From Butyrivibrio proteoclasticus (GTDB taxonomy: Bacteria > Bacillota > Clostridia > Lachnospirales > Lachnospiraceae), in contig NZ_FOXO01000017.1 of the NCBI RefSeq assembly GCF_900115735.1, forward strand, positions 1-64,000: a DNA stretch of 64,000 nt, read 5' to 3'. The translations under genes were made by a program, and so were the position numbers. Each line of letters begins with the position of its first letter. The stretch's first letter is position 1. Of the stretch, positions 1 through 64,000 are shown in pieces. The notes under the pieces are model-generated. The model did no database searches and was not told the DNA's origin. It was given only the letters and a program-made list of their open reading frames with translations.

Positions 1-1
1 C

Positions 2-3000
2 AATGAAATTGACATTGATGCTCTCAAGGCACATCTTTCATCTCAGCTTACTGCTTATATGGTTCCACAGGCTTTTGTACAGCTGGAGGAGATGCCCCTT
101 ACTGCAAATGGCAAGATTGATAAGAAAGCCCTGCCTGATCCTGGAAAGGAAGAGGAAAAGGTTGTGCTTCCTGAGACTGAGTGCCAGAAGGCTATTCTAG
201 AGATTATAAAGAAGATAATAGGTGAAGTTCCTGTTGGAATCACTACAGATCTTTTTGCTGCAGGTCTTTCATCTCTTGGATGTATAAGACTATGCACAAT
301 GCTGGCAGGGGAGTTTGGCAAGAATGTGACCATCGCCGAACTGTTTGAAACCAAAACAGTTATTGACATAGAAAAGCTTCTGGAGACTAAGGAAGAGGGT
401 GAAGAGTTTGAACTAAGAAAAGAATATCCTCTTTCTATGACTCAGATGGGAATATTTGTTGAGAGCATCCATTACAAAGATTCTACTATCTATAATATAC
501 CGATCCTTTATGAGCTTTCTCCGGAAATAGATATGAACAGGCTCCGTCTGGCAATAGAAAAGACATTGAAAGCTCACCCATATCTGTCTATGACTCTTAT
601 GGTGAATGAAGAAGGAGAAGTATTTGCTGTAAGAAGTGATGAAATAAAGGTGGAAATTTCTGAGGGGACTGTTTTGCCTTCTGATGAGGAACTGGTCAGA
701 CCATTTGATCTGACTTTGGGAGAGCCTCTTTGCAGAATCGGGTTGTTTGCTTCCAATGAGGGTAAATACCTTTTCATTGATACCCATCACATTATAAGTG
801 ACGGTGAATCTTTAAGTATTCTTATGGAAGACATCAACAGGGCATATTTGGGCGAAAATGTTGAAGCAGAGCAGTATACAGGATATGAGGCAGCTGTTGT
901 TGAGAAGAAGAGAAGAAATTCTGACAAATTTGAAAAAGCAAAAGAGTGGCATGATAGAATTTTTGGCAACTGCAAAAAAGTTACTCTTCCTCCAACAGAA
1001 AAAGCAACTGCAACAGATGATGATGGAAACTTCGTTTTGACAGGAAGGATTTCGGCAAATGATATCAGAGCGTTCTGCGAGAAGAACCGTTTGGGTCTAA
1101 ATGCGTTCTTTACCATGGCTATGGGACTTTCGCTGAAAGTATGTACTGGTTCTGAGAATGCAGTATTTGCCTCAATTTATAATGGCCGAAATGACAGCAG
1201 GCTAAACCGTAGTATCGGAATGTTTGTAAAGACCATTCCGGTATCAATAAGTCCTTCACCTCAGATGGATATATCTCATGCAGTAGGTGAATGCCAGAAG
1301 ATGTTGTTAAATGCCATGTCCTGCGATATATTCAGTTTTGCTGAGGTATGCAGCACCTATGGACTTAGTTCTGATGTGCTTTTCGCATATCAGGGAGACC
1401 AGACAGATGATGCTATCCTTATTGGAGGAAAAGAGGCCAAAGAGAAGGAACTCGGACTAGGAGCTTTCAAAGCAAAGTCGCCATTTGGACTTGATATAAA
1501 TCTTAAGGATGATAAGGTGGTCTATGAATTTGAGTATGATACAGAGATGTATGGCAAGACCACGATGGAGCGCTTTTATAAGCTGATGGAAGAGGTAATC
1601 CAAGGACTATTAACCTGCAGAACAGTTGAAGATGTGCTTTCTCTTAGCGAAGTAAAAGAATTCCGGGCAGAACAAGAATTAGTTGAGAAAAAAGATATTC
1701 CGGATACCGTTAAAGATTCTCAGGGGCCAAAAGAAACTGCAGTAGCATTTGAAGGATCGAAGCAACTGGAGGCGCTGACAGAACAGATTCTGGAGATATT
1801 CAGAAAGACATTGAAAAAAGATGATTTCCATTTGGATGATAATTTCTTTGAATATGGTGGAACGTCTCTTTTGGCGGCCAAGGTAATGATGGCCATAATG
1901 GTCAAAGATTATCCTGTAGTTTATCAGGATATATTTAATAAACCAACACCAAGACAGCTTTCTGAGCATCTTTTCTTAAAGATTAAGGATCAGTGGAATG
2001 AAGAAACTGTTCAAAATCAAATAGATCAGACTAATGAGGAAAGTGTAACGGTGAATGAGTATGCAAAAGCCCTTTCCCACAACTTGCCGCAGTATTTGGA
2101 TAATATAAAAACCGAGGGGCTTGGGACAGTTCTTTTGACTGGTGCTACGGGCTTTTTGGGAATTCATGTGCTTAGACAGCTCATTGATTCCGGAACTATG
2201 AAAGTCTACTGTCTGCTTCGTGGTGGTAAAATTGGAGCAATGAGACGACTTAGAGAAAGTTTCTTCTACTACTTCGATGACCTGGACGAGGATTACTTTG
2301 GAAACAGGATAGTTGCAATTGAAGGAGATATCACGGATGCACAGAGCATCAAGAAACTTGAAGAATACGACATTAATACACTTATAAACTGTGCCGCTTC
2401 AGTCAAACACTTTGCAGATCTGGAGTTTCTTAAGAATGTCAATGTATACGGAGTAGCTAACCTTGTTGATTTGTGCCTTAAAAAGGATATTCGTCTGGTG
2501 CATATATCTACGGTTTCAGTATGTGGCGAAAGGGATGTCGGTTCTAATGGAGAGACGACGCTTAGAGAGAATGCCCTTGATATCGGACAGCAGGTAGAAT
2601 CAAATGGTTACGTATATTCGAAGTATCTGGCTGAAAAGCTCATTCTTGATGCTATAGAGGAGAAGGGACTTAATGCAAAGATAATCCGAATGGGTAATCT
2701 CATGAGCAGATATGAAGATGGTGAGTTCCAGATCAACTTTAACACTAATAATTTTATGAATACATTAAAGTCTTACGTGGTTCTTGGGTGCTTCCCTGTG
2801 CAGGACATGGACGAAGAGGATGAATTCTCACCTATTGATGAAGTGGCCAGAGCTACAGTACTGCTGGCAGGAACCAATAGTGAGTTTACTGTTTTTCATG
2901 CCTATAACTCCCATACTATAGAAATGGGAGACCTAGTACAGGCGCTTAATGATAATGACCTGAAAGTGGATGTGGTAGACGAAAAAGAGTTTAATGAAAG

Positions 3001-3220
3001 GCTGAATAGAGCTCTTATGGATGAGCGTATCAACCGTTTTGTTTCACCGCTTGTAAACTATAAAACCGATAATGATGAGAATATTATCGAAAATGATGTA
3101 GATAATAAGTTTACGGTGAAGGCACTTTACAGACTGGGATTCCATTGGCATATTACCGATAATGAATATATCGAAAATGCAATTGCAATGCTAAAAACAT
3201 TAGGATTTTTTGATATCTGA
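2..3220 (+). CDS. Nonribosomal peptide synthetase, C-terminal part (A-T-C-T-reductase), 5' end outside window
   Basis: The reading frame is open from base 2, so this is the 3' part of a larger gene. Visible domains in order: the end of an adenylation domain with the A10-type motif NGKIDKKALP (about residue 40); a thiolation domain with the phosphopantetheine serine in DLFAAGLSSLG (about 95); a condensation domain (about 140-560) with an intact HHIISDG catalytic motif; a second thiolation domain with EYGGTSL (about 620); and a C-terminal thioester reductase with the Rossmann motif TGATGFLG and YLAEK, a YxxxK pair. Such reductase domains release the peptide as an aldehyde or alcohol using NAD(P)H. 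There is no adenylation domain between the condensation and second thiolation domains, so the last module must be loaded in some other way. An Fe-S aldo/keto reductase follows after 14 bp and is probably co-transcribed. The product is unknown. Confidence 0.93.
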   Translation, partial: NEIDIDALKAHLSSQLTAYMVPQAFVQLEEMPLTANGKIDKKALPDPGKEEEKVVLPETECQKAILEIIKKIIGEVPVGITTDLFAAGLSSLGCIRLCTMLAGEFGKNVTIAELFETKTVIDIEKLLETKEEGEEFELRKEYPLSMTQMGIFVESIHYKDSTIYNIPILYELSPEIDMNRLRLAIEKTLKAHPYLSMTLMVNEEGEVFAVRSDEIKVEISEGTVLPSDEELVRPFDLTLGEPLCRIGLFASNEGKYLFIDTHHIISDGESLSILMEDINRAYLGENVEAEQYTGYEAAVVEKKRRNSDKFEKAKEWHDRIFGNCKKVTLPPTEKATATDDDGNFVLTGRISANDIRAFCEKNRLGLNAFFTMAMGLSLKVCTGSENAVFASIYNGRNDSRLNRSIGMFVKTIPVSISPSPQMDISHAVGECQKMLLNAMSCDIFSFAEVCSTYGLSSDVLFAYQGDQTDDAILIGGKEAKEKELGLGAFKAKSPFGLDINLKDDKVVYEFEYDTEMYGKTTMERFYKLMEEVIQGLLTCRTVEDVLSLSEVKEFRAEQELVEKKDIPDTVKDSQGPKETAVAFEGSKQLEALTEQILEIFRKTLKKDDFHLDDNFFEYGGTSLLAAKVMMAIMVKDYPVVYQDIFNKPTPRQLSEHLFLKIKDQWNEETVQNQIDQTNEESVTVNEYAKALSHNLPQYLDNIKTEGLGTVLLTGATGFLGIHVLRQLIDSGTMKVYCLLRGGKIGAMRRLRESFFYYFDDLDEDYFGNRIVAIEGDITDAQSIKKLEEYDINTLINCAASVKHFADLEFLKNVNVYGVANLVDLCLKKDIRLVHISTVSVCGERDVGSNGETTLRENALDIGQQVESNGYVYSKYLAEKLILDAIEEKGLNAKIIRMGNLMSRYEDGEFQINFNTNNFMNTLKSYVVLGCFPVQDMDEEDEFSPIDEVARATVLLAGTNSEFTVFHAYNSHTIEMGDLVQALNDNDLKVDVVDEKEFNERLNRALMDERINRFVSPLVNYKTDNDENIIENDVDNKFTVKALYRLGFHWHITDNEYIENAIAMLKTLGFFDI

Positions 3221-3234
3221 GAGGAGAAAAATCA

Positions 3235-4374
3235 ATGATGGATTTTAAGCCAAAGAAGAAGCTTGGATTTGGGCTAATGCGAATGCCTTTGCTGAATCCT
3301 TCAGATGAAGCATCTGTGGATGTAGAGCAGGTTTGCAAAATGGTGGATATGTTTTTGGAAAGAGGCTTTACCTATTTTGACACTGCCTGGATGTACCATG
3401 ATTTTAATAGTGAAAATGTGGTAAAGGCTGCTTTAGTGGATAGATATCCAAGGAACAACTTTACCCTTGCCACCAAATTACATGGCGAGTATATAAAGAC
3501 CAAAGAGGACAGAAATAGGATTTTTAATGAGCAGCTCAGAAAGACTGGAGCAAGTTTTTTTGACTATTACCTTATCCATGGAATAGATGAAGAACTACTG
3601 GAAATATATGAAAAGTTGGATTGTTTTAACTGGCTTCTTGAAAAAAAGAGGGCTGGACTTGTAAAGCATGCTGGATTCTCTTTTCATGATACTCCTGAGC
3701 TATTAGATGAGATTCTGACAAAACATCCCGAGATGGAGTTTGTACAGTTAATGATCAATTACCTGGATTGGAATAGTGAGTGGGTTCAGTCACGGGCGTG
3801 TTATGAGGTAGCTGTGAAACATGGAAAACCTGTAACTGTAATGGAACCGGTAAGGGGAGGAACCCTTGCTAATCTACCGCAGGATATAGAAATGCTCTTT
3901 AAGGAAAAAGATCCTGCGATGTCAATTCCAAGCTGGGCGATACGATTTGTTGCAAGTCTGGACAATGTAATGGTTGTCCTTTCCGGAATGAGCAGTATAG
4001 CGCAGATGGAGGATAATACCTCTTACATGGAGAATTTTAAAGCTCTTTCAGAGGATGAAAAGAAGTTGTGTTTAAAAGCCGGAGAAAAGCTAATAAGTAA
4101 GCTTGCCATTCCCTGTACCGGTTGTTCCTACTGCACTTCGGGTTGCCCTATGAAAATTTCAATTCCGAAATATTTCAAGATGTACAACGAAAACACCTTT
4201 GATGATCTTGAAGAAAAGGAATGGTCAGTGAAATATGAAGACTATCCGCAACTTTTAGAGAATGGAGGAGGAAAGGTAGCAGATTGCATAGCCTGTGGTC
4301 AGTGTGAGGGTGTTTGTCCTCAGCATATAACTATCATTGAAAATCTAAAAATGATAGCAAGACATATTGAGTAG
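3235..4374 (+). CDS. Aldo/keto reductase with C-terminal 4Fe-4S ferredoxin-like domain
   Basis: A 379-residue protein of the clostridial Fe-S aldo/keto reductase family. The N-terminal TIM barrel shows the usual tetrad: Asp and Tyr in FDTAWMYHD, Lys in LATKL and His in YLIHG. The last 100 residues carry two cysteine clusters (CTGCSYCTSGC and CIACGQCEGVC) that should bind iron-sulfur clusters. ATG codons occur at 3235 and 3238; a GAGAGGAG ribosome site overlapping the NRPS stop serves either. The 14-bp gap to the NRPS suggests one transcript. The enzyme could act on the aldehyde released by the NRPS reductase domain, but that link is inference; homologous enzymes are also found outside biosynthetic clusters. 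Confidence 0.9.
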   Translation: MMDFKPKKKLGFGLMRMPLLNPSDEASVDVEQVCKMVDMFLERGFTYFDTAWMYHDFNSENVVKAALVDRYPRNNFTLATKLHGEYIKTKEDRNRIFNEQLRKTGASFFDYYLIHGIDEELLEIYEKLDCFNWLLEKKRAGLVKHAGFSFHDTPELLDEILTKHPEMEFVQLMINYLDWNSEWVQSRACYEVAVKHGKPVTVMEPVRGGTLANLPQDIEMLFKEKDPAMSIPSWAIRFVASLDNVMVVLSGMSSIAQMEDNTSYMENFKALSEDEKKLCLKAGEKLISKLAIPCTGCSYCTSGCPMKISIPKYFKMYNENTFDDLEEKEWSVKYEDYPQLLENGGGKVADCIACGQCEGVCPQHITIIENLKMIARHIE

Positions 4375-4386
4375 TAACAGAGATAA

Positions 4387-4545
4387 CGTTTTTTGCAACT
4401 TCTTACTTGGGGACTTGGTCACTGGTATTCAAAAAGCTCATTAGGAATGGGCATCTATACAGCAATCGGTGGATTTGTTTTTGGAAGCGCATACCTTCTT
4501 ATAAGAAGAAATATAAAAACAGCCACAGTAGAGAAAAAGATTTAG
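4387..4545 (+). pseudogene. Fragment resembling the C-terminus of a CPBP-family membrane protease
   Basis: A 52-codon open stretch directly after an in-frame stop, with no start codon or ribosome site. Its translation contains TWGLGHWYSK followed by a hydrophobic segment and RRNIKT. This matches the pattern of the last motif (a glycine-rich turn before a histidine) and last membrane helix of CAAX/CPBP proteases. The missing N-terminal four fifths indicate a decayed gene. The assignment rests on about 50 residues and could be wrong. Confidence 0.4.
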
Positions 4546-4547
4546 AA

Positions 4548-4700
4548 GAAAACTATTTAGAGCTTCACTACGATGAGACAGATGATGAGACTGCCGCGGT
4601 ACTTGAGAGGCTGCGTCCAGCCTTGAAGTATATAGAAAGCACAGTAGATGGTAAAAAACTCACCTTAAACCAGAATATAACAGATATCGTAGTCAAATGA
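4548..4700 (+). pseudogene. Fragment resembling the N-terminus of a small LytTR regulator
   Basis: The segment contains ELHYDETDDETAAV and LKYIESTVDGKKL and then stops. Small LytTR proteins of Clostridia begin in a comparable way, with an acidic stretch and later a YIE(S/T)VD motif; the intact LytTR gene at 33384 has YYIETVDDK. The DNA-binding domain is missing. With the preceding fragment it marks a short gene graveyard between the NRPS operon and the sugar-utilisation locus. Confidence 0.3.
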
Positions 4701-4806
4701 TAAAAATATAATCAGGTTCTCAAAGTATAAATTATGGTTTTCAAATTGATATAAATGAAGAGGTCGTTTGGATAGAATTAGTCTATCAACAGGAGGGAGA
4801 AAGGAA

Positions 4807-6306
4807 ATGAAAAAGAAAGCTTTATCACTAATTCTAACAACGGCAATGGCAGCATCACTCCTTACAGGCTGCGGCTCTACTTCAACAAAAGATACCTCGG
4901 AATCTTCATCTTCCGAGACTAAAGAGACTTCTGCAGAGGAATCCAAGGAAGTTGAAAAAATTAAAATCTTTGTTCCTACCGGTGGAAAGGCTGATGATAT
5001 CGAAGAGGTCATGGCGGCTGTGAATGAGATTACGGTTCCGGAAATCGGTGTCGAAGTTGAATTTAAGGCCTATGAGTTTGGACAGTGGTTCCAGCAATAC
5101 TCATTGTTTCTTAGCGGAACCGAGGATGTTGATATTCTGGCCAACTATGGCGGATATCTTAATGCAGTTTCACAGGGGGCTGCTTATGACATGACAGACC
5201 TGATTCAGGAATACGGTCAGGACATAATCGAAAGAGAAGGCGAGTACCTTAAAAGCGGTGAAATCGACGGACGCCAATATGCCGTTCCGATTTATGCAGG
5301 TTATTCCTGGACAATGGGCATGATTTACAGGAAGGACATTGTTGATGAACTTGGACTAACCGAGGCAGCTGAAAAGGCAACAAAGCTTGAGGACTGGGAG
5401 CCAATCCTTGCTGCAGTTAAGGAAGCATACCCCGATATGACACCTTATGTCCTTAACAATGGAACTACAGCACCTAACTTTAAATATGGTACCTGGGATG
5501 ACCTTGGAAATTTCTATGGCGTTCTTATGGATCCTACAAGTGACAAAGAAGTTACAAATGTGTTTGAGTCTGATCAGTATGCTCATCTGTGTAGTGTAAT
5601 GCATGACTGGTACAATAAAGGCTACTGTGACAAAGACATCCAGACTCAGACTGATTCCTTTACAGTTTTGACAAAAAATGATGCAGCATTCTGCACTCTT
5701 GGACAAGCAGATTTCAATACAGCATTTTACCAGTCTACGACATGTAACAAACCCATGGGAGTAACTTTGTTTGGTGATCAGGTAGCTAGAACTTACAACA
5801 ATGTATGCTATACCATCATGTCTAACACAGAGCATCCTGAGGCTGCTATGAAGTTTTTGAATCTCTGGATGTCAAACAAGGATGTGGGCACACTTATAAG
5901 CTATGGTATAGAAGGCAAACATTATGTTCTTGATGAAAATGGAATGGGCAAGTATCCTGACGGCGTAGATGCAGGATCATCAACTTACCACCTTGGCTCA
6001 AACATTTCCAACATCAACAGAATTCTTTGGGAGACAGAAAATCCTGATTACCCTGAGCTTCTTGTTGAACACAATTCTAATGATAAGAAGTCGATTGCGC
6101 TTGGATTCTCTTTCGATACTGCGAATGTAACAAATGAGATTACTCAGCTTGATAATGTATGCAGTAAGTATCAGGCCGGACTTGAGACCGGTACTCTTGA
6201 TCCTGAGCAGTATCTGCCTGAATTTATAAGTGCACTAAAGGATGCCGGACTTGATAAGGTTATTGCAGAAAAGCAGGCACAGCTTGATGCGTTTCTTGCA
6301 CAGTAA
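4807..6306 (+). CDS. Extracellular sugar-binding lipoprotein of a CUT1 ABC transporter
   Basis: A 499-residue solute-binding protein. The start at 4807 is chosen because a purine-rich ribosome site (GGAGGGAG plus AAGGA) precedes it and it begins a signal peptide, MKKKALSLILTTAMAASL, ending in the lipobox LTGC. A Ser/Thr/Glu-rich linker follows, then a family-1 type binding domain (opening IKIFVPTGGKADDIEEVM). It should be anchored outside the membrane and deliver an oligosaccharide to the two permeases downstream. A hairpin terminator separates it from them, which usually gives the binding protein more transcript than the permeases. The substrate cannot be read from sequence; the neighbouring GH2-GH43, GH3 and esterase point to a substituted plant polysaccharide. 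Confidence 0.9.
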   Translation: MKKKALSLILTTAMAASLLTGCGSTSTKDTSESSSSETKETSAEESKEVEKIKIFVPTGGKADDIEEVMAAVNEITVPEIGVEVEFKAYEFGQWFQQYSLFLSGTEDVDILANYGGYLNAVSQGAAYDMTDLIQEYGQDIIEREGEYLKSGEIDGRQYAVPIYAGYSWTMGMIYRKDIVDELGLTEAAEKATKLEDWEPILAAVKEAYPDMTPYVLNNGTTAPNFKYGTWDDLGNFYGVLMDPTSDKEVTNVFESDQYAHLCSVMHDWYNKGYCDKDIQTQTDSFTVLTKNDAAFCTLGQADFNTAFYQSTTCNKPMGVTLFGDQVARTYNNVCYTIMSNTEHPEAAMKFLNLWMSNKDVGTLISYGIEGKHYVLDENGMGKYPDGVDAGSSTYHLGSNISNINRILWETENPDYPELLVEHNSNDKKSIALGFSFDTANVTNEITQLDNVCSKYQAGLETGTLDPEQYLPEFISALKDAGLDKVIAEKQAQLDAFLAQ

Positions 6307-6332
6307 TGATCTGGTAGAGAATTAATACATAT

Positions 6333-6381
6333 AAAAGACACGGTGCCAAGGTGAAAAATTCCTTTACACTGTGTCTTTTTT
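6333..6381 (+). terminator. Intra-operon Rho-independent terminator
   Basis: AAAAGACACGGTG pairs with CACTGTGTCTTTT (one G-T wobble), with a small inner CCAAGG/CCTT pairing and a run of T at the end. It lies between the binding-protein gene and the permease genes and probably acts as a partial attenuator. Confidence 0.75.
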
Positions 6382-6395
6382 AGAGAGGAAATAAA

Positions 6396-7319
6396 ATGTC
6401 TAAATCAAATGCTTTCGTAAAACTGAAAAAATTTCTGCCTTTTTATGTGATGGCACTTCCGGGAATAATATATTTTTTCATTAACAGTTATATACCCATG
6501 GGAGGACTTATCCTTGCTTTTGAAAAATATACGGTAAAAGGAGGGATTTTCGGAAGTCAGAAGGTAGGACTGTCAAACTTCAAATTTTTGTTTTCCAGCG
6601 CAGATGCGTGGCTGATGACTAGAAATACAATTGTTTACAACCTGATATTTATTATACTTGGAACGGTGGTTTCAATAGTAGTTGCATATCTTCTTCATGA
6701 GTTAAAAGGGAATCTTCCAAGAAAACTCTATCAGACAACAATTCTTTTCCCCAGTTTATTATCAATAATTATTGTTTCTTACTTAGTCAACGCAGTTCTT
6801 GCAGGAGATACCGGATTTATTAATAACAATATTCTTATCCCCATGGGGCTAGAGCCAATCTCATTTTACAGTGAGTCAAAGTATTGGCCTTTTATACTTG
6901 TGTTTGTTCATTTGTGGCAGATGACAGGTACAAACTGCATATTATATCTGGCAAATATGTCCGCAATCGATCCTGGACTCTACGAGGCGGCAAGCCTTGA
7001 CGGAGCCAGCAGATGGCACACTTTTATTCATATAACCATACCGTGTCTTATTCCTACTATTATCACACTGACTATACTTGCAGTAGGTAAAATATTCAAT
7101 TCTGATTTCGGTCTCTTTTATCAGGTTCCTATGAACAGCGGAGCCCTCATCAATGTTACACAGACCATTGATACTTATGTTTACAGAGGACTTATGAATA
7201 CGGCCAATATGGGAATGAGCGCCGCTGCTTGTTTCTACCAGTCTGTAGTGGGATTCATTCTGGTGATGATCACAAATCACCTGGTGAAAAAAATCAGCAA
7301 AGAGAATGCAATGTTTTAA
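6396..7319 (+). CDS. Sugar ABC transporter permease (LplB type)
   Basis: A 307-residue integral membrane protein with about six hydrophobic segments. It has the conserved cytoplasmic EAA loop seen as YEAASLDGASRWHTF, the contact site for the ATPase. An AGAGGAA ribosome site precedes the ATG. It pairs with the permease 14 bp downstream. No ATP-binding gene lies in the locus, which is usual for CUT1 systems in Firmicutes that share an MsmX-type ATPase encoded elsewhere (family knowledge). Confidence 0.9.
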   Translation: MSKSNAFVKLKKFLPFYVMALPGIIYFFINSYIPMGGLILAFEKYTVKGGIFGSQKVGLSNFKFLFSSADAWLMTRNTIVYNLIFIILGTVVSIVVAYLLHELKGNLPRKLYQTTILFPSLLSIIIVSYLVNAVLAGDTGFINNNILIPMGLEPISFYSESKYWPFILVFVHLWQMTGTNCILYLANMSAIDPGLYEAASLDGASRWHTFIHITIPCLIPTIITLTILAVGKIFNSDFGLFYQVPMNSGALINVTQTIDTYVYRGLMNTANMGMSAAACFYQSVVGFILVMITNHLVKKISKENAMF

Positions 7320-7333
7320 GGGAGAGAATAAAA

Positions 7334-8218
7334 ATGGTAAAGAATGATAAAGGATTTCAGATCCTTGCCCATGTAGTACTTATATTAATGGCTGTTTTGG
7401 TAATTTTTCCGATTCTGCTCTTATTCATGGCATCAATCTCTGCTGAATCGGATATTATAAAATACGGATATTCACTGGTTCCAAAACACATCGATCTAAC
7501 TTCATATAAGTTTATCTTTTCTGAAGGAAGCGTGTATCATGCATATCTGATTACGATTGTTGTAACTCTTTTTGGCACTGTAGCCGGTGTTATTGTCACA
7601 ACCATGATTTCGTATACTTTGACGGTTCCGGGACTGCCCGGTAAACAGCTTCTTAGCTTTTATGTGCTGTTTACGATGCTTTTTTCAGGGGGACTTGTAC
7701 CAAGCTATATGAGCTGGTGTAACCTTTTTCATATTAAGAATACGCTCTGGGCATTGGTATTCCCATTTATTTTTGTCAGTGCATTTCACATCATGATAAC
7801 AAGGACATATTTCAAAAACAATATTCCACAGGAGATTCTGGAGAGTGCGAGAATGGATGGTCTGTCAGAGTTTGGAATCTTTTTTAGGATGGTGTTGCCG
7901 TTAAGTAAGCCTATTATCGCAACAATTGGCTTTATGAAAGCGCTTATGTACTGGAATGACTGGAAGAACAGTCTCTATTTTGTGACAGACAAGCAGTTTG
8001 TCAGCATTCAGGCACTTCTTAACAACATGCTCACCAATGTCCAATATCTTTCACAGTCAATGGATGCTTCACTTGGTGCGACTGACATGGTAAACATACC
8101 GACATTGGGAATACGTATGGCGATTGCTGTAGTTGGAATGCTGCCCATGGTTGCGCTATATCCATTCTTCCAGAAGTACTATATGGAAGGACTTACAGTA
8201 GGCGCTGTTAAGGGATGA
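7334..8218 (+). CDS. Sugar ABC transporter permease (YtcP/AraQ type)
   Basis: A 294-residue membrane protein. The ATG at 7334 follows a GGGAGAG ribosome site and opens the usual short cytoplasmic leader before the first helix (LILMAVLVIFPILLLF). The EAA loop is visible as ESARMDGLSEFGIF. With the preceding permease it forms the membrane channel of the transporter. It ends a few bases before the esterase gene, so transport and hydrolysis genes are likely co-transcribed. Confidence 0.9.
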   Translation: MVKNDKGFQILAHVVLILMAVLVIFPILLLFMASISAESDIIKYGYSLVPKHIDLTSYKFIFSEGSVYHAYLITIVVTLFGTVAGVIVTTMISYTLTVPGLPGKQLLSFYVLFTMLFSGGLVPSYMSWCNLFHIKNTLWALVFPFIFVSAFHIMITRTYFKNNIPQEILESARMDGLSEFGIFFRMVLPLSKPIIATIGFMKALMYWNDWKNSLYFVTDKQFVSIQALLNNMLTNVQYLSQSMDASLGATDMVNIPTLGIRMAIAVVGMLPMVALYPFFQKYYMEGLTVGAVKG

Positions 8219-8233
8219 TGATTGGAGAGTATA

Positions 8234-9583
8234 ATGGTAGTTGAGACAAAATATGGAAAAATAGAAGGCTTTACCGAAAACAGACTTGTTGTATTTAACG
8301 GGGTTCCCTATGCACAGCCTCCCATTGGAGAAAAAAGGTTTAAGAAACCATTTCCACTTAAAGCCTGGAGTGGGATTTATAAGGCGGATAAGTTTTCGGC
8401 ACATGCCATGCAGGGACCAAAACGCGGCGGATTTTATGATAAAGAATTCTATTCAGATCCAAGGTTCGATACACCGGAGAGTGAGGATTGTCTGTATCTG
8501 AATATTCGAATTCCTGAGGGCAGATGTAGGAAGGGAGAAAATCTTCCTGTTGCTGTTTACGTTCACGGCGGGGCTTTTTTAGGCGGCGCAGGATCAAACC
8601 TTCCTTTTATATGTGATAAGATCTGTGAAAGAGGCGTTATAGCAGTAACGTTGAATTATCGCCTTGGTGCTTTGGGTTTTTTAAGTCATCCTTTGATAGC
8701 ATCGGAGGGTGAAAATGAAGCAGGTGGCAATTTCGGGCTTTGGGATCAACTTGAAGCATTTAAGTGGATTAATGAAAATATCTCCGATTTCGGAGGGGAT
8801 CCTGACAATATCACGGCATTTGGACAGTCTGCCGGAGCCATGAGCCTGCAGGCACTGGCCCATACTACAAAGATGCAGGGGCTGTGTAACAGGATGATTC
8901 TTCAAAGCGGCGGTGGATACAAAAATCCGCTGGGAGAACTTAGAACACTTGATAAGGCTAAGGAGATAGGTGAATTTTTCTTTGAAGAGCTTGGAATTGA
9001 CACGAAAAGATGTCTAAGTGATGAAACATACAAAGAAAATGCGCTCAAACAATTGTATACTATCAGTGAAGAACAACTTATGCAGAAGGTTGGCAATGTA
9101 ATTGGTCGCAGTTTTCAGGAAAAAAAAGGAATGCCATTTGTTCCTGTGATAGATGGTGAACTTTTAAAGGATAGCCTGGATGAGCTTACTCGTGAAGGGA
9201 AATACTTAAAGATTCCTTATATTCTTGGGTGTAATGGCGACGATATGACAACGGAGGGAATTGAAATAAAGTGTCCCGAAACTAACCCAATGCATGCAGC
9301 TGACATTGAATTTGCCAAAAGAGCAGGTGGATACGTTTATTATTTTGACAGAAAGCTTCCGGGAGATGATGCAGGTTCTTTTCATTCTGCAGAACTTTGG
9401 TATGTTTTTGGAAGTCTTAAGTACTGTTGGCGCCCTTTTGAAAAGAGAGATTACGAACTTTCCGATAAGATGATCACTTACTGGACGAATTTTATGAAAA
9501 CCGGAAATCCTAATATTCCTGATAATAGAGAGGAGTTTTGGGAAGAGTGTGGCGACAGCGGAAGGTTCATCACTTTGGAATAA
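8234..9583 (+). CDS. Carboxylesterase type B family protein
   Basis: A 449-residue alpha/beta hydrolase of the type B carboxylesterase family. Evidence: the N-terminal pattern FNGVPYAQPPIG, the oxyanion region HGGAFLGG, the nucleophile elbow FGQSAGA with serine at about residue 199, and a likely catalytic histidine in FHSAELWYVFG. It is somewhat shorter than typical family members (about 500). The ATG at 8234 has a GGAGAG ribosome site 4-5 bases upstream; a TTG at 8222 is an alternative. There is no signal peptide, so it probably removes ester groups from imported oligosaccharides in the cytoplasm. The substrate is inferred from context only. Confidence 0.88.
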   Translation: MVVETKYGKIEGFTENRLVVFNGVPYAQPPIGEKRFKKPFPLKAWSGIYKADKFSAHAMQGPKRGGFYDKEFYSDPRFDTPESEDCLYLNIRIPEGRCRKGENLPVAVYVHGGAFLGGAGSNLPFICDKICERGVIAVTLNYRLGALGFLSHPLIASEGENEAGGNFGLWDQLEAFKWINENISDFGGDPDNITAFGQSAGAMSLQALAHTTKMQGLCNRMILQSGGGYKNPLGELRTLDKAKEIGEFFFEELGIDTKRCLSDETYKENALKQLYTISEEQLMQKVGNVIGRSFQEKKGMPFVPVIDGELLKDSLDELTREGKYLKIPYILGCNGDDMTTEGIEIKCPETNPMHAADIEFAKRAGGYVYYFDRKLPGDDAGSFHSAELWYVFGSLKYCWRPFEKRDYELSDKMITYWTNFMKTGNPNIPDNREEFWEECGDSGRFITLE

Positions 9584-9608
9584 TATATTAATAACGATTG
9601 GATACATT

Positions 9609-10370
9609 ATGAGAAAGTTCAGTTTTCTGTTGACAGATGATGAAGAGATGGCTCTTCTGGGCCTTGAAGAAGGCGTTGATTGGGAAAAACTTAATGCTGA
9701 TAAAATATTCAAATGTCACAGTAAGGACACTGCCATAAGAATGCTCAAGACATATGATATTGATATTATCATCACGGATATTGAGATGCCGGGAGGCAGC
9801 GGTATAGAGCTGATAAGGTGGCTTCATGAAAATAAACCGGATGTTAAATCGGTTTTCTATACAGGTCATGCTGAGTTTACTTATGCCCAGGAAGCATTGA
9901 GACTGGGCGTTGAAGACTACCTTCTTAAGCCAATTCCGTATGATGAGCTTGAAAATATAATTATGAAAATAGAGAATAAGATCCTTATCGAAAACAAGCA
10001 GGTGGATTTCTCTGAGCTTGCTGAAGACAGCTTGAAGGAATCTCCCGAAAGAATTGTTGATCAGGTAAAAAAACTGATTGCTGATAATCTTTCCGTAGGA
10101 AATCTACAGCGGGATGAGCTTGCTGCCATGGTTCATGTAAGCTCGGGATATTTGGGAAGAATATTCAAGAAGGAAACCGGCTTTGCTATCAGTGATTATA
10201 TAGTAAAGAAGCGTATATATGTAGCTAAGCAGCTTTTGGCAAAGACATCACTTTCAATCACGGATGTTTCCAGCAGGGTAGGTTTTACCTATTCATCATA
10301 TTTCACCAAAACATTCAAAGAGCACACAGGTATGACACCTCAGGAATTCAGACAGAACAAGAGGTTATAG
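9609..10370 (+). CDS. AraC-family response regulator (YesN type)
   Basis: A 253-residue two-component regulator. The receiver domain (1-120) has the acidic pocket (LTDDEE), the phosphorylated aspartate at about residue 57 in ITDIEMPGGSG and the conserved lysine in YLLKPI. A C-terminal AraC/XylS double helix-turn-helix (about 150-253) includes SSGYLGRIFKKETG and FTKTFKEHTGMTPQEFR. The ribosome site is weak. It is followed after 50 bp by a YesM-like kinase. Together they probably activate the surrounding transport and hydrolase genes in response to the polysaccharide, as known for such pairs. Confidence 0.9.
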   Translation: MRKFSFLLTDDEEMALLGLEEGVDWEKLNADKIFKCHSKDTAIRMLKTYDIDIIITDIEMPGGSGIELIRWLHENKPDVKSVFYTGHAEFTYAQEALRLGVEDYLLKPIPYDELENIIMKIENKILIENKQVDFSELAEDSLKESPERIVDQVKKLIADNLSVGNLQRDELAAMVHVSSGYLGRIFKKETGFAISDYIVKKRIYVAKQLLAKTSLSITDVSSRVGFTYSSYFTKTFKEHTGMTPQEFRQNKRL

Positions 10371-10420
10371 ATAGGATTACGAAGTAACCGTGCCAATACA
10401 TTTTGATCCGGGAGGTATAA

Positions 10421-12139
10421 GTGAAGAAAACAGCACTGCAAAAATGGCTGAGAAGATATTGGGTACTGACGGCACTTTTTTTTGTTGTGCTTTTTTTGTT
10501 CCTGCATATAACTCTTGTACGGAGTGTTACAACAAGGACTGAAAAAAACATAAGAAAAAGCATAGCAGTATCTGCCGAAGGTATTGAAAAATCGCTACAG
10601 ATGGTAGACGGCTTTGTAAATGAGGGCCTATATAGCAATACAACACAACAGGCTTCTCATCTATACTATGAGCTTAGAAGTGAATCCAATCCCGTATCAC
10701 TGATGAGTGCCAGAACTTCTGTACTGTCATCCCTTCAAAGTATAGTCACATGGTCTCCCATGATCGATTACATCATGCTTTATACCGACAGGCTGGATGA
10801 TTATAAATGGTTGGAAGTTGGAAGCGGAGAAAGCGTTCTGGTCAGGGACAGGATTATGTCACGATGGTCCAAGGACCTTGAAAAAGGAGAAGACAAAAGT
10901 ATACGAAGATACATGATATGGCCGGATGAAGAAGGCAACCAAATGCTCCGGATTCTGAAGGTCAGTGGAAGTTATCTGATTGTGGGAGTATCAAGAAAAG
11001 AAATCATATCAACTTTACAAGCTGCATCCTTTGACGATGAAAGTATAGTTTTTGCTGCTGATAAAGGTGGGCGACTAATCTTTTCTTCCTCTCCTATAGA
11101 ATGTGTTGTTGATCCCGAAAATGAAGGGACCTATATAACAGTAAACGGGAGCAAGTACCTGCAGACGGGCTATCTTTCTGACCAGAGCGGATACTATTTT
11201 GGAACTCTGACAAATAGATCTTCAATATTGAAGGATACACTTTCCTTTGACATAATCTATGCTTTTGTATCTCTTATTATTATTATCCTGATACCCATAT
11301 CAATGCTACTTATCAGAAGAAATATTGAAAATCCCATAGAGATGATTGCTGATACCATGAACGAGATTTCTGAAGGCGATCTTGAGGCTCAGGTGGACAG
11401 CGAATTTAAGATAAAAGAACTGGATATCCTGGTAAAGTCATTTAACCATATGATCAACAGGATAGGTGCATTAAAGATTGAGAAATATGAGATGGAGCTT
11501 GAAGCTCAAAAAGCCACCATGCAATATCTTCAGCAGCAGACAAAACCTCACTTTTATGCCAATGTCCTGAATATAATCTATTCCCTCGCGGAACGGAAGG
11601 ACTTTGAGACAATCCAGAGGATGTCAAAAGCAATTGTGAACTATTCAAGGTATATGTTCAAGGACACAAGGGAATTGGTTGAGCTAGAAAAAGAACTTGA
11701 GCATTTAAGTTACTATATGGAGATTCAGGAAATAAGATATATGAAACAGATAGATGTCGCTGTTGATATACCTGAGAATCTCAGGAGTTGTCTTGTTCCA
11801 CCTTTTATTATTCTTACATTTGTGGAAAATAGTGTAAAATACGCATTCTCTACGCAAAAGAACTGCAGGATTTCTGTAGCTGCTTTTGCGGATGACAAAA
11901 AAGAGTATCTGACTCTCAGGATAAAGGACAATGGGGCAGGATATCCCGAAAGAATCCTTGCATGTTCTTTTGATGAACTTTCTGAGGATGGACATGTGGG
12001 GCTCAACAATATAAATCAGCGGCTGAAACTCATCTTTGATGACAAGGCATCTGTTGAAATGAAAAATGAAGATGGAGCTGTTACGATTATCAGAATCCCA
12101 TGTATTGTGATAGAGGATAGCTTTGAAGAAGATTTTTAA
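10421..12139 (+). CDS. Sensor histidine kinase (YesM type)
   Basis: A 572-residue membrane kinase starting at a GTG behind a GGGAGGT ribosome site. A membrane helix at about 15-35, an extracellular sensor domain of about 245 residues, a second helix (about 280-300) and a HAMP linker precede the His_kinase/HATPase module. The phospho-acceptor histidine is about residue 377 in TKPHFYANVLN; the family usually has NPHFLYNTL, so the box is divergent but the histidine is kept. ATP-binding motifs are visible as FVENSVKYAF and IKDNGAG. It overlaps the GH frame at TAATG (12137-12141), although the GH start is placed 42 bp later. Confidence 0.9.
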   Translation: MKKTALQKWLRRYWVLTALFFVVLFLFLHITLVRSVTTRTEKNIRKSIAVSAEGIEKSLQMVDGFVNEGLYSNTTQQASHLYYELRSESNPVSLMSARTSVLSSLQSIVTWSPMIDYIMLYTDRLDDYKWLEVGSGESVLVRDRIMSRWSKDLEKGEDKSIRRYMIWPDEEGNQMLRILKVSGSYLIVGVSRKEIISTLQAASFDDESIVFAADKGGRLIFSSSPIECVVDPENEGTYITVNGSKYLQTGYLSDQSGYYFGTLTNRSSILKDTLSFDIIYAFVSLIIIILIPISMLLIRRNIENPIEMIADTMNEISEGDLEAQVDSEFKIKELDILVKSFNHMINRIGALKIEKYEMELEAQKATMQYLQQQTKPHFYANVLNIIYSLAERKDFETIQRMSKAIVNYSRYMFKDTRELVELEKELEHLSYYMEIQEIRYMKQIDVAVDIPENLRSCLVPPFIILTFVENSVKYAFSTQKNCRISVAAFADDKKEYLTLRIKDNGAGYPERILACSFDELSEDGHVGLNNINQRLKLIFDDKASVEMKNEDGAVTIIRIPCIVIEDSFEEDF

Positions 12140-12180
12140 TGATAACGCGGATTGGGAGAACTGCGACGGAGGATGAACAT

Positions 12181-15100
12181 ATGAGAAAAGAATTAGGATT
12201 TAATTCGGACTGGTTTTTTTATAAAGGAGATATCTCTTTTGAGAATAAAGAAAGCTATGACTGGGAGGCAATAAGCCTTCCTCATACCTGGAATAATCTG
12301 GACGGACAGGACGGAGGAAACGATTATTATCAGGGTAAGGCTTGGTACAGGAAGGAACTTGGAAAAGAGCTGATTCCTGAGGGATTTGACAAGGATGTGT
12401 TTGTAAGGTTTGGGGCTGCAAGTAAGAGAGCAGAAATATATCTTAATGGAGAGCTTATCGGAATTCATGAAGGTGGTTTTGCCGCTTTTACAGTAAGTAT
12501 TACAGATAAACTGCGTGGTGAAAATGACGAGCTGTTGGTGATGGTGGATAACAGTAGAGAGCTTCCAATCTACCCGATGCAGGCTGATTTTACTTTTTTT
12601 GGAGGCTTATACAGGGAGGCGTCACTTATATGCTTTGACAGTAAAGAGCATTTAAAAGTTGATGCATATGGCGTGGACGGAATCTTTGTTACTGCTCAAG
12701 CTGACGGAGGGGTTACTTTACGTACCTGCCTTCAACATAATTTCGATGGCGCTTCTTTTTGTCTGAAAGTATATGAAGGAAATGGAGAAGCCAGAAAGCT
12801 TGTGAAGGAGATTGATAATCTTCCTGTATGTGAAAATGCCAGTGGTTTTCTTGAGGGAAGCTTTACGGTGAATGAAGCAAAGCTTTGGGATGGAGTAGGC
12901 AGTCCGTTTCTGTACAGTCTTGAACTGGAGCTGAAAAATGGTGATCATTTGTGTGATCTTATTACTGCTATTTTTGGATTCAGGAGCTTTAGAGTGGATG
13001 TTGATGAAGGCTTTATCTTGAATGAGAGAGTATATCCTCTTCATGGTGTGTGCAGACATCAGGACAGAGAAAACATGGGCTGGGCTATTACAGGAAAAGA
13101 ACATCTCGAGGATATGGAGCTTATCAGGGAGATTGGAGCTAATACGGTGAGACTTGCTCATTACCAGCAGGCTCCATATTTTTATGACCTGTGTGATAAA
13201 AACGGAATGGTGGTTTGGGCTGAGATTCCATTTATCAGCGTTTATGATACAAGAAAAGAAGCTGATGAAAATCTTCTTCTACAGATGAGCGAGCTTATCA
13301 TGCAGAACTTCAACCATCCTTCAATCTGTTTTTGGGGAATTGCAAACGAGACCGGAATCGGCGGTGAGAGCCCTGAGCAGTACAGAATTTTAAAGGAACT
13401 AAATTCTCTTACAAAAGAGCTGGATCCCACGAGGCTTACAACTATGGCCAGCTTTGGGGGCACAAAACCTGACAGCCCTCTTTTCCATTCGACAGATGTG
13501 GCAACTTACAATATCTACAAGGGATGGTATGAGGGTGTCGCAGAAGATCTGGGACCATTTTGTGACGAAATGCACAAAGAACTTAAGGATGTTCCTCTTG
13601 GAATAAGTGAGTACGGCGCTGATGCGGTTATGATGTGGCATTCTGACTGCCCAAAGGTAAAAGATTATACAGAGGAATATCAGGCCTTTGTCCATGAGGA
13701 GGCGCTAAAGGCCTTCAGAGAAAGACCGTATCTTTTCGGAACCTGGCTTTGGAATATGTTTGATTTTGCTGCAGATGCCAGAGATGAGGGCGGCTGTAAA
13801 GGTCGCAACAATAAGGGACTTGTTACATATGACAGGAAAACAAAGAAGCAGGCATTTTATCTCTACAAGGCGCTTTGGAGTACGGACCCCTTTGTGTACA
13901 TATGTGGCAGGAGATTCACAAAACGATGGGAGAATACCATACAGGTCAAAGTGTACAGTAACTGCAGATTGTTGCAGCTAATTGTAGACGGGAAGATCTT
14001 TAGTGAGAAGAGCAGTGACAGCGGCATTTTTATTTTTGAAGATGTTCCATTGTCAGCAGGCAAAACCGTACTCGAGGCAAAGGCACTTTATACTCATGAA
14101 GTTATGAGGAGCGAAGAAAAAACAGGAAAAGATTATGTTGCAAGTGACACACTGACCATCGAAAAGGTTAATGAAATCCCTGCTGAGTATATTTTTAAGG
14201 AAGAGAAAAATCTTTCAGAGGCAGTGACACAGTGGTTTGCAGGAATAGCAGGAGAAGAAGAAACTGATGTAAAAGAGCTTACTGTAAACGAAGGATGCCT
14301 TTCTGTCTTCGATCCACTGGAAGAGGTCTACAAATGCAAGGAAGGATACGAGGCAATTCAGGAACTGGTGGCTAAGCCTATGGCTATGGTTAATCCTCAA
14401 ATGGCAGATAGGATGAAGACAGGTGGTTCCATGAGCCTTCATAGCATCTGGCACCACATATCAAAGATGTTTCCTGATGAACTTTTATATGTAGTTAATG
14501 AAAGACTGAATAAGATAAGAAAAAGCATAGTCATGAATCCTTACCTGCCCCTTTATGAGTATATTCCTGATGGTGAGCCACGGATATTCGGGGACAGACT
14601 CTATGTCTATGGCTCTCATGACTTTGCAGGGGGAGAGCTGGGATTTTGTCCGGGAGACTACATGGTCTATTCAGCGCCTTTATCGGATATTAGTCAGTGG
14701 CGCTGTGATGGTGTGGCTTTTCGTAGAAAGGAATGTCCGTTTATTAAATTGGAGCCGGGAAAGGATGCCATGGCAGCTCCGGATGTTGTAAAAGGAACAG
14801 ATGGTCGCTTCTATATGTACTTCAACCTGTCTAGTCAGTTGTGCTGTCAGGTAGCAGTAAGTGACAGACCGGAAGGTCCCTTTAAATATTACGGGGAAGT
14901 GAGCAGTGCTGATGGAATAAGATATGAAGATGTTAAGATGTTTGATCCGGGAGTACTAGTGGACGATGATGGAAAGGTTTATCTCTTCATCGGCTTCAAT
15001 ATGCCGGGGCCGGTTCCCGAGAAGTTTAGAAACTCTTATCCACCCCTTCCGGAGAGTAGTCTTGGCTTTGAACTTGCTGACGATATGAAGACAATAGTAA

Positions 15101-15972
15101 GGGGACCGGTGCAGATAATACCGGGGGCAAACAAAGCTTTAGGCACCGCTTTTGAGGGACACGGCTTTTATGAAGCCTCAAGCCCCAGAAAGATAAATGG
15201 AAAATATGTAATGGTATATTCAACTGAGCTAAGTCATGAGTTGGCATATGCTATTTCCGATGAACCTCTTGGCAAATATGAGTATAAAGGTGTTCTTGTC
15301 AGTAACGGTGATTTTGGATTTATGGAAAACACTGAACAGGTGATGCCTTATGGCAACAACCATGGGGGACTTGTTTTACTTAATGGCAGCTGGTATATCT
15401 TCTACCACAGACAGACACATGCTATAGAGTGCTGCAGGCAGGGCTGCGCAGAAAAACTTCCAATACTTCCTGATGGATGGTTTGGGCAGGCGGAAATCAC
15501 AAGCTGTGGCCTTGGGGAAGGACCACTTCCTACTGCAGGCAGTTATAATGCATGCTACTGCTGTCATCTGACCTCACCCATTATAAGTAGGCAAAGACTT
15601 ACTGTAAGAGAGTGCAGGAGAGATACTGAACCTCATATTTATGAGGAAAAAACCGGTGAAGATGAGAGCAGGTACCTGCACTATATTGCCAACATCAGAG
15701 AAAGTGTCACTGTGGGATACAAGTATTTTGATTTCAGAGAGCCTTCAGTTATAAATCTGAAGCTACGGGGCGATGGCAGGGTCAAAGTGAAGATTTTTAT
15801 TGATTCTCCGAAAGGGCATCTGATTGGTTCTAAAGAAATGGAACTGACTGCCCTGGAATTTAATGACTATGCTGTTGAAATCGAAAAAGTAAACGGGAAA
15901 CATGCTCTTTACTTTGTGATTGAGTGCGTAGATGCTGTTCAATTTGAGAGCTTTACGTTCATAAATAATTGA
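12181..15972 (+). CDS. GH2-GH43 fusion glycoside hydrolase
   Basis: A 1263-residue two-enzyme protein. The N-terminal 620 residues are a GH2 enzyme: sugar-binding domain (opening FNSDWFFYKG, SLPHTWN), immunoglobulin-like domain, then a TIM barrel with the acid/base Glu at about 390 (GIANETG) and nucleophile Glu at about 477 (GISEYGAD). After a linker, residues 790-1110 form a GH43 five-bladed propeller with the expected carboxylates: Asp about 797 (YIPDGEP), Asp about 922 (MFDPGVLVDDDG) and Glu about 998 (FYEASSPRK). The last 130 residues resemble a beta-sandwich carbohydrate-binding module. The start at 12181 has GGAGGA upstream. There is no signal peptide, so it likely acts inside the cell on imported oligomers, removing two kinds of sugar (for example galactose and arabinose or xylose). 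Confidence 0.9.
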   Translation: MRKELGFNSDWFFYKGDISFENKESYDWEAISLPHTWNNLDGQDGGNDYYQGKAWYRKELGKELIPEGFDKDVFVRFGAASKRAEIYLNGELIGIHEGGFAAFTVSITDKLRGENDELLVMVDNSRELPIYPMQADFTFFGGLYREASLICFDSKEHLKVDAYGVDGIFVTAQADGGVTLRTCLQHNFDGASFCLKVYEGNGEARKLVKEIDNLPVCENASGFLEGSFTVNEAKLWDGVGSPFLYSLELELKNGDHLCDLITAIFGFRSFRVDVDEGFILNERVYPLHGVCRHQDRENMGWAITGKEHLEDMELIREIGANTVRLAHYQQAPYFYDLCDKNGMVVWAEIPFISVYDTRKEADENLLLQMSELIMQNFNHPSICFWGIANETGIGGESPEQYRILKELNSLTKELDPTRLTTMASFGGTKPDSPLFHSTDVATYNIYKGWYEGVAEDLGPFCDEMHKELKDVPLGISEYGADAVMMWHSDCPKVKDYTEEYQAFVHEEALKAFRERPYLFGTWLWNMFDFAADARDEGGCKGRNNKGLVTYDRKTKKQAFYLYKALWSTDPFVYICGRRFTKRWENTIQVKVYSNCRLLQLIVDGKIFSEKSSDSGIFIFEDVPLSAGKTVLEAKALYTHEVMRSEEKTGKDYVASDTLTIEKVNEIPAEYIFKEEKNLSEAVTQWFAGIAGEEETDVKELTVNEGCLSVFDPLEEVYKCKEGYEAIQELVAKPMAMVNPQMADRMKTGGSMSLHSIWHHISKMFPDELLYVVNERLNKIRKSIVMNPYLPLYEYIPDGEPRIFGDRLYVYGSHDFAGGELGFCPGDYMVYSAPLSDISQWRCDGVAFRRKECPFIKLEPGKDAMAAPDVVKGTDGRFYMYFNLSSQLCCQVAVSDRPEGPFKYYGEVSSADGIRYEDVKMFDPGVLVDDDGKVYLFIGFNMPGPVPEKFRNSYPPLPESSLGFELADDMKTIVRGPVQIIPGANKALGTAFEGHGFYEASSPRKINGKYVMVYSTELSHELAYAISDEPLGKYEYKGVLVSNGDFGFMENTEQVMPYGNNHGGLVLLNGSWYIFYHRQTHAIECCRQGCAEKLPILPDGWFGQAEITSCGLGEGPLPTAGSYNACYCCHLTSPIISRQRLTVRECRRDTEPHIYEEKTGEDESRYLHYIANIRESVTVGYKYFDFREPSVINLKLRGDGRVKVKIFIDSPKGHLIGSKEMELTALEFNDYAVEIEKVNGKHALYFVIECVDAVQFESFTFINN

Positions 15973-15985
15973 GGTGATGTAAGAA

Positions 15986-17731
15986 ATGGTAGATTTAACT
16001 CAAAAGCCCTTCTATCTGAATGAGAATCAGATAAGGTGGGTAACGGATACTATAAATGAAATGACAATTAAGGAAAAATTGGGTCAGCTTTTTGTACTCT
16101 TGAAGGCAGAGCCAGGTATCAATGAGGAGAGGATAAAAAAGACCCTTGCTGAATATAACCAGGGCGGACATAGATGGCAGGGTGGTAGTAAGACAGATGC
16201 ATATAAGTTAAATAAGCTATTTCAGGAAAACAGCAAATATCCACTTTTTATTGCGGCGAACTGCGACGACGGCGGTATTGGAGTTGCTCCGGAAGGAACA
16301 TTTGTGGCTACAGCAGCAGAATGTGGAGCCGGAGAAGGAGTAGAGAATGCATACCATCTTGGATACGTCTCCGGAAGAGAAGCATCTGCTGTGGGCTGCA
16401 ACTGGATGTTTAATCCGGTGGTGGATATCTATATGAACTGGAGAAATACCATTGTTAATACCAGAAGCTTTGGTCAAGATCCTGAAAAAGTATTGGAGAA
16501 TGCCAGAGCATATATAAAAGGAGTCAAAGATGCCAATCCCAATATGGCATGTACAGCCAAACATTTTCCGGGAGATGGTGTTGAAGAGTTGGATCAGCAC
16601 CTGGCAATGGGTGTAAATTCACTTTCCGTAAGTGAATGGGAAAAGAGCTTTGGTTATGTCTACAGAACTCTTATTGATGAGGGACTTGAAACAATAATGG
16701 TTGGACATATAGCCCTTCCTGAGATGACAAGGAAGCTCTGCCCAGGCATTGAGGATAAAGACATAAAACCTGCAACTCTCGCAAAAGAGTTACTGACAGA
16801 TTTGCTTAGGGACGATATGGGCTTTAACGGTCTTGTGGTTACAGATGCTACACACATGATAGGCTTTGCTGCTACAAGTAAGAGGAGTGATGCGCTTCCT
16901 TCGGCAATCATGGCAGGTTGCGATATGATCCTTTTTGCCAATGACATAGAAGAGGACATATCTTTTCTTCGTAATGCTTATGAGGATGGAAGGCTCACAG
17001 AGGAACGACTTCATGATGCACTGATGAGGATCCTTGGAATGAAGGCTCATCTTGGCATGGATTCTGAAAAAAGAAACTATCCATCGGAGGATATGATTGA
17101 TATTGTGGGATGCAGTGAACATAAAAAATATGCGGTTCAGGCTGCAGATGAATGCATCACTCTTGTCAAGGATACAAGAGGCTACCTGCCGCTGGACCTG
17201 TCAACGGGTAACAGAGTATTTCTGGTTTATGTTGGTTCATCTCCTACTACACTTGGCTATAAAAAAGATCCGGTTAAGCAGATGATCATCGATGAGCTGA
17301 CAGAAGCAGGATTTGAAGTAGACGTATGCCCCAATTACTTTGAGCTTGAGCTTGATAATGGTATTACGCCAATGAATTTTATAAAGATGTTGAACCATGA
17401 AAAAAGAGAAAAATTCATTTCACAGCATGACCTGGCTCTTATTGTGATCAATGTAAAGGGATATGCGCAGGAGAATAATGTAAGAGTAAGATGGAGCATC
17501 AACCACAGCTGTGAGCTTCCCTGGTATAATGAGGAAATTCCGACGATAGCTGTAAGCCTCAACTACACAAACCATCTGATAGACCTTCCGCAGGTTCATA
17601 CATTTATAAATGCCTATGGAGCGAGAAGAGAAAATATAAAGGCTGTCATAGAGAAGATGTTGGGACAAAGCTCTTTTAAGGGCAAAGCAGATGAATCGGT
17701 GTTCTGCGGAAGATGGGACACAAGGCTGTGA
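15986..17731 (+). CDS. GH3-family hydrolase, NagZ-like N-terminal domain
   Basis: A 581-residue protein whose first 370 residues are a GH3 TIM barrel. KHFPGDG (His about 193) is followed by LDQHL with an Asp203-x-His205 pair, the acid/base dyad of the NagZ subgroup rather than a separate C-terminal Glu. The likely nucleophile is Asp 287 in VVTDATH. The C-terminal 200 residues look like a GH3 C-domain. It starts 13 bp after the fusion enzyme with a GAGGTGAT ribosome site and lacks a signal peptide. NagZ-type enzymes act on beta-N-acetylhexosaminides or release sugar phosphate; which applies here is not determinable. Confidence 0.85.
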   Translation: MVDLTQKPFYLNENQIRWVTDTINEMTIKEKLGQLFVLLKAEPGINEERIKKTLAEYNQGGHRWQGGSKTDAYKLNKLFQENSKYPLFIAANCDDGGIGVAPEGTFVATAAECGAGEGVENAYHLGYVSGREASAVGCNWMFNPVVDIYMNWRNTIVNTRSFGQDPEKVLENARAYIKGVKDANPNMACTAKHFPGDGVEELDQHLAMGVNSLSVSEWEKSFGYVYRTLIDEGLETIMVGHIALPEMTRKLCPGIEDKDIKPATLAKELLTDLLRDDMGFNGLVVTDATHMIGFAATSKRSDALPSAIMAGCDMILFANDIEEDISFLRNAYEDGRLTEERLHDALMRILGMKAHLGMDSEKRNYPSEDMIDIVGCSEHKKYAVQAADECITLVKDTRGYLPLDLSTGNRVFLVYVGSSPTTLGYKKDPVKQMIIDELTEAGFEVDVCPNYFELELDNGITPMNFIKMLNHEKREKFISQHDLALIVINVKGYAQENNVRVRWSINHSCELPWYNEEIPTIAVSLNYTNHLIDLPQVHTFINAYGARRENIKAVIEKMLGQSSFKGKADESVFCGRWDTRL

Positions 17732-17762
17732 AAACAGGAATTAAGTAAAGGAAAGTATAACA

Positions 17763-18605
17763 ATGTCAGCATTTGATATTTTTTGGAAGAGTAAAGACAG
17801 GATAGTTTGCATAGATTCAGATGGTTGCGCCGTGGATACCATGAATATCAAGCATATAAGATGTTTTGGGCCATGCATGGTTGATGAGTGGGATCTTGGG
17901 AAATGGAGAAATGAAATCCTGAACCGATGGAATGAGATAAATCTTTTTTCCATGACAAGAGGCATCAATAGATTTAAGGGACTTGCTTTGATGCTGGCGG
18001 AGGTTGATGAAAAGTACTGCGCAATTGAAGGTATAGATGCACTAAAGGACTGGGTAGACAATGCAGCGGAGCTGTCTAATGCATCGCTGGATAAGATGAT
18101 TGATAAGGGGAGTATTTTTTCTAAAGCACTCAAGTGGAGCAAATCAGTTAACTCTTTAATTGAGAAACTCCCTAAAGAAGAGATTAAGCCTTTTCACGGA
18201 GTTCGAGAGGCCTTTAAGATGATCCATGAATTCTGTGATATTGCAGTTGTATCCAGTGCAAATCCGGAAGCTGTAAGGGCTGAGTGGGAGAGACTTGGCT
18301 TGCTTGAATATGTTGATCTTATTTGCACCCAGGATATGGGAAGCAAGTCCTTTTGCATCGGGGAGATATTAAAGAAAGGGTATGAGCCCGAACATGTTCT
18401 CATGTGCGGTGATGCTCCCGGCGATGAAAATGCTGCAGCAGAAAACGGGGTACTCTTTTTCCCGATTCTGGTAAACCACGAGAATGAATCCTGGAGCGAA
18501 TTGAAAGATAAGGCATTTTCATTATTTGTGTCGGATTCGTATTCGGGTGCTTACCAAAATGAACTGCTGAGGCGCTTTGAGAGCAACCTTGGGGGTATCC
18601 GGTAA
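17763..18605 (+). CDS. HAD-superfamily hydrolase
   Basis: A 280-residue protein with all four HAD motifs: nucleophile Asp in CIDSDGCAVD, motif II serine in VVSSAN, the lysine in GSKSF and the acidic pair in CGDAPGDENAA. A helical cap insertion of about 130 residues lies between motifs I and II. As the last gene of the saccharide locus it may dephosphorylate a sugar phosphate, which would fit a NagZ-like phosphorylase upstream; that pairing is speculation. Confidence 0.82.
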   Translation: MSAFDIFWKSKDRIVCIDSDGCAVDTMNIKHIRCFGPCMVDEWDLGKWRNEILNRWNEINLFSMTRGINRFKGLALMLAEVDEKYCAIEGIDALKDWVDNAAELSNASLDKMIDKGSIFSKALKWSKSVNSLIEKLPKEEIKPFHGVREAFKMIHEFCDIAVVSSANPEAVRAEWERLGLLEYVDLICTQDMGSKSFCIGEILKKGYEPEHVLMCGDAPGDENAAAENGVLFFPILVNHENESWSELKDKAFSLFVSDSYSGAYQNELLRRFESNLGGIR

Positions 18606-18618
18606 TATGGCATTTCTG

Positions 18619-18651
18619 GCGCTTATTTCTGTGATTAAAGCGTATTTTTTT
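18619..18651 (+). terminator. Probable terminator after the HAD gene
   Basis: GCGCTT and AAAGCG form a short stem followed by TATTTTTTT. It closes the saccharide-utilisation operon. Confidence 0.5.
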
Positions 18652-18886
18652 ACAAACTATTTTTTCAACTTCAATATATTTTTCCGGATTGCATAGATAA
18701 TTATACAAACTGAAGTTTCGTCGGGATGATGTGTAGGTGAGTTTTATCTGAAGATAATCTGACAAAAACATCCTTGACAGTAATTTGTATCTGCCTGAAT
18801 GGAGTAATGCACTATGTAAGGATCGATATTTGTAGGGCTCTTCTATAAGCGAAAAGCTTGATAACTTCAAATTGCCAGAGGACATG

Positions 18887-19276
18887 ATGAGAAAGAAATT
18901 ATTATTATTTATTATTTATGGTTTTATATTTATATCTTTTTTTTATGGATTTAATCTTCAGGGACCTTCACTTTCGGTAGATTTTGGCGATGGTACTATG
19001 TACGCAGTATGTTATACAGAAGCGGGAAGGTTAATAAATAATATAGTTAGCGCTATTTTTGCAATCATAATGATTATTCCGTTGATTATAGATTTATTGA
19101 ATAAAAAAATAAAATTAACGTATAAGATATGGCCTATATTGGTTAGTTATACCATTGCCTTGGGTATATGTTTTATTATGATTTTCCATTATAATCCTAT
19201 AGCAGATTTATCACACAAGGCATTTATATTTTTTAATGAAAATGTCGTAAAGATGCAATATTTGGAAATCCTTTGA
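18887..19276 (+). CDS. Small membrane protein of unknown function
   Basis: A 129-residue protein with three predicted membrane helices (residues about 5-22, 45-65 and 75-98). The second of two adjacent ATG codons is chosen because a GAGG site lies about 5 bases upstream. The sequence is very AT-rich compared with its neighbours. No family is recognised. Confidence 0.55.
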   Translation: MRKKLLLFIIYGFIFISFFYGFNLQGPSLSVDFGDGTMYAVCYTEAGRLINNIVSAIFAIIMIIPLIIDLLNKKIKLTYKIWPILVSYTIALGICFIMIFHYNPIADLSHKAFIFFNENVVKMQYLEIL

Positions 19277-19414
19277 AACTATGCTTCTTGAATGGTGCAA
19301 AAATAGTACCAACGAATTGGAAGGACTGAAAAATGGAGACTAAAAAAACGGGATTAAATTTTTCGAGATGAATGATAGAACATAAAACGGTAATATAAAA
19401 TTCCATTTATAAGG

Positions 19415-19580
19415 CCTGGTGTGGGAGTTTTCTCCGAAGCCAGGTTTTTTATATCATAGGAAATTGCTTCCTATGATATAAAAAATCGCTCCGCTAAGGA
19501 AGCGCACTCGCGCGAATGGAAAATGTTGCATAAATGCAACCGCGCTCGGCGCGAGAATGTCGCAAACGACATTCTTTTAT
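19415..19580. repeat. Cluster of consecutive palindromes (terminator plus nested stem-loops)
   Basis: Inside a 400-bp gene-free stretch lie, in order: a CCTGG/CCAGG stem with inner GGAG/CTCC and a T run (19415-19450); a perfect 18-bp inverted repeat with a 5-base loop (19445-19485); a CGCTCC/GGAAGCG hairpin with one bulge; CTCGCGC (19507-) pairing with GCGCGAG (19549-) around an inner GTTGCA/TGCAAC hairpin; and GAATGTCG/CGACATTC (19555-19574). The GC-rich CTCGCGCG segments stand out from AT-rich surroundings. It looks like a REP- or MITE-type structured element or a very strong bidirectional terminator. Confidence 0.65.
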
Positions 19581-19678
19581 TGCTTTAATTTCAAATGGAA
19601 AATTATTAAAATATAAGGGTATGAAAAAAGGAGAATCCAGATTCTATTTGGGGAAATGGAATCTGAACAGTGACTGAT

Positions 19679-19924
19679 ATGAGAAAGAAAGTAGTTGGGG
19701 CAATTCTTATTGGCATGCTTATTATGTCTGCATGCTCTTTTTCCAATTCAAAAGAAGCAGAACAGAATTCAGTAGCAGCTTCATCAGAAGAATCTTCTGA
19801 GGTATTCATTTCACCGGATCAGACTCCGGGAGATGAATTCAAAGCCCAGATGCCAGTGCATTCTGGAATATGGCAGGACTCTGATTTTGGAGGGACATAC
19901 TTAAAAGCTATTACAGAAAAATAA
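19679..19924 (+). CDS. Small lipoprotein of unknown function
   Basis: An 81-residue protein beginning MRKKVVGAILIGMLIMSAC, a signal peptide with the lipobox MSAC, then a Ser/Glu-rich segment and no recognised domain. An in-frame GTG nine bases upstream is an alternative start. It is followed after 26 bp by a membrane protein gene and may be co-transcribed with it. Confidence 0.6.
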   Translation: MRKKVVGAILIGMLIMSACSFSNSKEAEQNSVAASSEESSEVFISPDQTPGDEFKAQMPVHSGIWQDSDFGGTYLKAITEK

Positions 19925-19950
19925 TCAAAAATGTTAGCTGGAGTGAAAAA

Positions 19951-21465
19951 GTGAAGAAAAAGGGGATAATCATATTATCAGTTTTTGTGGCAATCCTAGC
20001 TGTTTTAACGATTGCTTATGTTGTACTCAAACATAATGAGACGCCAAATCGTGTTCTCTATAATGTATATTCTGACATAGCCATTTGGGGCGTTGTTATT
20101 TGGCAGATTGTTGTTATTGTTTTTGGCATTCTGCTGTGGATAAAGGTATTTAAAGACGTGCCAAGGCCTGCTTTATACATTGGAAGAGGAATGACCTTGA
20201 TCATATGTCTGTGCGCACTTATATTTCTTGCGGATAAGTGGCTGAACTTATTCCTTGATGATGGTGATTATGTAGTTATGGAAAAAGATGATTACATTCT
20301 TATAAAGCACATTGGCTATAACGATGAAGGAAGTTATTCTATCTGGTCTAAGGATGGCGTTTTTTACAGAAAGTATGGGATAAATATCGGTTATTATGAA
20401 GATTCAGTTGTAGAAGGCATTTTCTATGCTTATGTTAACGGCTTTGAAGATAATTCAGTTATTGACCTGGAAAACCTTGATAATACTGGTGTAGATATAT
20501 CAGAGGAACAGAAAAAAGAATATGAGCTTCTCAATAAGTTTATAGAGATAACAGAGGATACGTATCCTGAGAAATTTCAACGTGGGCTTTATTGGCAGGA
20601 AAAAGACTGTGCAGACAACAGTATTGGTACCACGCAGGTTCCGATAATTGATGAAAATGGCACCCAGGATATGTCATGGTTCTGCGAAAATATCTGCGAC
20701 TGGCTGAAAGAATGCCTTGAAGAAGTTCCGTACGAGGATGCACCATGGCTATATAAAGAGATATCCATTGCAATGCCATCTGTATCAGGATCATTTGATC
20801 CATCCCCTTATATAAGTGGAAAATATGACAGAGATGCTCTATATGAAGCACTTTACGATTTTGTCGATGGTAAACTGACTTCTGCTGATTATCCTGTAAA
20901 AAATCAGAGCTATGGTATGCTGGAATTTGTAGATAATGGGGGAGATGAGTACCTGCAGGGTATAGAACCGGATTGTTCTTATACAACAAAAGACGGGGTC
21001 ACTTACGGAATGCTTCCTGTAGACAGAGCTGCTGGAAGTAACTATTACTGCCTGGTAGCTTATAAGAAAGCCGGCGACAAACCATCAGAAATAAACGAGA
21101 ATCCTTTCAATGGAATGGGTGGAGATGCAAAATGGATTGAGTTTATCGATGATACCAATCTTGGCTTTGCCTGCCTTACATACAGTGGTGGAGACGAGGG
21201 TATGCTCTTTAGGACTGAAGACGGAGGTAAGTCTTTTGCCCAGGTAAACTATCCATCTGCTAAAGTAAAACTGCCTGATGGAACAATCTACAATCCGTTT
21301 GTAATCCCGGAAAAGGTTTGGGTAGAGGATGGCAATCTGTATCTGCTCGTTGGCCAGAGCCCATGGTCAGGGGACTATTACAGCGAAGAACTGGGTAAAC
21401 ACCCATCAGGATTATATGTTTCACACGATGACGGGATGAGCTTTGAATATGTTGGGGAACAGTAA
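19951..21465 (+). CDS. Membrane-anchored protein with Asp-box (BNR-like) C-terminus
   Basis: A 504-residue protein starting at GTG. Three hydrophobic helices (about 7-27, 46-67 and 75-95) precede a large ectodomain. Near the C-terminus are two Asp-box-like motifs, FRTEDGGKSF and VSHDDGMSF, typical of beta-propeller turns in sialidase-like proteins. No catalytic pattern of a sialidase is visible. The function is unknown; the surface location and propeller motifs suggest binding. Confidence 0.65.
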   Translation: MKKKGIIILSVFVAILAVLTIAYVVLKHNETPNRVLYNVYSDIAIWGVVIWQIVVIVFGILLWIKVFKDVPRPALYIGRGMTLIICLCALIFLADKWLNLFLDDGDYVVMEKDDYILIKHIGYNDEGSYSIWSKDGVFYRKYGINIGYYEDSVVEGIFYAYVNGFEDNSVIDLENLDNTGVDISEEQKKEYELLNKFIEITEDTYPEKFQRGLYWQEKDCADNSIGTTQVPIIDENGTQDMSWFCENICDWLKECLEEVPYEDAPWLYKEISIAMPSVSGSFDPSPYISGKYDRDALYEALYDFVDGKLTSADYPVKNQSYGMLEFVDNGGDEYLQGIEPDCSYTTKDGVTYGMLPVDRAAGSNYYCLVAYKKAGDKPSEINENPFNGMGGDAKWIEFIDDTNLGFACLTYSGGDEGMLFRTEDGGKSFAQVNYPSAKVKLPDGTIYNPFVIPEKVWVEDGNLYLLVGQSPWSGDYYSEELGKHPSGLYVSHDDGMSFEYVGEQ

Positions 21466-21559
21466 AAAGAAAAATTGACTTCGTCGTATTGAAAAACAAT
21501 TAGTCCAGACAGGAATGAAATTGCTAAGACGTTGATCCAAAGAGGAAAGTAGGCTGAAT

Positions 21560-21937
21560 TTGATAGCAGAAATTATTTTTTCAGATCTCTATAGGACAGT
21601 TTTGTTATGCATATTATCTGTTTGCATTTCATTCTTTGTGCGAAATGCTACTAAGAGAAAAAGGGTATTAGCATTGTTGGCATTTGAAGTTATTATGCTT
21701 ATGCCTTTCCTTTGGATATTAGTTCTAAGTATTGTTTTTACATACTATGGTGATGGCTCATGGATGTCTCTGGTTCCATGGGAATTGAAATGGATTCTAT
21801 ATTTTACAGCTATTACGGTATTACAGTTTCTTTCATATCAATTATTGTGGAAAAAAAGTAAAGCTCTTAAGGCTATGACATTGTTGATGAGCATTATTAT
21901 TGTTGTGGCTCCATTGTATATACTTGATTTTCAGTAG
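21560..21937 (+). CDS. Small membrane protein of unknown function
   Basis: 125 codons from a TTG at 21560, preceded by AGAGGAAAGTAGG. It has three to four hydrophobic segments and no recognised family. The start is uncertain. It sits 22 bp upstream of the RCC1-repeat protein and probably shares its transcript. Confidence 0.5.
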   Translation: MIAEIIFSDLYRTVLLCILSVCISFFVRNATKRKRVLALLAFEVIMLMPFLWILVLSIVFTYYGDGSWMSLVPWELKWILYFTAITVLQFLSYQLLWKKSKALKAMTLLMSIIIVVAPLYILDFQ

Positions 21938-21959
21938 CTGAGCTGGTGAAAGGTGACTT

Positions 21960-23153
21960 ATGAGTATTGAAGATAAAGATATGAGTGAAATAATTGAAAG
22001 TGATTTTGATGAGCCTGACAGGAAGAATTGGATAGCCTGGGCATTTACCATTCTGTGCATTGCTATTGGAGTGGTTGTGCTTACTAAGTTTATTCCTGCC
22101 ATTATTGCCTCAGATGATGCTGGTACCCAAGAACCCTTGGAAGATATCGTTGAGGTTCCTGTTTACTATGTAGAAAACATGGATGGACTTCATCTTAATG
22201 ATACCGATTTTGACATAGCAAACTACTATTTTAGAAATGAGTATGAGTATAATCACTATTATATTGATGATGATAATGTGCTTTGGGGTGTGGGTGATAA
22301 CAGTGACGGACAGCTTGGCAACGGGAATCGTTCATCTTATGAAAGCACGCCGCAGAAGATGGCAGAGAATGTTATTCATGTTGATGGCGCACCATTCTTT
22401 GTGATTTATCTTACTGAAAGCGGTGAATTATACGGAGTTGGAGCAAACCAAAATGGATTGATGGGACTAGAGAATCCATATGGAAGAGAATGGATTTATT
22501 ATGATGATATAGTTGCAACAACTCCTGTATGCCTGATGTCTGACGTCAAATATGCCAGAGCAAGCCAAAGCGGAATCGTTGCTCTCAAAAATGATGGTTC
22601 AGTCTGGTGGTGGGGACAAATCAGGAATACATCTGCGAAACATCCTGACGATACAATTGGGTGCAGTTACTCGGAGCCTACTAAAATGCTTGATGATGCA
22701 ATCTATGTTACCTGTGGGTCTTTTTGCATGGCTGCCATTAAAGAGGATGGTACATTGTGGACCTGGGGCAACAATACCTTTGGAAGCTGCGGATATGACA
22801 GTAAGAATCAGGATTTCATAGAAGAACCGGTAAAGGTATTGGATGATGTAAAAATGGTTTGGATGGATGAGGTCAGATTTGAAAAAGCTAAACCATATGC
22901 CGAGAGTGAAAGTGCCGAAGGAAATGATGATTACAACTATACATATGTTACCTTTGCGGAGAAAAAAGACGGCTCTTTATATGCCTGTGGCAAATATGTA
23001 GACGGTAAAGGAAGTAAGATCTGGGATTTCAAATTATACGGAGATACATTAAGAACTCCGGAAGAATATATGGATGATGGACTTCATAGGCCGGTAGAAC
23101 TCGTGTATTCCGACAGATTTCAGAGGATACAGTTTAAAGAAAAGAAGGACTGA
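21960..23153 (+). CDS. Membrane-anchored RCC1-repeat protein
   Basis: A 397-residue protein with one N-terminal membrane helix (about 22-42) followed by RCC1/BLIP-II-like repeats. The repeats are visible as LWGVGDNSDGQLGNG, LYGVGANQNGLMG, VWWWGQIRN and LWTWGNNTFGSCG, i.e. WGxGxxxxGxLG patterns about 50 residues apart. Such domains fold into a beta-propeller and usually mediate protein binding. It lies outside the membrane if the N-terminus is cytoplasmic. The partner is unknown. Confidence 0.75.
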   Translation: MSIEDKDMSEIIESDFDEPDRKNWIAWAFTILCIAIGVVVLTKFIPAIIASDDAGTQEPLEDIVEVPVYYVENMDGLHLNDTDFDIANYYFRNEYEYNHYYIDDDNVLWGVGDNSDGQLGNGNRSSYESTPQKMAENVIHVDGAPFFVIYLTESGELYGVGANQNGLMGLENPYGREWIYYDDIVATTPVCLMSDVKYARASQSGIVALKNDGSVWWWGQIRNTSAKHPDDTIGCSYSEPTKMLDDAIYVTCGSFCMAAIKEDGTLWTWGNNTFGSCGYDSKNQDFIEEPVKVLDDVKMVWMDEVRFEKAKPYAESESAEGNDDYNYTYVTFAEKKDGSLYACGKYVDGKGSKIWDFKLYGDTLRTPEEYMDDGLHRPVELVYSDRFQRIQFKEKKD

Positions 23154-23466
23154 ATATTTATTCGCTTTTTTGTGTAAATGGGCTATTTGGGGATGGCACA
23201 GAAAAAACGCATCGTCGATAATTCGAATTAAATCTGCCTTGGAAGTTTTAATATATTAATACTTATTGGCGCATGGAATTTTCAAAAAAGCTATTTTTTT
23301 TGTCAAATCTGACTATTACGTGAGCTCAAAAAAATCTGTATCATAATCGAGTAATTGAATGCCGCCCGGTGGGCAGGCTATTTATGAATACTGGGTTGTA
23401 ACCGAACACGTGTAAGTGAAGACTCGCTTACCGTGTTCTTTTTTTACGGACTTTAAGGAGGTAAAA
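23154..23466 (+). promoter_or_regulatory. Long structured leader upstream of the MATE gene
   Basis: A 313-bp gene-free region. Toward its end it contains a GC-rich hairpin GCCGCCC/GGGCAGGC (about 23360-23377), a short linker with GGGTTGTAACC, and a strong terminator that ends 21 bases before the MATE start. A terminator just ahead of a start codon, preceded by another structured segment, is the layout of a transcriptional attenuator or riboswitch. I could not match it to a known riboswitch consensus. Confidence 0.45.
23404..23445 (+). terminator. Terminator hairpin in the MATE leader
   Basis: GAACACG pairs with CGTGTTC, and inside it GTAAGTG pairs with CGCTTAC (one wobble); a run of seven T follows. 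It lies immediately before the ribosome site AAGGAGG of the transporter, so read-through must be regulated or the promoter lies very close to the gene. Confidence 0.8.
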
Positions 23467-24873
23467 ATGAATCAGAACACAAATAACTATCTAGCAGAAG
23501 AGAGGATAGGAAAGCTTCTTCTCAAGTTTTCAATTCCCTGCATTATGTCGCTGCTTGTATCGTCACTTTATAACATAGTGGACCAGATTTTCATTGGAAG
23601 AGGCGTAGGATATCTTGGAAATGGTGCAACAAATGTTGTTTTTCCAATCACAGTTATATCACTTGCGATTGCTCTGATGCTTGGGGATGGCGCTGCTGCA
23701 TATCTTAGTCTTTGTCAGGGTAAAAAAGATGTGAAGTCTGGAAATAAGAGCATGGGCAATGTTGTAATGCTTCTTGTGGCATTCGGAGTTATAATGGCAG
23801 TTCTTTTTGCTGTATTTAAGTCACAGATCCTTACAGCGTTTGGAGCTACTGAGAACAACCTTCCATATGCAAATGAGTACTTTGATTACATCATTTTGGG
23901 AATTCCTTTCTTTGTTGTCGGTAATGGCCTTAATTCCATTATCAGGGCTGATGGAAGCCCTAAATTTGCCATGATTACTACTCTTGCAGGATGTATCATC
24001 AATGTGATTCTTGACCCTGTTGCAATTTTCGCCCTTCATATGGGAATGAAGGGAGCTGCTATCGCGACTGTAGCAGGTCAGATTGTTACAGCAATCTGCG
24101 GAATTGTGTACATTCTCTTCAGGGCAAAGACCTTTAAGCTCACTTTAAAAAACATGACTCCTGATATGGTCGTAATAGGTAAGTTTGTCCCTCTTGGAAT
24201 AAGCAGTTTCTTAACACAGCTCTCTATTGTGGTAATCATGGGTGTAATGAACAATGTTCTTGTTAAATATGGAGCAATGAGTAAGTATGGCGCTGATATC
24301 CCACTTACAGTAGTAGGAATTGTTATGAAGGTATTCCAGATAGTAGTATCGATATGTATCGGAATTGCCGCAGGTTCTCAGCCTATCGTTGGCTACAACT
24401 ATGGAGCAGGAGAATACAGAAGGGTAAAAGAGCTGTTTACAACAATCATCAAAGCTGAAGCAATTGTAGGGCTGGTTTCAGTGCTTTTATTTGAGCTTTT
24501 CCCTCTTCAGATTACATCAATATTTGGAAGTGAGGACGGTCTTTATAATGAATTTGCGGTTCTTTCATTCAGGATTTTCCTTTCAATGATCATTCTGACA
24601 TGTATTCAGAAGTCTACTAGTGTTTTCCTTCAGTCTCTTGGAAAGCCAGTAATGGCTATGGGACTATCATTACTCAGGGACTTTGTATTAAGTGTTCCGC
24701 TTGCCATTTTTCTTCCTATGTTCTTTGGCGTTGAAGGAGCTCTTTTATCAGCTCCTGTAGCGGACATAGTAACTACAGTAGCTGTTGTTCTGATGTCCAT
24801 AAGTGTTGTAAAAGAGCTTGACTCCAAAATCAACAGCGATGAAGATGACGCTAAAGAAGCACAAGTGGCTTGA
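23467..24873 (+). CDS. MATE-family multidrug/metabolite efflux transporter
   Basis: A 468-residue, twelve-helix membrane protein. The N-terminus (LLLKFSIPCIMSLLVSSLYN, followed by VDQIFIGRGVG) is the typical MATE opening, and QPIVGYNYGAGEYRRVKE is the conserved motif after helix 7. The ATG at 23467 has a perfect AAGGAGG site; an upstream in-frame extension runs through the terminator hairpin and is rejected. It exports cationic compounds by Na+ or H+ antiport in characterised relatives; the substrate is unknown here. Confidence 0.92.
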   Translation: MNQNTNNYLAEERIGKLLLKFSIPCIMSLLVSSLYNIVDQIFIGRGVGYLGNGATNVVFPITVISLAIALMLGDGAAAYLSLCQGKKDVKSGNKSMGNVVMLLVAFGVIMAVLFAVFKSQILTAFGATENNLPYANEYFDYIILGIPFFVVGNGLNSIIRADGSPKFAMITTLAGCIINVILDPVAIFALHMGMKGAAIATVAGQIVTAICGIVYILFRAKTFKLTLKNMTPDMVVIGKFVPLGISSFLTQLSIVVIMGVMNNVLVKYGAMSKYGADIPLTVVGIVMKVFQIVVSICIGIAAGSQPIVGYNYGAGEYRRVKELFTTIIKAEAIVGLVSVLLFELFPLQITSIFGSEDGLYNEFAVLSFRIFLSMIILTCIQKSTSVFLQSLGKPVMAMGLSLLRDFVLSVPLAIFLPMFFGVEGALLSAPVADIVTTVAVVLMSISVVKELDSKINSDEDDAKEAQVA

Positions 24874-24900
24874 TTATGTACAACTTGAACTGGTGTAAAA

Positions 24901-25038
24901 CTGCCTATATTTATAAAAATGTGATAGAAGCAGAAAGACAGGCCTAAAAAATACTGCCACTATTAAATAAACTACAATAAAGGCAGTACAGCCTTATTAA
25001 ATCGACTGCTATTTTAACAAGTTCAAGAAAAGTGGCAG
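24901..25038. repeat. Short array of CTGCCTATAT-type inverted repeats (3 units)
   Basis: CTGCC-type motifs start at 24901, 24954 and 25006 (the third reads CTGCT), and GCAG-type partners end at 24933, 24986 and 25038. Each pair spans 33 bp and the period is 52-53 bp. It is the same family as the six-unit array at 29316-29616, on the other side of the 25.4-29.2 kb gene block. Confidence 0.7.
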
Positions 25039-25060
25039 AAGCAGAATAAAATGCAATAGT

Positions 25061-25192
25061 CAGTTCTATCGGAAGAAAACTTTACTAACATCAGAAGAGA
25101 TAAAGGAAAAACTGATAAATAAAGGTATTCCATTTGAGGAATATAAAGATGAAAGAGGAGTTTTTAATCTAGATCATAAGCGTTATACATAA
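25061..25192 (+). pseudogene. Short coding-like fragment
   Basis: 43 open codons ending in TAA, with text such as LLTSEEIKEKL and GIPFEEYKDERG that looks like real protein. There is no start codon or ribosome site, and the upstream end runs into the repeat array. Probably the tail of a lost gene; the family is not recognised. Confidence 0.3.
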
Positions 25193-25239
25193 GTGTATCA
25201 TCAAGCCATAGAGCAGTAAAAACAGTATATCGGACTTAC

Positions 25240-25318
25240 AAATCAACACTTTTTACAAAACGTGTCGGGACCTGTGCCCCTTAAATCAACACATTTTGCA
25301 AAAAGTGTTGTTCTTTTT
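25240..25318 (+). promoter_or_regulatory. Direct repeats and terminator upstream of the epimerase gene
   Basis: AAATCAACAC followed by a T-rich stretch and CAAAA occurs twice (about 25240-25260 and 25284-25302). The second copy is part of a hairpin, CAACAC/GTGTTG (25287-25310), followed by TTCTTTTT, a likely terminator. The duplication about 44 bp apart may be a binding site or relics of hairpins. Confidence 0.4.
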
Positions 25319-25399
25319 GCAGGCTCATTTTTCTATAATGACTTCAAGCTCAAAACAGAGAGCAAGAAAACAAATTGAAAATAAGAGAGGAAAAGATAA

Positions 25400-26419
25400 A
25401 TGAGCCAAACAAATAAGATGTATCTGGTAACAGGAGCAGCAGGATTTCTTGGAAGTACAGTCTGCAGAAAGCTTGTTGATAGAAACGAAAAAGTAAGGGC
25501 ATTTGTCCTTGAAGGTGATAAGTCAGCCGCATATCTTCCGGAAGAAGTAGAAATCGTATACGGAGATCTTTGTAATAAAGATGACCTGGAGAGATTCTTT
25601 GAGACGCCTGAAGATACAGAGGTGATCGTGCTCCACATAGCAAGCATCGTAACAGTTAATCCCGACTACAGCCAGAAAGTCATGGACGTAAATGTCGGCG
25701 GGACAGAAAATATCATAGAGATGTGCAAAGAGCACAATGTTTCAAAGCTCGTTTATTGCTCATCAACAGGAGCAATACCTGAGGAAGAGAAGGGAAGCAT
25801 AAGAGAATGTGAGGGTTCGATCCCGCTTGATCCTGAGAGAATCAAAGGCTGCTATTCATTGTCAAAGGCTATGGCAACAAATGTGGTGCTCAAGGCTGCA
25901 AAGGAAGGGCTTAATGCATGTGTGGTTCACCCTTCAGGAATCCTCGGACCTGAGGACTTTGCAATGGGTGAGACCACAAGGACTCTGGTTGATATCATCA
26001 ATGGTGAGATGCCCGCCGGAATTGACGGAAGCTTTAATCTGTGTGATGTAAGGGATCTGGCTGACGGACTCATTGGAGCAGCGGATAAGGGAAAAAGCGG
26101 AGAGTGCTACATCCTTGGGAATGAGCCTGTCAGCTTTAAGGATTTTACAAAGCTTGTTTCAGAGGAGAGCGGATGTAAACAGATGAAGTTTTTTTTACCT
26201 ATATCAGCAGCAAACTTCATTGCAAAGATACTTGAGAAAAAAGCCAAAAAGACAGGAGAAAAGCCGCTTATGACAACTTTCTCCGTTTATAATCTTGCAA
26301 GGAACAACCGCTTTGATTCAAGTAAAGCAAGTAAGGAACTTGGTTATACTACAAGATCATACAGAGAGACCATACGTGACGAGATCAGATGGCTCAAAGA
26401 AACAGGAAAAATAGCATAA
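25400..26419 (+). CDS. NAD(P)-dependent epimerase/dehydratase family protein (extended SDR)
   Basis: A 339-residue extended short-chain dehydrogenase. The nucleotide-binding motif VTGAAGFLGSTVCRKL opens the protein; a YSLSKAMA segment supplies the YxxxK catalytic pair at about residue 152; HPSGILGP follows, as in dihydroflavonol-4-reductase-like proteins. A GAGAGGAAAAG ribosome site precedes the ATG. First gene of a four-gene block with a small membrane protein, an acyltransferase and another SDR. The substrate is unknown. Confidence 0.85.
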   Translation: MSQTNKMYLVTGAAGFLGSTVCRKLVDRNEKVRAFVLEGDKSAAYLPEEVEIVYGDLCNKDDLERFFETPEDTEVIVLHIASIVTVNPDYSQKVMDVNVGGTENIIEMCKEHNVSKLVYCSSTGAIPEEEKGSIRECEGSIPLDPERIKGCYSLSKAMATNVVLKAAKEGLNACVVHPSGILGPEDFAMGETTRTLVDIINGEMPAGIDGSFNLCDVRDLADGLIGAADKGKSGECYILGNEPVSFKDFTKLVSEESGCKQMKFFLPISAANFIAKILEKKAKKTGEKPLMTTFSVYNLARNNRFDSSKASKELGYTTRSYRETIRDEIRWLKETGKIA

Positions 26420-26454
26420 TTATTTATAGAAAGAAAAGACAGGAGAACAATGAG

Positions 26455-26811
26455 ATGAACGATTTAGATAAGGTTTATGCAGAAAGTGTTGCAAAGGATT
26501 ACATGCCAAAGGAAACAAATAAGGTAAGGCAGCTTAAAAAGCTTGATGAAAGAGCAAAGCTTCCGGCTTTCATTTCGGCAATGACACTGGGAATCATAGG
26601 AACTCTGATTTTTGGCACAGGAATGTGCTTTGGGCTGGGCGTCTTTGGAACAGGAGTAATTTTCATGGTCATCGGGGTGCTTCTTGGAATAGTAGGTGCT
26701 GCAATCTGCATCACTAACTATCCTTTATACAAGAAGCTTCTGAAAAAGGGCAAGGAAAAATATGCCTTTGAAATTCTGGAACTTGCTAAAGAGATAACAG
26801 GAGAAGCATAA
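26455..26811 (+). CDS. Small membrane protein with two helices
   Basis: A 118-residue protein with an N-terminal charged segment of about 40 residues, two glycine-rich hydrophobic helices (about 42-65 and 69-90) and a basic, helical C-terminus. The ATG at 26455 follows AGGAGAACA; a longer frame overlapping the epimerase has no better ribosome site. Its stop overlaps the next start as TAATG, indicating translational coupling to the acyltransferase. Confidence 0.65.
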   Translation: MNDLDKVYAESVAKDYMPKETNKVRQLKKLDERAKLPAFISAMTLGIIGTLIFGTGMCFGLGVFGTGVIFMVIGVLLGIVGAAICITNYPLYKKLLKKGKEKYAFEILELAKEITGEA

Positions 26812-28346
26812 TGACGGAAAATAAGAATGTAGAAACAATACTTAAGAATGGTGACAAGGCTTTGTCTGGAATGCCTTATTTATACAGATCCAAGGGCCTT
26901 CCAAGTGAGGTTTATGATGTCAGGATGAGGGAAGACATAAATGGTGAACTTCTGAAACTGGCGATAGCAGACACTGTCATCAGATACCCTTACTTTGGCG
27001 TCAGATTCATAGAAAAAGATGGAGATTTCTATGCGGTAAGGAATGAAATGAAGCTTGAGGCACATCACAAAGATGGATTTATCCCACTGGGCGGACATAG
27101 TAACAACTATCATCTCATGGGAGTTACATATTGGGAAAAGAGCCTTAAACTCTCTTTTCATCACGGACTTACAGATGGAAGAGGTGCAAAGACATTTCTC
27201 GAGACATTGCTCAGATTCTACAGTGATTATAAAAATGCTGACATGGGTGAATATGAGCAGATAAGAGAAGAACACCACTTGCTGGCATCTGAACTATCGG
27301 TAGCCGAACTTACTGATCCGTGTGATAAGAAGTACGAGCTAAATGGAAAAAGCATGAAGATTGAAGGCCTGTCCGACAAGGGATATAAGCTTCCTGAAAC
27401 AAAGAATAAAGATGACCATAGGCGTTATGAGATCAGTTTTTCACAGAAGCAGTTTATGGATGCCTGCAAGAGCATCGGCGCATCTCCGATCACATATCTG
27501 AGCATACTGATGAGCAGAGGGATAAAAGAGATTTCTTTAGACTGTGATAAGACTATAGTAAGTAATTTCCCTATGGATGCAAGACATATATTAGGTTGTG
27601 ATGACACCTTCAAAAACTGTGTTAAGAGCATGACTCTGCCTTACGGAAGAGAAGAGGAGAACCTTTCAGACAGTGAAATAGCTGCAAAATATAAAAGGCT
27701 TCTCAATGCCCAGAAAGAGCATGATCACTGTGCAAAGGAATTTAATAATATCAATATGCTTCTGAGTGTCATAGGACATTTTCATTCATTTGCAGGAAGA
27801 CAGAAACTCCTTGGATTCATGGAAATTCTTGCGCTGGACACTTATCTTATAAGTTACATAGGTCAGTTTGATATGCCGGGTGAACTTGTGGATGAGGTAC
27901 ACCTGTATTCAAACTGTTCAAGCGGTCTTGTGCTCAATATGACATGTCAGAGTGGGAAATTTATTATTGATCTGACACAGGATTTTTCGACTGACAAATA
28001 TGTAAATGCACTTAGGAAGCAGTTTGAAAAGGCAGGAATAGATCTGGTAGTATCTGATGAGATCATATTTGAAACGCCATTTGATGAACTCTCAGAAATC
28101 ATAACATCACCGGCAGACACTGGAGAACAGGTAAGAGACTGGCTTGATAAGTTTGTTGCTGCTGCAAAGGCCTCATCGCAGGCTGCAAAGGAACGTGCAG
28201 AAGCGGCCAGAAATATGAGCCCTCAGATTACTGCGCTATATTATGATGCTGCATCAGGCACAATGAAGAGCTTTGATCCAACTAAGAATACTCAGGAAGA
28301 GATGCAGAAACTAGTGGAAAATGCCCCCTCATTGTTTATTTCGTAA
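26811..28346 (+). CDS. Condensation-type/alcohol acetyltransferase-like protein
   Basis: A 511-residue cytosolic protein with HHGLTDGRG at about residue 118. This is the HHxxxDG catalytic signature shared by NRPS condensation domains, alcohol acetyltransferases and related acyltransferases. The overall layout (N-half with this motif, C-half with SNFPMDAR) fits a stand-alone member. The C-terminus is rich in Ala/Glu. Coupled to the preceding membrane protein and followed by an SDR, it may acylate a small product made by the two reductases. The product is unknown. Confidence 0.7.
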   Translation: MTENKNVETILKNGDKALSGMPYLYRSKGLPSEVYDVRMREDINGELLKLAIADTVIRYPYFGVRFIEKDGDFYAVRNEMKLEAHHKDGFIPLGGHSNNYHLMGVTYWEKSLKLSFHHGLTDGRGAKTFLETLLRFYSDYKNADMGEYEQIREEHHLLASELSVAELTDPCDKKYELNGKSMKIEGLSDKGYKLPETKNKDDHRRYEISFSQKQFMDACKSIGASPITYLSILMSRGIKEISLDCDKTIVSNFPMDARHILGCDDTFKNCVKSMTLPYGREEENLSDSEIAAKYKRLLNAQKEHDHCAKEFNNINMLLSVIGHFHSFAGRQKLLGFMEILALDTYLISYIGQFDMPGELVDEVHLYSNCSSGLVLNMTCQSGKFIIDLTQDFSTDKYVNALRKQFEKAGIDLVVSDEIIFETPFDELSEIITSPADTGEQVRDWLDKFVAAAKASSQAAKERAEAARNMSPQITALYYDAASGTMKSFDPTKNTQEEMQKLVENAPSLFIS

Positions 28347-28380
28347 GTATTCAATAAAATAAATTCAGGAGGATATATGA

Positions 28381-29199
28381 ATGAGCGATGTATGCGTAGT
28401 AACAGGTGGTGGCAGTGGTATGGGGCTTTCAGCAGCTCTTCAGATGCCAAAGGATAAGATAATAATCGTATCAGGAAGGACTATCTCCATGCTTGAAAAG
28501 GCTGTGGAACAGCTAAAAGAAGGTGGGCATGAAGCATATGCCTGCACATGTGATACGTCAGACCGGGAAAGCGTAAAAAAGCTGGTGGAGTTTGCGGCTT
28601 CAAAAGGAACTGTCAGAAATGTTATCAATGCAGCGGGAATGTCGCCGAACATGGCAAAGCCTGAACCACTTCTCAGAGTTAATGCGCTTGGTACAGTTTA
28701 TATCAATCAGGAGTTTTCAAAAGTGATGCCAAGGGGCAGCGTTATAGTGGATATCTCTTCAAATTCTGCATATGCATTACCGAAGATCCTCCTAAATAAA
28801 AAGACCTTTGCCCTTGCTGAAACAGATGAAGCAAAATTCATAGCAAAGTGTATCAAAACAAGTAACCTTTCCAAAACGGATTATCAGAAGTCAGGCTTTG
28901 CTTATGCTCTTTCCAAGAGCTTCGTTGTCTGGTATGCACAGAAGTGTGCTTTTGAGTATGGGCAGAAAGGAATCCGTGTGTGCTCTCTAAGCCCAGGACT
29001 TATTGCGACTGACATGGGCAAACTTGAAGAAAAGGAAGGTGCCAGCATGCTTGAATATGCAGCAGAAAAAAGGATGGGCACTCCGGATGAGCTTGGATTT
29101 GCAATTGCGACTGTAGCAGATGAAAGGAACGGATATCTTGCTGGTGTAGATGTGCTTGTTGATGGAGGCAGCACAAACGGAAAGAGCTTTAGAAAATAA
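28381..29199 (+). CDS. Short-chain dehydrogenase/reductase
   Basis: A 272-residue classical SDR with the glycine motif TGGGSGMG, the structural NAA in INAAGMS, a catalytic serine region VDISSNSAY and YALSK as YxxxK (about residue 176). The ATG at 28381 lies 8 bases after AGGAGGA; an ATG at 28377 is out of frame. It closes the four-gene block. Insertions between the Ser and Tyr motifs make it slightly longer than a typical 250-residue SDR. Confidence 0.87.
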   Translation: MSDVCVVTGGGSGMGLSAALQMPKDKIIIVSGRTISMLEKAVEQLKEGGHEAYACTCDTSDRESVKKLVEFAASKGTVRNVINAAGMSPNMAKPEPLLRVNALGTVYINQEFSKVMPRGSVIVDISSNSAYALPKILLNKKTFALAETDEAKFIAKCIKTSNLSKTDYQKSGFAYALSKSFVVWYAQKCAFEYGQKGIRVCSLSPGLIATDMGKLEEKEGASMLEYAAEKRMGTPDELGFAIATVADERNGYLAGVDVLVDGGSTNGKSFRK

Positions 29200-29315
29200 T
29201 AACAAAGATAGAAAAGTGTTATCATAACGGAAAAGAATTCTCTTGAGTGAAAGAATTATTTATAGTTCTATTGGAAGATAACGCAGGATTATGCATAAAT
29301 GGAATGAACGAAATT

Positions 29316-29616
29316 CTGCCTATATCAAGGAATTTGCGAATGGTGGCAGTTGATTTATTGGGTGGTATTCTGCCTATATCAAATGGATAGGAAATAGAGG
29401 CAGTTAATTTTACAGCAGTTGTTCTGCCTATATTGTAAAAGAGCGTTAGGGAGGCAGAAAGATATGGCTTAAATTCAATGCCTATATTTATGAAAAGTAA
29501 AATATAGGCAGAACCAGACATTAAAAAGCACTGCCTCTATTTAAGGAAAATAAATATAGGCAGAACCGGACATCTAAAATACACTGCCTATATTACAAGA
29601 AATAGAATAGTAGCAG
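29316..29616. repeat. Array of six CTGCCTATAT inverted-repeat units, period 53-54 bp
   Basis: CTGCC-type motifs start at 29316, 29370, 29424, 29478, 29531 and 29584; the complementary GGCAG-type motifs end at 29349, 29403, 29457, 29511, 29563 and 29616. Each pair spans 33-34 bp with about 20 bp between pairs. The arms are nearly constant while loops and spacers vary. The best unit pairs TGCCTATATTT with AAATATAGGCA. It occupies most of a 555-bp gene-free stretch (29200-29754); nothing else was recognised there. Confidence 0.8.
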
Positions 29617-29754
29617 AACAAAAGCTACAAGAAGGTTATATACGAAAATGTACCTCTAACTCCGTCCCCAAGAGACCACTTACTTACATGAAGACAGTAT
29701 TCCCAAGCTTGATGAACATCTTGAAAAAACATGAAATCAGATGGAGATTACAAT

Positions 29755-30159
29755 ATGATGGAAAAAGTACTAGCTGCGTGCGGAAATGATTGTGCATCCT
29801 GTCCCAGATATATAGCGCATCCTTATGAAAAAACAGAGGAAGAGCTTCACCATACAGCAGAGTTATGGCTTAAGATAGGATACCGTGACCATGTTGTTAC
29901 TAATAAAGAGATATCATGCACAGGATGCAAACCTGAGAATTGGTGCAGGTATCATGTAGTAAAATGCTGTGAAGAAAGAGGCATAAAAACCTGTGCAGAT
30001 TGCTATGAATATCCCTGTGCCAATATGAAGGAATGCTTTGAAGTTACAAAGTCCTTTGAACCTATGTGCAAAAAGGTCTGCACTGATGAAGAATATATGC
30101 AGCTAAAGAGAGCCTTTTTTGAAAAAGAACAGAATCTGAAATTGACTAAAAAGTGTTGA
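29755..30159 (+). CDS. DUF3795-type cysteine-rich protein
   Basis: A 134-residue protein rich in cysteine. Clusters CGNDCASCPRY, CTGCKPENWC and CADCYEYPC match the DUF3795 zinc-binding pattern. A start at 29755 or 29758 is chosen because GGAGA lies 7 bases upstream; an ATG at 29731 has no such site. Its function is not established in the family. Confidence 0.78.
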   Translation: MMEKVLAACGNDCASCPRYIAHPYEKTEEELHHTAELWLKIGYRDHVVTNKEISCTGCKPENWCRYHVVKCCEERGIKTCADCYEYPCANMKECFEVTKSFEPMCKKVCTDEEYMQLKRAFFEKEQNLKLTKKC

Positions 30160-30226
30160 AATAGTAACATGTTGCTGATATACTGAATCTGTTGTAAAAA
30201 ATATTAAGGAAAGCGAGGTATTCGTG

Positions 30227-30292
30227 ATGAGTGTAAAGAGAATAGAAATTGTAACAGAATATAGTATGAAGACCTCGGTTTGTGATAGATAA
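30227..30292 (+). CDS. Possible 21-residue leader peptide upstream of rsgA
   Basis: ATG at 30227 with an AAGGAAAGCGAGG ribosome region gives a 21-codon frame (MSVKRIEIVTEY...) ending 15 bases before a terminator. CGAGGT just before the start can pair with ACCTCG inside the frame, so translation could affect folding. Supported only by the ribosome site and position. Confidence 0.3.
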   Translation: MSVKRIEIVTEYSMKTSVCDR

Positions 30293-30306
30293 ATAATTGA
30301 TCCTTT

Positions 30307-30339
30307 GGCCGTGGCTTATTAGTCACGGCTTCTTTTTTT
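30307..30339 (+). terminator. Rho-independent terminator upstream of rsgA
   Basis: GCCGTG (30308) pairs with CACGGC (30324), followed by TTCTTTTTTT. It ends the transcript coming from the DUF3795 side or serves as an attenuator for rsgA. Confidence 0.75.
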
Positions 30340-30415
30340 CTAAATGCCATTGTCATGGCGATGATCTCAACCTTAGTCTCCATACTGATAACAAAGAAAA
30401 AATATGGAGAAAAAA

Positions 30416-31405
30416 ATGAATAATACAGAAAACAATTTATGTAAAGGCAGAGTTTCTGCGATATACAAGAACAGTTATGTAATAAGGTTTGAAGGAAAAG
30501 ATATTTCTGCCAGACTAAAAGGAACATTTCAAGAGAAGGCACCTGAGTTTTTCCCTGTTGTGGGTGATTACGTCTCTTTTGTAAATAATCCAATTGGAGA
30601 TTCTTTGATCGTAGCGGTTGAAGATAGAACAAGCTTTTTGCAGAGGCCTGATCAGGCTAAAACAGGAGTCATGCAGTATATGGTGGCAAACGTGGATTAC
30701 ACGTTGATAGTCACCTCTCTAAATGAGGACTACAGTTACAACAGAATCGCCAGATATGTGAGCGTTGTTCTCCAGGGGAACTCTATTCCAGTGGTGGTTT
30801 TGACAAAATCAGATCTGTGCAGCAACTACGGCAGATATGTTCGTGAAGTGGAGAGCATCTCTGATAAAGTTAGAGTTCATGCTATTTCGGCTTTATATGG
30901 AATAGGAGTTGATGAATTATATGAATACATGAGGCCGGGCGTGACATTGTGCCTTATGGGATCCTCCGGAGCAGGCAAGTCGACGCTTTTAAATGCCTTT
31001 GCCGGTGAAGAAATAATGAAAACCTCGGAAGTGCGAGAATCAGACTCCACAGGAAGACATACCACAACATACAGGCAGCTGATTGAGCTTGAAAATGGCG
31101 TATCAATAATAGATACACCGGGCATGAGAGAGCTTGGAATGGCTAACACAGAGCTTGGAATAGACAATACATTTTCAGATATCCTTGCCCTAGAGCAATG
31201 CTGCAAGTTCAGTGATTGCAAGCATGATACCGAACCGGGATGCGCTGTGAAGGCAGCAATAGAAAGCGGCGAGCTTTCAGCAGAGCGATACATCCTCTAT
31301 AAGTCATTAAGCGCGGAAAATACCAATAATTACGCTAAGAAAAAAGAAATCTCAAAGTGGGCTAAGGCTGCTAAAAAGCTGAAAAGAGATAATTATAGAT
31401 TTTGA
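30416..31405 (+). CDS. rsgA: Ribosome small-subunit-dependent GTPase A
   Basis: A 329-residue circularly permuted GTPase. An N-terminal OB-fold domain precedes the G motifs in permuted order: LTKSDLC (G4), GSSGAGKSTLLNAF (G1) and DTPGMRELG (G3). The C-terminal zinc finger has cysteines in QCCKFSDCKHDTEPGC. It assists maturation of the 30S ribosomal subunit in known members. The ATG at 30416 has TGGAGA 7 bases upstream; the ATG at 30404 is an alternative. Lachnospiraceae often carry more than one RsgA-like copy, so this may not be the only one. Confidence 0.93.
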   Translation: MNNTENNLCKGRVSAIYKNSYVIRFEGKDISARLKGTFQEKAPEFFPVVGDYVSFVNNPIGDSLIVAVEDRTSFLQRPDQAKTGVMQYMVANVDYTLIVTSLNEDYSYNRIARYVSVVLQGNSIPVVVLTKSDLCSNYGRYVREVESISDKVRVHAISALYGIGVDELYEYMRPGVTLCLMGSSGAGKSTLLNAFAGEEIMKTSEVRESDSTGRHTTTYRQLIELENGVSIIDTPGMRELGMANTELGIDNTFSDILALEQCCKFSDCKHDTEPGCAVKAAIESGELSAERYILYKSLSAENTNNYAKKKEISKWAKAAKKLKRDNYRF

Positions 31406-31423
31406 AATAAGAATTAGCCATTT

Positions 31424-31455
31424 TGCATTTCACCTCTCAAAAAATGCAAGTCACC
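31424..31455 (+). promoter_or_regulatory. Direct repeat, probable LytTR binding site
   Basis: TGCATTTCACC (31424-31434) and TGCAAGTCACC (31445-31455) are direct repeats with a period of exactly 21 bp, two helical turns. LytTR regulators bind direct repeats with this spacing. The site lies about 80 bp upstream of the ABC transporter gene that begins the operon encoding a LytTR regulator. Confidence 0.6.
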
Positions 31456-31537
31456 GCCAATTTGCTTTTTTCTTGCCTCAAATAAGTTAATATCTGTTTC
31501 AGATACAGGAAAACAGGTAACAAGAAAGAGGTCAGAT

Positions 31538-32458
31538 ATGAAAAAAGCAATTGAAGTTAGTAATTTGGTCAAACAATACGGCGATGCAACAGCAGTAAAC
31601 AACATCTCTTTTGAAGTTGAGCAGGGCTCTCTTTTTGCATTCCTTGGAGAAAACGGAGCCGGCAAGTCCACAACCATAAATATGTTAAGCACGATCCTTC
31701 CTAAGACCTCAGGCCAGGCCAGGTTAATGGGGTATAAACTTGGAAAAGAAGATGATGCCATCAGAAAGTCTATTGGGATAGTTTTTCAGAATTCAGTACT
31801 GGATGGGAACCTGACAGTTAAGCAGAATCTCCTTACAAGAGGCGCATATTACGGGTATGGAAAAAAAGAGATAATGGAGAGGCTTTCGCTCTTTTGGGCC
31901 GAATTTAATCTGGAAGAAATCTGGAATGAGCGATACGAGAATCTTTCCGGAGGACAGAGAAGGCGAATAGATATTGCAAGGGCGCTCATCCATAAGCCGG
32001 ACATCCTGTTTCTGGATGAGCCAACAACCGGCCTTGATCCAATGTCCCGCAAGATGGTGTGGGACTACATCAATCACTTAAGGAAAAACGAGAACCTGAC
32101 TATATTCCTGACAACGCATTACATGGAAGAAACCGCAGAAGCTGACAACGTGGTGATTATGGATAAGGGAACCATCATTGCTGAAGGCTCACCTGCTGAA
32201 TTAAAGAGCAGATATACCGGCAAAAAACTCATTTGGTATACAGCACAGAACGATGAAAATACAAAGATAATCGAAACTTCCAGTGCTCCAAGCTTTAGCT
32301 ATGAAGCGGATCACTACAATATTCTGATGGATGAAGGAATCATGGAATTTATCTGGAAAAACAAAGATTCTGTCAGGGATTTTGAAGTAATCAAAGGAAC
32401 AATGGACGACGTTTTTTTAACACTTACAGGAAAGGAAATGGTGGAGTGCAATGGCTAA
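31538..32458 (+). CDS. ABC transporter ATP-binding protein (drug/bacteriocin exporter type)
   Basis: A 306-residue ATPase with Walker A GENGAGKST, the signature LSGGQRRR, Walker B ILFLDEPTTGLDP and a switch histidine in LTTHYME. The C-terminal 90 residues are the extension typical of exporter ATPases of the DrrA/CcmA group. Its end overlaps the permease by 8 bp. With the permease and LytTR/DUF3021 genes it forms one operon. Confidence 0.92.
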   Translation: MKKAIEVSNLVKQYGDATAVNNISFEVEQGSLFAFLGENGAGKSTTINMLSTILPKTSGQARLMGYKLGKEDDAIRKSIGIVFQNSVLDGNLTVKQNLLTRGAYYGYGKKEIMERLSLFWAEFNLEEIWNERYENLSGGQRRRIDIARALIHKPDILFLDEPTTGLDPMSRKMVWDYINHLRKNENLTIFLTTHYMEETAEADNVVIMDKGTIIAEGSPAELKSRYTGKKLIWYTAQNDENTKIIETSSAPSFSYEADHYNILMDEGIMEFIWKNKDSVRDFEVIKGTMDDVFLTLTGKEMVECNG

Positions 32459-33371
32459 AATAAGAGGTCTTTTAGGTCTTACAAAAAGAAACATACTGGT
32501 ATATATGAATAATAAGGGATCAATATTTTTCTCAATGCTAACACCGCTTATTATTCTTATTCTTTATCTATTGTTTTTAAAGAGCACCTTTTTGTCATCG
32601 CTTGAGCACGCTGCAACGGGTCTTGAGAAGCTGATATTAGCAAAGGACATGGACCAGTTTGTAAATGGCATATTACTTACAGGTATCATCAGCACTGCAC
32701 TGATCACCATTCCTTACAATGCCCTTGAAACCATAGTCAGGGACAGGGAAGACAGAGTGTATTTTGATATGATATCAACCCCTGTAAAAAGAGCTGAGAT
32801 CATCCTTTCATATTTCCTGGCAACGGTAGTTTCAGCCTTTTTTCAGACCTTAGTTGTGCTGTTTTGCGGGATTGGAGTGCTTCTTTTGAACGGAACCATG
32901 TATTTTGAAATTTCAGATATTATAGGTCTTGTTGGAGTGATTATCCTGGGCACTCTTTCATCTACAGCAATCTTTACTCTTATAATGATGTTTTTTAAGA
33001 AAATGGGCACCTGCAGTGCATTTATGGGAATCATTTCTGCAGTATCGGGCTTTATAGTTGGCGCTTACCTTCCACTATCTGAATTCAGCAAGACCATACA
33101 GAATGTATGTAGTCTTATTCCGGCTACAGGAATCACTGTACTTATCAGAAATTTCCTGACCGGTGGAGTTTTAAAGCATATGGATGAGAGCATAGGTGGA
33201 GTAGACGGCGGCGCATTTCTTCATGCCATGAGAGAGAAATTCTCTTTTTACACACAGGTTGGATCATCAACTTGGTCATTGAATCAGACCTGCATATATA
33301 TAATAATAGTTACAGTGGCGTTTATTGCAGCTACAAGGATTATCTATCCAAGAGTTTATAATAAAAGATAA
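32451..33371 (+). CDS. ABC-2 type transporter permease
   Basis: A 306-residue protein with six hydrophobic segments in the ABC-2 arrangement: one helix, a large loop, then five helices. It overlaps the ATPase gene. The substrate may be a lipid, a drug or a peptide. The LytTR/DUF3021 module downstream suggests an autoregulated exporter. Confidence 0.88.
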   Translation: MAKIRGLLGLTKRNILVYMNNKGSIFFSMLTPLIILILYLLFLKSTFLSSLEHAATGLEKLILAKDMDQFVNGILLTGIISTALITIPYNALETIVRDREDRVYFDMISTPVKRAEIILSYFLATVVSAFFQTLVVLFCGIGVLLLNGTMYFEISDIIGLVGVIILGTLSSTAIFTLIMMFFKKMGTCSAFMGIISAVSGFIVGAYLPLSEFSKTIQNVCSLIPATGITVLIRNFLTGGVLKHMDESIGGVDGGAFLHAMREKFSFYTQVGSSTWSLNQTCIYIIIVTVAFIAATRIIYPRVYNKR

Positions 33372-33383
33372 AGGGGAAAGACC

Positions 33384-33818
33384 TTGAAGGTAACGTTTAA
33401 TAAGATTCCGCAGGGTGAAAGTGAATACGCGGTTGTAAACGCATATGGGCGCACAACTGCCATAGACACTGCAATTGGGCTGCTTGAAAACGGGGAGCAG
33501 ATCATTATGGGCTATAAGGACGGCGAGAGCATTCCATGCCCGATTTCCAAGATCTATTACATAGAAACAGTAGATGATAAGTGCTTTGCCTATACTAAGG
33601 ATGACTGCATTGAGCTGCGAAGCCGTCTCTACGAGGTAGAAAAGGCTCTGGATTTCAGATTCTTTAGGTGCTCTAAATCCATGCTTTGCAATATCAGAAA
33701 GATAAAAAGTGTAAAAGCGGAGACCAATGCCAGGATGAGAGCAGTTCTTTTGAATGGAGAGGTTATTCTTATTACCAGAAGCTATGTAAAAGAGATGAAG
33801 AAGAGGTTGGGACTATGA
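33384..33818 (+). CDS. LytTR-domain DNA-binding regulator
   Basis: A 144-residue protein starting at TTG with the ribosome site AAGGGGAAAG. The N-terminal half is a short sensing segment, and the C-terminal LytTR domain (about 50-144) shows ISKIYYIETVDDK and FFRCSKSMLCNIRKIKSV. It overlaps the DUF3021 gene at ATGA. LytTR-DUF3021 pairs form a known regulatory module in which the membrane protein inhibits the regulator. The direct repeat at 31424-31455 is the likely target. Confidence 0.88.
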   Translation: MKVTFNKIPQGESEYAVVNAYGRTTAIDTAIGLLENGEQIIMGYKDGESIPCPISKIYYIETVDDKCFAYTKDDCIELRSRLYEVEKALDFRFFRCSKSMLCNIRKIKSVKAETNARMRAVLLNGEVILITRSYVKEMKKRLGL

Positions 33819-34252
33819 AAAAACTAAGAATAGTAATGGAACAAACGATGCTGGTCAGTTTCCTGGTATTGTGCGCTGTCAGCATTATCGGATTATTGGT
33901 AATGAGGAAAAATGAGTGGTCTTTTGACTGGTATACTCCGGGGTCAATTCTTGTTGCCAGCTTTTTATGCAGTCTGGTAACAGTGTTGCTTCTTTATAAT
34001 GATAAATACGATAAAGAGTTGTCTGCATTAATGCATAACCTGGTGACGCTTCTGCATTTTTTTCTGATGTACATTATCATCATTACTTTTGGGCATCTTT
34101 GTAACTGGTACAAAACTAAAAATGGCTTTGTTCAGATAACTGTAATCTTCGTGGTTGTCTATGCTGCAGCATGGGTAGGGACAGGGCTCATGTTCAGGCA
34201 TGATGAGAAGCTTATTTCAGATGCCCTTGATAGTGTGAGGGATAAGGAATAA
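33815..34252 (+). CDS. DUF3021 family membrane protein
   Basis: A 145-residue protein with four hydrophobic helices. The ATG at 33815 overlaps the LytTR stop (ATGA), and the size and helix pattern fit DUF3021. In studied LytTR systems the partner membrane protein restrains the regulator; here that role is inferred from position. Confidence 0.82.
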   Translation: MKKLRIVMEQTMLVSFLVLCAVSIIGLLVMRKNEWSFDWYTPGSILVASFLCSLVTVLLLYNDKYDKELSALMHNLVTLLHFFLMYIIIITFGHLCNWYKTKNGFVQITVIFVVVYAAAWVGTGLMFRHDEKLISDALDSVRDKE

Positions 34253-34299
34253 GCTATGCATTTCCTGATAAAGTACTTAATGAAACAAGGAGAATTCTG

Positions 34300-34590
34300 A
34301 TGACAGTATATGAGAGACTACTAAGCGCACAGGATAAGGAATACAGGGAATTTCAAACAAAGCTTGTACCTAACATATCTTCGGAGGTCATGATAGGCGT
34401 AAGAACTCCGGATATGAGAAGGATCGCCAAAGAGGTTTTCAATAGCGATGAAAGAGGTGCATCTCTTTTGAGGTGCATCTATTTTTTTGGAAAAAAGTTA
34501 AGCAAAAAAGCCTTAAACTTTTGCAACACAGGCATCAAACGATGTACTATGAAGATAAAGACGATAGAAACGAGTGGATTTAATAAATGA
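34300..34590 (+). pseudogene. Truncated AlkD-like DNA alkylation repair gene
   Basis: The first 50 residues (YERLLSAQDKEYREFQTKL, then GVRTPDMRRIAKE) match the start of the HEAT-like DNA alkylation repair family. From about base 34455 the frame runs into a terminator hairpin and continues with unrelated sequence to a stop at 34590. A full-length member has more than 200 residues. The remaining frame overlaps the acetyltransferase start at ATGA, so it may still be translated. Confidence 0.65.
34455..34488 (+). terminator. Terminator-like hairpin inside the truncated alkD frame
   Basis: AGGTGCATCTC and GAGGTGCATCT pair over 11 bp with two G-T wobbles and a TTTT loop, followed by ATTTTTTT. The arms also read as direct repeats of GAGGTGCATCT. 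Confidence 0.5.
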
Positions 34591-35039
34591 ATTTTTTGGT
34601 TAAGCACTTTAACGAACTCAGCACCACAGAGTTATACGAGATTTTAAAAACAAGATTTGAGATTTTTGTCACAGAGCAGGAATGCATCTATCAGGATCTT
34701 GATGATAAGGACCAGGACGCAATTCATGTTTTTTGCTGGAATGAAAACGGCAGAGTTGCAGGGTGTCTCAGAGTATTTTGGAAAGATCATGATGAGGCAG
34801 CAGGCGTAGCGCAGATTGGCAGAGTGGTAACGTTAGAGCACGGCAAAGGAATAGGCGGCCAGATGCTTCATGAGGGTGTCAGGATCGCAACAGAGCACTT
34901 TAAGGCAAAAAAGATCTATCTTGAAGCTCAGCAATATGCCATTGGATATTATGAAAAAGAGGGATTTGAGGTAGTATCAGAGCCCTTTATGGAGGACGGA
35001 ATTCCTCACGTGAAGATGGAGAGAATCAATGGGAAATGA
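34587..35039 (+). CDS. ElaA-like GNAT acetyltransferase
   Basis: A 150-residue GNAT protein of the ElaA group: LKTRFEIFVTEQECIYQDLDDKD at the start, IGRVVTLEHGKGIGGQML as the acetyl-CoA loop, and YYEKEGFEVVSEPFMEDGIPHVKM near the end. It overlaps the preceding frame (ATGA) and the next frame, which starts at 35029. The acceptor is unknown. Confidence 0.85.
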   Translation: MNFLVKHFNELSTTELYEILKTRFEIFVTEQECIYQDLDDKDQDAIHVFCWNENGRVAGCLRVFWKDHDEAAGVAQIGRVVTLEHGKGIGGQMLHEGVRIATEHFKAKKIYLEAQQYAIGYYEKEGFEVVSEPFMEDGIPHVKMERINGK

Positions 35040-35190
35040 AAACGGAACCTGGATCATGTATGGCGTGGAGTGGAACGCCCCCGAATGCCTGCATACAGTG
35101 CAGGATGCGATAAACTACATAAACGAGATAGGTTTTTTGCCACTTTTCAAGAATTGTATGTGCTACTTTATCCGTACAATGGAGCTGTAA
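35029..35190 (+). pseudogene. N-terminal fragment of an unidentified gene, interrupted by repeat array
   Basis: ATG at 35029 (overlapping the acetyltransferase end) opens a frame reading NGTWIMYGVEWNAPECLHTV and INEIGFLPLF, which looks like a conserved protein start. The first copy of the TTATCCGTAC motif (35168) lies inside it, and it stops at TAA 35188. The same frame is then open through the array to 35604, so a gene seems to have been split by the array. The family is not identified with confidence. Confidence 0.5.
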
Positions 35191-35477
35191 AAAGATCTAT
35201 TTCCAAGTGCTGTACGGATAGAAATGCTAATAAAGTGTCGTCTTATCCGTATAAACAGCCAGTATACACTGCTTTTCTCATATGAAATACGGATAAGATG
35301 GCGTGTGACGTGTAATCTTATCCGTATAAACGGCCAGCATACACTTCTTTTCTCATATAGAATACGGATAAGACAGCGTGCAACGTATAATCCTATCCGT
35401 ACAAGGAGAGAAAAAGGAGCCAGAGATAGCCATATTGTACGGATAAAAACAAAGAATTGCGCCGGACTTATCCGTAC
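35168..35477. repeat. Array A: TTATCCGTAC/GTACGGATAA inverted motifs, period 75 bp
   Basis: TTATCCGTAC-type motifs start at 35168, 35243, 35318, 35393 and 35468; GTACGGATAA-type motifs start at 35212, 35287, 35362 and 35437. Both series have a period of exactly 75 bp. From GTACGGATAA to the next TTATCCGTAC the gap is 21 nt each time, and the other gap is 34 nt. The inner units are similar in full, but the outer units share only the 10-bp motifs and the spacing. Two motif copies end in AT instead of AC. Confidence 0.9.
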
Positions 35478-35604
35478 ACTTGCTATGCTCGGCGTAGGAG
35501 TAGGAGCCTATAGCGACAGTGAACATGTGGCTGCGCTCAGAGAAGGCCTTGTAAAAGAGCTTGATGCCATAGCAAAGGCTGAAGGCATTGGAAGAAAAAA
35601 ATGA
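35478..35604 (+). pseudogene. C-terminal gene fragment following array A
   Basis: In the same frame as the fragment at 35029, the sequence after the last repeat reads LGVGVGAYSDSEHVAALREG and LVKELDAIAKAEGIGRKK before a TGA. It looks like the end of a folded protein. Because 75 bp equals 25 codons, the array keeps the frame open. Whether both fragments come from one gene is not shown. Confidence 0.4.
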
Positions 35605-35740
35605 TGGACTATTTGATTACCCAACCATCACCTAAAATTTTCAGGCGCTGGTACTTGCTTTTAATACTCTTTTAATAAATATGGTGTTTTTTCTAGGGTA
35701 TAATCAATATGTTGTTATTTTTTATACGAGGAGGAGAAAG

Positions 35741-36301
35741 ATGAGAAAAGTATCACTTTTATTAGTAGTATCAATTTGTGCCACATTAATAGGATGTGGA
35801 AAGACAGAAAACGCCGATGCCGGAGCTGCAACAGCAGTTTCTGTAGAAGCCATCGAAAGCGTTACAGAATCAGTGTCTGTGCCTGAAACTGATACAGCTT
35901 CAACCAGCTTTACTGAAGCATTAGCCGATGAAGGCACATATTGGATGAGCGGATATTTAAGAGCTTCAGATAAAGATAGCGCAGGAGAACCGGACGAATC
36001 CGGGGTTCTTCAGGCAATCATATATGAGGCATATATTGAAGATGATATTCTTACGGTAAAAGGCGTTACCAATTTTAGAAATGACAAAGCTCAGGATCCG
36101 GTAGGGATGAACGATGGAGATGAAGCAGCATTCATCATTACTGATCAAACAGTCTTCCAGATGGTCGGCGGTGAAGACGGCCCTGAGGACGTGACAAAAG
36201 AAGAGTTTGCACAGTACTTGAAAGACTGCGCAGATTCCGGTTTGCTTCTCGACATTCAAGTTAACGGCGCTCAAGTCGTTGTAGCCCAGATTTGTGCATA
36301 A
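35741..36301 (+). CDS. Lipoprotein of unknown function
   Basis: A 186-residue protein starting after a strong GAGGAGGAG site. The signal peptide ends in the lipobox LIGC, followed by a Ala/Thr/Glu-rich linker and an acidic domain (about 60-186) with no recognised family. A TATAAT hexamer at 35699-35704 may be its -10 box. It is monocistronic, closed by a palindromic terminator. Confidence 0.7.
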   Translation: MRKVSLLLVVSICATLIGCGKTENADAGAATAVSVEAIESVTESVSVPETDTASTSFTEALADEGTYWMSGYLRASDKDSAGEPDESGVLQAIIYEAYIEDDILTVKGVTNFRNDKAQDPVGMNDGDEAAFIITDQTVFQMVGGEDGPEDVTKEEFAQYLKDCADSGLLLDIQVNGAQVVVAQICA

Positions 36302-36333
36302 TATGAAGCTCTTTATATTTAAATAATGAATGG

Positions 36334-36359
36334 CCCGTATCATATGATACGGGTTTTTT
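36334..36359 (+). terminator. Palindromic terminator
   Basis: CCCGTATCAT and ATGATACGGG form an uninterrupted palindrome followed by TTTTTT. Confidence 0.8.
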
Positions 36360-36522
36360 ATTACGAATGCTTCCGCATTATACATGCCCAAAACAATTTC
36401 TATTGTGTTATGCTTTTCTACAGAACATGATACAGAACAATACCAGTGAGGATTTGGAAATGTTCAAGAAAATGTACAAAGTAACAGAGGTAAAAAAGGA
36501 ATACTAAAGAGGAAAAGAAAAG

Positions 36523-37206
36523 ATGAGTAAACTAAAAGTTTGCCTTAGGCATATTTCGGAAGTGTTTTTATATGAGTATTACTGTTTGGGAGATGATGAA
36601 TATGAGATATCCGATGAGGATACATTGACACCTCACAAGGAGAAGGCAAAAGAACAGTTGCTTGCAGGAAATTATTCCGGGGCCCAGCAGGAATGGCTTA
36701 GTGCACACCTTGAGAACCCTGTGGACATGGAAACAATCCTTGGAATTATCTTGTGTTGTAAGCAACTTGGAGATGCAGATGGTGAATATTCCTATACCAC
36801 AGAATCTTATAATTACTGCTGCACAAGGGCTGAGCTTGCAGCTTATTACAGAAACCTTGGATGGTATTACCTGGAAAAATACAAGCCGGAAGTATCTGCA
36901 GCATGTTATCTCTATAGCAAATATTTTGGCGAATCCCAACAGGCTGATGCTGAACTGGAATTCCTGGAGAAGGCTGTAGGTAAGAAAGTTGCCAAAAAAG
37001 ACCTGCCTCAGCTTCAGAAGATTCTTAAGGATAACAAAATTCCGACAGAGGCTAACCCTGTAACCCTTGCACTTTTGTACAAGGCAGCAGAGGAAGCTGC
37101 AGAAGGCAGAGACAAAGACCAGGCGCTTGATTGCTATAGAATGGTTTATGATCTTACTGCTGATAAAGAGATTGGAAAAAGAATTGAATCCCTTGAATCA
37201 AGGTAA
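36523..37206 (+). CDS. TPR-like helical repeat protein of unknown function
   Basis: A 227-residue, mostly helical protein with patterns like TPR units: KEQLLAGNYSGAQQEWLSAH, YYRNLGWYYLEKYKPEVSAA and AAEGRDKDQALDCYRMVYDL. There is no signal peptide or catalytic motif. It starts after AGAGGAAAAG. Likely a protein-binding scaffold; the partner is unknown. Confidence 0.6.
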   Translation: MSKLKVCLRHISEVFLYEYYCLGDDEYEISDEDTLTPHKEKAKEQLLAGNYSGAQQEWLSAHLENPVDMETILGIILCCKQLGDADGEYSYTTESYNYCCTRAELAAYYRNLGWYYLEKYKPEVSAACYLYSKYFGESQQADAELEFLEKAVGKKVAKKDLPQLQKILKDNKIPTEANPVTLALLYKAAEEAAEGRDKDQALDCYRMVYDLTADKEIGKRIESLESR

Positions 37207-37418
37207 GGACTAACAATCTCCCCTATCCCCACAACAATCAATTCAAAACATCCCCCCTATCCCCTGCCTCCCAATGTGTGGCATACAAATTTCCAATACA
37301 ACCAGACAGTTTATGAACCATGAATTACAGGTTGTGAACAACCTATTGTTACTGCCTTCAAAATCAGATAATGTTGGCCACAGGAAGTATTTTATGTATT
37401 TATGGAGGTATGTAAGAA

Positions 37419-40409
37419 ATGAGTAAACATTCCAAGTTATGGACTGGTTTGGCATCTGTCAGTACATGCTGTCTGGTACTGTCAAGCGTTGGATTTAACT
37501 GTATGTTGGGGTATTCGGGTACAGTTAATCAGGCTTTGGGGATTACTACCAGTAAGGTTGTAAATGATGGCGATACGTCAGAAGATACAACATATTTTGA
37601 AAGTGATTATGGCGAATTAAATTCTGAGAATCTTCAGACACTTATCCGGGAGACTTACGATGAGGCGGTTCAGGAAGAGGCAGAAGGAGCAGTTTTATTA
37701 AAAAATGATAATAACGCACTTCCACTTTCATCTGACGAAACAAAAGTAACTCTTTTTGGACACGCAGTTGCACAGCCTTTGTACAAGAGCGCATCTGCAG
37801 GTTCAAAGGCATATGATACATCAGAGGGTATTGACCTGTACACAGCCCTTTCTGAGCAGGGATTTGAAATCAATGACACACTTTATAATGCATATGTTCA
37901 GTCCTCAACAGAAAGAGGAACCGGCAAATATGACTTTTTAACTAATACTACAAGCGTATTGTCAATGGGTGAAGAAGACATCTCTTTTTATACAGATGAT
38001 CTTAAGGCTTCATTTGCAGATTACAGCGATGTTGCAATCGTAATGCTTGCAAGAGAAGGCGGAGAAGGAATGGAGCTGGCTCTCGAGGACAGCTTTGAAG
38101 GAATCAGCCAGTTAGCACTTCATCAGGAGGAAAAAGACCTTCTGAATATGATAAAAGAATCTGGCGTATTCAATAAGGTGATCGTGCTGATAAACAGTGG
38201 TAATCCCATGGAGCTTGAGTGGCTCGATGAATATGGAGTAGATGCATGTCTCTGGATCGGTGAGCCGGGTCAGAGAGGATTTGAAGCAGTTGCACAGATC
38301 CTTAGCGGCAGCATCAATCCATCAGGATCACTTACAGATACATATGCTGCTAATTCACTTTCAGCACCCGCAGTTGTAAACGGAAGTTTCAATAACCAGA
38401 CATGGGCTAATCTTGATGAAGTACTTGTAGCTATAGATGATGACGATGCCGGAATATCTTATTCAACAGTTCAGGCAGAAGGCATCTATGTTGGATATAA
38501 GTACTACGAGACAAGATATGAAGACAGCATCCTCGGACAGGGCAATGCAACTTCATCTGTCGGTTCATCTTTTGGAAAAGATTGGAACTATGCCGCAGAA
38601 GTTACATACCCATTTGGATATGGACTTTCATATACTACTTTTGAAAAGACACTTGATAGCGTAACAATAAATGGAGATGAAATAACAGTTAATGTAACTG
38701 TAAAAAATACAGGTGATGTCGCCGGGAAGACTTCTATACAGATATATGCTCAGACTCCTTACGGAGATTATGAGAAAAAGAATCTGGTAGAAAAATCTGC
38801 TATCCAGCTGCTCGATTTTGGAAAGACAGATACACTTGAACCGGGGCAGTCACAGACACTTAGCATTACTTGTGATAAGTACCTTCTTGCAAGCTACGAT
38901 TACACAAATGCAAAAGGATATATCATGAGTGAAGGCGATTATTATATCGCAATCGGTGATAATGCACATGACGCCCTCAATAACGTTCTTGCAGCAAAGG
39001 GAGCAGAGAAACTTACTGATGAAAACGGTCAGGAAGTAACAGGAAATGTATCTAATGTATACGCATGGAGCGAAGCATTAGATACAGAAACATATAAGAC
39101 TTCACAGTACACAGATGAAGTTGTTACAAATCAGTTCGAAGAAGCTGATCCTAACTACTGGCAGGACGGTACAGTTACTTACCTGTCAAGAAATGACTGG
39201 GAAGGAACATATCCAACATCTGCTACACAGCTGACACTTAACGATGAGATGATCGAGCTTCTTGCAGGTAATTATTATGAAAAGAGTGAAGATGCACTTT
39301 CTGTATCTGATTTCACTCAGGGCGAAAACGTAGGAATGCCACTTGCTGCACTTATTGGACTTGATTACGACGATGAGGCATGGGATACATATTTAAACCA
39401 GTTCACAATATCTGAGCTTACAAGCCTTCTGTCAGATAACTTTGGTACAACTGAGATTGCTTCAGTAGGTAAGCCGGCAATTGTTGCAGGTGATGGACCT
39501 GATGGTGTTGGCGGTACATATAACGAGAGCAAGTACGGAACAAGCGTGCAGGATACATGCTTCCCAACAGAGATAGTTCTTGCTTCTACATTTAATAAAG
39601 ACCTTATGTACAACAGAGGCAAGCTCATGGCCAATGAGTGCATGTATCTCGGAATGGAAGAAGACTGGATGCCTGGAATTAACATCCACAGAACACCATT
39701 TGGTGGCAGAAACTTTGAATATTATTCAGAAGATGCAGTTATGAGTTATCTCTGTGCTATTCCTGAAGTAGTTGCTATGGAAGAAAGAGGCGTTCAGGCC
39801 GGTGCCAAGCATGTAGTTGGTAATGATCAGGAAAATAACAGAGAAGGAATCGCAGTATTCTTTAACGAACAGGCATTTAGAGAGACATCTCTAAGAGCAG
39901 CAGAAGGAGCCATAGCAGCAGCCGGTGGAAAAGCTCTTATGCACGGCTTTAACAGACTTGGCCTTGTATGGTGCTCAGAGAGTACAGCACTTTGTAGCCA
40001 GGTAATCGAGAATGAATGGGGATTTGTCGGACAGCAGGAAACTGACGCTGTAGCAGGTGCCGAGGGTACATATAAGTGGCATCTTACAAGTGCAGTTGCA
40101 GCCGGTGTAGATCAGTTCTGTCTTGATTTCTCCGGTTCAGTTGGAACAGCTGTAGCAAAGCAGATCACAGACACTGATGATGGAGACCTTCTGGCACTTG
40201 TCAGAAAGTCAGCACATGATTATCTCTATACAGTTGCAAATAGCAGCGTTATGAACGGATACAGCGTTGATTCTAAAATCGTATCTGTAACACCTTGGTG
40301 GCAGCCACTTATGATAGTTCTTATCGTAGTATTTGCTGCACTTGACATTTTATTTATATTCATGGATCTGAAGAAACGCAGAACTGTAATTGAGATTGTT
40401 AAGGAATGA
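37419..40409 (+). CDS. Membrane-anchored GH3 glycoside hydrolase with inverted domain order
   Basis: A 996-residue GH3 enzyme in which the C-type domain comes first. After an N-terminal membrane helix (about 8-38), residues 75-330 hold the GH3 C-domain (GAVLLKNDNNALPL), then a fibronectin-III-like domain (YPFGYGLSYT, VTVKNTGDVAG). The TIM barrel is at about 640-920 with KHVVGNDQENNREG and the nucleophile Asp about 876 in EWGFVGQQETDAV. A second helix at the C-terminus is followed by KKRR. Such reversed GH3 proteins are known from rumen bacteria (BglA of Butyrivibrio). Two membrane anchors are unusual and imply action at the outer face. First gene of an operon running to 45722. Confidence 0.88.
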   Translation: MSKHSKLWTGLASVSTCCLVLSSVGFNCMLGYSGTVNQALGITTSKVVNDGDTSEDTTYFESDYGELNSENLQTLIRETYDEAVQEEAEGAVLLKNDNNALPLSSDETKVTLFGHAVAQPLYKSASAGSKAYDTSEGIDLYTALSEQGFEINDTLYNAYVQSSTERGTGKYDFLTNTTSVLSMGEEDISFYTDDLKASFADYSDVAIVMLAREGGEGMELALEDSFEGISQLALHQEEKDLLNMIKESGVFNKVIVLINSGNPMELEWLDEYGVDACLWIGEPGQRGFEAVAQILSGSINPSGSLTDTYAANSLSAPAVVNGSFNNQTWANLDEVLVAIDDDDAGISYSTVQAEGIYVGYKYYETRYEDSILGQGNATSSVGSSFGKDWNYAAEVTYPFGYGLSYTTFEKTLDSVTINGDEITVNVTVKNTGDVAGKTSIQIYAQTPYGDYEKKNLVEKSAIQLLDFGKTDTLEPGQSQTLSITCDKYLLASYDYTNAKGYIMSEGDYYIAIGDNAHDALNNVLAAKGAEKLTDENGQEVTGNVSNVYAWSEALDTETYKTSQYTDEVVTNQFEEADPNYWQDGTVTYLSRNDWEGTYPTSATQLTLNDEMIELLAGNYYEKSEDALSVSDFTQGENVGMPLAALIGLDYDDEAWDTYLNQFTISELTSLLSDNFGTTEIASVGKPAIVAGDGPDGVGGTYNESKYGTSVQDTCFPTEIVLASTFNKDLMYNRGKLMANECMYLGMEEDWMPGINIHRTPFGGRNFEYYSEDAVMSYLCAIPEVVAMEERGVQAGAKHVVGNDQENNREGIAVFFNEQAFRETSLRAAEGAIAAAGGKALMHGFNRLGLVWCSESTALCSQVIENEWGFVGQQETDAVAGAEGTYKWHLTSAVAAGVDQFCLDFSGSVGTAVAKQITDTDDGDLLALVRKSAHDYLYTVANSSVMNGYSVDSKIVSVTPWWQPLMIVLIVVFAALDILFIFMDLKKRRTVIEIVKE

Positions 40410-40420
40410 GGTGGACGAAT

Positions 40421-40816
40421 ATGAAGAACTTTTTAGCAAAAAAATCATATGGCTTTTGTGCCGTAGTGCTGGCGCTTATTGTTGCAGTTATATCACTTGT
40501 CAGATACCTGGCATGGGCTCCTGCTCATAATGCCACAAATGCGATGGTAGTGGCTGCACTTGTAATAGGAATTGTATTAAATGTTATTATAATGATAAAG
40601 GATGAGGACCTTCTCCTGGTAGCTGCAACAGCTTGCTATTCATTTGCGGTGTTCAGACACCTGGCTGATCAGGTCGGATCATTCGTAGATGCATTTCAGG
40701 GCATTAACATGTTCGGAGATGCCACACAGGTCGGAAACATAGTGTCTATAGCAATTGTTATGGGCATTGGAGTATTGCTTACAATTATTAGTGGATTTTT
40801 AAGAAGAGAAGTTTAA
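40421..40816 (+). CDS. Small four-helix membrane protein
   Basis: A 131-residue protein with four hydrophobic segments. The ATG at 40421 follows GAGGTGG, 11 bases after the GH3 stop, and two bases separate its end from the GH2 gene. No family is recognised. Position between two hydrolases suggests a role with the membrane-bound enzyme. Confidence 0.65.
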   Translation: MKNFLAKKSYGFCAVVLALIVAVISLVRYLAWAPAHNATNAMVVAALVIGIVLNVIIMIKDEDLLLVAATACYSFAVFRHLADQVGSFVDAFQGINMFGDATQVGNIVSIAIVMGIGVLLTIISGFLRREV

Positions 40817-40818
40817 TT

Positions 40819-43194
40819 ATGAAGAGAATATGCTTAAATGACAACTGGAAATGTTTTGTTACAGGGAAAAGAGATACCGCAATTGATGTAACTCTTCCTT
40901 ATGATGCGATGCTATTGGATGAAAAGGACGACGAAAGCGTCACTGGAGTAAATCTTGGATGGTATGTGCCACAGGATTACTCTTTTGAAAAGACTCTTTT
41001 GGCTCCAAAGGAATGGGCAGACCAGATCACAGTTCTGTATTTTGAAGGTGTCTATCACAAGGCAACTGTATATGTAAATGGCGTCAAAGCTGCTTATCAG
41101 GATTATGGTTACACCGGATTTTATGTGGATGTGACACAGCTTCTGAAATATGGTGAGGACAACACTATTCTTGTAGAAGCTATAAATACTGATCAGCCCA
41201 ATAGCAGATGGTATACAGGAACCGGTATCTACAGGCCTGTATGGCTATACCAGATGCCACAAAAGCATATTCTCATAAACGGAATTAAGGTTGATACCCT
41301 GTCAATAGATCCTCCAGTGATAAAGGTTGCGGTTAGTACAAACGCAGAAGGCCAGGTGACATGCGCTGTAGCAGAGCTTGATACGGTGGTAAAAGAAATA
41401 ACTAACGCTGATGGTGTAGCCGAGATTACCATGGAGCTTCCCAAAGCAGAACTTTGGAGCCCCGAAAATCCTAAGCTTTATGACCTTAAGGTAAGCTTTG
41501 GTGATGATGTCAGAACTGAGCGCATTGGTATCAGAACCCTTGAATTTAATGCTAAAAAAGGCTTTGCCATCAATGGAAAAAGAGTGATACTTCGAGGCGC
41601 ATGCATTCACCATGACAATGGTATCCTCGGAGCAGCCGGACATGAGTTCTCTGACTACAGAAAGATCAGACTCATGAAGGAAAATGGCTATAATGCAGTG
41701 CGTAGTGCTCACAATCCTTGCTCTGAGGCTATTCTTAGAGCATGCGATGAAATGGGCGTCCTGATGATGGATGAGTACGTCGATGCCTGGTATATCCACA
41801 AGACCAGATACGACTATGCAACCTCAGTTGAAAAGAACTACAAAACAGACTTAAAGGCCCTTGTAGATAAGGATTACAATCATCCGAGCGTTATCATGTA
41901 TTCAACCGGTAATGAAGTTGCAGAGACAGCTCAGGCAAAGGGTATCGAGCTTTGCGGCGATATGACTGACTACCTCCATGAACTTGATCCTTCAAGACCC
42001 GTATCATGTGGAATCAATATCTTTTTTAACTTCTTAAGTTCAATGGGACTTGGCATCTACTCTGATAAAAAGGCAGAGCAGGAAGTTAAGAATGTCAAAA
42101 AGAAGAAGGCAGTTGGCAGTGAATTCTTTAATAACCTTGCAGGGATACTTGGCGCAGATTTCATGAAGTTCGGAGCTACTCTGTATCCTTGCGACGTACT
42201 GACTAGAGACGCCTTTGCAAGAATGGATTTTGCAGGGTACAACTATGGAATCAACAGATATGTCCATGATCTAAAGAAATATCCTGACCGATTGATACTT
42301 GGAAGTGAGACATTTTGCAGCGATGCCTACAGGTTCATGGAGCTTGCTGCAGATGAGCCCAGGATAATAGGCGACTTCGTATGGTCAGGTATGGATTACC
42401 TGGGAGAAGTAGGTGTCGGAAGCTGGGAATATCAGGACTATGCACCGGATTTTAGCCACGGAAAAGGATGGGTTACAGCGGGTTCCGGAAGAGTTGATCT
42501 TACAGGTAAATCTCTTTCTGAAGCTGATTACACCCGCGTAGCCTTTGGACTAAAGGACATTGCAATAGGTGTTATCCCTGTAAAATATGCTGATCAAAAA
42601 CATTCTCCATCTGCATGGAAGATGACAAATGCCATGGCCAGCTGGTCATGGGAAGGATGCGAGAATAAGAAGACCAAGGTAGAGGTCTATGCCCGCGCAT
42701 ACGAGATAGAGCTTCTGTTAAACGGTAAAACTATCGGTAAAAAGAGACCCCAAAACGATTGCAGAGTAGTGTTTGATGTTACTTATATGCCGGGTGAACT
42801 TAAGGCTGTGGCATACGCTGAAAATGGTAAAGTAATTGCTACAACAGTTCTTTTAACTGCTGGGAAAAAGACTCAGTTAGTAGTAGAGCCGGAGCTTGCA
42901 GCAATAAATAGTGACGGCGATCTTGCTTATGTTCGACTTAAGTTTACAGATCAGTCAGGAGAGGTAAAGCCTCTTGAAAGAGATCACATTAAGGTCAGCG
43001 TAACCGGTGGAGAGCTCATTGGCCTTGGCAGCGCCTGCCCATATTATGAAGGCAGTTACCTGGATGATGTCTGCGACACATACTACGGTGAAGCACTGGC
43101 TGTAATAAGACCTGTAAGTAAAGGAAACATAGTGATAAATGCTACTTCACTTAATAAGAATCTGACAGCGTCGGCCACTGTAGAGGTAAGATGA
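40819..43194 (+). CDS. GH2 glycoside hydrolase (beta-galactosidase-like)
   Basis: A 791-residue GH2 enzyme: sugar-binding domain (LNDNWKCFVTG, TGIYRPVWLY), immunoglobulin-like domain, TIM barrel with RGACIHHDNG, acid/base Glu about 366 (STGNEVAETA) and nucleophile Glu about 497 (ILGSETF). C-terminal immunoglobulin-like domains (DUF4982 type) follow. There is no signal peptide, so it is cytoplasmic. Galactosidase, glucuronidase and mannosidase members share this layout, so specificity is open. Confidence 0.9.
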   Translation: MKRICLNDNWKCFVTGKRDTAIDVTLPYDAMLLDEKDDESVTGVNLGWYVPQDYSFEKTLLAPKEWADQITVLYFEGVYHKATVYVNGVKAAYQDYGYTGFYVDVTQLLKYGEDNTILVEAINTDQPNSRWYTGTGIYRPVWLYQMPQKHILINGIKVDTLSIDPPVIKVAVSTNAEGQVTCAVAELDTVVKEITNADGVAEITMELPKAELWSPENPKLYDLKVSFGDDVRTERIGIRTLEFNAKKGFAINGKRVILRGACIHHDNGILGAAGHEFSDYRKIRLMKENGYNAVRSAHNPCSEAILRACDEMGVLMMDEYVDAWYIHKTRYDYATSVEKNYKTDLKALVDKDYNHPSVIMYSTGNEVAETAQAKGIELCGDMTDYLHELDPSRPVSCGINIFFNFLSSMGLGIYSDKKAEQEVKNVKKKKAVGSEFFNNLAGILGADFMKFGATLYPCDVLTRDAFARMDFAGYNYGINRYVHDLKKYPDRLILGSETFCSDAYRFMELAADEPRIIGDFVWSGMDYLGEVGVGSWEYQDYAPDFSHGKGWVTAGSGRVDLTGKSLSEADYTRVAFGLKDIAIGVIPVKYADQKHSPSAWKMTNAMASWSWEGCENKKTKVEVYARAYEIELLLNGKTIGKKRPQNDCRVVFDVTYMPGELKAVAYAENGKVIATTVLLTAGKKTQLVVEPELAAINSDGDLAYVRLKFTDQSGEVKPLERDHIKVSVTGGELIGLGSACPYYEGSYLDDVCDTYYGEALAVIRPVSKGNIVINATSLNKNLTASATVEVR

Positions 43195-43724
43195 TGAATA
43201 GAGAAAAGATAAAGAAGTTACTATTTCAGTTTGTTAAGTTTTATCTCTTTTCTCTTTTGGTTACGCTGCTTCAGTATTTGCTTCTGACTTTTTTGCCCAC
43301 AGTAATTAATAACAACACAGATTGGTGTAGTGTACCTTGTCAGCTTTTTAGGGTAAAATTGGGTATAGTAGATACATATATATTTAATTATCCGGTAACC
43401 GGAGATGAAACTGGTGGAATGGGATATTTTGCAGCCTTTGCGATCACTTTGTTTATTGCACAGTGCGTAAATTTCCCAATGCAGAGAAATGTTACCTTTA
43501 AGTCTCATGGAAATGTTTGGTATCAGGCAATGTGGTATGTCATAGCATTTGTCGCAATAACGGTAGTGTGCAGCGTGCTGATGTCCATCTATGTTCCTGT
43601 TTGTAAGCAGTTCCTTGAGCCTGCCGTTTATAACATTCTCATAACTGTTATAAATGGTGGTGTGCAGATGGTGATATATTTCCCTGTTTATAAGATTATT
43701 TTTCCAGAGGTAGAACGTGATTAA
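43191..43724 (+). CDS. GtrA-like family membrane protein
   Basis: A 177-residue protein with four helices and the pattern NFPMQRNVTFKS, which matches the NxxxxRxxxF motif of GtrA proteins. GtrA-type proteins are linked to flipping of lipid-linked sugars. It overlaps the GH2 stop by 4 bp and the regulator start by 8 bp, so the operon is translationally coupled. Confidence 0.75.
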   Translation: MMNREKIKKLLFQFVKFYLFSLLVTLLQYLLLTFLPTVINNNTDWCSVPCQLFRVKLGIVDTYIFNYPVTGDETGGMGYFAAFAITLFIAQCVNFPMQRNVTFKSHGNVWYQAMWYVIAFVAITVVCSVLMSIYVPVCKQFLEPAVYNILITVINGGVQMVIYFPVYKIIFPEVERD

Positions 43725-44439
43725 AATCGCTGTTGTAGATGACGATCTTAATGAACAGCAAAAATTATCAGATATGTTCACAAGACTTGGTGGAGAGATA
43801 GGGATCGACCTGTCTGTCGTTACGTTCTCAGACAGGGAGTCTTTCCTGTCCGGGTACGATAAGAGCTATGCGATGCTCTGTCTCGACATTGAGCTTAATA
43901 CAGAAGATGATAGTGATAATGGAATTGAACTTGCCAAAAAGATAAGGCAGGTCGATTCTGATGTCATTATCATCTTTATTACTAATCTGGCTCAGATGGC
44001 TATCAAAGGCTATGAAGTCAGGGCTTTTGATTTCATAGTAAAACCTGTCAATTACGGTGATTTTGCCATGAAGATGAGGAACGCTCTTGGTTTTTATCAG
44101 GGGCACAGGTCAGAGAGCTTTAAAGTTCAGACAGAGCATGGCTTTGTCATGATCTCAAGTGACGATCTCTATTACATAGAGGTGAACGGTCACTATATTT
44201 ACTATCACACTACCAATCAGGTTTACAAACAAAAAGGCACGCTAAAAGAGATAGAGGTTAAGATATCAGAACTGCCCTTTAAGAGGTGTAACAACTGCTA
44301 TCTGATCAATCTTAAACATGTAAGCGGTGTCGATAAGGATGATGTAATTGTAGGCGGAGACAGACTTAAGATAAGCCGCCCCAAAAAGAGGGAGTTCTTG
44401 CAGGCAATTGCTGAATACATGGGAGGTAAGACTTTGTGA
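43717..44439 (+). CDS. LytTR response regulator (AgrA type)
   Basis: A 240-residue regulator starting at GTG behind AGAGGTAG. The receiver domain has VVDDDL, the phospho-Asp at about residue 57 (LCLDIEL) and FIVKPV. The LytTR domain (about 135-235) has DLYYIEVNGHYIYYHT and FKRCNNCYLINLKHV. It overlaps the kinase gene by 4 bp. AgrA-type regulators often respond to peptides, but no AgrB/AgrD is present in the window. Confidence 0.9.
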   Translation: MIKIAVVDDDLNEQQKLSDMFTRLGGEIGIDLSVVTFSDRESFLSGYDKSYAMLCLDIELNTEDDSDNGIELAKKIRQVDSDVIIIFITNLAQMAIKGYEVRAFDFIVKPVNYGDFAMKMRNALGFYQGHRSESFKVQTEHGFVMISSDDLYYIEVNGHYIYYHTTNQVYKQKGTLKEIEVKISELPFKRCNNCYLINLKHVSGVDKDDVIVGGDRLKISRPKKREFLQAIAEYMGGKTL

Positions 44440-45722
44440 ATACCATGTTTGAAATATGGGATCTAATTTCATATGCAGTACAGCTGATATTGTCCGGAAC
44501 TATAGTGATCATTTTTAGTCCCAGGAAAAAATACTGGGGACTGCGCTATGCTGTTTCAGCAGCTCTTTTCATTTTGGTATCTCTTTTTATGAATCATTTT
44601 TCCAGGAATATCATGGAGGTAATAGGCTTTGTGGGCTACTGGTCGCTGTATATTGCGGGGGTATTGTTCCAGATATTCTTGTGCACAGAGTACAACATGA
44701 GGCAGGTTCTGTACTACTCCATTGTAGCTCTTGCAGTGCAGCATGTTGCCTTTGATATATGCGAGATCTTTGATGCGATATTTGGCAGAATACAGGTAAT
44801 AGATATAGTTGTCTATATTCTTATCTATGGGATATTTGCCTTTGTTATCAAAAGAATCTTTGCCAAGATGGAAGCCAAGAGCTTTAAGCAGACAGATCTG
44901 GTACCAATCATAACGATCATGATGATCGTGCTATTTGTAAGTGTCATGTATAAAGGCAATACCTTTTATGATGTGGAATTCTCCTGGAATTATGTATATT
45001 ACAGGATTGTTGATGCTCTTTGCTGCGTATATATTCTGTGGACACAGGGTACAAGGCGGCTCAGCGAGTACTATGCAAGCGAGCTTGAGGGTATCAATAA
45101 GGCATTTATGATCCAAAAGGAGCAGTTCAAGATCAAGCAGGAGACCATCGACAGTATCAATAGAAAGTGCCATGATCTAAAGCATCAGATCGAGGCTATT
45201 CATCACATGGAGAAGGATAGCGACAGAGAGGCTTTCTATAAAGAGCTGAAGAAAGATATTATGATCTACGATGTGGCCATAGATACTGGTAACGAGGCCC
45301 TTAATGTCCTGATGATGGATAAGGGGCTGTACTGCTGCGAACATGATATACAGCTAAGCTGCATGGCCGACGCAGGATCACTCTCATTCATGAAACTCGA
45401 GGATGTCTATGCAATATTCGGAAATGCTCTGGATAACGCCATTACAGCGGTTGAGAAGATAAGTGATAAGGAAAAGAGAGTTATAAATCTGAAGGTCCTT
45501 AATCAGAACAACATGTTCATGCTGCAGCTTCAGAACTATTACAACGGAGTCCTGTCATTTGAAGATGGCATGCCCCTCACAACCAAGACAGACAAGACCC
45601 AGCACGGCTTTGGCGTCAAGAGCATCAGATATCTTGCCGAGAAGTACGGCGGCACTATGACAGTAAATGCCAAGGACGGCATATTTACCCTGCAGATATT
45701 GCTTCCAATAATGGAACAGTAG
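44436..45722 (+). CDS. GHKL sensor histidine kinase (AgrC type)
   Basis: A 428-residue membrane kinase starting at GTG, with six hydrophobic helices in the first 200 residues. A dimerisation helix follows with the phospho-acceptor His at about 246 in CHDLKHQIEA, then an ATPase domain with FGNALDNAITA and a glycine box HGFGVKSIRY. It lacks a periplasmic domain, as in AgrC-like peptide or membrane-state sensors. Last gene of the operon; array B follows. Confidence 0.9.
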   Translation: MNTMFEIWDLISYAVQLILSGTIVIIFSPRKKYWGLRYAVSAALFILVSLFMNHFSRNIMEVIGFVGYWSLYIAGVLFQIFLCTEYNMRQVLYYSIVALAVQHVAFDICEIFDAIFGRIQVIDIVVYILIYGIFAFVIKRIFAKMEAKSFKQTDLVPIITIMMIVLFVSVMYKGNTFYDVEFSWNYVYYRIVDALCCVYILWTQGTRRLSEYYASELEGINKAFMIQKEQFKIKQETIDSINRKCHDLKHQIEAIHHMEKDSDREAFYKELKKDIMIYDVAIDTGNEALNVLMMDKGLYCCEHDIQLSCMADAGSLSFMKLEDVYAIFGNALDNAITAVEKISDKEKRVINLKVLNQNNMFMLQLQNYYNGVLSFEDGMPLTTKTDKTQHGFGVKSIRYLAEKYGGTMTVNAKDGIFTLQILLPIMEQ

Positions 45723-45795
45723 GGGATGTTAAAAGAGATGTTTTTTGGGGAGATTCTAGGAGTGAGATTCGGTTCGGGAGTGAGATTCCAGCGGC

Positions 45796-46146
45796 GTACG
45801 GATAAGAACAGTCCTAGAACATGATTTTATCCGTACAATCCCCAGGAAAAAGATCTGTTTTAGGAGTGAGATTCCAGCGACGTACGGATAAGATCAGTCC
45901 TAGAACATGATTTTATCCGTACATTCCCAAAGAAAAGAGCTGTTTTAGGAGTGATATTCCGGCGACGTACGGATAAGATTAGTCCTAGAACATGATTTTA
46001 TCCGTACATTTCCCAGGAAAAGAGCTGTTATAGGAGTGATATTCTAGCGACGTACGGATAAGATTAGTCCTAGAACATGATTTTATCCGTACACTCCCCA
46101 GAAAAAGAGCTGTTTTAGGAGTGATATTCTGGCGACGTACGGATAA
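45796..46146. repeat. Array B: GTACGGATAA/TTATCCGTAC inverted motifs, period 85 bp
   Basis: GTACGGATAA starts at 45796, 45882, 45967, 46052 and 46137; TTATCCGTAC starts at 45827, 45913, 45998 and 46083. The period is 85-86 bp and the gap inside each pair is always 21 nt, as in array A. The pairing can be extended by ATCA/TGAT inside the loop. Here the whole unit is well conserved (GTCCTAGAACATGATT, CTGTTTTAGGAGTGA). It fills most of the 511-bp stretch between the AgrC-type kinase and the J-domain gene. Confidence 0.92.
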
Positions 46147-46233
46147 GATCAGTCTTAGAACGCTAATCAAGGCAAATTGTTCAGAGGAACTGATCAGTTT
46201 CTTACATGAGAAAAGGATATCACATTAATCTGT

Positions 46234-47121
46234 ATGACACTTAAGGAAGCTTACAAGATCCTCGGCGCCTCTAAACATGACGACGACCGGGAGATAAAAG
46301 CCAAATACAAAAAGCTTCTTATCCTGTACCATCCGGATTCTGATCCGACCAGGAAAAGAAATCCTGAGGATGATGATAAGATCAGGCAGGTCATTGAAGC
46401 TTATAAAAAGATCAAGGAGTCTGAAGGAGAGCCCTACTTCGACACTTATGAGTTTACCTGGGATGCCTTTGAGAACAAGGCTGCATTCTCTGAGAGGAAC
46501 ATCTACGTTCAGTTCAAGATGTATGATGAGGAGCTGCCACTTTCCAAGATGGCCAGAGGGAGGTTTGTCTGGGATCCTGATATGGAAGAGTTCAAGCTCT
46601 TTTCCAAGAGCGTTCTGGAAGCCTGCAAGGATATCATGACAGACTATAGCGCAAGGCTCACACCTGATAAGGTAAAAGACATCTTTCATTTCATGATGCA
46701 GGAGTATGTCCTTCCTGCTGATGCAGCCAGAAAGATTGGCAATAAGGTCCGTGAGGATAGAGACACAGAGGTATTCACCTTCAATGGATTTGTAAAAGAA
46801 AATCCTGCAGATCCGAAAGCTTCTGCACCAACTATAGGGGAGCCTTTGAACATTTTTCTTCGAGAAGACAGGGCAGTTGTTGAAGAAATTGTGACAGGTA
46901 AGGTGCTTGGATCAGTATCTTTTGATGAGGATGAGCTTTACTACGTGGTCCTTCCACTTCTGGAAGATCCCAAAGTGCAGACCCATGCTTCGATTACTAA
47001 AGTTGAAAAGAGCCGCAGATTTGGTAATCGGATGAATGTAGTGATAGAGCTGATGATACCAAAGGACCTTAAGGATGTAGCTGTCTCAAACGAAAGGCAG
47101 ATCAAAAGAAGGATAGGTTAA
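46234..47121 (+). CDS. J-domain protein
   Basis: A 295-residue protein with an N-terminal J domain (1-70): MTLKEAYKILGASKHDDDRE and the HPD motif in YHPDSDP, which stimulates Hsp70 ATPase in known members. The remaining 220 residues are not the DnaJ zinc or client-binding domains and are unassigned. The ribosome site is weak. It probably recruits DnaK to a specific client. Confidence 0.8.
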   Translation: MTLKEAYKILGASKHDDDREIKAKYKKLLILYHPDSDPTRKRNPEDDDKIRQVIEAYKKIKESEGEPYFDTYEFTWDAFENKAAFSERNIYVQFKMYDEELPLSKMARGRFVWDPDMEEFKLFSKSVLEACKDIMTDYSARLTPDKVKDIFHFMMQEYVLPADAARKIGNKVREDRDTEVFTFNGFVKENPADPKASAPTIGEPLNIFLREDRAVVEEIVTGKVLGSVSFDEDELYYVVLPLLEDPKVQTHASITKVEKSRRFGNRMNVVIELMIPKDLKDVAVSNERQIKRRIG

Positions 47122-47129
47122 AAGAAAAA

Positions 47130-47900
47130 ATGAAAATAGATGAGATTATTGAAATAGTAAGAGAGGCCGGAAATATACTACTGACAGCAAAACGCCCTAA
47201 GGTGATGGAAAAGTCCGGACATGCAAATTTTGTTACTGAAACAGACGAGAAGGTTCAGAGATTCCTTGTGGAAAAGTTGAAGGCGGTGCTGCCTGAGGCT
47301 GAGTTCCTTGGAGAAGAAGATGGGCAGGATGTCTTTTCCGCTAAGATGGCAAGCGGATACTGCTTTGTCATAGATCCAATAGATGGAACATCAAATTTCA
47401 TCTATGCGTATAGACCTTCAGTTGTATCTGTGGGACTTCTCAAGGATGGAAAGCCATACATGGCCGTTGTCTACAATCCCTATGATGACATGATGTTCTC
47501 TGCGGCAGCAGGCCAGGGCGCCTACATGAATGGTGAAAAGATAATGTCATCAGAGGCACCACTTTCTGATCAGCTCGCATGCTTTGGAACCGCTCCTTAC
47601 TACGAAGAATACAGAGACAGATCTTTTGACATAGCAAAAAGACTCCTGCCTCAGTGCGTTGATCTTCGAAGATCCGGAACTGCTGCATGGGACATGTGCT
47701 GCGTTGCTCTTGGAAGATGCGGACTATACTTTGAACTGAAGATTCAGATCTGGGACTACGCGGCAGCTGCGCTTATCGCCAAGGAAGCAGGCTGCAGCGT
47801 GACAGACATTGAAGGAAATCCCCTTCCATACACAGGTGCTTCTTCAGCGCTATGTATGGGGCGCGGGGTAAAAGAAATACCGGATTGCTTTAAAGAATAA
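47130..47900 (+). CDS. Inositol monophosphatase family protein
   Basis: A 256-residue sugar phosphatase with the metal-binding motifs GEEDG, FVIDPIDGTSNF and WDMCCVALGRCGLY plus IWDYAAAALIAKEAG. The family hydrolyses inositol phosphate, fructose-1,6-bisphosphate or 3'-phosphoadenosine phosphates; the substrate here is open. It follows the J-domain gene by 8 bp. Confidence 0.9.
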   Translation: MKIDEIIEIVREAGNILLTAKRPKVMEKSGHANFVTETDEKVQRFLVEKLKAVLPEAEFLGEEDGQDVFSAKMASGYCFVIDPIDGTSNFIYAYRPSVVSVGLLKDGKPYMAVVYNPYDDMMFSAAAGQGAYMNGEKIMSSEAPLSDQLACFGTAPYYEEYRDRSFDIAKRLLPQCVDLRRSGTAAWDMCCVALGRCGLYFELKIQIWDYAAAALIAKEAGCSVTDIEGNPLPYTGASSALCMGRGVKEIPDCFKE

Positions 47901-47915
47901 ACAAAAAGCAAGCAT

Positions 47916-47991
47916 AAAAAGTGCGCATGGATACTGACGTGAGAGATGATTTCAAAATACATCTCCTCATCCCAGTGTTCATGCGCTTTTT
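47916..47991 (+). terminator. Long nested terminator hairpin
   Basis: AAAAAG plus CGCATG on the left pair with CATGCGCTTTTT on the right, with CAGT/ACTG inside and an inner GAGATG/CATCTC hairpin; a T run follows. Confidence 0.7.
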
Positions 47992-48093
47992 CATTGTGGA
48001 AATTATTGGACAATTGACAGTTTAAAATTTGAATCATAGAAAAGCAGTTGGGGGAAGATAACAATAGTTTTGTGAAAGGAAAAGGTGATTCTT

Positions 48094-48495
48094 ATGAGAA
48101 AAATGATTATTGTATTATCTTCCATTACAGTTATGACTCTTATGCTTTTGGTTAGTAGCATCAGAGTGGATGCTGAAAGTTATGAGGAGTATTGCGAGAG
48201 ATGGCTACAGAAACAACTTGAGCGTGACGAGAAACTTATGGACGAGTTAGAAGCAGAGGGGACCCTGACGCAGGAAGCAATCGATTCCATAAGCAAAGGA
48301 ACTTCAAAGAGAAAACCAAATTGTAAATCAAATAAAAGCTCAAATAAATACAGCGATTCCGGAAGCTCTTCATCTAGTGGAAACACAACTTCCGGCAAAG
48401 GCTGGGTGTATTCGGCAGATGAACTTCATGTAATTGGACTTCCTGAGGGAGAGGATGGCTACACGCTTCCTGGATGGTATGGGGATATTGATTAA
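48094..48495 (+). CDS. Secreted protein of unknown function
   Basis: A 133-residue protein with a signal peptide (MRKMIIVLSSITVMTLMLL, then cleavage near RVDA). An acidic helical segment follows, then a Ser/Lys/Asn-rich linker and a short C-terminal motif GWVYSADELHVIGLPEGEDG. The start at 48094 has AAAGGTGAT upstream. No family is recognised. Confidence 0.55.
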   Translation: MRKMIIVLSSITVMTLMLLVSSIRVDAESYEEYCERWLQKQLERDEKLMDELEAEGTLTQEAIDSISKGTSKRKPNCKSNKSSNKYSDSGSSSSSGNTTSGKGWVYSADELHVIGLPEGEDGYTLPGWYGDID

Positions 48496-48570
48496 CAGAT
48501 TTATAGTTGGGGCGGGGAATGATCATATATCATTTCCCGTCCTGTGCCATTTGGGAAAGGCGGTGATAAC

Positions 48571-48774
48571 ATGTTAGCTATTTTTGAATTATTCCTTGCA
48601 ATAATCATTGTTGCAGTTAGACATTATTTGAAGAATAAAGAACAATATCAGGTAAAGATAAAAAGAATTTTGTTGAAAGTGGCGGCCACAGTATTAGCAC
48701 TCCTTCTTACAATTACAGTGCTACTGCAAGAGTTGATTCAGCAGTTATTAAACAAAATCGGCAAAAGCTTATAG
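48571..48774 (+). CDS. Small hydrophobic protein
   Basis: 67 residues with two hydrophobic helices (about 2-18 and 36-55), starting after GGCGGTGAT. Unknown function. Confidence 0.45.
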   Translation: MLAIFELFLAIIIVAVRHYLKNKEQYQVKIKRILLKVAATVLALLLTITVLLQELIQQLLNKIGKSL

Positions 48775-48783
48775 ATAATTGCA

Positions 48784-48825
48784 AAAGAGCTGCTGGTGTT
48801 ATTTGTTAAACATCAACAGCTCTTT
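48784..48825. terminator. Bidirectional terminator between convergent genes
   Basis: AAAGAGCTG and CAGCTCTTT pair, with TGGTGTT/AACATCA adding inner pairs; A and T runs on either side allow use by both strands. Confidence 0.7.
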
Positions 48826-48832
48826 CTACTTA

Positions 48833-49162
48833 CTACTTCCCATAATTACGGTCTATCAGTTCCTGAACCGATTCTTTCAAATCATCACTGAAGTCAGCGA
48901 GATCTTCCTGTGTAATGATTCCAAGATTTATCATGGTCACAATATCAAAAATGGCTTCACCTTTATCAAGCTGCATCTGCACACCGGGATTCTTCTTATC
49001 TTTCTTGATTCGTTTATCGAGATCCCAGAACTTGGTAGATGCTGGTTTCTTGTTCTGAAGCATCTTAACATATTCTTTTAAAAGCCTTTCCATATACGCT
49101 TCCTGCCATTCGGGAACCTTATCCATGAATAATTTCCAATCAGCTTTTGTAATGCCATTCAT
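48833..49162 (-). CDS. Helical protein of unknown function
   Basis: A 109-residue minus-strand protein, one of few in the window. The ATG at 49162 (MNGITKADWKLFM) has AGGAG about 10 bases upstream on that strand; a longer frame adds 14 residues without such a site. The sequence is charged and helical, with no membrane segment. Unassigned. Confidence 0.6.
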   Translation of the reverse strand: MNGITKADWKLFMDKVPEWQEAYMERLLKEYVKMLQNKKPASTKFWDLDKRIKKDKKNPGVQMQLDKGEAIFDIVTMINLGIITQEDLADFSDDLKESVQELIDRNYGK

Positions 49163-49361
49163 AATTATAGAACTCCTGTGGTTATCATTTTTGTAAATGA
49201 TCATAGCACATATCTACCTCTATTTGCATTTGGACTTCTGGTTGAATCTCCGAAAGCCGCATGGATACTGGACAAAAGAACTGTTATTTTTATGGGACTG
49301 ATAGAGGTTTACACTTTAGTTACAAGGTGAAGAGAAGGTTGCTTTTTGAGGAGAACACATT

Positions 49362-49481
49362 ATGGAGAAACTTCTGTATTGGCTTAGGAAATGTATTCAT
49401 AGGAACAACAGATTCTGTAAACACTTCTGTGTCACTTGCGAGTTCTATGAAATCTGCAAGAGAGATGGAAGTTTGGATTGA
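49362..49481 (+). CDS. Small cysteine-rich basic protein
   Basis: 39 codons from ATG 49362, 8 bases after an AGGAG site. The sequence has WLRKCIHRNNRFCKHFC and CEFYEICKRDG, giving five cysteines and many basic residues, a pattern of a small metal-binding protein. It ends 15 bp before the next small gene. A longer frame covering the same DNA (from 49261) has no ribosome site and also overlaps the next gene. Confidence 0.5.
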   Translation: MEKLLYWLRKCIHRNNRFCKHFCVTCEFYEICKRDGSLD

Positions 49482-49496
49482 AAGAGAGGTAGCGTT

Positions 49497-49682
49497 ATGT
49501 TTTTTGGAAAGAAAGATAAAGATGTCAGATTAACAGATAAGCAATACAAGGACCTTACAAGCAAAATGAGCAAAAAGGAGCGCAGAGAATTTGATCGTCG
49601 TCAGGATGAACTGAGAAGAGAAAGAGAAGAAGATAGACTTCTCGGATGGCTGGAATTTGAGGATGATTTGGATGATATGTGA
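49497..49682 (+). CDS. Small highly charged helical protein
   Basis: 61 residues starting after GAGAGGTAG. Nearly all helix-forming and charged (KKERREFDRRQDELRRERE), ending in an acidic tail. Probably co-transcribed with the cysteine-rich protein. Unknown function. Confidence 0.5.
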   Translation: MFFGKKDKDVRLTDKQYKDLTSKMSKKERREFDRRQDELRREREEDRLLGWLEFEDDLDDM

Positions 49683-49834
49683 TGATTGGCTCTTGATGAG
49701 ACCAATTGTAAAAACATTTGAGATTGTAAATTGAACACTAGGAGCAGTTCTGTGAATTAGTAAAAGTCATGGGCTGTCTGCTTTTGCTTTGCATAGTAGA
49801 TAATTTGCACATTTATTGAGATAATTAAGCGACA

Positions 49835-49925
49835 TGGTTATTAAAAACCAAAATTGGTTATTGACAACCAAAGAATCTGTTGATATATTTTATTCATCAG
49901 ATAACAACATGGTTATAAATAACCA
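49835..49925 (+). promoter_or_regulatory. Promoter with three operator palindromes
   Basis: TTGACA (49861-49866) and TATATT (49884-49889) are separated by exactly 17 bp, a near-consensus sigma-A promoter. Three related palindromes surround it: TGGTTATTAAAAACCA (49835-49850), TTGGTTATTGACAACCAA (49854-49871, covering the -35 box) and TGGTTATAAATAACCA (49910-49925, just downstream of the likely start). The layout indicates tight repression by one dimeric regulator. No regulator gene adjoins it. Confidence 0.78.
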
Positions 49926-49938
49926 AAGGAGGAAACCC

Positions 49939-51660
49939 ATGTTAGATAGAAACGAAATTAGAAAGATTGATGCTAAGGTTGTAAGTGAGATTAGTTGGAA
50001 GATAGCTAACTTTATGAGAGGAATGGCACCAGCCGATCCAAAGCAGAATTTTGTTCTTGTGTACTTAGCATTTGTAGCTTTAACAAATGAGATTGATAAT
50101 ATTGATGATTTACTTTTCTTTATAGAAGATAAAATTTCTGAGCAGAGGGCAATGTTCGCAAAAGAAGTTGCTAGAGATAGTATTGAGATAGCTTTACAAC
50201 TATCAAAAACATTTTCAGAAGAGGACTTGCTTGCTTATCTATTTGTATTTCCGAGAGAATACTCAGGAAGATTTGGCGGAGAATATGGAACACCAGAGTC
50301 TCTTTCAAAACTTGCAGTGAGAGTTTTGGATATCAAAGAGAATGAGAGAGTTGCAGACTTTGGAAGTGGAGCTGGTGATTTTATTACCCTTGCTACTGAG
50401 GGACATGAGATAAATCCATTCTACGGAATAGAGCTTAATACCTATTCATATGAAATCTCAAAAATCAGAGCAGAATTATTTGCTGATAATACAGAATTTG
50501 AACTTGGCGATATGTTTGCGGTTTCAATGGATAAAAAGTTTGAAAAGATATTTTCAAATTATCCATTTGGTATGAGGTTAATCCATCTGCAGACTGGCTC
50601 AGCTTATATTGAAGACCTTCTTAAGAGAATGCCGGAGATAAAAAGAGCTACTTCATCTGACTGGATTTTTAATTCAGTGATTTTTGATCATCTTACAGAA
50701 AATGGTAAGGCAGTTGCCATTATGACTAATGGCAGTACATGGAACAGTATAGATCAGAGAATCCGTGAATACTTCATTAGAAATGGATATGTTGAAGCAG
50801 TTATTTCTCTTCCTGCAAAGCTATTTGAGTTTACAAATATTGCTACAACTATGATTGTTCTTAGCAGGGGCAATAAAGAAGTTAGGTTGGTAGATGCAAC
50901 AGCCTTATGTGAGCAGGGTAGAAGACAGAACGTCATTACTGATGAAAATATTGAACACATTATAAGTTTATTAAAAGAGGATGGAGACGAGACTATTACT
51001 GTAGATTTGAAGACTTTGCAGAATAATGAATTTGTGCTTAATCCTTCACGATATCTTGAAAAGACCATTGAGATTGAGGATGGTGTTGAGCTTGGCAGTT
51101 TAATGAAGCGCATCACCAGAGGGGCTCCACTTAGGGCAAGTGAGTTAGATGAAATGGTTTCAGATGAACCTACAGATACACAGTATCTTATGCTTGCAAA
51201 TATTCAGAATGGAATGATTTCCGAAGATTTACCATATCTTAAAGAGCTGGATGCAAAGCTAGATAAGTATTGTATTGGGAATAGAAACCTTTTGCTTTCA
51301 AAAAATGGTGCACCATTCAAGGTTGCGGTTGCTGAGGTTGAGGAAGGAAGAAAGATATTAGGAAATGGTAATCTTTTTATCATTGAGTTGGATGAAGAAA
51401 AGGTTAATCCATATTTTATCAAGGCCTTTTTTGATAGTGAAGTTGGAACTGCTGTTCTTAAGTCAATTGCCGTAGGTGCAACAATTCCAAATATCTCAGC
51501 TGAGTCACTTAAGAAGCTGATTGTTCCATTGCCATCAATGGAAAAGCAAAATGAAATTGCAAATCTGTACCAGGCTAAGCAGGACGAAATAAAAGTGCTG
51601 CAGCTTAAGATTCAGAAAGCACAGAATGATTTGAGAGGTATCTTCGGGGAGGTGAAGTGA
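49939..51660 (+). CDS. N-6 DNA methylase-like protein fused to a Type I target-recognition domain
   Basis: 573 residues, starting after an AAGGAGG site. Residues about 110-390 resemble the HsdM methylase: SAM motif I as DFGSGAGDF (about 140) and motif IV as SNYPFG (about 206-211). Active N6-adenine methylases have NPPF/Y here, so the catalytic motif is altered. Residues about 390-573 resemble one half of an HsdS specificity subunit (YLMLANIQNGMI, LLLSKNGAPFKV, PLPSMEKQNEIANLY). It is followed after 1 bp by an unknown 175-residue protein. It may bind DNA sequence-specifically without methylating, or methylate with a variant motif. Confidence 0.72.
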   Translation: MLDRNEIRKIDAKVVSEISWKIANFMRGMAPADPKQNFVLVYLAFVALTNEIDNIDDLLFFIEDKISEQRAMFAKEVARDSIEIALQLSKTFSEEDLLAYLFVFPREYSGRFGGEYGTPESLSKLAVRVLDIKENERVADFGSGAGDFITLATEGHEINPFYGIELNTYSYEISKIRAELFADNTEFELGDMFAVSMDKKFEKIFSNYPFGMRLIHLQTGSAYIEDLLKRMPEIKRATSSDWIFNSVIFDHLTENGKAVAIMTNGSTWNSIDQRIREYFIRNGYVEAVISLPAKLFEFTNIATTMIVLSRGNKEVRLVDATALCEQGRRQNVITDENIEHIISLLKEDGDETITVDLKTLQNNEFVLNPSRYLEKTIEIEDGVELGSLMKRITRGAPLRASELDEMVSDEPTDTQYLMLANIQNGMISEDLPYLKELDAKLDKYCIGNRNLLLSKNGAPFKVAVAEVEEGRKILGNGNLFIIELDEEKVNPYFIKAFFDSEVGTAVLKSIAVGATIPNISAESLKKLIVPLPSMEKQNEIANLYQAKQDEIKVLQLKIQKAQNDLRGIFGEVK

Positions 51661-51661
51661 T

Positions 51662-52189
51662 ATGTTGTCTATTGAAGAATTGTCAGAACTTGAAGACGCT
51701 ATCATGGAAGTTTTGCCCGACAAGATAACACAGATTTTATCGAGAGCCAATAGAAGTGGTGAGCTTGAAGAATTATTGAGGCTCCTGGGACTATCAGATC
51801 TTCTTAACAGTGAAAATCAATTTGAAACATACAAGGATGGCAAAATTGTTGTAGTAGGTGGAACCGAAGTCAAGGAAGATGTTCTGGCATCTATTGGCAA
51901 ACAGCTTGGTATAGATAAAAAGCGTTTTGAATTCTGCTTGGATTATGAAGATGCTCAGAAGTACGATTTCAGAAAGATGCAGTATGCTCCGCAGTATCGT
52001 GTCGTTCTCTTTGGTCCTACCCCACATAGTGGACATGGTAAGGGAGACAGCGGAAGTATTATTGCGGAGATTGAAAAGTCAGAAGCTTATCCAAGAGTTG
52101 AAAGATTACTGAGTGGACAGGAGCTTAAAATTACAAAATCCAACTTCAGAGAAATGCTTCAAAGGCTGATTGACGAAGACTATATATGA
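51662..52189 (+). CDS. Unknown protein paired with the methylase-like fusion
   Basis: 175 residues. A helical N-terminal part (about 1-55) is followed by a region that begins KIVVVGGTEVKEDVLASIG and includes YRVVLFGPTPHSGHGKGDSG. The alternating beta/alpha pattern and glycine-rich turns resemble a small Rossmann-like fold. The start lies 2 bp after the preceding stop with GGGGAGGTGA upstream, so the pair is translationally coupled. No known family is recognised. Its constant neighbour role in a restriction island suggests a regulatory or effector subunit, which is inference. Confidence 0.6.
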   Translation: MLSIEELSELEDAIMEVLPDKITQILSRANRSGELEELLRLLGLSDLLNSENQFETYKDGKIVVVGGTEVKEDVLASIGKQLGIDKKRFEFCLDYEDAQKYDFRKMQYAPQYRVVLFGPTPHSGHGKGDSGSIIAEIEKSEAYPRVERLLSGQELKITKSNFREMLQRLIDEDYI

Positions 52190-52316
52190 TATACTGATAG
52201 CAGTTGTTATTTAAGAGAAAAGCTTTAAGAGAAAAGTTTAAGAGTCTATTTTTTAGGATACATAAAAGCGTACAATTATAATTGAACAAATATAAATAGT
52301 TGAAAGAGGTATATAC

Positions 52317-53885
52317 ATGGCACCTAAGGCTAAAAAAGAAGTATCAATGGAGGAAGCTCTTTGGAAATCTGCGGATAAACTTAGAGGTTCTGTTGAATCT
52401 GCAGAGTATAAGCATGTAGTACTGAGCTTGTTCTTCCTTAAATTTGCAAGTGATAAATTTGAAGAGCAAAAGGCAAAAATCATTGCAGAAGGACATGACA
52501 AGTTTGTAGATAACATAGCTTTTTATACAAAGGATAATGTTTTCTACTTACCACCTGAAAGCAGATGGTCTTACGTGATGGAGAATGCAAAGCAGGATGA
52601 CATTGCGCTTAAGATTGATACTGCCCTTTATACAATTGAAAATACCAACCCTATATTAAAGGGGGCATTACCGGATAATTACTATTCAAGATTACAGCTT
52701 GATACAACTAAGCTGGCATCACTTTTGGATGAAATAAATAAGATTGATACAACAAAAGATAAAGAAAATGATATCATCGGCAGAATGTATGAATATTTCC
52801 TCAGTAAGTTTGCTATTGCTGAAGGAAAGGGTAAGGGAGAATTCTACACTCCAAAGAGCATTGTTAATCTGATTGCAGAATTGATTGAGCCTTATGATGG
52901 TATACTTTACGATCCATGCTGCGGCTCTGGTGGTATGTTTGTGCAGTCGATTAAGTTCGTAGAAGCACATCATGGTAATAAAAAGAAAGTTTCTATTTAT
53001 GGTCAGGAGTATACAAATACTACATACAAACTGGCCAAAATGAATCTTGCCATAAGAGGTATCGCTGCAAATCTTGGAGAAACAGCAGCAAATACTTTTT
53101 CAAATGACCAGCACAAGGATCTGAAAGCAGATTATATCATGGCAAATCCGCCATTCAACCAGAAAGAATGGCGTGCAGATGATGAGCTCCTTGATGATCC
53201 AAGATGGAATGGGTATGAGGTTCCACCAACAAGTAATGCAAACTATGGTTGGATTTTAAATATGGTATCTAAGCTTTCTCAGAATGGTGTTGCAGGATTC
53301 CTTCTTGCGAATGGAGCACTTTCTGATGATGGTACTGAGCTTAAGATAAGACAGCAGCTTATTGAAAACGATTTGGTTGAGGCAATTCTGATTCTGCCTC
53401 GAAATCTTTTCTACACAACCGACATCAGTGTTACACTGTGGATTCTTAACAAGAATAAGAAAGAGCGTACTGTTGATAACAATGGTGTTGAGAAACACTA
53501 TCGTAACAGAGAAAAGGAAATTCTCTTCATGGATCTTCGTCAGATGGGAAGCCCATATGAGAAGAAATATATTGAGCTTACAGAAGAAGATAGAGCAAAG
53601 GTTGTAGAAACATATCATAACTGGCAACAAGTTGGATATGAGAACACATACGAAAATATACCAGAATTCTGTTATTCAGCAGGCTATGATGAAGTCGCTG
53701 AAAAAGGATTTACCCTGGTTCCAAGTAGATATATTGAATTTGTAAATCGTGATGAAAACATTGACTTTGACACAAAAATGAAGACATTGCAGAGTGAGCT
53801 TCAGGAGTTGTTAGTGCAGGAGGAAAAGTCAAAGGAAGAGTTGCTTGGAGTATTTAAGGAGCTTGGTTATGAAATCAAATTATAA
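52317..53885 (+). CDS. hsdM: Type I restriction-modification methylase subunit
   Basis: A 522-residue HsdM. The N-terminal helical domain (about 1-130, with LWKSADKLRGSVE and SLFFLKFASDKFEE) is followed by the methylase core with motif I DPCCGSGGM (about 200) and motif IV ANPPFNQKEW (about 277), both intact. The C-terminal helix pair contacts HsdS. It overlaps the first hsdS half by 17 bp. It adds N6-methyladenine at sites dictated by HsdS. Confidence 0.95.
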   Translation: MAPKAKKEVSMEEALWKSADKLRGSVESAEYKHVVLSLFFLKFASDKFEEQKAKIIAEGHDKFVDNIAFYTKDNVFYLPPESRWSYVMENAKQDDIALKIDTALYTIENTNPILKGALPDNYYSRLQLDTTKLASLLDEINKIDTTKDKENDIIGRMYEYFLSKFAIAEGKGKGEFYTPKSIVNLIAELIEPYDGILYDPCCGSGGMFVQSIKFVEAHHGNKKKVSIYGQEYTNTTYKLAKMNLAIRGIAANLGETAANTFSNDQHKDLKADYIMANPPFNQKEWRADDELLDDPRWNGYEVPPTSNANYGWILNMVSKLSQNGVAGFLLANGALSDDGTELKIRQQLIENDLVEAILILPRNLFYTTDISVTLWILNKNKKERTVDNNGVEKHYRNREKEILFMDLRQMGSPYEKKYIELTEEDRAKVVETYHNWQQVGYENTYENIPEFCYSAGYDEVAEKGFTLVPSRYIEFVNRDENIDFDTKMKTLQSELQELLVQEEKSKEELLGVFKELGYEIKL

Positions 53886-54390
53886 AAGACTTGGCGATTA
53901 CATAAGCCCGGTGGATATTAGGAATAAAGATTTGGCAATAGATAGGCTTCTTGGTGTAAGCATTTCAAAAACATTTATCGAGTCAATCGCGAATACAGTT
54001 GGAACAGACTTTTCTAATTATAAAGTTGTTAAAAGAAATCAGTTTGCATATGGACCGGTTACTTCAAGGAATGGAGATAAGATATCAGTTGCGCTATTGA
54101 ATGAGGATGAGTGTATTATCTCCAGCTCCTATTCTGTGTTCAAAGTAAATGACGAAAATCGATTATCTCCAAATTACCTGATGCTATGGTTTAACAGACC
54201 AGAGTTTGATAGATATGCAAGGTATATGTCACATGGAAGCGTGAGAGAAATTTTCTCATGGGATGACATGTGTGATGTTGAACTTCCTGTACCAAGCATC
54301 GAAGAGCAGAATGAAATTGTGGCTGCTTATAAGACGATAGATAATAGGATAGCACTAAAAAAGAAGATAAATGATAATTTAGCGGCTTGA
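53869..54390 (+). CDS. hsdS: Type I specificity subunit, N-terminal half 1 (expressed position)
   Basis: 173 residues: one target-recognition domain (KRLGDYISPVDIRN to LPVPSIEEQNEIV) and the central conserved helix ending IALKKKINDNLAA and a stop. A complete HsdS has two such halves and about 400 residues, so this copy is half-length in the present orientation. The inversion site at 54368-54383 lies at its end, and recombination there would fuse a second recognition domain in frame. Some Type I systems work with dimers of half subunits, so activity in this state is possible. Confidence 0.88.
   Translation: MKSNYKRLGDYISPVDIRNKDLAIDRLLGVSISKTFIESIANTVGTDFSNYKVVKRNQFAYGPVTSRNGDKISVALLNEDECIISSSYSVFKVNDENRLSPNYLMLWFNRPEFDRYARYMSHGSVREIFSWDDMCDVELPVPSIEEQNEIVAAYKTIDNRIALKKKINDNLAA
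54368..54383 (+). repeat. Inversion site 1
   Basis: TAAATGATAATTTAGC, forward. TAAAT and ATTTA flank a GATA centre. It is in frame with the end of hsdS half 1 (codons for I-N-D-N-L-A). Confidence 0.75.
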
Positions 54391-54984
54391 GATCTGTGTT
54401 AACAAACCACCCTTAAGTTCTGTAAGCAACTGTATTTCTTTTGTATTTGAAAGAATTTCACAGAATAAAGGGTACACAAGATTCTGAAAATGTATAGCAT
54501 CACCTTTGTCGGGAAGAAAAACTTTTTCCATTTCAAAATCACGTGTAACTAAAGCGCTAAAAACAGCTCCCGATGCTTTCTTTTTCATAGTCGCTATAAC
54601 ATAACGAGTAAAAGCATAGACAAATAACGGCGGATAGTCATCTTTACCTTTTAAGGCATAACATGACTGATTCATAGCCATCGGAACTCCTGCCATAGAA
54701 AGGTTTCCTACTGTACCGCGGCAGGTTACGAACGTTGTGTACGGTGGATAGAGTCGGCTGGAACAATTGTTTAAGCCCTCATTTGTTAGCTTTTTTTCAG
54801 TGCTTAAGCAAAACGGTGAATCTGATACATCCTTGGGTGTGAAAAAAGGTATATCTCCGTTCCAGTAATCACCAATTTCGGTTTTTGGAGTTCCACCACC
54901 CATTAGTTGCACTATATCAGTAAAGGATACGGTATTATTTGAGCTTTCCTTTATAAATTTATCAAAAAATATCGTATCTGCCAT
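54379..54984 (-). CDS. Inverted hsdS C-terminal half 1 (silent cassette)
   Basis: 201 residues on the minus strand: a target-recognition domain (VQLMGGGTPKTEIGDYWNGD, PFFTPKDVSD, GNLSMAGVPMAMNQSC) and the terminal helix ending LLTQISSR. It overlaps the forward half tail to tail by 12 bp. The frame stays open upstream of the ATG through NDNLAN, i.e. into the inversion site, and no promoter or ribosome site is evident. Inversion between sites 1 and 2 would join it to half 1 as a full HsdS of about 380 residues. Confidence 0.85.
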   Translation of the reverse strand: MADTIFFDKFIKESSNNTVSFTDIVQLMGGGTPKTEIGDYWNGDIPFFTPKDVSDSPFCLSTEKKLTNEGLNNCSSRLYPPYTTFVTCRGTVGNLSMAGVPMAMNQSCYALKGKDDYPPLFVYAFTRYVIATMKKKASGAVFSALVTRDFEMEKVFLPDKGDAIHFQNLVYPLFCEILSNTKEIQLLTELKGGLLTQISSR

Positions 54985-54987
54985 GTT

Positions 54988-55007
54988 AGCTAAATTATCA
55001 TTTAGCT
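54988..55007 (-). repeat. Inversion site 2
   Basis: AGCTAAATTATCATTTAGCT: eight-base arms around TATC. It contains the reverse complement of site 1. Confidence 0.75.
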
Positions 55008-55055
55008 AAATGACGTCATAATCGTTATCTTATATGAAAAAAGGAGATTTTGATT

Positions 55056-56015
55056 ATGACGGAGGAACAAGCATTATTTGTAAAGCAAAGAATGCTAGCT
55101 GTGTTAGATAATGCACAGATGGAGAGATTATCTGAAACTTTGGATGTGTGTATCGAAAATGGTTCGCTTGAGGATGCTAGAAATTATCTTGACGATTTTA
55201 TTGCTGCTAAGCGGATTGAGGGTAGATCAGAGAAAACGCTTGATTACTATAAGAGTGTTATAGAGAAAACTGTTAATAGTATAGGTAAGACAGTGAAGCG
55301 CATTACTACTGAGGACTTGAGGAAGTACTTAGCAGACTACCAGGAGAAAAAAGGATCAAGCAAAGTTACGATTGATAATATGCGGAGAATTCTTTCGAGT
55401 TTTTTTGGATGGCTAGAAGATGAAGAGTTGATTATAAAAAGCCCAGTTAGGCGCATTCACAAAGTCAAAGCTAGTAAGGTAATTAAAGAAGCATATACAG
55501 ATGAGGATCTTGAGAAGATGCGTGATTCTTGTCAAGAAATAAGAGACTTAGCTTTGATTGATTTTTTGGCTTCAACAGGTATGAGAGTCGGAGAGCTGGT
55601 ACAGCTCAATATAGATGACATAGATTTTGAAGAAAGAGAATGTACGGTTCTTGGCAAAGGGGATAAGGAACGGATAGTTTATTTTGATGTCAGAAGCAAG
55701 TTACATCTAAGGCAGTATCTTAATTCAAGAGATGACGAAAATCCAGCACTATTTGTGAGTCTGGATAATCCACATAATCGTTTAAAAATCGGGGGTGTGG
55801 AGAGTAGATTAAGGAAAATTGGTAGAGATCTTGGAATTCGGAATGTGCATCCGCATAGATTTAGAAGGACACTAGCTACAGTCGCTATAGATAAAGGAAT
55901 GCCGATAGAACAGCTACAGCAGTTACTTGGACATCAGCGGATAGATACGACATTGCAGTATGCGATGGTTAAACAGAGCAACGTAAAAATAGCTCATAGA
56001 AAATATATAGGATGA
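55056..56015 (+). CDS. Tyrosine recombinase (shufflon/phase-variation invertase)
   Basis: A 319-residue tyrosine recombinase. The SAM-like core-binding domain is at about 45-135. The catalytic domain has the first Arg in STGMRVGEL, Lys in GKGDKER, HPHRFRRT (His-x-x-Arg), GHQ and the nucleophile Tyr in DTTLQYAMV. The ATG at 55056 has AAGGAG upstream; a TTG at 55050 is an alternative. It lies between the two invertible hsdS pairs and almost touches the second N-half, so it is very probably the enzyme that inverts them. Confidence 0.92.
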   Translation: MTEEQALFVKQRMLAVLDNAQMERLSETLDVCIENGSLEDARNYLDDFIAAKRIEGRSEKTLDYYKSVIEKTVNSIGKTVKRITTEDLRKYLADYQEKKGSSKVTIDNMRRILSSFFGWLEDEELIIKSPVRRIHKVKASKVIKEAYTDEDLEKMRDSCQEIRDLALIDFLASTGMRVGELVQLNIDDIDFEERECTVLGKGDKERIVYFDVRSKLHLRQYLNSRDDENPALFVSLDNPHNRLKIGGVESRLRKIGRDLGIRNVHPHRFRRTLATVAIDKGMPIEQLQQLLGHQRIDTTLQYAMVKQSNVKIAHRKYIG

Positions 56016-56025
56016 GGTGAGAAGA

Positions 56026-56550
56026 TTGCATAAGGGATATGAACCATTAGGAAATCACATACAATTGGTAGATGATAGAAATAGGGAAGAAATAACCGAT
56101 AGAGTACTGGGAATTAATATTGATAAATTTTTTATGCCTTCAGTGGCAAATGTAATTGGAACGGATTTGTCCAAATACAAACTGCTGAAAAAAGGTTATT
56201 TTGCTTGTAATCCTATGCATGTTGGAAGAGATGAAAGATTGCCTATAGCACTATTCAATGAGGATGAACCAGGAATAGTGTCACCCGCATATTTTATGTT
56301 TGATGTAGTTGATACAGATTTGCTGAATGCAGAATATTTGATGATGTGGTTTAGAAGACCTGAATTTGATAGACAATGCTGGCTTAGGACAGATGGTTCT
56401 GTCAGAGGTGGAATAACATGGGATGATTTATGTAGAATGGAAGTTCCGGTTCCTCCTATGGAAGAACAATTAGAAATAGTTAAAGCCTATAATACTATTG
56501 AGGAGAGAATAGAGTTAAAAAAGAAGATAAATGATAATTTAGCGGCTTAG
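56026..56550 (+). CDS. Type I specificity subunit, N-terminal half 2
   Basis: 174 residues, a diverged copy of the first half: GYEPLGNHIQLVDDRN aligns with NYKRLGDYISPVDIRN, and both end in KKKINDNLAA. The recognition domain differs, so a different DNA half-site is expected. Start TTG 56026 is chosen from the alignment and the GAGGTGAG site; a GTG at 56017 is an alternative. It begins 10 bp after the recombinase stop. Confidence 0.82.
   Translation: MHKGYEPLGNHIQLVDDRNREEITDRVLGINIDKFFMPSVANVIGTDLSKYKLLKKGYFACNPMHVGRDERLPIALFNEDEPGIVSPAYFMFDVVDTDLLNAEYLMMWFRRPEFDRQCWLRTDGSVRGGITWDDLCRMEVPVPPMEEQLEIVKAYNTIEERIELKKKINDNLAA
56528..56543 (+). repeat. Inversion site 3
   Basis: Identical to site 1 (TAAATGATAATTTAGC), with the identity extending about 12 bases upstream and 4 bases downstream. 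Confidence 0.75.
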
Positions 56551-57255
56551 TTGAGCTTGTATTTGATAAGCTACATCTTTGAGTTGCTGTATTTCTTTAT
56601 TGTTAAGAGATATTGCATCAAATAATGGTTTAACCATTTTGGTGAAGGCTATATTTACATTCTCTGGTGCATATATAACTCGTGAGTTTACTATATCTTC
56701 TTTTGAGAGATTTACCTGAACACCAATATGTGCATGACGCCTCAATTCACGTAAAAAAGTTGGATTATTTGTAAGAAGGTAAATATGATATGGACTAATT
56801 CCAAGATAGCCATTTGTTCGTAATAATCCTACTCGTTGATTTACTATATATTTGTTATTGATGTCCATAAGAGCAGTATGTCCTAGGAGTGCTACGTTTT
56901 CTTTCATGTCAGTCATGGACATAAGAATGTCTCCTGATGACAATACAAAGCGCATTAAACTAGAACAGTACTTTCGTTCAATCCAGCTTTTGGTGCCATC
57001 ATAATTGAGCCCACCGCCTTTTTTGATGTTTCCCATCTTAAAGACATCAAAGCAATCTGTTGTCGGCTCATCAAGGAGATCATCACTCTTAAAGGCGTAA
57101 CCATTTATGAATTCAACACAATTATCAAGAATTCCATTTTCCCATCCTGTAAGAGGAAGCGGTAATCCATCTTCATCTATAGAGTGTTGAAAAGGGTCAT
57201 AATTAATAAACCATGAAGTGAAAAGCGCTTGAGCTTGTGCTTCTAAATTATCATT
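56539..57255 (-). CDS. Inverted hsdS C-terminal half 2 (silent cassette without start)
   Basis: About 239 codons open on the minus strand from inversion site 4, beginning NDNLEAQAQALFTSWF. This is the classic linker at the middle of HsdS, followed by a second recognition domain (PLPLTGWENGI, CVEFINGYAFKSDDL) and an end in AYQIQAQLSR. The first ATG occurs only inside the recognition domain (57036), so the cassette cannot make its protein unless joined to an N-half. Fusion at the site would give an HsdS of about 410 residues. Confidence 0.85.
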   Translation of the reverse strand, partial: NDNLEAQAQALFTSWFINYDPFQHSIDEDGLPLPLTGWENGILDNCVEFINGYAFKSDDLLDEPTTDCFDVFKMGNIKKGGGLNYDGTKSWIERKYCSSLMRFVLSSGDILMSMTDMKENVALLGHTALMDINNKYIVNQRVGLLRTNGYLGISPYHIYLLTNNPTFLRELRRHAHIGVQVNLSKEDIVNSRVIYAPENVNIAFTKMVKPLFDAISLNNKEIQQLKDVAYQIQAQLSR

Positions 57256-57257
57256 TA
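57243..57257 (-). repeat. Inversion site 4
   Basis: CTAAATTATCATTTA, the reverse complement of the first 15 bases of sites 1 and 3. Confidence 0.72.
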
Positions 57258-57276
57258 TATGAAAGGGATTAAAATA

Positions 57277-57615
57277 ATGGGATTATATGAAGGAATAAAA
57301 GATGTAGCTGGTATTGTGCAAAAAGCTGATAATATAGAGCTTTATAAGCAACTTCTTGATTTGGGGAGTCAAGCCCTTGATATGCAAAATGAAATAATGC
57401 AGCTACGCAATGAAAATAAAGAACTGAAAGATGAATTGAATCAAAAGAAGAAAGTTATTCGCCACAAAGATGCATTATATATAACTCTTGAGGGTGATGA
57501 AGATCAGATTCATTATTGTTCTACATGTTGGGGCAGTAAAGGGAAGTTTATACAGCTCAACAATGAAGATAGATGCTATATATGCGATAGAGAATGGATT
57601 GCAGCAAGGCATTAA
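57277..57615 (+). CDS. Coiled-coil/zinc-ribbon protein between the shufflon and hsdR
   Basis: 112 residues. A coiled coil at about 30-75 (QNEIMQLRNENKELKDEL) precedes a C-terminal ribbon with CSTC and CYIC, a likely four-cysteine zinc site. The ATG at 57277 lies just past inversion site 4. It ends 24 bp before the hsdR start, so it belongs to the Type I operon. The family is not recognised. Confidence 0.6.
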   Translation: MGLYEGIKDVAGIVQKADNIELYKQLLDLGSQALDMQNEIMQLRNENKELKDELNQKKKVIRHKDALYITLEGDEDQIHYCSTCWGSKGKFIQLNNEDRCYICDREWIAARH

Positions 57616-57638
57616 AAGATGTATCGGAGGTGAATGGA

Positions 57639-60600
57639 GTGGCATTTAATGAACATGCATTGGAAATGTCTATAATGAAGCTCTTGGAAGACAAGGGATA
57701 TATTCATCAGACCGGTAATGAGCTTATACGAAAGAAAACCGAGGTGCTGTTAGTAGATGATCTTAAAGATTATCTACGTACTCGCTATGCCAATGTTGAA
57801 ATCACTGAAAGTGAGATTGATAGTATCATTCTTTCCTTAAGGACAGAAGGAGGTTCATTATATGAAGCCAATAAGGCCATTATGTCAATGATAATGGATG
57901 GCTTTGTGCTTAATAGGGAAGATCCTGCAAAAAAGGATATCTATATTGAATTTATAAACTATGATGAGCCAGAAAAGAACACCTTTAAGATAGTGAATCA
58001 GCTTGAAATAGAGGGCTATAACTACCAGATACGTATTCCGGATGGAATTATATATGTAAATGGTTTGCCATTAGTTGTGCTCGAATTCAAGACTGCCATT
58101 CAGGAAAACACAACTATCATGGATGCGTATACACAGCTTACAGTGCGCTATAAGAGGGATATTCCTGAAATCTTTAGATACAATGCCTTTGTAGTTATTT
58201 GTGATGGCGCAAATAGTAAGTATGGCTCGTTATTTACTCCATACGAATTTTTCTATGCATGGCGCAAAGTAAATGATAACGATCCTGAAATGGATGGAAT
58301 CAATTCACTGTTTACCATGGTAGATGGTCTGCTTGAGAAAAGCAGGCTTCTTTCTGTTATTAAAAATTTCATTTATTTCCCAGATACATCAAATAAAGAA
58401 GTGAAGGTTGTATGCAGATATCCACAGTTTTTTGCTGCAAATAATCTGTATGAAAGTATAAAGAGACACATGAAACCTGAGGGAGATGGAAAGGGCGGAA
58501 CTTATTTTGGAACCACGGGTTGTGGAAAGAGCTACACTATGCTCTTTTTAGCAAGAATGCTTATGAAGAGCAGTTATTTCAAGAATCCTACAATACTGCT
58601 GATAACAGATAGAACTGATTTGGATGACCAGCTTTCTAAGCAATTTGTTTCATCCAAGGAATATATTGGTGACAACAATGTTATCAGTATAGATTCCAGG
58701 GATGAACTAAGAAATGAGTTGCAAGGAAAGCCAAGTGGAGGAGTTTATCTCACGACCATCCAGAAATTTACAGAAGATACGCAGCTTCTCACGGATAGAT
58801 CTAACGTTATTTGCATCTCTGATGAGGCACATAGATCGCAGGTAAATCTTGATATGAAGGTAAGAATCACGGATGAAGGTGTTAATCGCACGTACGGATT
58901 TGCCAAGTACTTACATGATTCTTTACCAAATGCCACATATGTGGGATTCACTGGAACACCTATTGATGCGACTCTTGAGGTGTTTGGTGATATAGTTGGT
59001 CATCCATATACAATGACAGAGGCTGTTAAGGATGAGATAACAGTCAATCTTGTTTACGATGGTCGTGCAGCAAAGGTTACGCTTAGAGATGATAAGCTCC
59101 GTGAAATCGAAGAATACTATGATAAATGTGCAACACTGGGAACATCGGAAGAACAAATTGAGGAAAGCCAAAAAGCAGTAGCACATCTTGACGTTATTAT
59201 TGGTGATCCTGACAGACTTAAGGCAGTAGCTAAGGACTTTGTAGTACATTATGAAAAGAGAGTTGAGGAAGGTTCTACCGTAGCTGGAAAAGCCATGTTT
59301 GTTTGCGCAAACAGGTTTATTGCCTATGCCTTTTATTTGAATCTTATGGAACTTCGTCCAGAGTGGAAAGAAAAGAGAAAGGCTCCTAAAGGAGTTGAGC
59401 TTTCAGAGAAGGACGAAGAAGAGCTTAAGCCTATTGAAAAAGTAAAGCTTGTAATGACAAGAAACAAAGATGATGAAAAAGAGCTTTACGATATGCTTGG
59501 CACAAAAGAAGACAGAAAAGAATTGGATAGACAGTTTAAAAATGTGAAGTCCAACTTTAAAATTGCAATTGTCGTAGACATGTGGCTTACAGGTTTTGAT
59601 GTTCCATGTCTTGATACTATTTACATTGATAAGCCTATTCAGCAGCATACACTTATCCAGACAATTTCAAGAGTAAACCGTGTATATGAGGGCAAGGATA
59701 GAGGCCTTATTGTTGACTATATCGGCATAAAAAAGAATATGAACTTGGCTCTTCGCAAATATACAAACTTTGAAAAACAGGAGTTTGACAATATAGAACA
59801 AGCTGTAACTATAGTTCTCGATGAAGTTGATGTGCTTGATAGTATGTTCTGTAATTTTAATTCAGATGACTTCTTTAATGGAGATCCGTTGCAACAACTT
59901 AATTGTTTGAACAGAGCTGTAGAGTATGTTCAGCAGACAGAAGAGTTAGAATTACGCTTCATGGCAGCTGTTAGGAAGATGAAGAAAGCCTTTAATCTGT
60001 GCAGCGCAAGTGAAAACTTTACTGATGAAGATATAGAGAAAATCCATTTTTATCAAGCTGTGAGGTCAGTTCTTTATAAACTGACCAAGGGTGAAGCTCC
60101 AGATACTGAGCAAATGAACATGAAAGTCAGAAAGCTTCTTGAAGGTGCAATACAGTCTGATGGTATAGAAGAGCTCTTTGAGACCGGAAAGCATATCGAC
60201 TTTGATATTTTCAGTGATGAGTATATGGCTCGTATTGAGAAAATTAATCTGCCTAATACAAAGATTAAGGCATTACAGAGACTACTGACCTATGCAATAG
60301 AAGAGTTCCAGAGAGTGAATAAGATTAAGAGTATAGAGTTCGCAGAGCGAATGAAGCAGGTCGTAGATACATATAATAATAGGCGTAAGGACGAGGCTTT
60401 TGCAAATGAAGTCCTTGATGATGTTGCGAATCAGCTTGCTGATCTTATCCATGAGCTTAAAAAAGAGAAAAATTCTTTTGAAGACATGGGAATAGACTAC
60501 GAAGAAAAAGCGTTCTATGACATTTTATCTGCTGTGGCAAAAAAATATGAATTTGAATATCCAGAAGATAAGATGATTGAACTTTCAAAGGAAATCAAGG

Positions 60601-60779
60601 TTGTAGTAGAGGATAAGGCTAAATATCCGGATTTTTCAACAAGAGAGGATATTAAGGCAAATCTTCAGGTGGATCTGATTTTGCTTTTGGATAAGTATGA
60701 TTATCCACCAGTAACAATCGATGATGTATACAAGGAAGTATTGGAGCAGGCTGAGAATTTTAAGAAATATCAAGAATAA
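57639..60779 (+). CDS. hsdR: Type I restriction endonuclease subunit
   Basis: A 1046-residue HsdR. The N-terminal nuclease has a PD-(D/E)xK core with LEFKTA at about 149-154. The helicase motor has Walker A GTTGCGKSYT (about 291), DEAH in ISDEAHRSQ (about 395), motif III GFTGTPI and motif VI QTISRVNRVYEGK. A helical C-terminal part contacts HsdM/HsdS. The GTG at 57639 is chosen because GGAGG lies 8 bases upstream; a longer frame overlaps the zinc-ribbon gene. Confidence 0.95.
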   Translation: MAFNEHALEMSIMKLLEDKGYIHQTGNELIRKKTEVLLVDDLKDYLRTRYANVEITESEIDSIILSLRTEGGSLYEANKAIMSMIMDGFVLNREDPAKKDIYIEFINYDEPEKNTFKIVNQLEIEGYNYQIRIPDGIIYVNGLPLVVLEFKTAIQENTTIMDAYTQLTVRYKRDIPEIFRYNAFVVICDGANSKYGSLFTPYEFFYAWRKVNDNDPEMDGINSLFTMVDGLLEKSRLLSVIKNFIYFPDTSNKEVKVVCRYPQFFAANNLYESIKRHMKPEGDGKGGTYFGTTGCGKSYTMLFLARMLMKSSYFKNPTILLITDRTDLDDQLSKQFVSSKEYIGDNNVISIDSRDELRNELQGKPSGGVYLTTIQKFTEDTQLLTDRSNVICISDEAHRSQVNLDMKVRITDEGVNRTYGFAKYLHDSLPNATYVGFTGTPIDATLEVFGDIVGHPYTMTEAVKDEITVNLVYDGRAAKVTLRDDKLREIEEYYDKCATLGTSEEQIEESQKAVAHLDVIIGDPDRLKAVAKDFVVHYEKRVEEGSTVAGKAMFVCANRFIAYAFYLNLMELRPEWKEKRKAPKGVELSEKDEEELKPIEKVKLVMTRNKDDEKELYDMLGTKEDRKELDRQFKNVKSNFKIAIVVDMWLTGFDVPCLDTIYIDKPIQQHTLIQTISRVNRVYEGKDRGLIVDYIGIKKNMNLALRKYTNFEKQEFDNIEQAVTIVLDEVDVLDSMFCNFNSDDFFNGDPLQQLNCLNRAVEYVQQTEELELRFMAAVRKMKKAFNLCSASENFTDEDIEKIHFYQAVRSVLYKLTKGEAPDTEQMNMKVRKLLEGAIQSDGIEELFETGKHIDFDIFSDEYMARIEKINLPNTKIKALQRLLTYAIEEFQRVNKIKSIEFAERMKQVVDTYNNRRKDEAFANEVLDDVANQLADLIHELKKEKNSFEDMGIDYEEKAFYDILSAVAKKYEFEYPEDKMIELSKEIKVVVEDKAKYPDFSTREDIKANLQVDLILLLDKYDYPPVTIDDVYKEVLEQAENFKKYQE

Positions 60780-60804
60780 GAAAAGGGAGGGTAAAAAAAG
60801 AGTA

Positions 60805-61566
60805 ATGGAGTCGATTACAGTCAATTCACTTGAAGAATACATAGAATATATAGATAAACTTCCGCCAGATTATACATTATCACGCGGTCAAGAAAAAGAC
60901 TTTTCGCTTCTGCCATCAGCAATGAGATGTGATGAGGATGGAATGAAACTTTATTCCAAGTCATTAAGAAAAAGTTTTATTGAGGATTTTAAAATAAATT
61001 CTGCTCAATATGTAGATTCCTCAGCTATGACAAATGAATATGAATGGCTTGTATATGCACAGCATTTTGGAGTGCCGACTTGCTTGTTGGATTTTACATA
61101 TTCACATTTAGTGTCTGTAATGTTTGCAGTAGAGAATGCTTTTAAGTATGAGGAAGATGATGAAGAAAACTCTGTCATATGGATTCTTAATCCTAATAAA
61201 TTGAATCAAATGTCGATTAAACGCTCTGAAATTGTTAATGTATCGTATGGTGATAATAAGTGTTTAGCAGATATTGAATATCCATGTGCCATTACGGCCA
61301 AGAAAAGTAATCCACGTATTGCTGCCCAGAATGGATTATTTGTATATTTCAATGAAGATAAGCCGTTGGAAGAAATCGAAATAGCTAATGATTGCCTAAA
61401 AAAGATTATTATTCCACACTCATGTGGGAAGAAAATATTGAAAAGTCTTTTTGTGATGGGGATGAGATTTGTAGATATATATCCAGAGCTATCATCTATA
61501 TCTAAAGATATACTTTTAAAGAATAAGATTAGAGAGTTTTACAATATGGAGGAAAATAATGAGTAA
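60805..61566 (+). CDS. FRG-domain protein
   Basis: 253 residues. The N-terminal 100 residues match the FRG domain: TLSRGQEKDFSLLPSAMR and YAQHFGVPTCLLDFTYSH. The rest continues the FRG fold, with AQNGLFVYF. FRG proteins of unknown biochemical function are repeatedly found in phage-defence islands. It begins 25 bp after hsdR and overlaps the DUF262 gene by 8 bp, suggesting a two-protein unit added to the Type I locus. Confidence 0.8.
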   Translation: MESITVNSLEEYIEYIDKLPPDYTLSRGQEKDFSLLPSAMRCDEDGMKLYSKSLRKSFIEDFKINSAQYVDSSAMTNEYEWLVYAQHFGVPTCLLDFTYSHLVSVMFAVENAFKYEEDDEENSVIWILNPNKLNQMSIKRSEIVNVSYGDNKCLADIEYPCAITAKKSNPRIAAQNGLFVYFNEDKPLEEIEIANDCLKKIIIPHSCGKKILKSLFVMGMRFVDIYPELSSISKDILLKNKIREFYNMEENNE

Positions 61567-62704
61567 GGAAGAGTTTAAGGTTAAGCCGGTAGAACTTGAT
61601 CAAACAATAAAAAATATAGTTGAAGCTATAGATAATGGATATAAATTACAACATTTACCGGATGAGCAATTAGATGCAGAAGGTAGATTAGAGTTTAGTG
61701 ATAGCCTTATTTTGAAACCAGACTATCAGAGAGAATACAGATCAACAATAGAAGAAGAGAGTTCTATAATTGAATCTATCTTAGTAGGAATTCCAATTCC
61801 TCCTGTTTTTTTGTGTTCTACACGAATTAAAGGGGTACAAGTATTAAATGTTGTGGATGGACAACATAGATTATTTGCCTTGTATAGGTTTAGAAAAGGT
61901 GAATTTAAGCTTACAGGGTTACCACTTTTAAAAGATTATGAAGGCAAGAAATTTAGCGAGCTTCCTATAGAGGAACAAGAGTTAATAATAGGACATAAAT
62001 TACCGGCATTTGTATTTAGGGAATTCCCAGGAAAAAGATTTGAGTTAGAAGTTTTTAATAGATATAACAAAGGAACTAAGAACCTTACACCGCAGGAAAT
62101 TCGTAATGCAGTTTATTCTTCTCCACATAACGATTACATAACAAAGTTTGTCGAGAAATTATACAAGAGTAATAGCGACCCAGTATTGAGTGAAATCTAT
62201 AATGTTACAAAAGATAGATTCTTAAAGAAAAAAGTTCATGAAGGCATTTTTAGTATTTTATATGTTTTAGAGTTTGGAATCGATGAGTCATTTAAAGATT
62301 CTACCACTTATGCCACAGAATACATGAAAAAGAAGGCTGAATTATTTTCAGAGCAGGGAGAAGAGCAAGCATTACGTGATGAAAACAATATGATATATGA
62401 GTTTGAGAAGTTTAATGCTTGGCTCAAGCAGTTTACCAAATATACACCATATCCGTTGTCTAAAGAATTATATGGAATTTCAAGTAAAAGTTATAAATTC
62501 CAAACATCAATGGCTCTAATTCTGCCTGCATTGTATAACAGAATAAAAGATAACGAAAAGTGGAAGGACAAAGAGTTTGATTTTATAGTTGAGAGAATAC
62601 GAATGTGTTTAACGTCATCATTTTTGGAAGATCCTGATTATACAGCATCATCTACAAACTCTAGGGAAATAGCTAGACTAGTTGAGAGCTTTACATTAGA
62701 TTAA
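61559..62704 (+). CDS. DUF262 domain protein (GmrS/ParB-like nuclease family)
   Basis: 381 residues. The DUF262 domain (about 1-200) shows YQREYRSTIEEE, IPIPPVFL, the DGQHR motif in VVDGQHRLFAL, and FNRYNKGTKNLTPQEIRNAV. DUF262 is the NTP-dependent half of GmrSD-type modification-dependent restriction enzymes. The C-terminal 180 residues lack an obvious HNH nuclease motif, so the protein may be only the NTPase part. It overlaps the FRG gene by 8 bp. Confidence 0.82.
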   Translation: MSKEEFKVKPVELDQTIKNIVEAIDNGYKLQHLPDEQLDAEGRLEFSDSLILKPDYQREYRSTIEEESSIIESILVGIPIPPVFLCSTRIKGVQVLNVVDGQHRLFALYRFRKGEFKLTGLPLLKDYEGKKFSELPIEEQELIIGHKLPAFVFREFPGKRFELEVFNRYNKGTKNLTPQEIRNAVYSSPHNDYITKFVEKLYKSNSDPVLSEIYNVTKDRFLKKKVHEGIFSILYVLEFGIDESFKDSTTYATEYMKKKAELFSEQGEEQALRDENNMIYEFEKFNAWLKQFTKYTPYPLSKELYGISSKSYKFQTSMALILPALYNRIKDNEKWKDKEFDFIVERIRMCLTSSFLEDPDYTASSTNSREIARLVESFTLD

Positions 62705-63027
62705 AAGGAATATAACGATCGGATTATTATCCATAAAAAGAATATAATGTCAAGGAAATCAGATATTGTGGAAAGGTTCATAGGATATCTAAGAGATAAT
62801 AATCTTTTTGCAGAGCAATACTTTATATAGGAGACAGAGCGTTTAGATACAGTAATCATTTATTACAGTACTCATCATGGCAGCACAAAGATACTTCTGG
62901 ACACAAATGTAGATAACTGATGTAAGGCGCTAGGAATAATCACGTATAGAGATTGATCGCGTAAATGATGCTCAGAAAAGGCTTCAGGCGTATGCTCAGA
63001 AGTTAGCTGAAAAGCAGAGGAAGTAAA
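62705..63027. other. Intergenic stretch with coding-like remnants
   Basis: A 323-bp gap. A 26-residue frame from ATG 62747 (SRKSDIVERFIGYLRDNN) and an open tail ending at 63026 (VNDAQKRLQAYAQKLAEK) look like parts of a lost gene. No promoter or terminator was clear. Confidence 0.35.
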
Positions 63028-64000
63028 ATGGATACATATAATTCTTTTAATGCGGATATACTCTCATCTTTCTACAAATACCTCGGCCCTGTTAATAGCC
63101 TTGGTGGTTATGAAAGATCTTATAAACTTGTATTCTACAAGTCTTATTTTGAGAGCATAAAAAGAGGAGAAATAACCACAACAGAGCATATTGCAACACT
63201 CTTCAGGGAGTATTACATAAATAGAATCCATCAGGGAAAAGTCCCTGATTTAAATGTCAGCAGAGCAGTAGCAAATCCAGAGGAGAGTACTGTAAAGGAT
63301 GCGCTAGATGTAATCCTAAGAAATCCTTTCAACGTGATTCAAAATAAGGGATTCTTTAAAATTGAGAAGCAAGATGGCCGAGAATGTTTCCAAATGGTTC
63401 CGAAATTAGCGGCAACGATTACCGATGCTGAGATAGATAAGATCTTGGACATAGTTGAGCAGAAACTGAAATTGTACTATTCATCAATGGATAACGGAGC
63501 TAAAGGAAAATTGAGAGAAGTAATTGATAAGTTTCTAAATGGATATGTGGACGCCAAAAAAGGAGCTTTTACAGGAAGTCCTTTCGGTACATTTGTTAGG
63601 TCAGAGATTCCTAATGCCATTTACAATACAGGCCTTGTGGATCCGCAGAATTATCTAATAACCGGCAGCGTTGGTCAAGGCAACTGGGCTACAATTCCAT
63701 GGATATGTATCTTCGACCGTAGTATCACAACTACGGCAACAAAGGGTGTTTACATCGTATATTTGCTTTCAAAAACTGGTGAATCCCTATACCTAACATT
63801 TAATCAGGGCTGTACTGATATCAAGAATGCTCATGGTAAGCAGGGCGCCATCAAGATCATGAGGGAAAGAGCTGCCGAAATTGTAGCAAGGATTGATGGC
63901 CGAGGTTTTAACACGGATGAAGATATAGATCTTGGACAAGGACTGACAGATTTAGGTGAAATGTATCAGAAAGGCACTATCTTCTATAAAGAATACAAAA
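63028..64000 (+). CDS. McrB-like Type IV restriction protein, 3' end outside window
   Basis: 324 codons are visible and the frame is open at the window edge. Residues about 180-300 match the DUF3578 domain found at the start of McrB-like GTPases: GSVGQGNWATIPWICIFD, GVYIVYLLSKTGESLYLTFN and QGCTDIKNAHG. The AAA+ GTPase part would lie downstream. McrB with McrC cleaves DNA with modified cytosine. No strong ribosome site; the ATG at 63028 follows an AGAGGAAG stretch. It extends the defence island beyond the window. Confidence 0.78.
   Translation, partial: MDTYNSFNADILSSFYKYLGPVNSLGGYERSYKLVFYKSYFESIKRGEITTTEHIATLFREYYINRIHQGKVPDLNVSRAVANPEESTVKDALDVILRNPFNVIQNKGFFKIEKQDGRECFQMVPKLAATITDAEIDKILDIVEQKLKLYYSSMDNGAKGKLREVIDKFLNGYVDAKKGAFTGSPFGTFVRSEIPNAIYNTGLVDPQNYLITGSVGQGNWATIPWICIFDRSITTTATKGVYIVYLLSKTGESLYLTFNQGCTDIKNAHGKQGAIKIMRERAAEIVARIDGRGFNTDEDIDLGQGLTDLGEMYQKGTIFYKEYK

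Follow-up and report, generated by a model that had tools for sequence, protein, structure and literature searches.

Inverted-arm arrays in the window

The window, a stretch of 64,000 nucleotides at the start of contig NZ_FOXO01000017.1 of Butyrivibrio proteoclasticus, contains three arrays of short inverted arms. They are listed here with the genes beside arrays A and B:

29316..29592, unstranded: third array, outside the earlier finding, with arms CTGCCTATA/TATAGGCAG and a period of ~53-54
35029..35154, + strand: 5' portion of an unnamed 259-aa gene, truncated immediately to the left of array A
35168..35477, unstranded: array A, 9 alternating inverted arms with core TACGGATAA, spacing 44/31 and period 75; apparent orphan copy
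44436..45722, + strand: GHKL histidine kinase gene, left of array B
45796..46146, unstranded: array B, 9 alternating inverted arms, spacing 31/54-55 and period 85-86; apparent orphan copy
46234..47121, + strand: gene for a DnaJ-domain protein, to the right of array B

Arrays A and B share inverted arms with core TACGGATAA and a constant 21-nt gap, and they differ in period (75 in A; 85, once 86, in B), as the initial annotation had proposed. Its count of eight motif pairs holds when mismatches are allowed, but only five of the eight units are exact. The pattern GTACGGATAA-N21-TTATCCGTAC has five exact matches in the window, against none in 100 shuffles: one in array A (35437-35477) and four in array B (at 45796, 45882, 45967 and 46052). 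The array A units at 35212, 35287 and 35362 keep the 21-nt gap and carry mismatches in their arms. The linker measures 44 nt in B versus 34 nt in A, one helical turn more, while arms and gap are identical. The filler sequences, described earlier as unrelated, do differ between A and B; other arrays of the same genome, however, have clearly related fillers, as seen in the end units of arrays C43, C45a and (reversed) A. The third array is degenerate in its left half, and a tandem repeat is called in its region, at 29479-29619.

A search of the genome and genus, put forward earlier as the test that could overturn the pattern, found it elsewhere too, with the gap fixed at 21. Six arrays in the window's genome have the arm TACGGATAA, one linked to a nuclease-like gene and five unlinked. 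Across 79 genus genomes, with the gap left free between 6 and 36 nt, all 36 of 36 exact pairs have a gap of 21, and such pairs occur in 6 of the 79. Matches outside the genus resembled chance hits, but two of four (G234, G084) fall in real arrays. A phage origin was rejected, IMG/VR having no exact match to the core pair with 9-mer arms and a gap of 21. A transposon bounded by the two single units of locus L006 was considered and rejected, the enclosed genes being ordinary.

Linkage to genes for a nuclease-like protein family

The genes to which such arrays are linked encode an uncharacterised family of ~265-aa, PD-(D/E)XK-like proteins in Lachnospiraceae, which have a coiled coil at the N terminus and a nuclease-type domain at the C terminus. 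The acidic motif of PD-(D/E)XK enzymes (E...PD...E-x-H/K) is conserved, with E175, P205-D206 and E221-H222 invariant in 29 proteins, and the motifs RSKxE, PDF and EHxG are invariant in the family. The structure model aligns with TnsA (Z 8.6, rmsd 3.3 over 114), the homing endonuclease I-Bth0305I (Z 8.4, rmsd 2.5 over 88), Bax1 (Z 8.1) and VSR (Z 7.2), and is thus predicted to contain the PD-(D/E)XK core fold; Foldseek returned no PDB match at E<=0.001 (best PDB E 5.7e-3). Over their last ~120 aa, 8/8 proteins scanned match the C-terminal domain of the PADLOC model PDC-S68, a candidate defence protein, and PDC-S68/S69 matches have best-model E values of 6e-21 to 1e-28. Those models are mostly ~1200 aa long, whereas the present proteins, which have a coiled coil and an array beside their genes, measure ~265 aa.

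An upstream array of at least five arms is present at 36 of 70 nuclease loci and in none of 210 shuffles. The proportion is 32/66 once the four loci behind the original lead are set aside and 34/64 without six near-identical orthologues, such orthologues being part of the 72-locus set. As a control, 2 of 41 window ORFs of at least 150 aa have an upstream array, both of these being A and B (Fisher p 2.4e-7), and among nine nuclease loci fetched later an upstream array was found in five (shuffles 0/27). The scanner, which required five arms and left out near-palindromic words, detected no array in 34/70 upstream regions, including three of the seven nuclease loci in the window's own genome (L127, L133, L186). 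At six of 70 loci an array lies downstream, and four of these have no upstream one; the 5' position is therefore not universal. At one locus, L137, 21 bp separate the end of the final upstream arm from the start codon. Around three arrays, scans for promoters and terminators exceeded shuffles slightly at most.

Each array-bearing gene has its own word, different from those of other genes, and in 4 of 41 cases the same word flanks the gene on both sides. Arm similarity correlates weakly with protein identity (rho 0.19, reached by 9 of 2000 permutations; rho 0.17, by 5 of 2000). Three words occur both beside a nuclease gene and dispersed in the window's genome: TACGGATAA, GTAGGATAA and CTGCCTATA, the last being the word of the third array and also of the one that precedes nuclease gene G000:C41:123576. 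Because the two words of the window match those of two nuclease genes elsewhere in the genome, A, B and the third array are, as judged from their words, orphan copies of nuclease-linked arrays.

We favour, with a probability of roughly 0.6, a two-part system of array and nuclease-like protein, in which the nuclease would bind its own array cooperatively and the dispersed orphans, among them A, B and the third array, in trans. The sequences show the linkage, the gene-specific words, the whole-turn spacing, the conservation of arms in one orphan array and the match between orphan words and nuclease-linked words of the same genome; binding, cleavage and mobility are what we infer.

Conservation, rearrangement and possible spread of the arrays

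A selfish, REPIN-like element is a possible alternative, though we would not bet on it: the nuclease would cut at the arms and spread the arrays, and the orphans would be non-autonomous copies without host function. The five unlinked arrays with the window word, the words that recur on both sides of a gene and the predicted TnsA or homing-endonuclease-like fold all fit such an element, as do three rearrangement junctions at arms. In strain AE2015, the GHKL histidine kinase gene is followed by a single arm and then by other genes, with the junction exactly after that arm; in the same strain, a 5' deletion of a nuclease gene has its junction in GAAGTAC, common to arm and gene; and in strain Su6, array B continues directly into the interior of the DnaJ gene (window ~46635), just after an arm. 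These junctions could nevertheless arise through ordinary recombination between repeats. A search for a clean empty site or target duplication found none, so array mobility is something we only infer. The flank of array C45a, searched for an empty site, held another dispersed repeat of ~320 bp instead. Insertion of array A into the neighbouring 259-aa gene, which is whole in AE2015 (L044:8289-9068), was also rejected: its truncated form lies at a rearranged junction with no clean insertion.

Age and conservation also speak against a purely selfish element. The orphans C43, C45a and B lie at the same locus in different strains and are therefore old. Between the window's genome and Su6, array B shows 0/81 differences in arm cores versus 33/269 in filler (p 1.4e-4), so that selection or conversion is needed to keep the arms while the filler drifts; at C43, the counts are 1/72 and 13/193 (p 0.12, not significant).

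One of the nearest parallels is REPIN/RAYT, outlined in PMC3116915 as REP doublets with a Y1 transposase gene. As in that outline, a genome has several family members, each with its own intergenic inverted repeats, clustered beside the gene and scattered elsewhere, and repeat and protein differ together (PMC3116915); the occurrence of one word at the gene and dispersed was found in the window's genome. Whereas REPIN/RAYT has a Y1 (HUH) transposase (PMC3116915), the family here is PD-(D/E)XK-like and has a coiled coil, and a Pfam scan of 29 array-family proteins at E<=0.1 listed no Y1_Tnp among its families. Single arms here are not hairpins, the words TACGGATAA, GTGACCGC and TACTGTAA not being self-palindromic, and the arrays upstream of the genes are regular and helix-quantised. 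Neisserial NIME arrays, with dRS3 (ATTCCC-N8-GGGAAT) and a phage integrase named for it (PMC3898611), are likewise built, between genes, from short inverted arms and varied filler, and lie at recombination junctions; they differ in arm and gap, and the relevant part of PMC3898611 describes neither a linked nuclease gene nor unit phasing.

That the arrays serve a different DNA-binding protein, as its operators or nucleoprotein sites, with the nuclease gene only a frequent neighbour or customer, seems unlikely to us. Binding of the nuclease to the array is itself part of the favoured model, stand-alone arrays exist, and half of the nuclease genes have no detected array. Such a protein would, however, sit poorly with words that differ between paralogues yet recur in orphan arrays of their own genome, or with one word flanking a gene on both sides. 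Apart from small clusters, the one other neighbour family that recurs, at 7 of 81 loci (6 upstream), is that of a tRNA-synthetase-like gene.

Helical phasing and the proposed reading of the arms

Unit lengths cluster at about 53, 63, 74 and 85, with a best step of ~10.7 bp. For 40 arrays the step is 10.70 bp with R 0.826; this set includes the near-palindromic words of L170, L184 and L185-downstream, and a strict set that leaves them out (n=29) gives R 0.889. With one array per protein cluster, R is 0.864 (n=22) or 0.865 (n=14). In each case, none of 20,000 uniform null sets was as strong. No compensatory change between neighbouring arms was found, variable arm positions changing independently: pairing was 0.43 observed versus 0.454 shuffled when taken from F arms, and 0.44 versus 0.448 from R arms. 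Since unit length is helix-quantised and the arms lack compensatory pairing, a protein reading double-stranded DNA is favoured over RNA hairpins on these sequence patterns. The initial annotation had left both courses open, a protein at paired sites about three turns apart or a hairpin; the steps of 10.7 bp across 40 arrays favour the former, and the latter is disfavoured by the absent arm covariation while retaining some symmetry inside the gap. There, inner positions 15/27 and 16/26 match their partners above the expectation for independence, and in one GTAGGATAA unit (L101) both arms are altered together; both observations are compatible with a weak extended palindrome or hairpin.

An RNA system, with transcribed array hairpins acting on the nuclease in the manner of type III toxin-antitoxin loci or serving as guides as in TIGR-Tas, accordingly appears very improbable. 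An array immediately 5' of a nuclease-like gene recalls type III toxin-antitoxin loci, a hairpin could form in every unit, and the coiled coil at the N terminus can be aligned with TasH (Z 8.4). Helical quantisation, however, has no rationale in RNA. TIGR-Tas, as presented in PMC12045711, resembles the present loci in that palindromic units stand in tandem next to a gene whose product has a coiled coil and sometimes a nuclease domain; its arms are variable (PMC12045711), whereas here they are constant and show no covariation. The Nop domain and box C/D motif of that system (PMC12045711) were not recovered here: the scan of 29 proteins gave no Nop-domain family at E<=0.1, and a TGATGA box-C-like motif at >=0.8 per unit, on either strand, occurs in 0/41 arrays. 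Rfam gave no match in the window and none on the arrays of seven other loci; away from the arrays, those seven loci have matches to a TPP riboswitch and a skipping-rope RNA. ToxIN, a type III toxin-antitoxin locus, shares repeats directly 5' of a nuclease-type gene, the arrangement at about half of the loci here, but the present system has DNA-helix spacing, orphans elsewhere and a PD-(D/E)XK-like fold. A ToxN/AbiQ-type fold is not among the matches listed for the structure model, though it may lie outside that list. The arms are helically quantised and lack the covariation expected of a structured RNA.

Clusters of DnaA boxes (consensus TTATCCACA) that titrate DnaA exist, and TTATCCGTA agrees with this consensus at 7/9 bases, but other array words are unlike a DnaA box and the genome's own dnaA locus has canonical TTATCCACA and no TTATCCGTA within one mismatch, so this scarcely credible reading was rejected.

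Under the favoured two-part system, the nuclease protein would bind arms of 7-10 bp, probably as a dimer that spans inverted arms, and would occupy all arms on one face of the double-stranded DNA in a cooperative filament. Over the leader or promoter of the protein's own gene, such a filament would either repress the nuclease, as autoregulation, or tether it. Orphan arrays would be additional binding sites, bound in trans, having arisen through copying or recombination of arrays. Cutting at the arms may drive the spread of arrays in the manner of REPIN/RAYT, with a different enzyme.

More speculatively, each nuclease may have its own address, a gene-specific word in a helically phased upstream array that holds the nuclease and is multiplied by it genome-wide. 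Several orthogonal, co-diverging pairs per genome would then form a protein-read counterpart of repeat arrays, serving as selfish homing arrays or as tethered defence or rearrangement machinery.

The evidence points to an undescribed protein-DNA system. The earlier statement that no described family has this motif agrees with Rfam and with a search of open-licence papers, in which nothing on such a system was found. If the protein reads the array, common gut and rumen bacteria would contain a large natural collection of nuclease-family proteins, each matched to a DNA word of 7-10 bp, and a single genome would carry several orthogonal pairs. The system would also account for one class of dispersed Lachnospiraceae repeats, add a new case of joint evolution of repeat and enzyme, and provide a directly testable model of cooperative, face-of-helix DNA binding that carries a nuclease.

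The arrays and the window arm

The window contains three arrays in which short inverted words (arms) alternate, and their positions are as follows.

29316-29592: third array, arms CTGCCTATA, period about 54; its word matches the array upstream of a nuclease gene of the window's own genome (G000:C41:123576)
35168-35477: array A, period 75
45796-46146: array B, period 85, once 86

The exact pattern (arm, 21-nt gap, inverted arm) is present in the window, though in five exact matches and not in the eight occurrences counted by the initial annotation; 100 shuffles gave none. With one arm mismatch allowed, A and B hold 18 arms, against 2.0 expected for the whole window. The two reported periods were recovered, with arm starts 31 bp apart in both arrays. 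Between a second arm and the first arm that follows it, the linker measures 34 nt in array A; in array B it is one helical turn longer, at 44 nt (once 45).

The window arm occurs in six arrays of this genome, namely A, B and those with first arms at C34:170093, C43:164032, C45:62836 and C45:168249, the last containing an assembly gap. When the gap was free to vary from 6 to 36 nt across 79 genus genomes, all 36 exact pairs kept the proposed 21 nt, and such pairs were found in 6/79 genomes. Arrays of period 75 have an outer linker of 34 nt and B-type arrays one of 44-45 nt; a 42-nt linker was seen once. A scan of GTDB genome contigs returned 18 stretches, 15 from Butyrivibrio/Lachnospiraceae and three single units from Shewanella, Fibrobacter and Gracilibacillus, which we estimate to be near chance level. 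The pattern was not found in viral contigs.

A nuclease-like gene adjoining the arrays

Arrays of two different words were adjoined by a gene of about 277 aa. Used as a query over seven genomes, it retrieved 37 matches, counting fragments: five genus genomes had 7, 7, 4, 4 and 8, and two genomes from other genera had 6 and 1. At the first 30 fetched loci, an upstream array of at least five alternating arms within 700 bp was present in 16/30, compared with 0/29 downstream and 0/90 shuffles. Adding 42 further loci gave 36/70 upstream, 6/70 downstream and 0/210 shuffles; without four loci whose arrays were known beforehand, the upstream count is 32/66. At many of the loci that lack sufficient upstream DNA, the gene lies close to a contig end. 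Among ordinary window genes, 2/41 have an upstream array, both being A and B themselves. Nine loci of the last search, scanned over 900 bp with the scanner unchanged, gave 5/9 upstream, 3/9 downstream (one with a word identical to the upstream word) and 0/27 shuffles. A tRNA-synthetase-like gene recurs beside the nuclease gene in several genera (upstream at L114, L115, L116, L117, L154 and L199; downstream at L122), and in strain Su6 the stretch from an array to its nuclease gene contains a 21-bp tandem repeat (GGATGATGGGACCAGATGAAA, L039:9161-9226).

Twenty-nine members of the family share the invariant motifs RSKxE, a Y-x-YE-type motif, PDF and EHxG. No Pfam family matched these proteins, and the single NCBIfam match was at chance level; the PADLOC candidate defence models PDC-S68 cover the C-terminal ~120 aa in 8/8 scanned proteins. 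In the AlphaFold model (mean pLDDT 88, pTM 0.60), the predicted C-terminal domain is structurally closest to TnsA, I-Bth0305I, Bax1 and VSR, and the predicted long N-terminal helices resemble many coiled coils; Foldseek returned no PDB match at E<=0.001. Full-length members occur in 20/60 Lachnospiraceae genomes of different genera, the window's genome included (E<=1e-12), and one further genome carries the domain only. In a phylum survey at E<=1e-30, 4/299 had full-length members, all within Lachnospiraceae, and two longer proteins additionally carried the domain.

A search for inverted words in alternation across the fetched loci revealed the same architecture with other words: TGCGGATAA in another genus, ATGACCTA, CTACGTGA, and GTAGGATAA, with 17 pairs in the window's genome and further copies in G008, G054 and G067. 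The same search gave 0 hits in 2.38 Mb of Markov-random sequence. The related words TACGGATAA, TGCGGATAA and GTAGGATAA accompany proteins about 50% identical, and the overall word-protein correlation is weak and above permutation (rho 0.19, n=33; 0.17, n=31). Orphan arrays, which lie away from any such gene, match linked genes of the same genome for TACGGATAA (C45:168885), GTAGGATAA (C34:160077) and CTGCCTATA (C41:123576); among the loci examined, no gene was found for orphan CTACGTGA (G038) or ATGACCTA (G067).

Helical phasing and the nature of the target

After removal of orthologous duplicates, the mean periods of 40 arrays fall into the classes 51.5-54, 61-64, 72-75.4, 84.6-86, 107 and 114, with none in 56-60, 66-71 or 76-83. 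The best step is 10.70 bp (R 0.826), a strength reached by 0/20,000 uniform sets. A strict set (n=29) gives R 0.889, and one array per protein cluster gives 0.864 (<45% identity, n=22) or 0.865 (<40%, n=14). Four of five later arrays fall in known classes (51.6, 53.0, 63.7, 74.4); the fifth and weakest has a period of 83.3 and so falls short of the 84.6-86 class by 1.3.

Across 66 distinct units the arm core is nearly invariant and the variable outer position shows no covariation (0.56 paired, 0.58 expected), so the arms are conserved as sequence. Two inner positions show symmetry above expectation in these units, and no joint variation of neighbouring arms was found across 41 arrays. The initial annotation had left open a protein reading paired sites or a conserved hairpin. 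The phased periods, together with neighbouring arms that do not vary jointly, favour a protein on double-stranded DNA over the hairpin.

Orphan arrays, junctions and a proposed role

Compared with Su6, orphan B differs at 0/81 arm-core and 33/269 filler positions (p 1.4e-4), a sign of constraint on its arms, and orphan C43 at 1/72 and 13/193 (p 0.12). At the B locus of strain AE2015, a histidine kinase gene is followed by exactly one arm and then unrelated genes; in Su6, array B directly enters the interior of a DnaJ gene; and a truncated gene lies left of array A. The cognate nuclease gene of AE2015 (L116, G008:C38:19548) has lost its array and first ~59 codons in a natural deletion, with the junction in GAAGTAC, common to arm region and gene, and the orphan arrays remain. 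All these junctions are compatible with recombination or cutting at the arms, and prove neither.

A ~320-bp dispersed repeat (L004:5073-5397; 76-78% identity; copies at G000:C62:39230 and G000:C75:33255 and in G067, G008 and G052) contains the shorter words TGGGCATATA and TTACCACATCCAT in palindromic order and, among the genomes searched, occurs only in those with TACGGATAA arrays. A TPP riboswitch and a skipping-rope RNA lie near two orphan arrays (L001:2871-2975, L003:8201-8280).

The main rival explanation is that the nuclease itself spread the arrays. A second array of the same word lies across the gene at 4/41 genes; nuclease genes between same-word arrays (L200 in G258, L203 in G003, L169 in G151, L171 in G121) resemble a mobile element with array ends. 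Such spreading is partly compatible with autoregulation or tethering.

Our reading is that the arrays are DNA targets, most likely read by the linked nuclease-like protein. At several loci (L137, L166, L168, L178) a distance of 21-31 bp separates the end of the array from the start codon, so that a bound filament would cover the leader or promoter. As our main explanation, a protein filament on its own array may serve autoregulation or tethering at the protein's own gene, and the orphan arrays would be bound in trans by the same linked protein.
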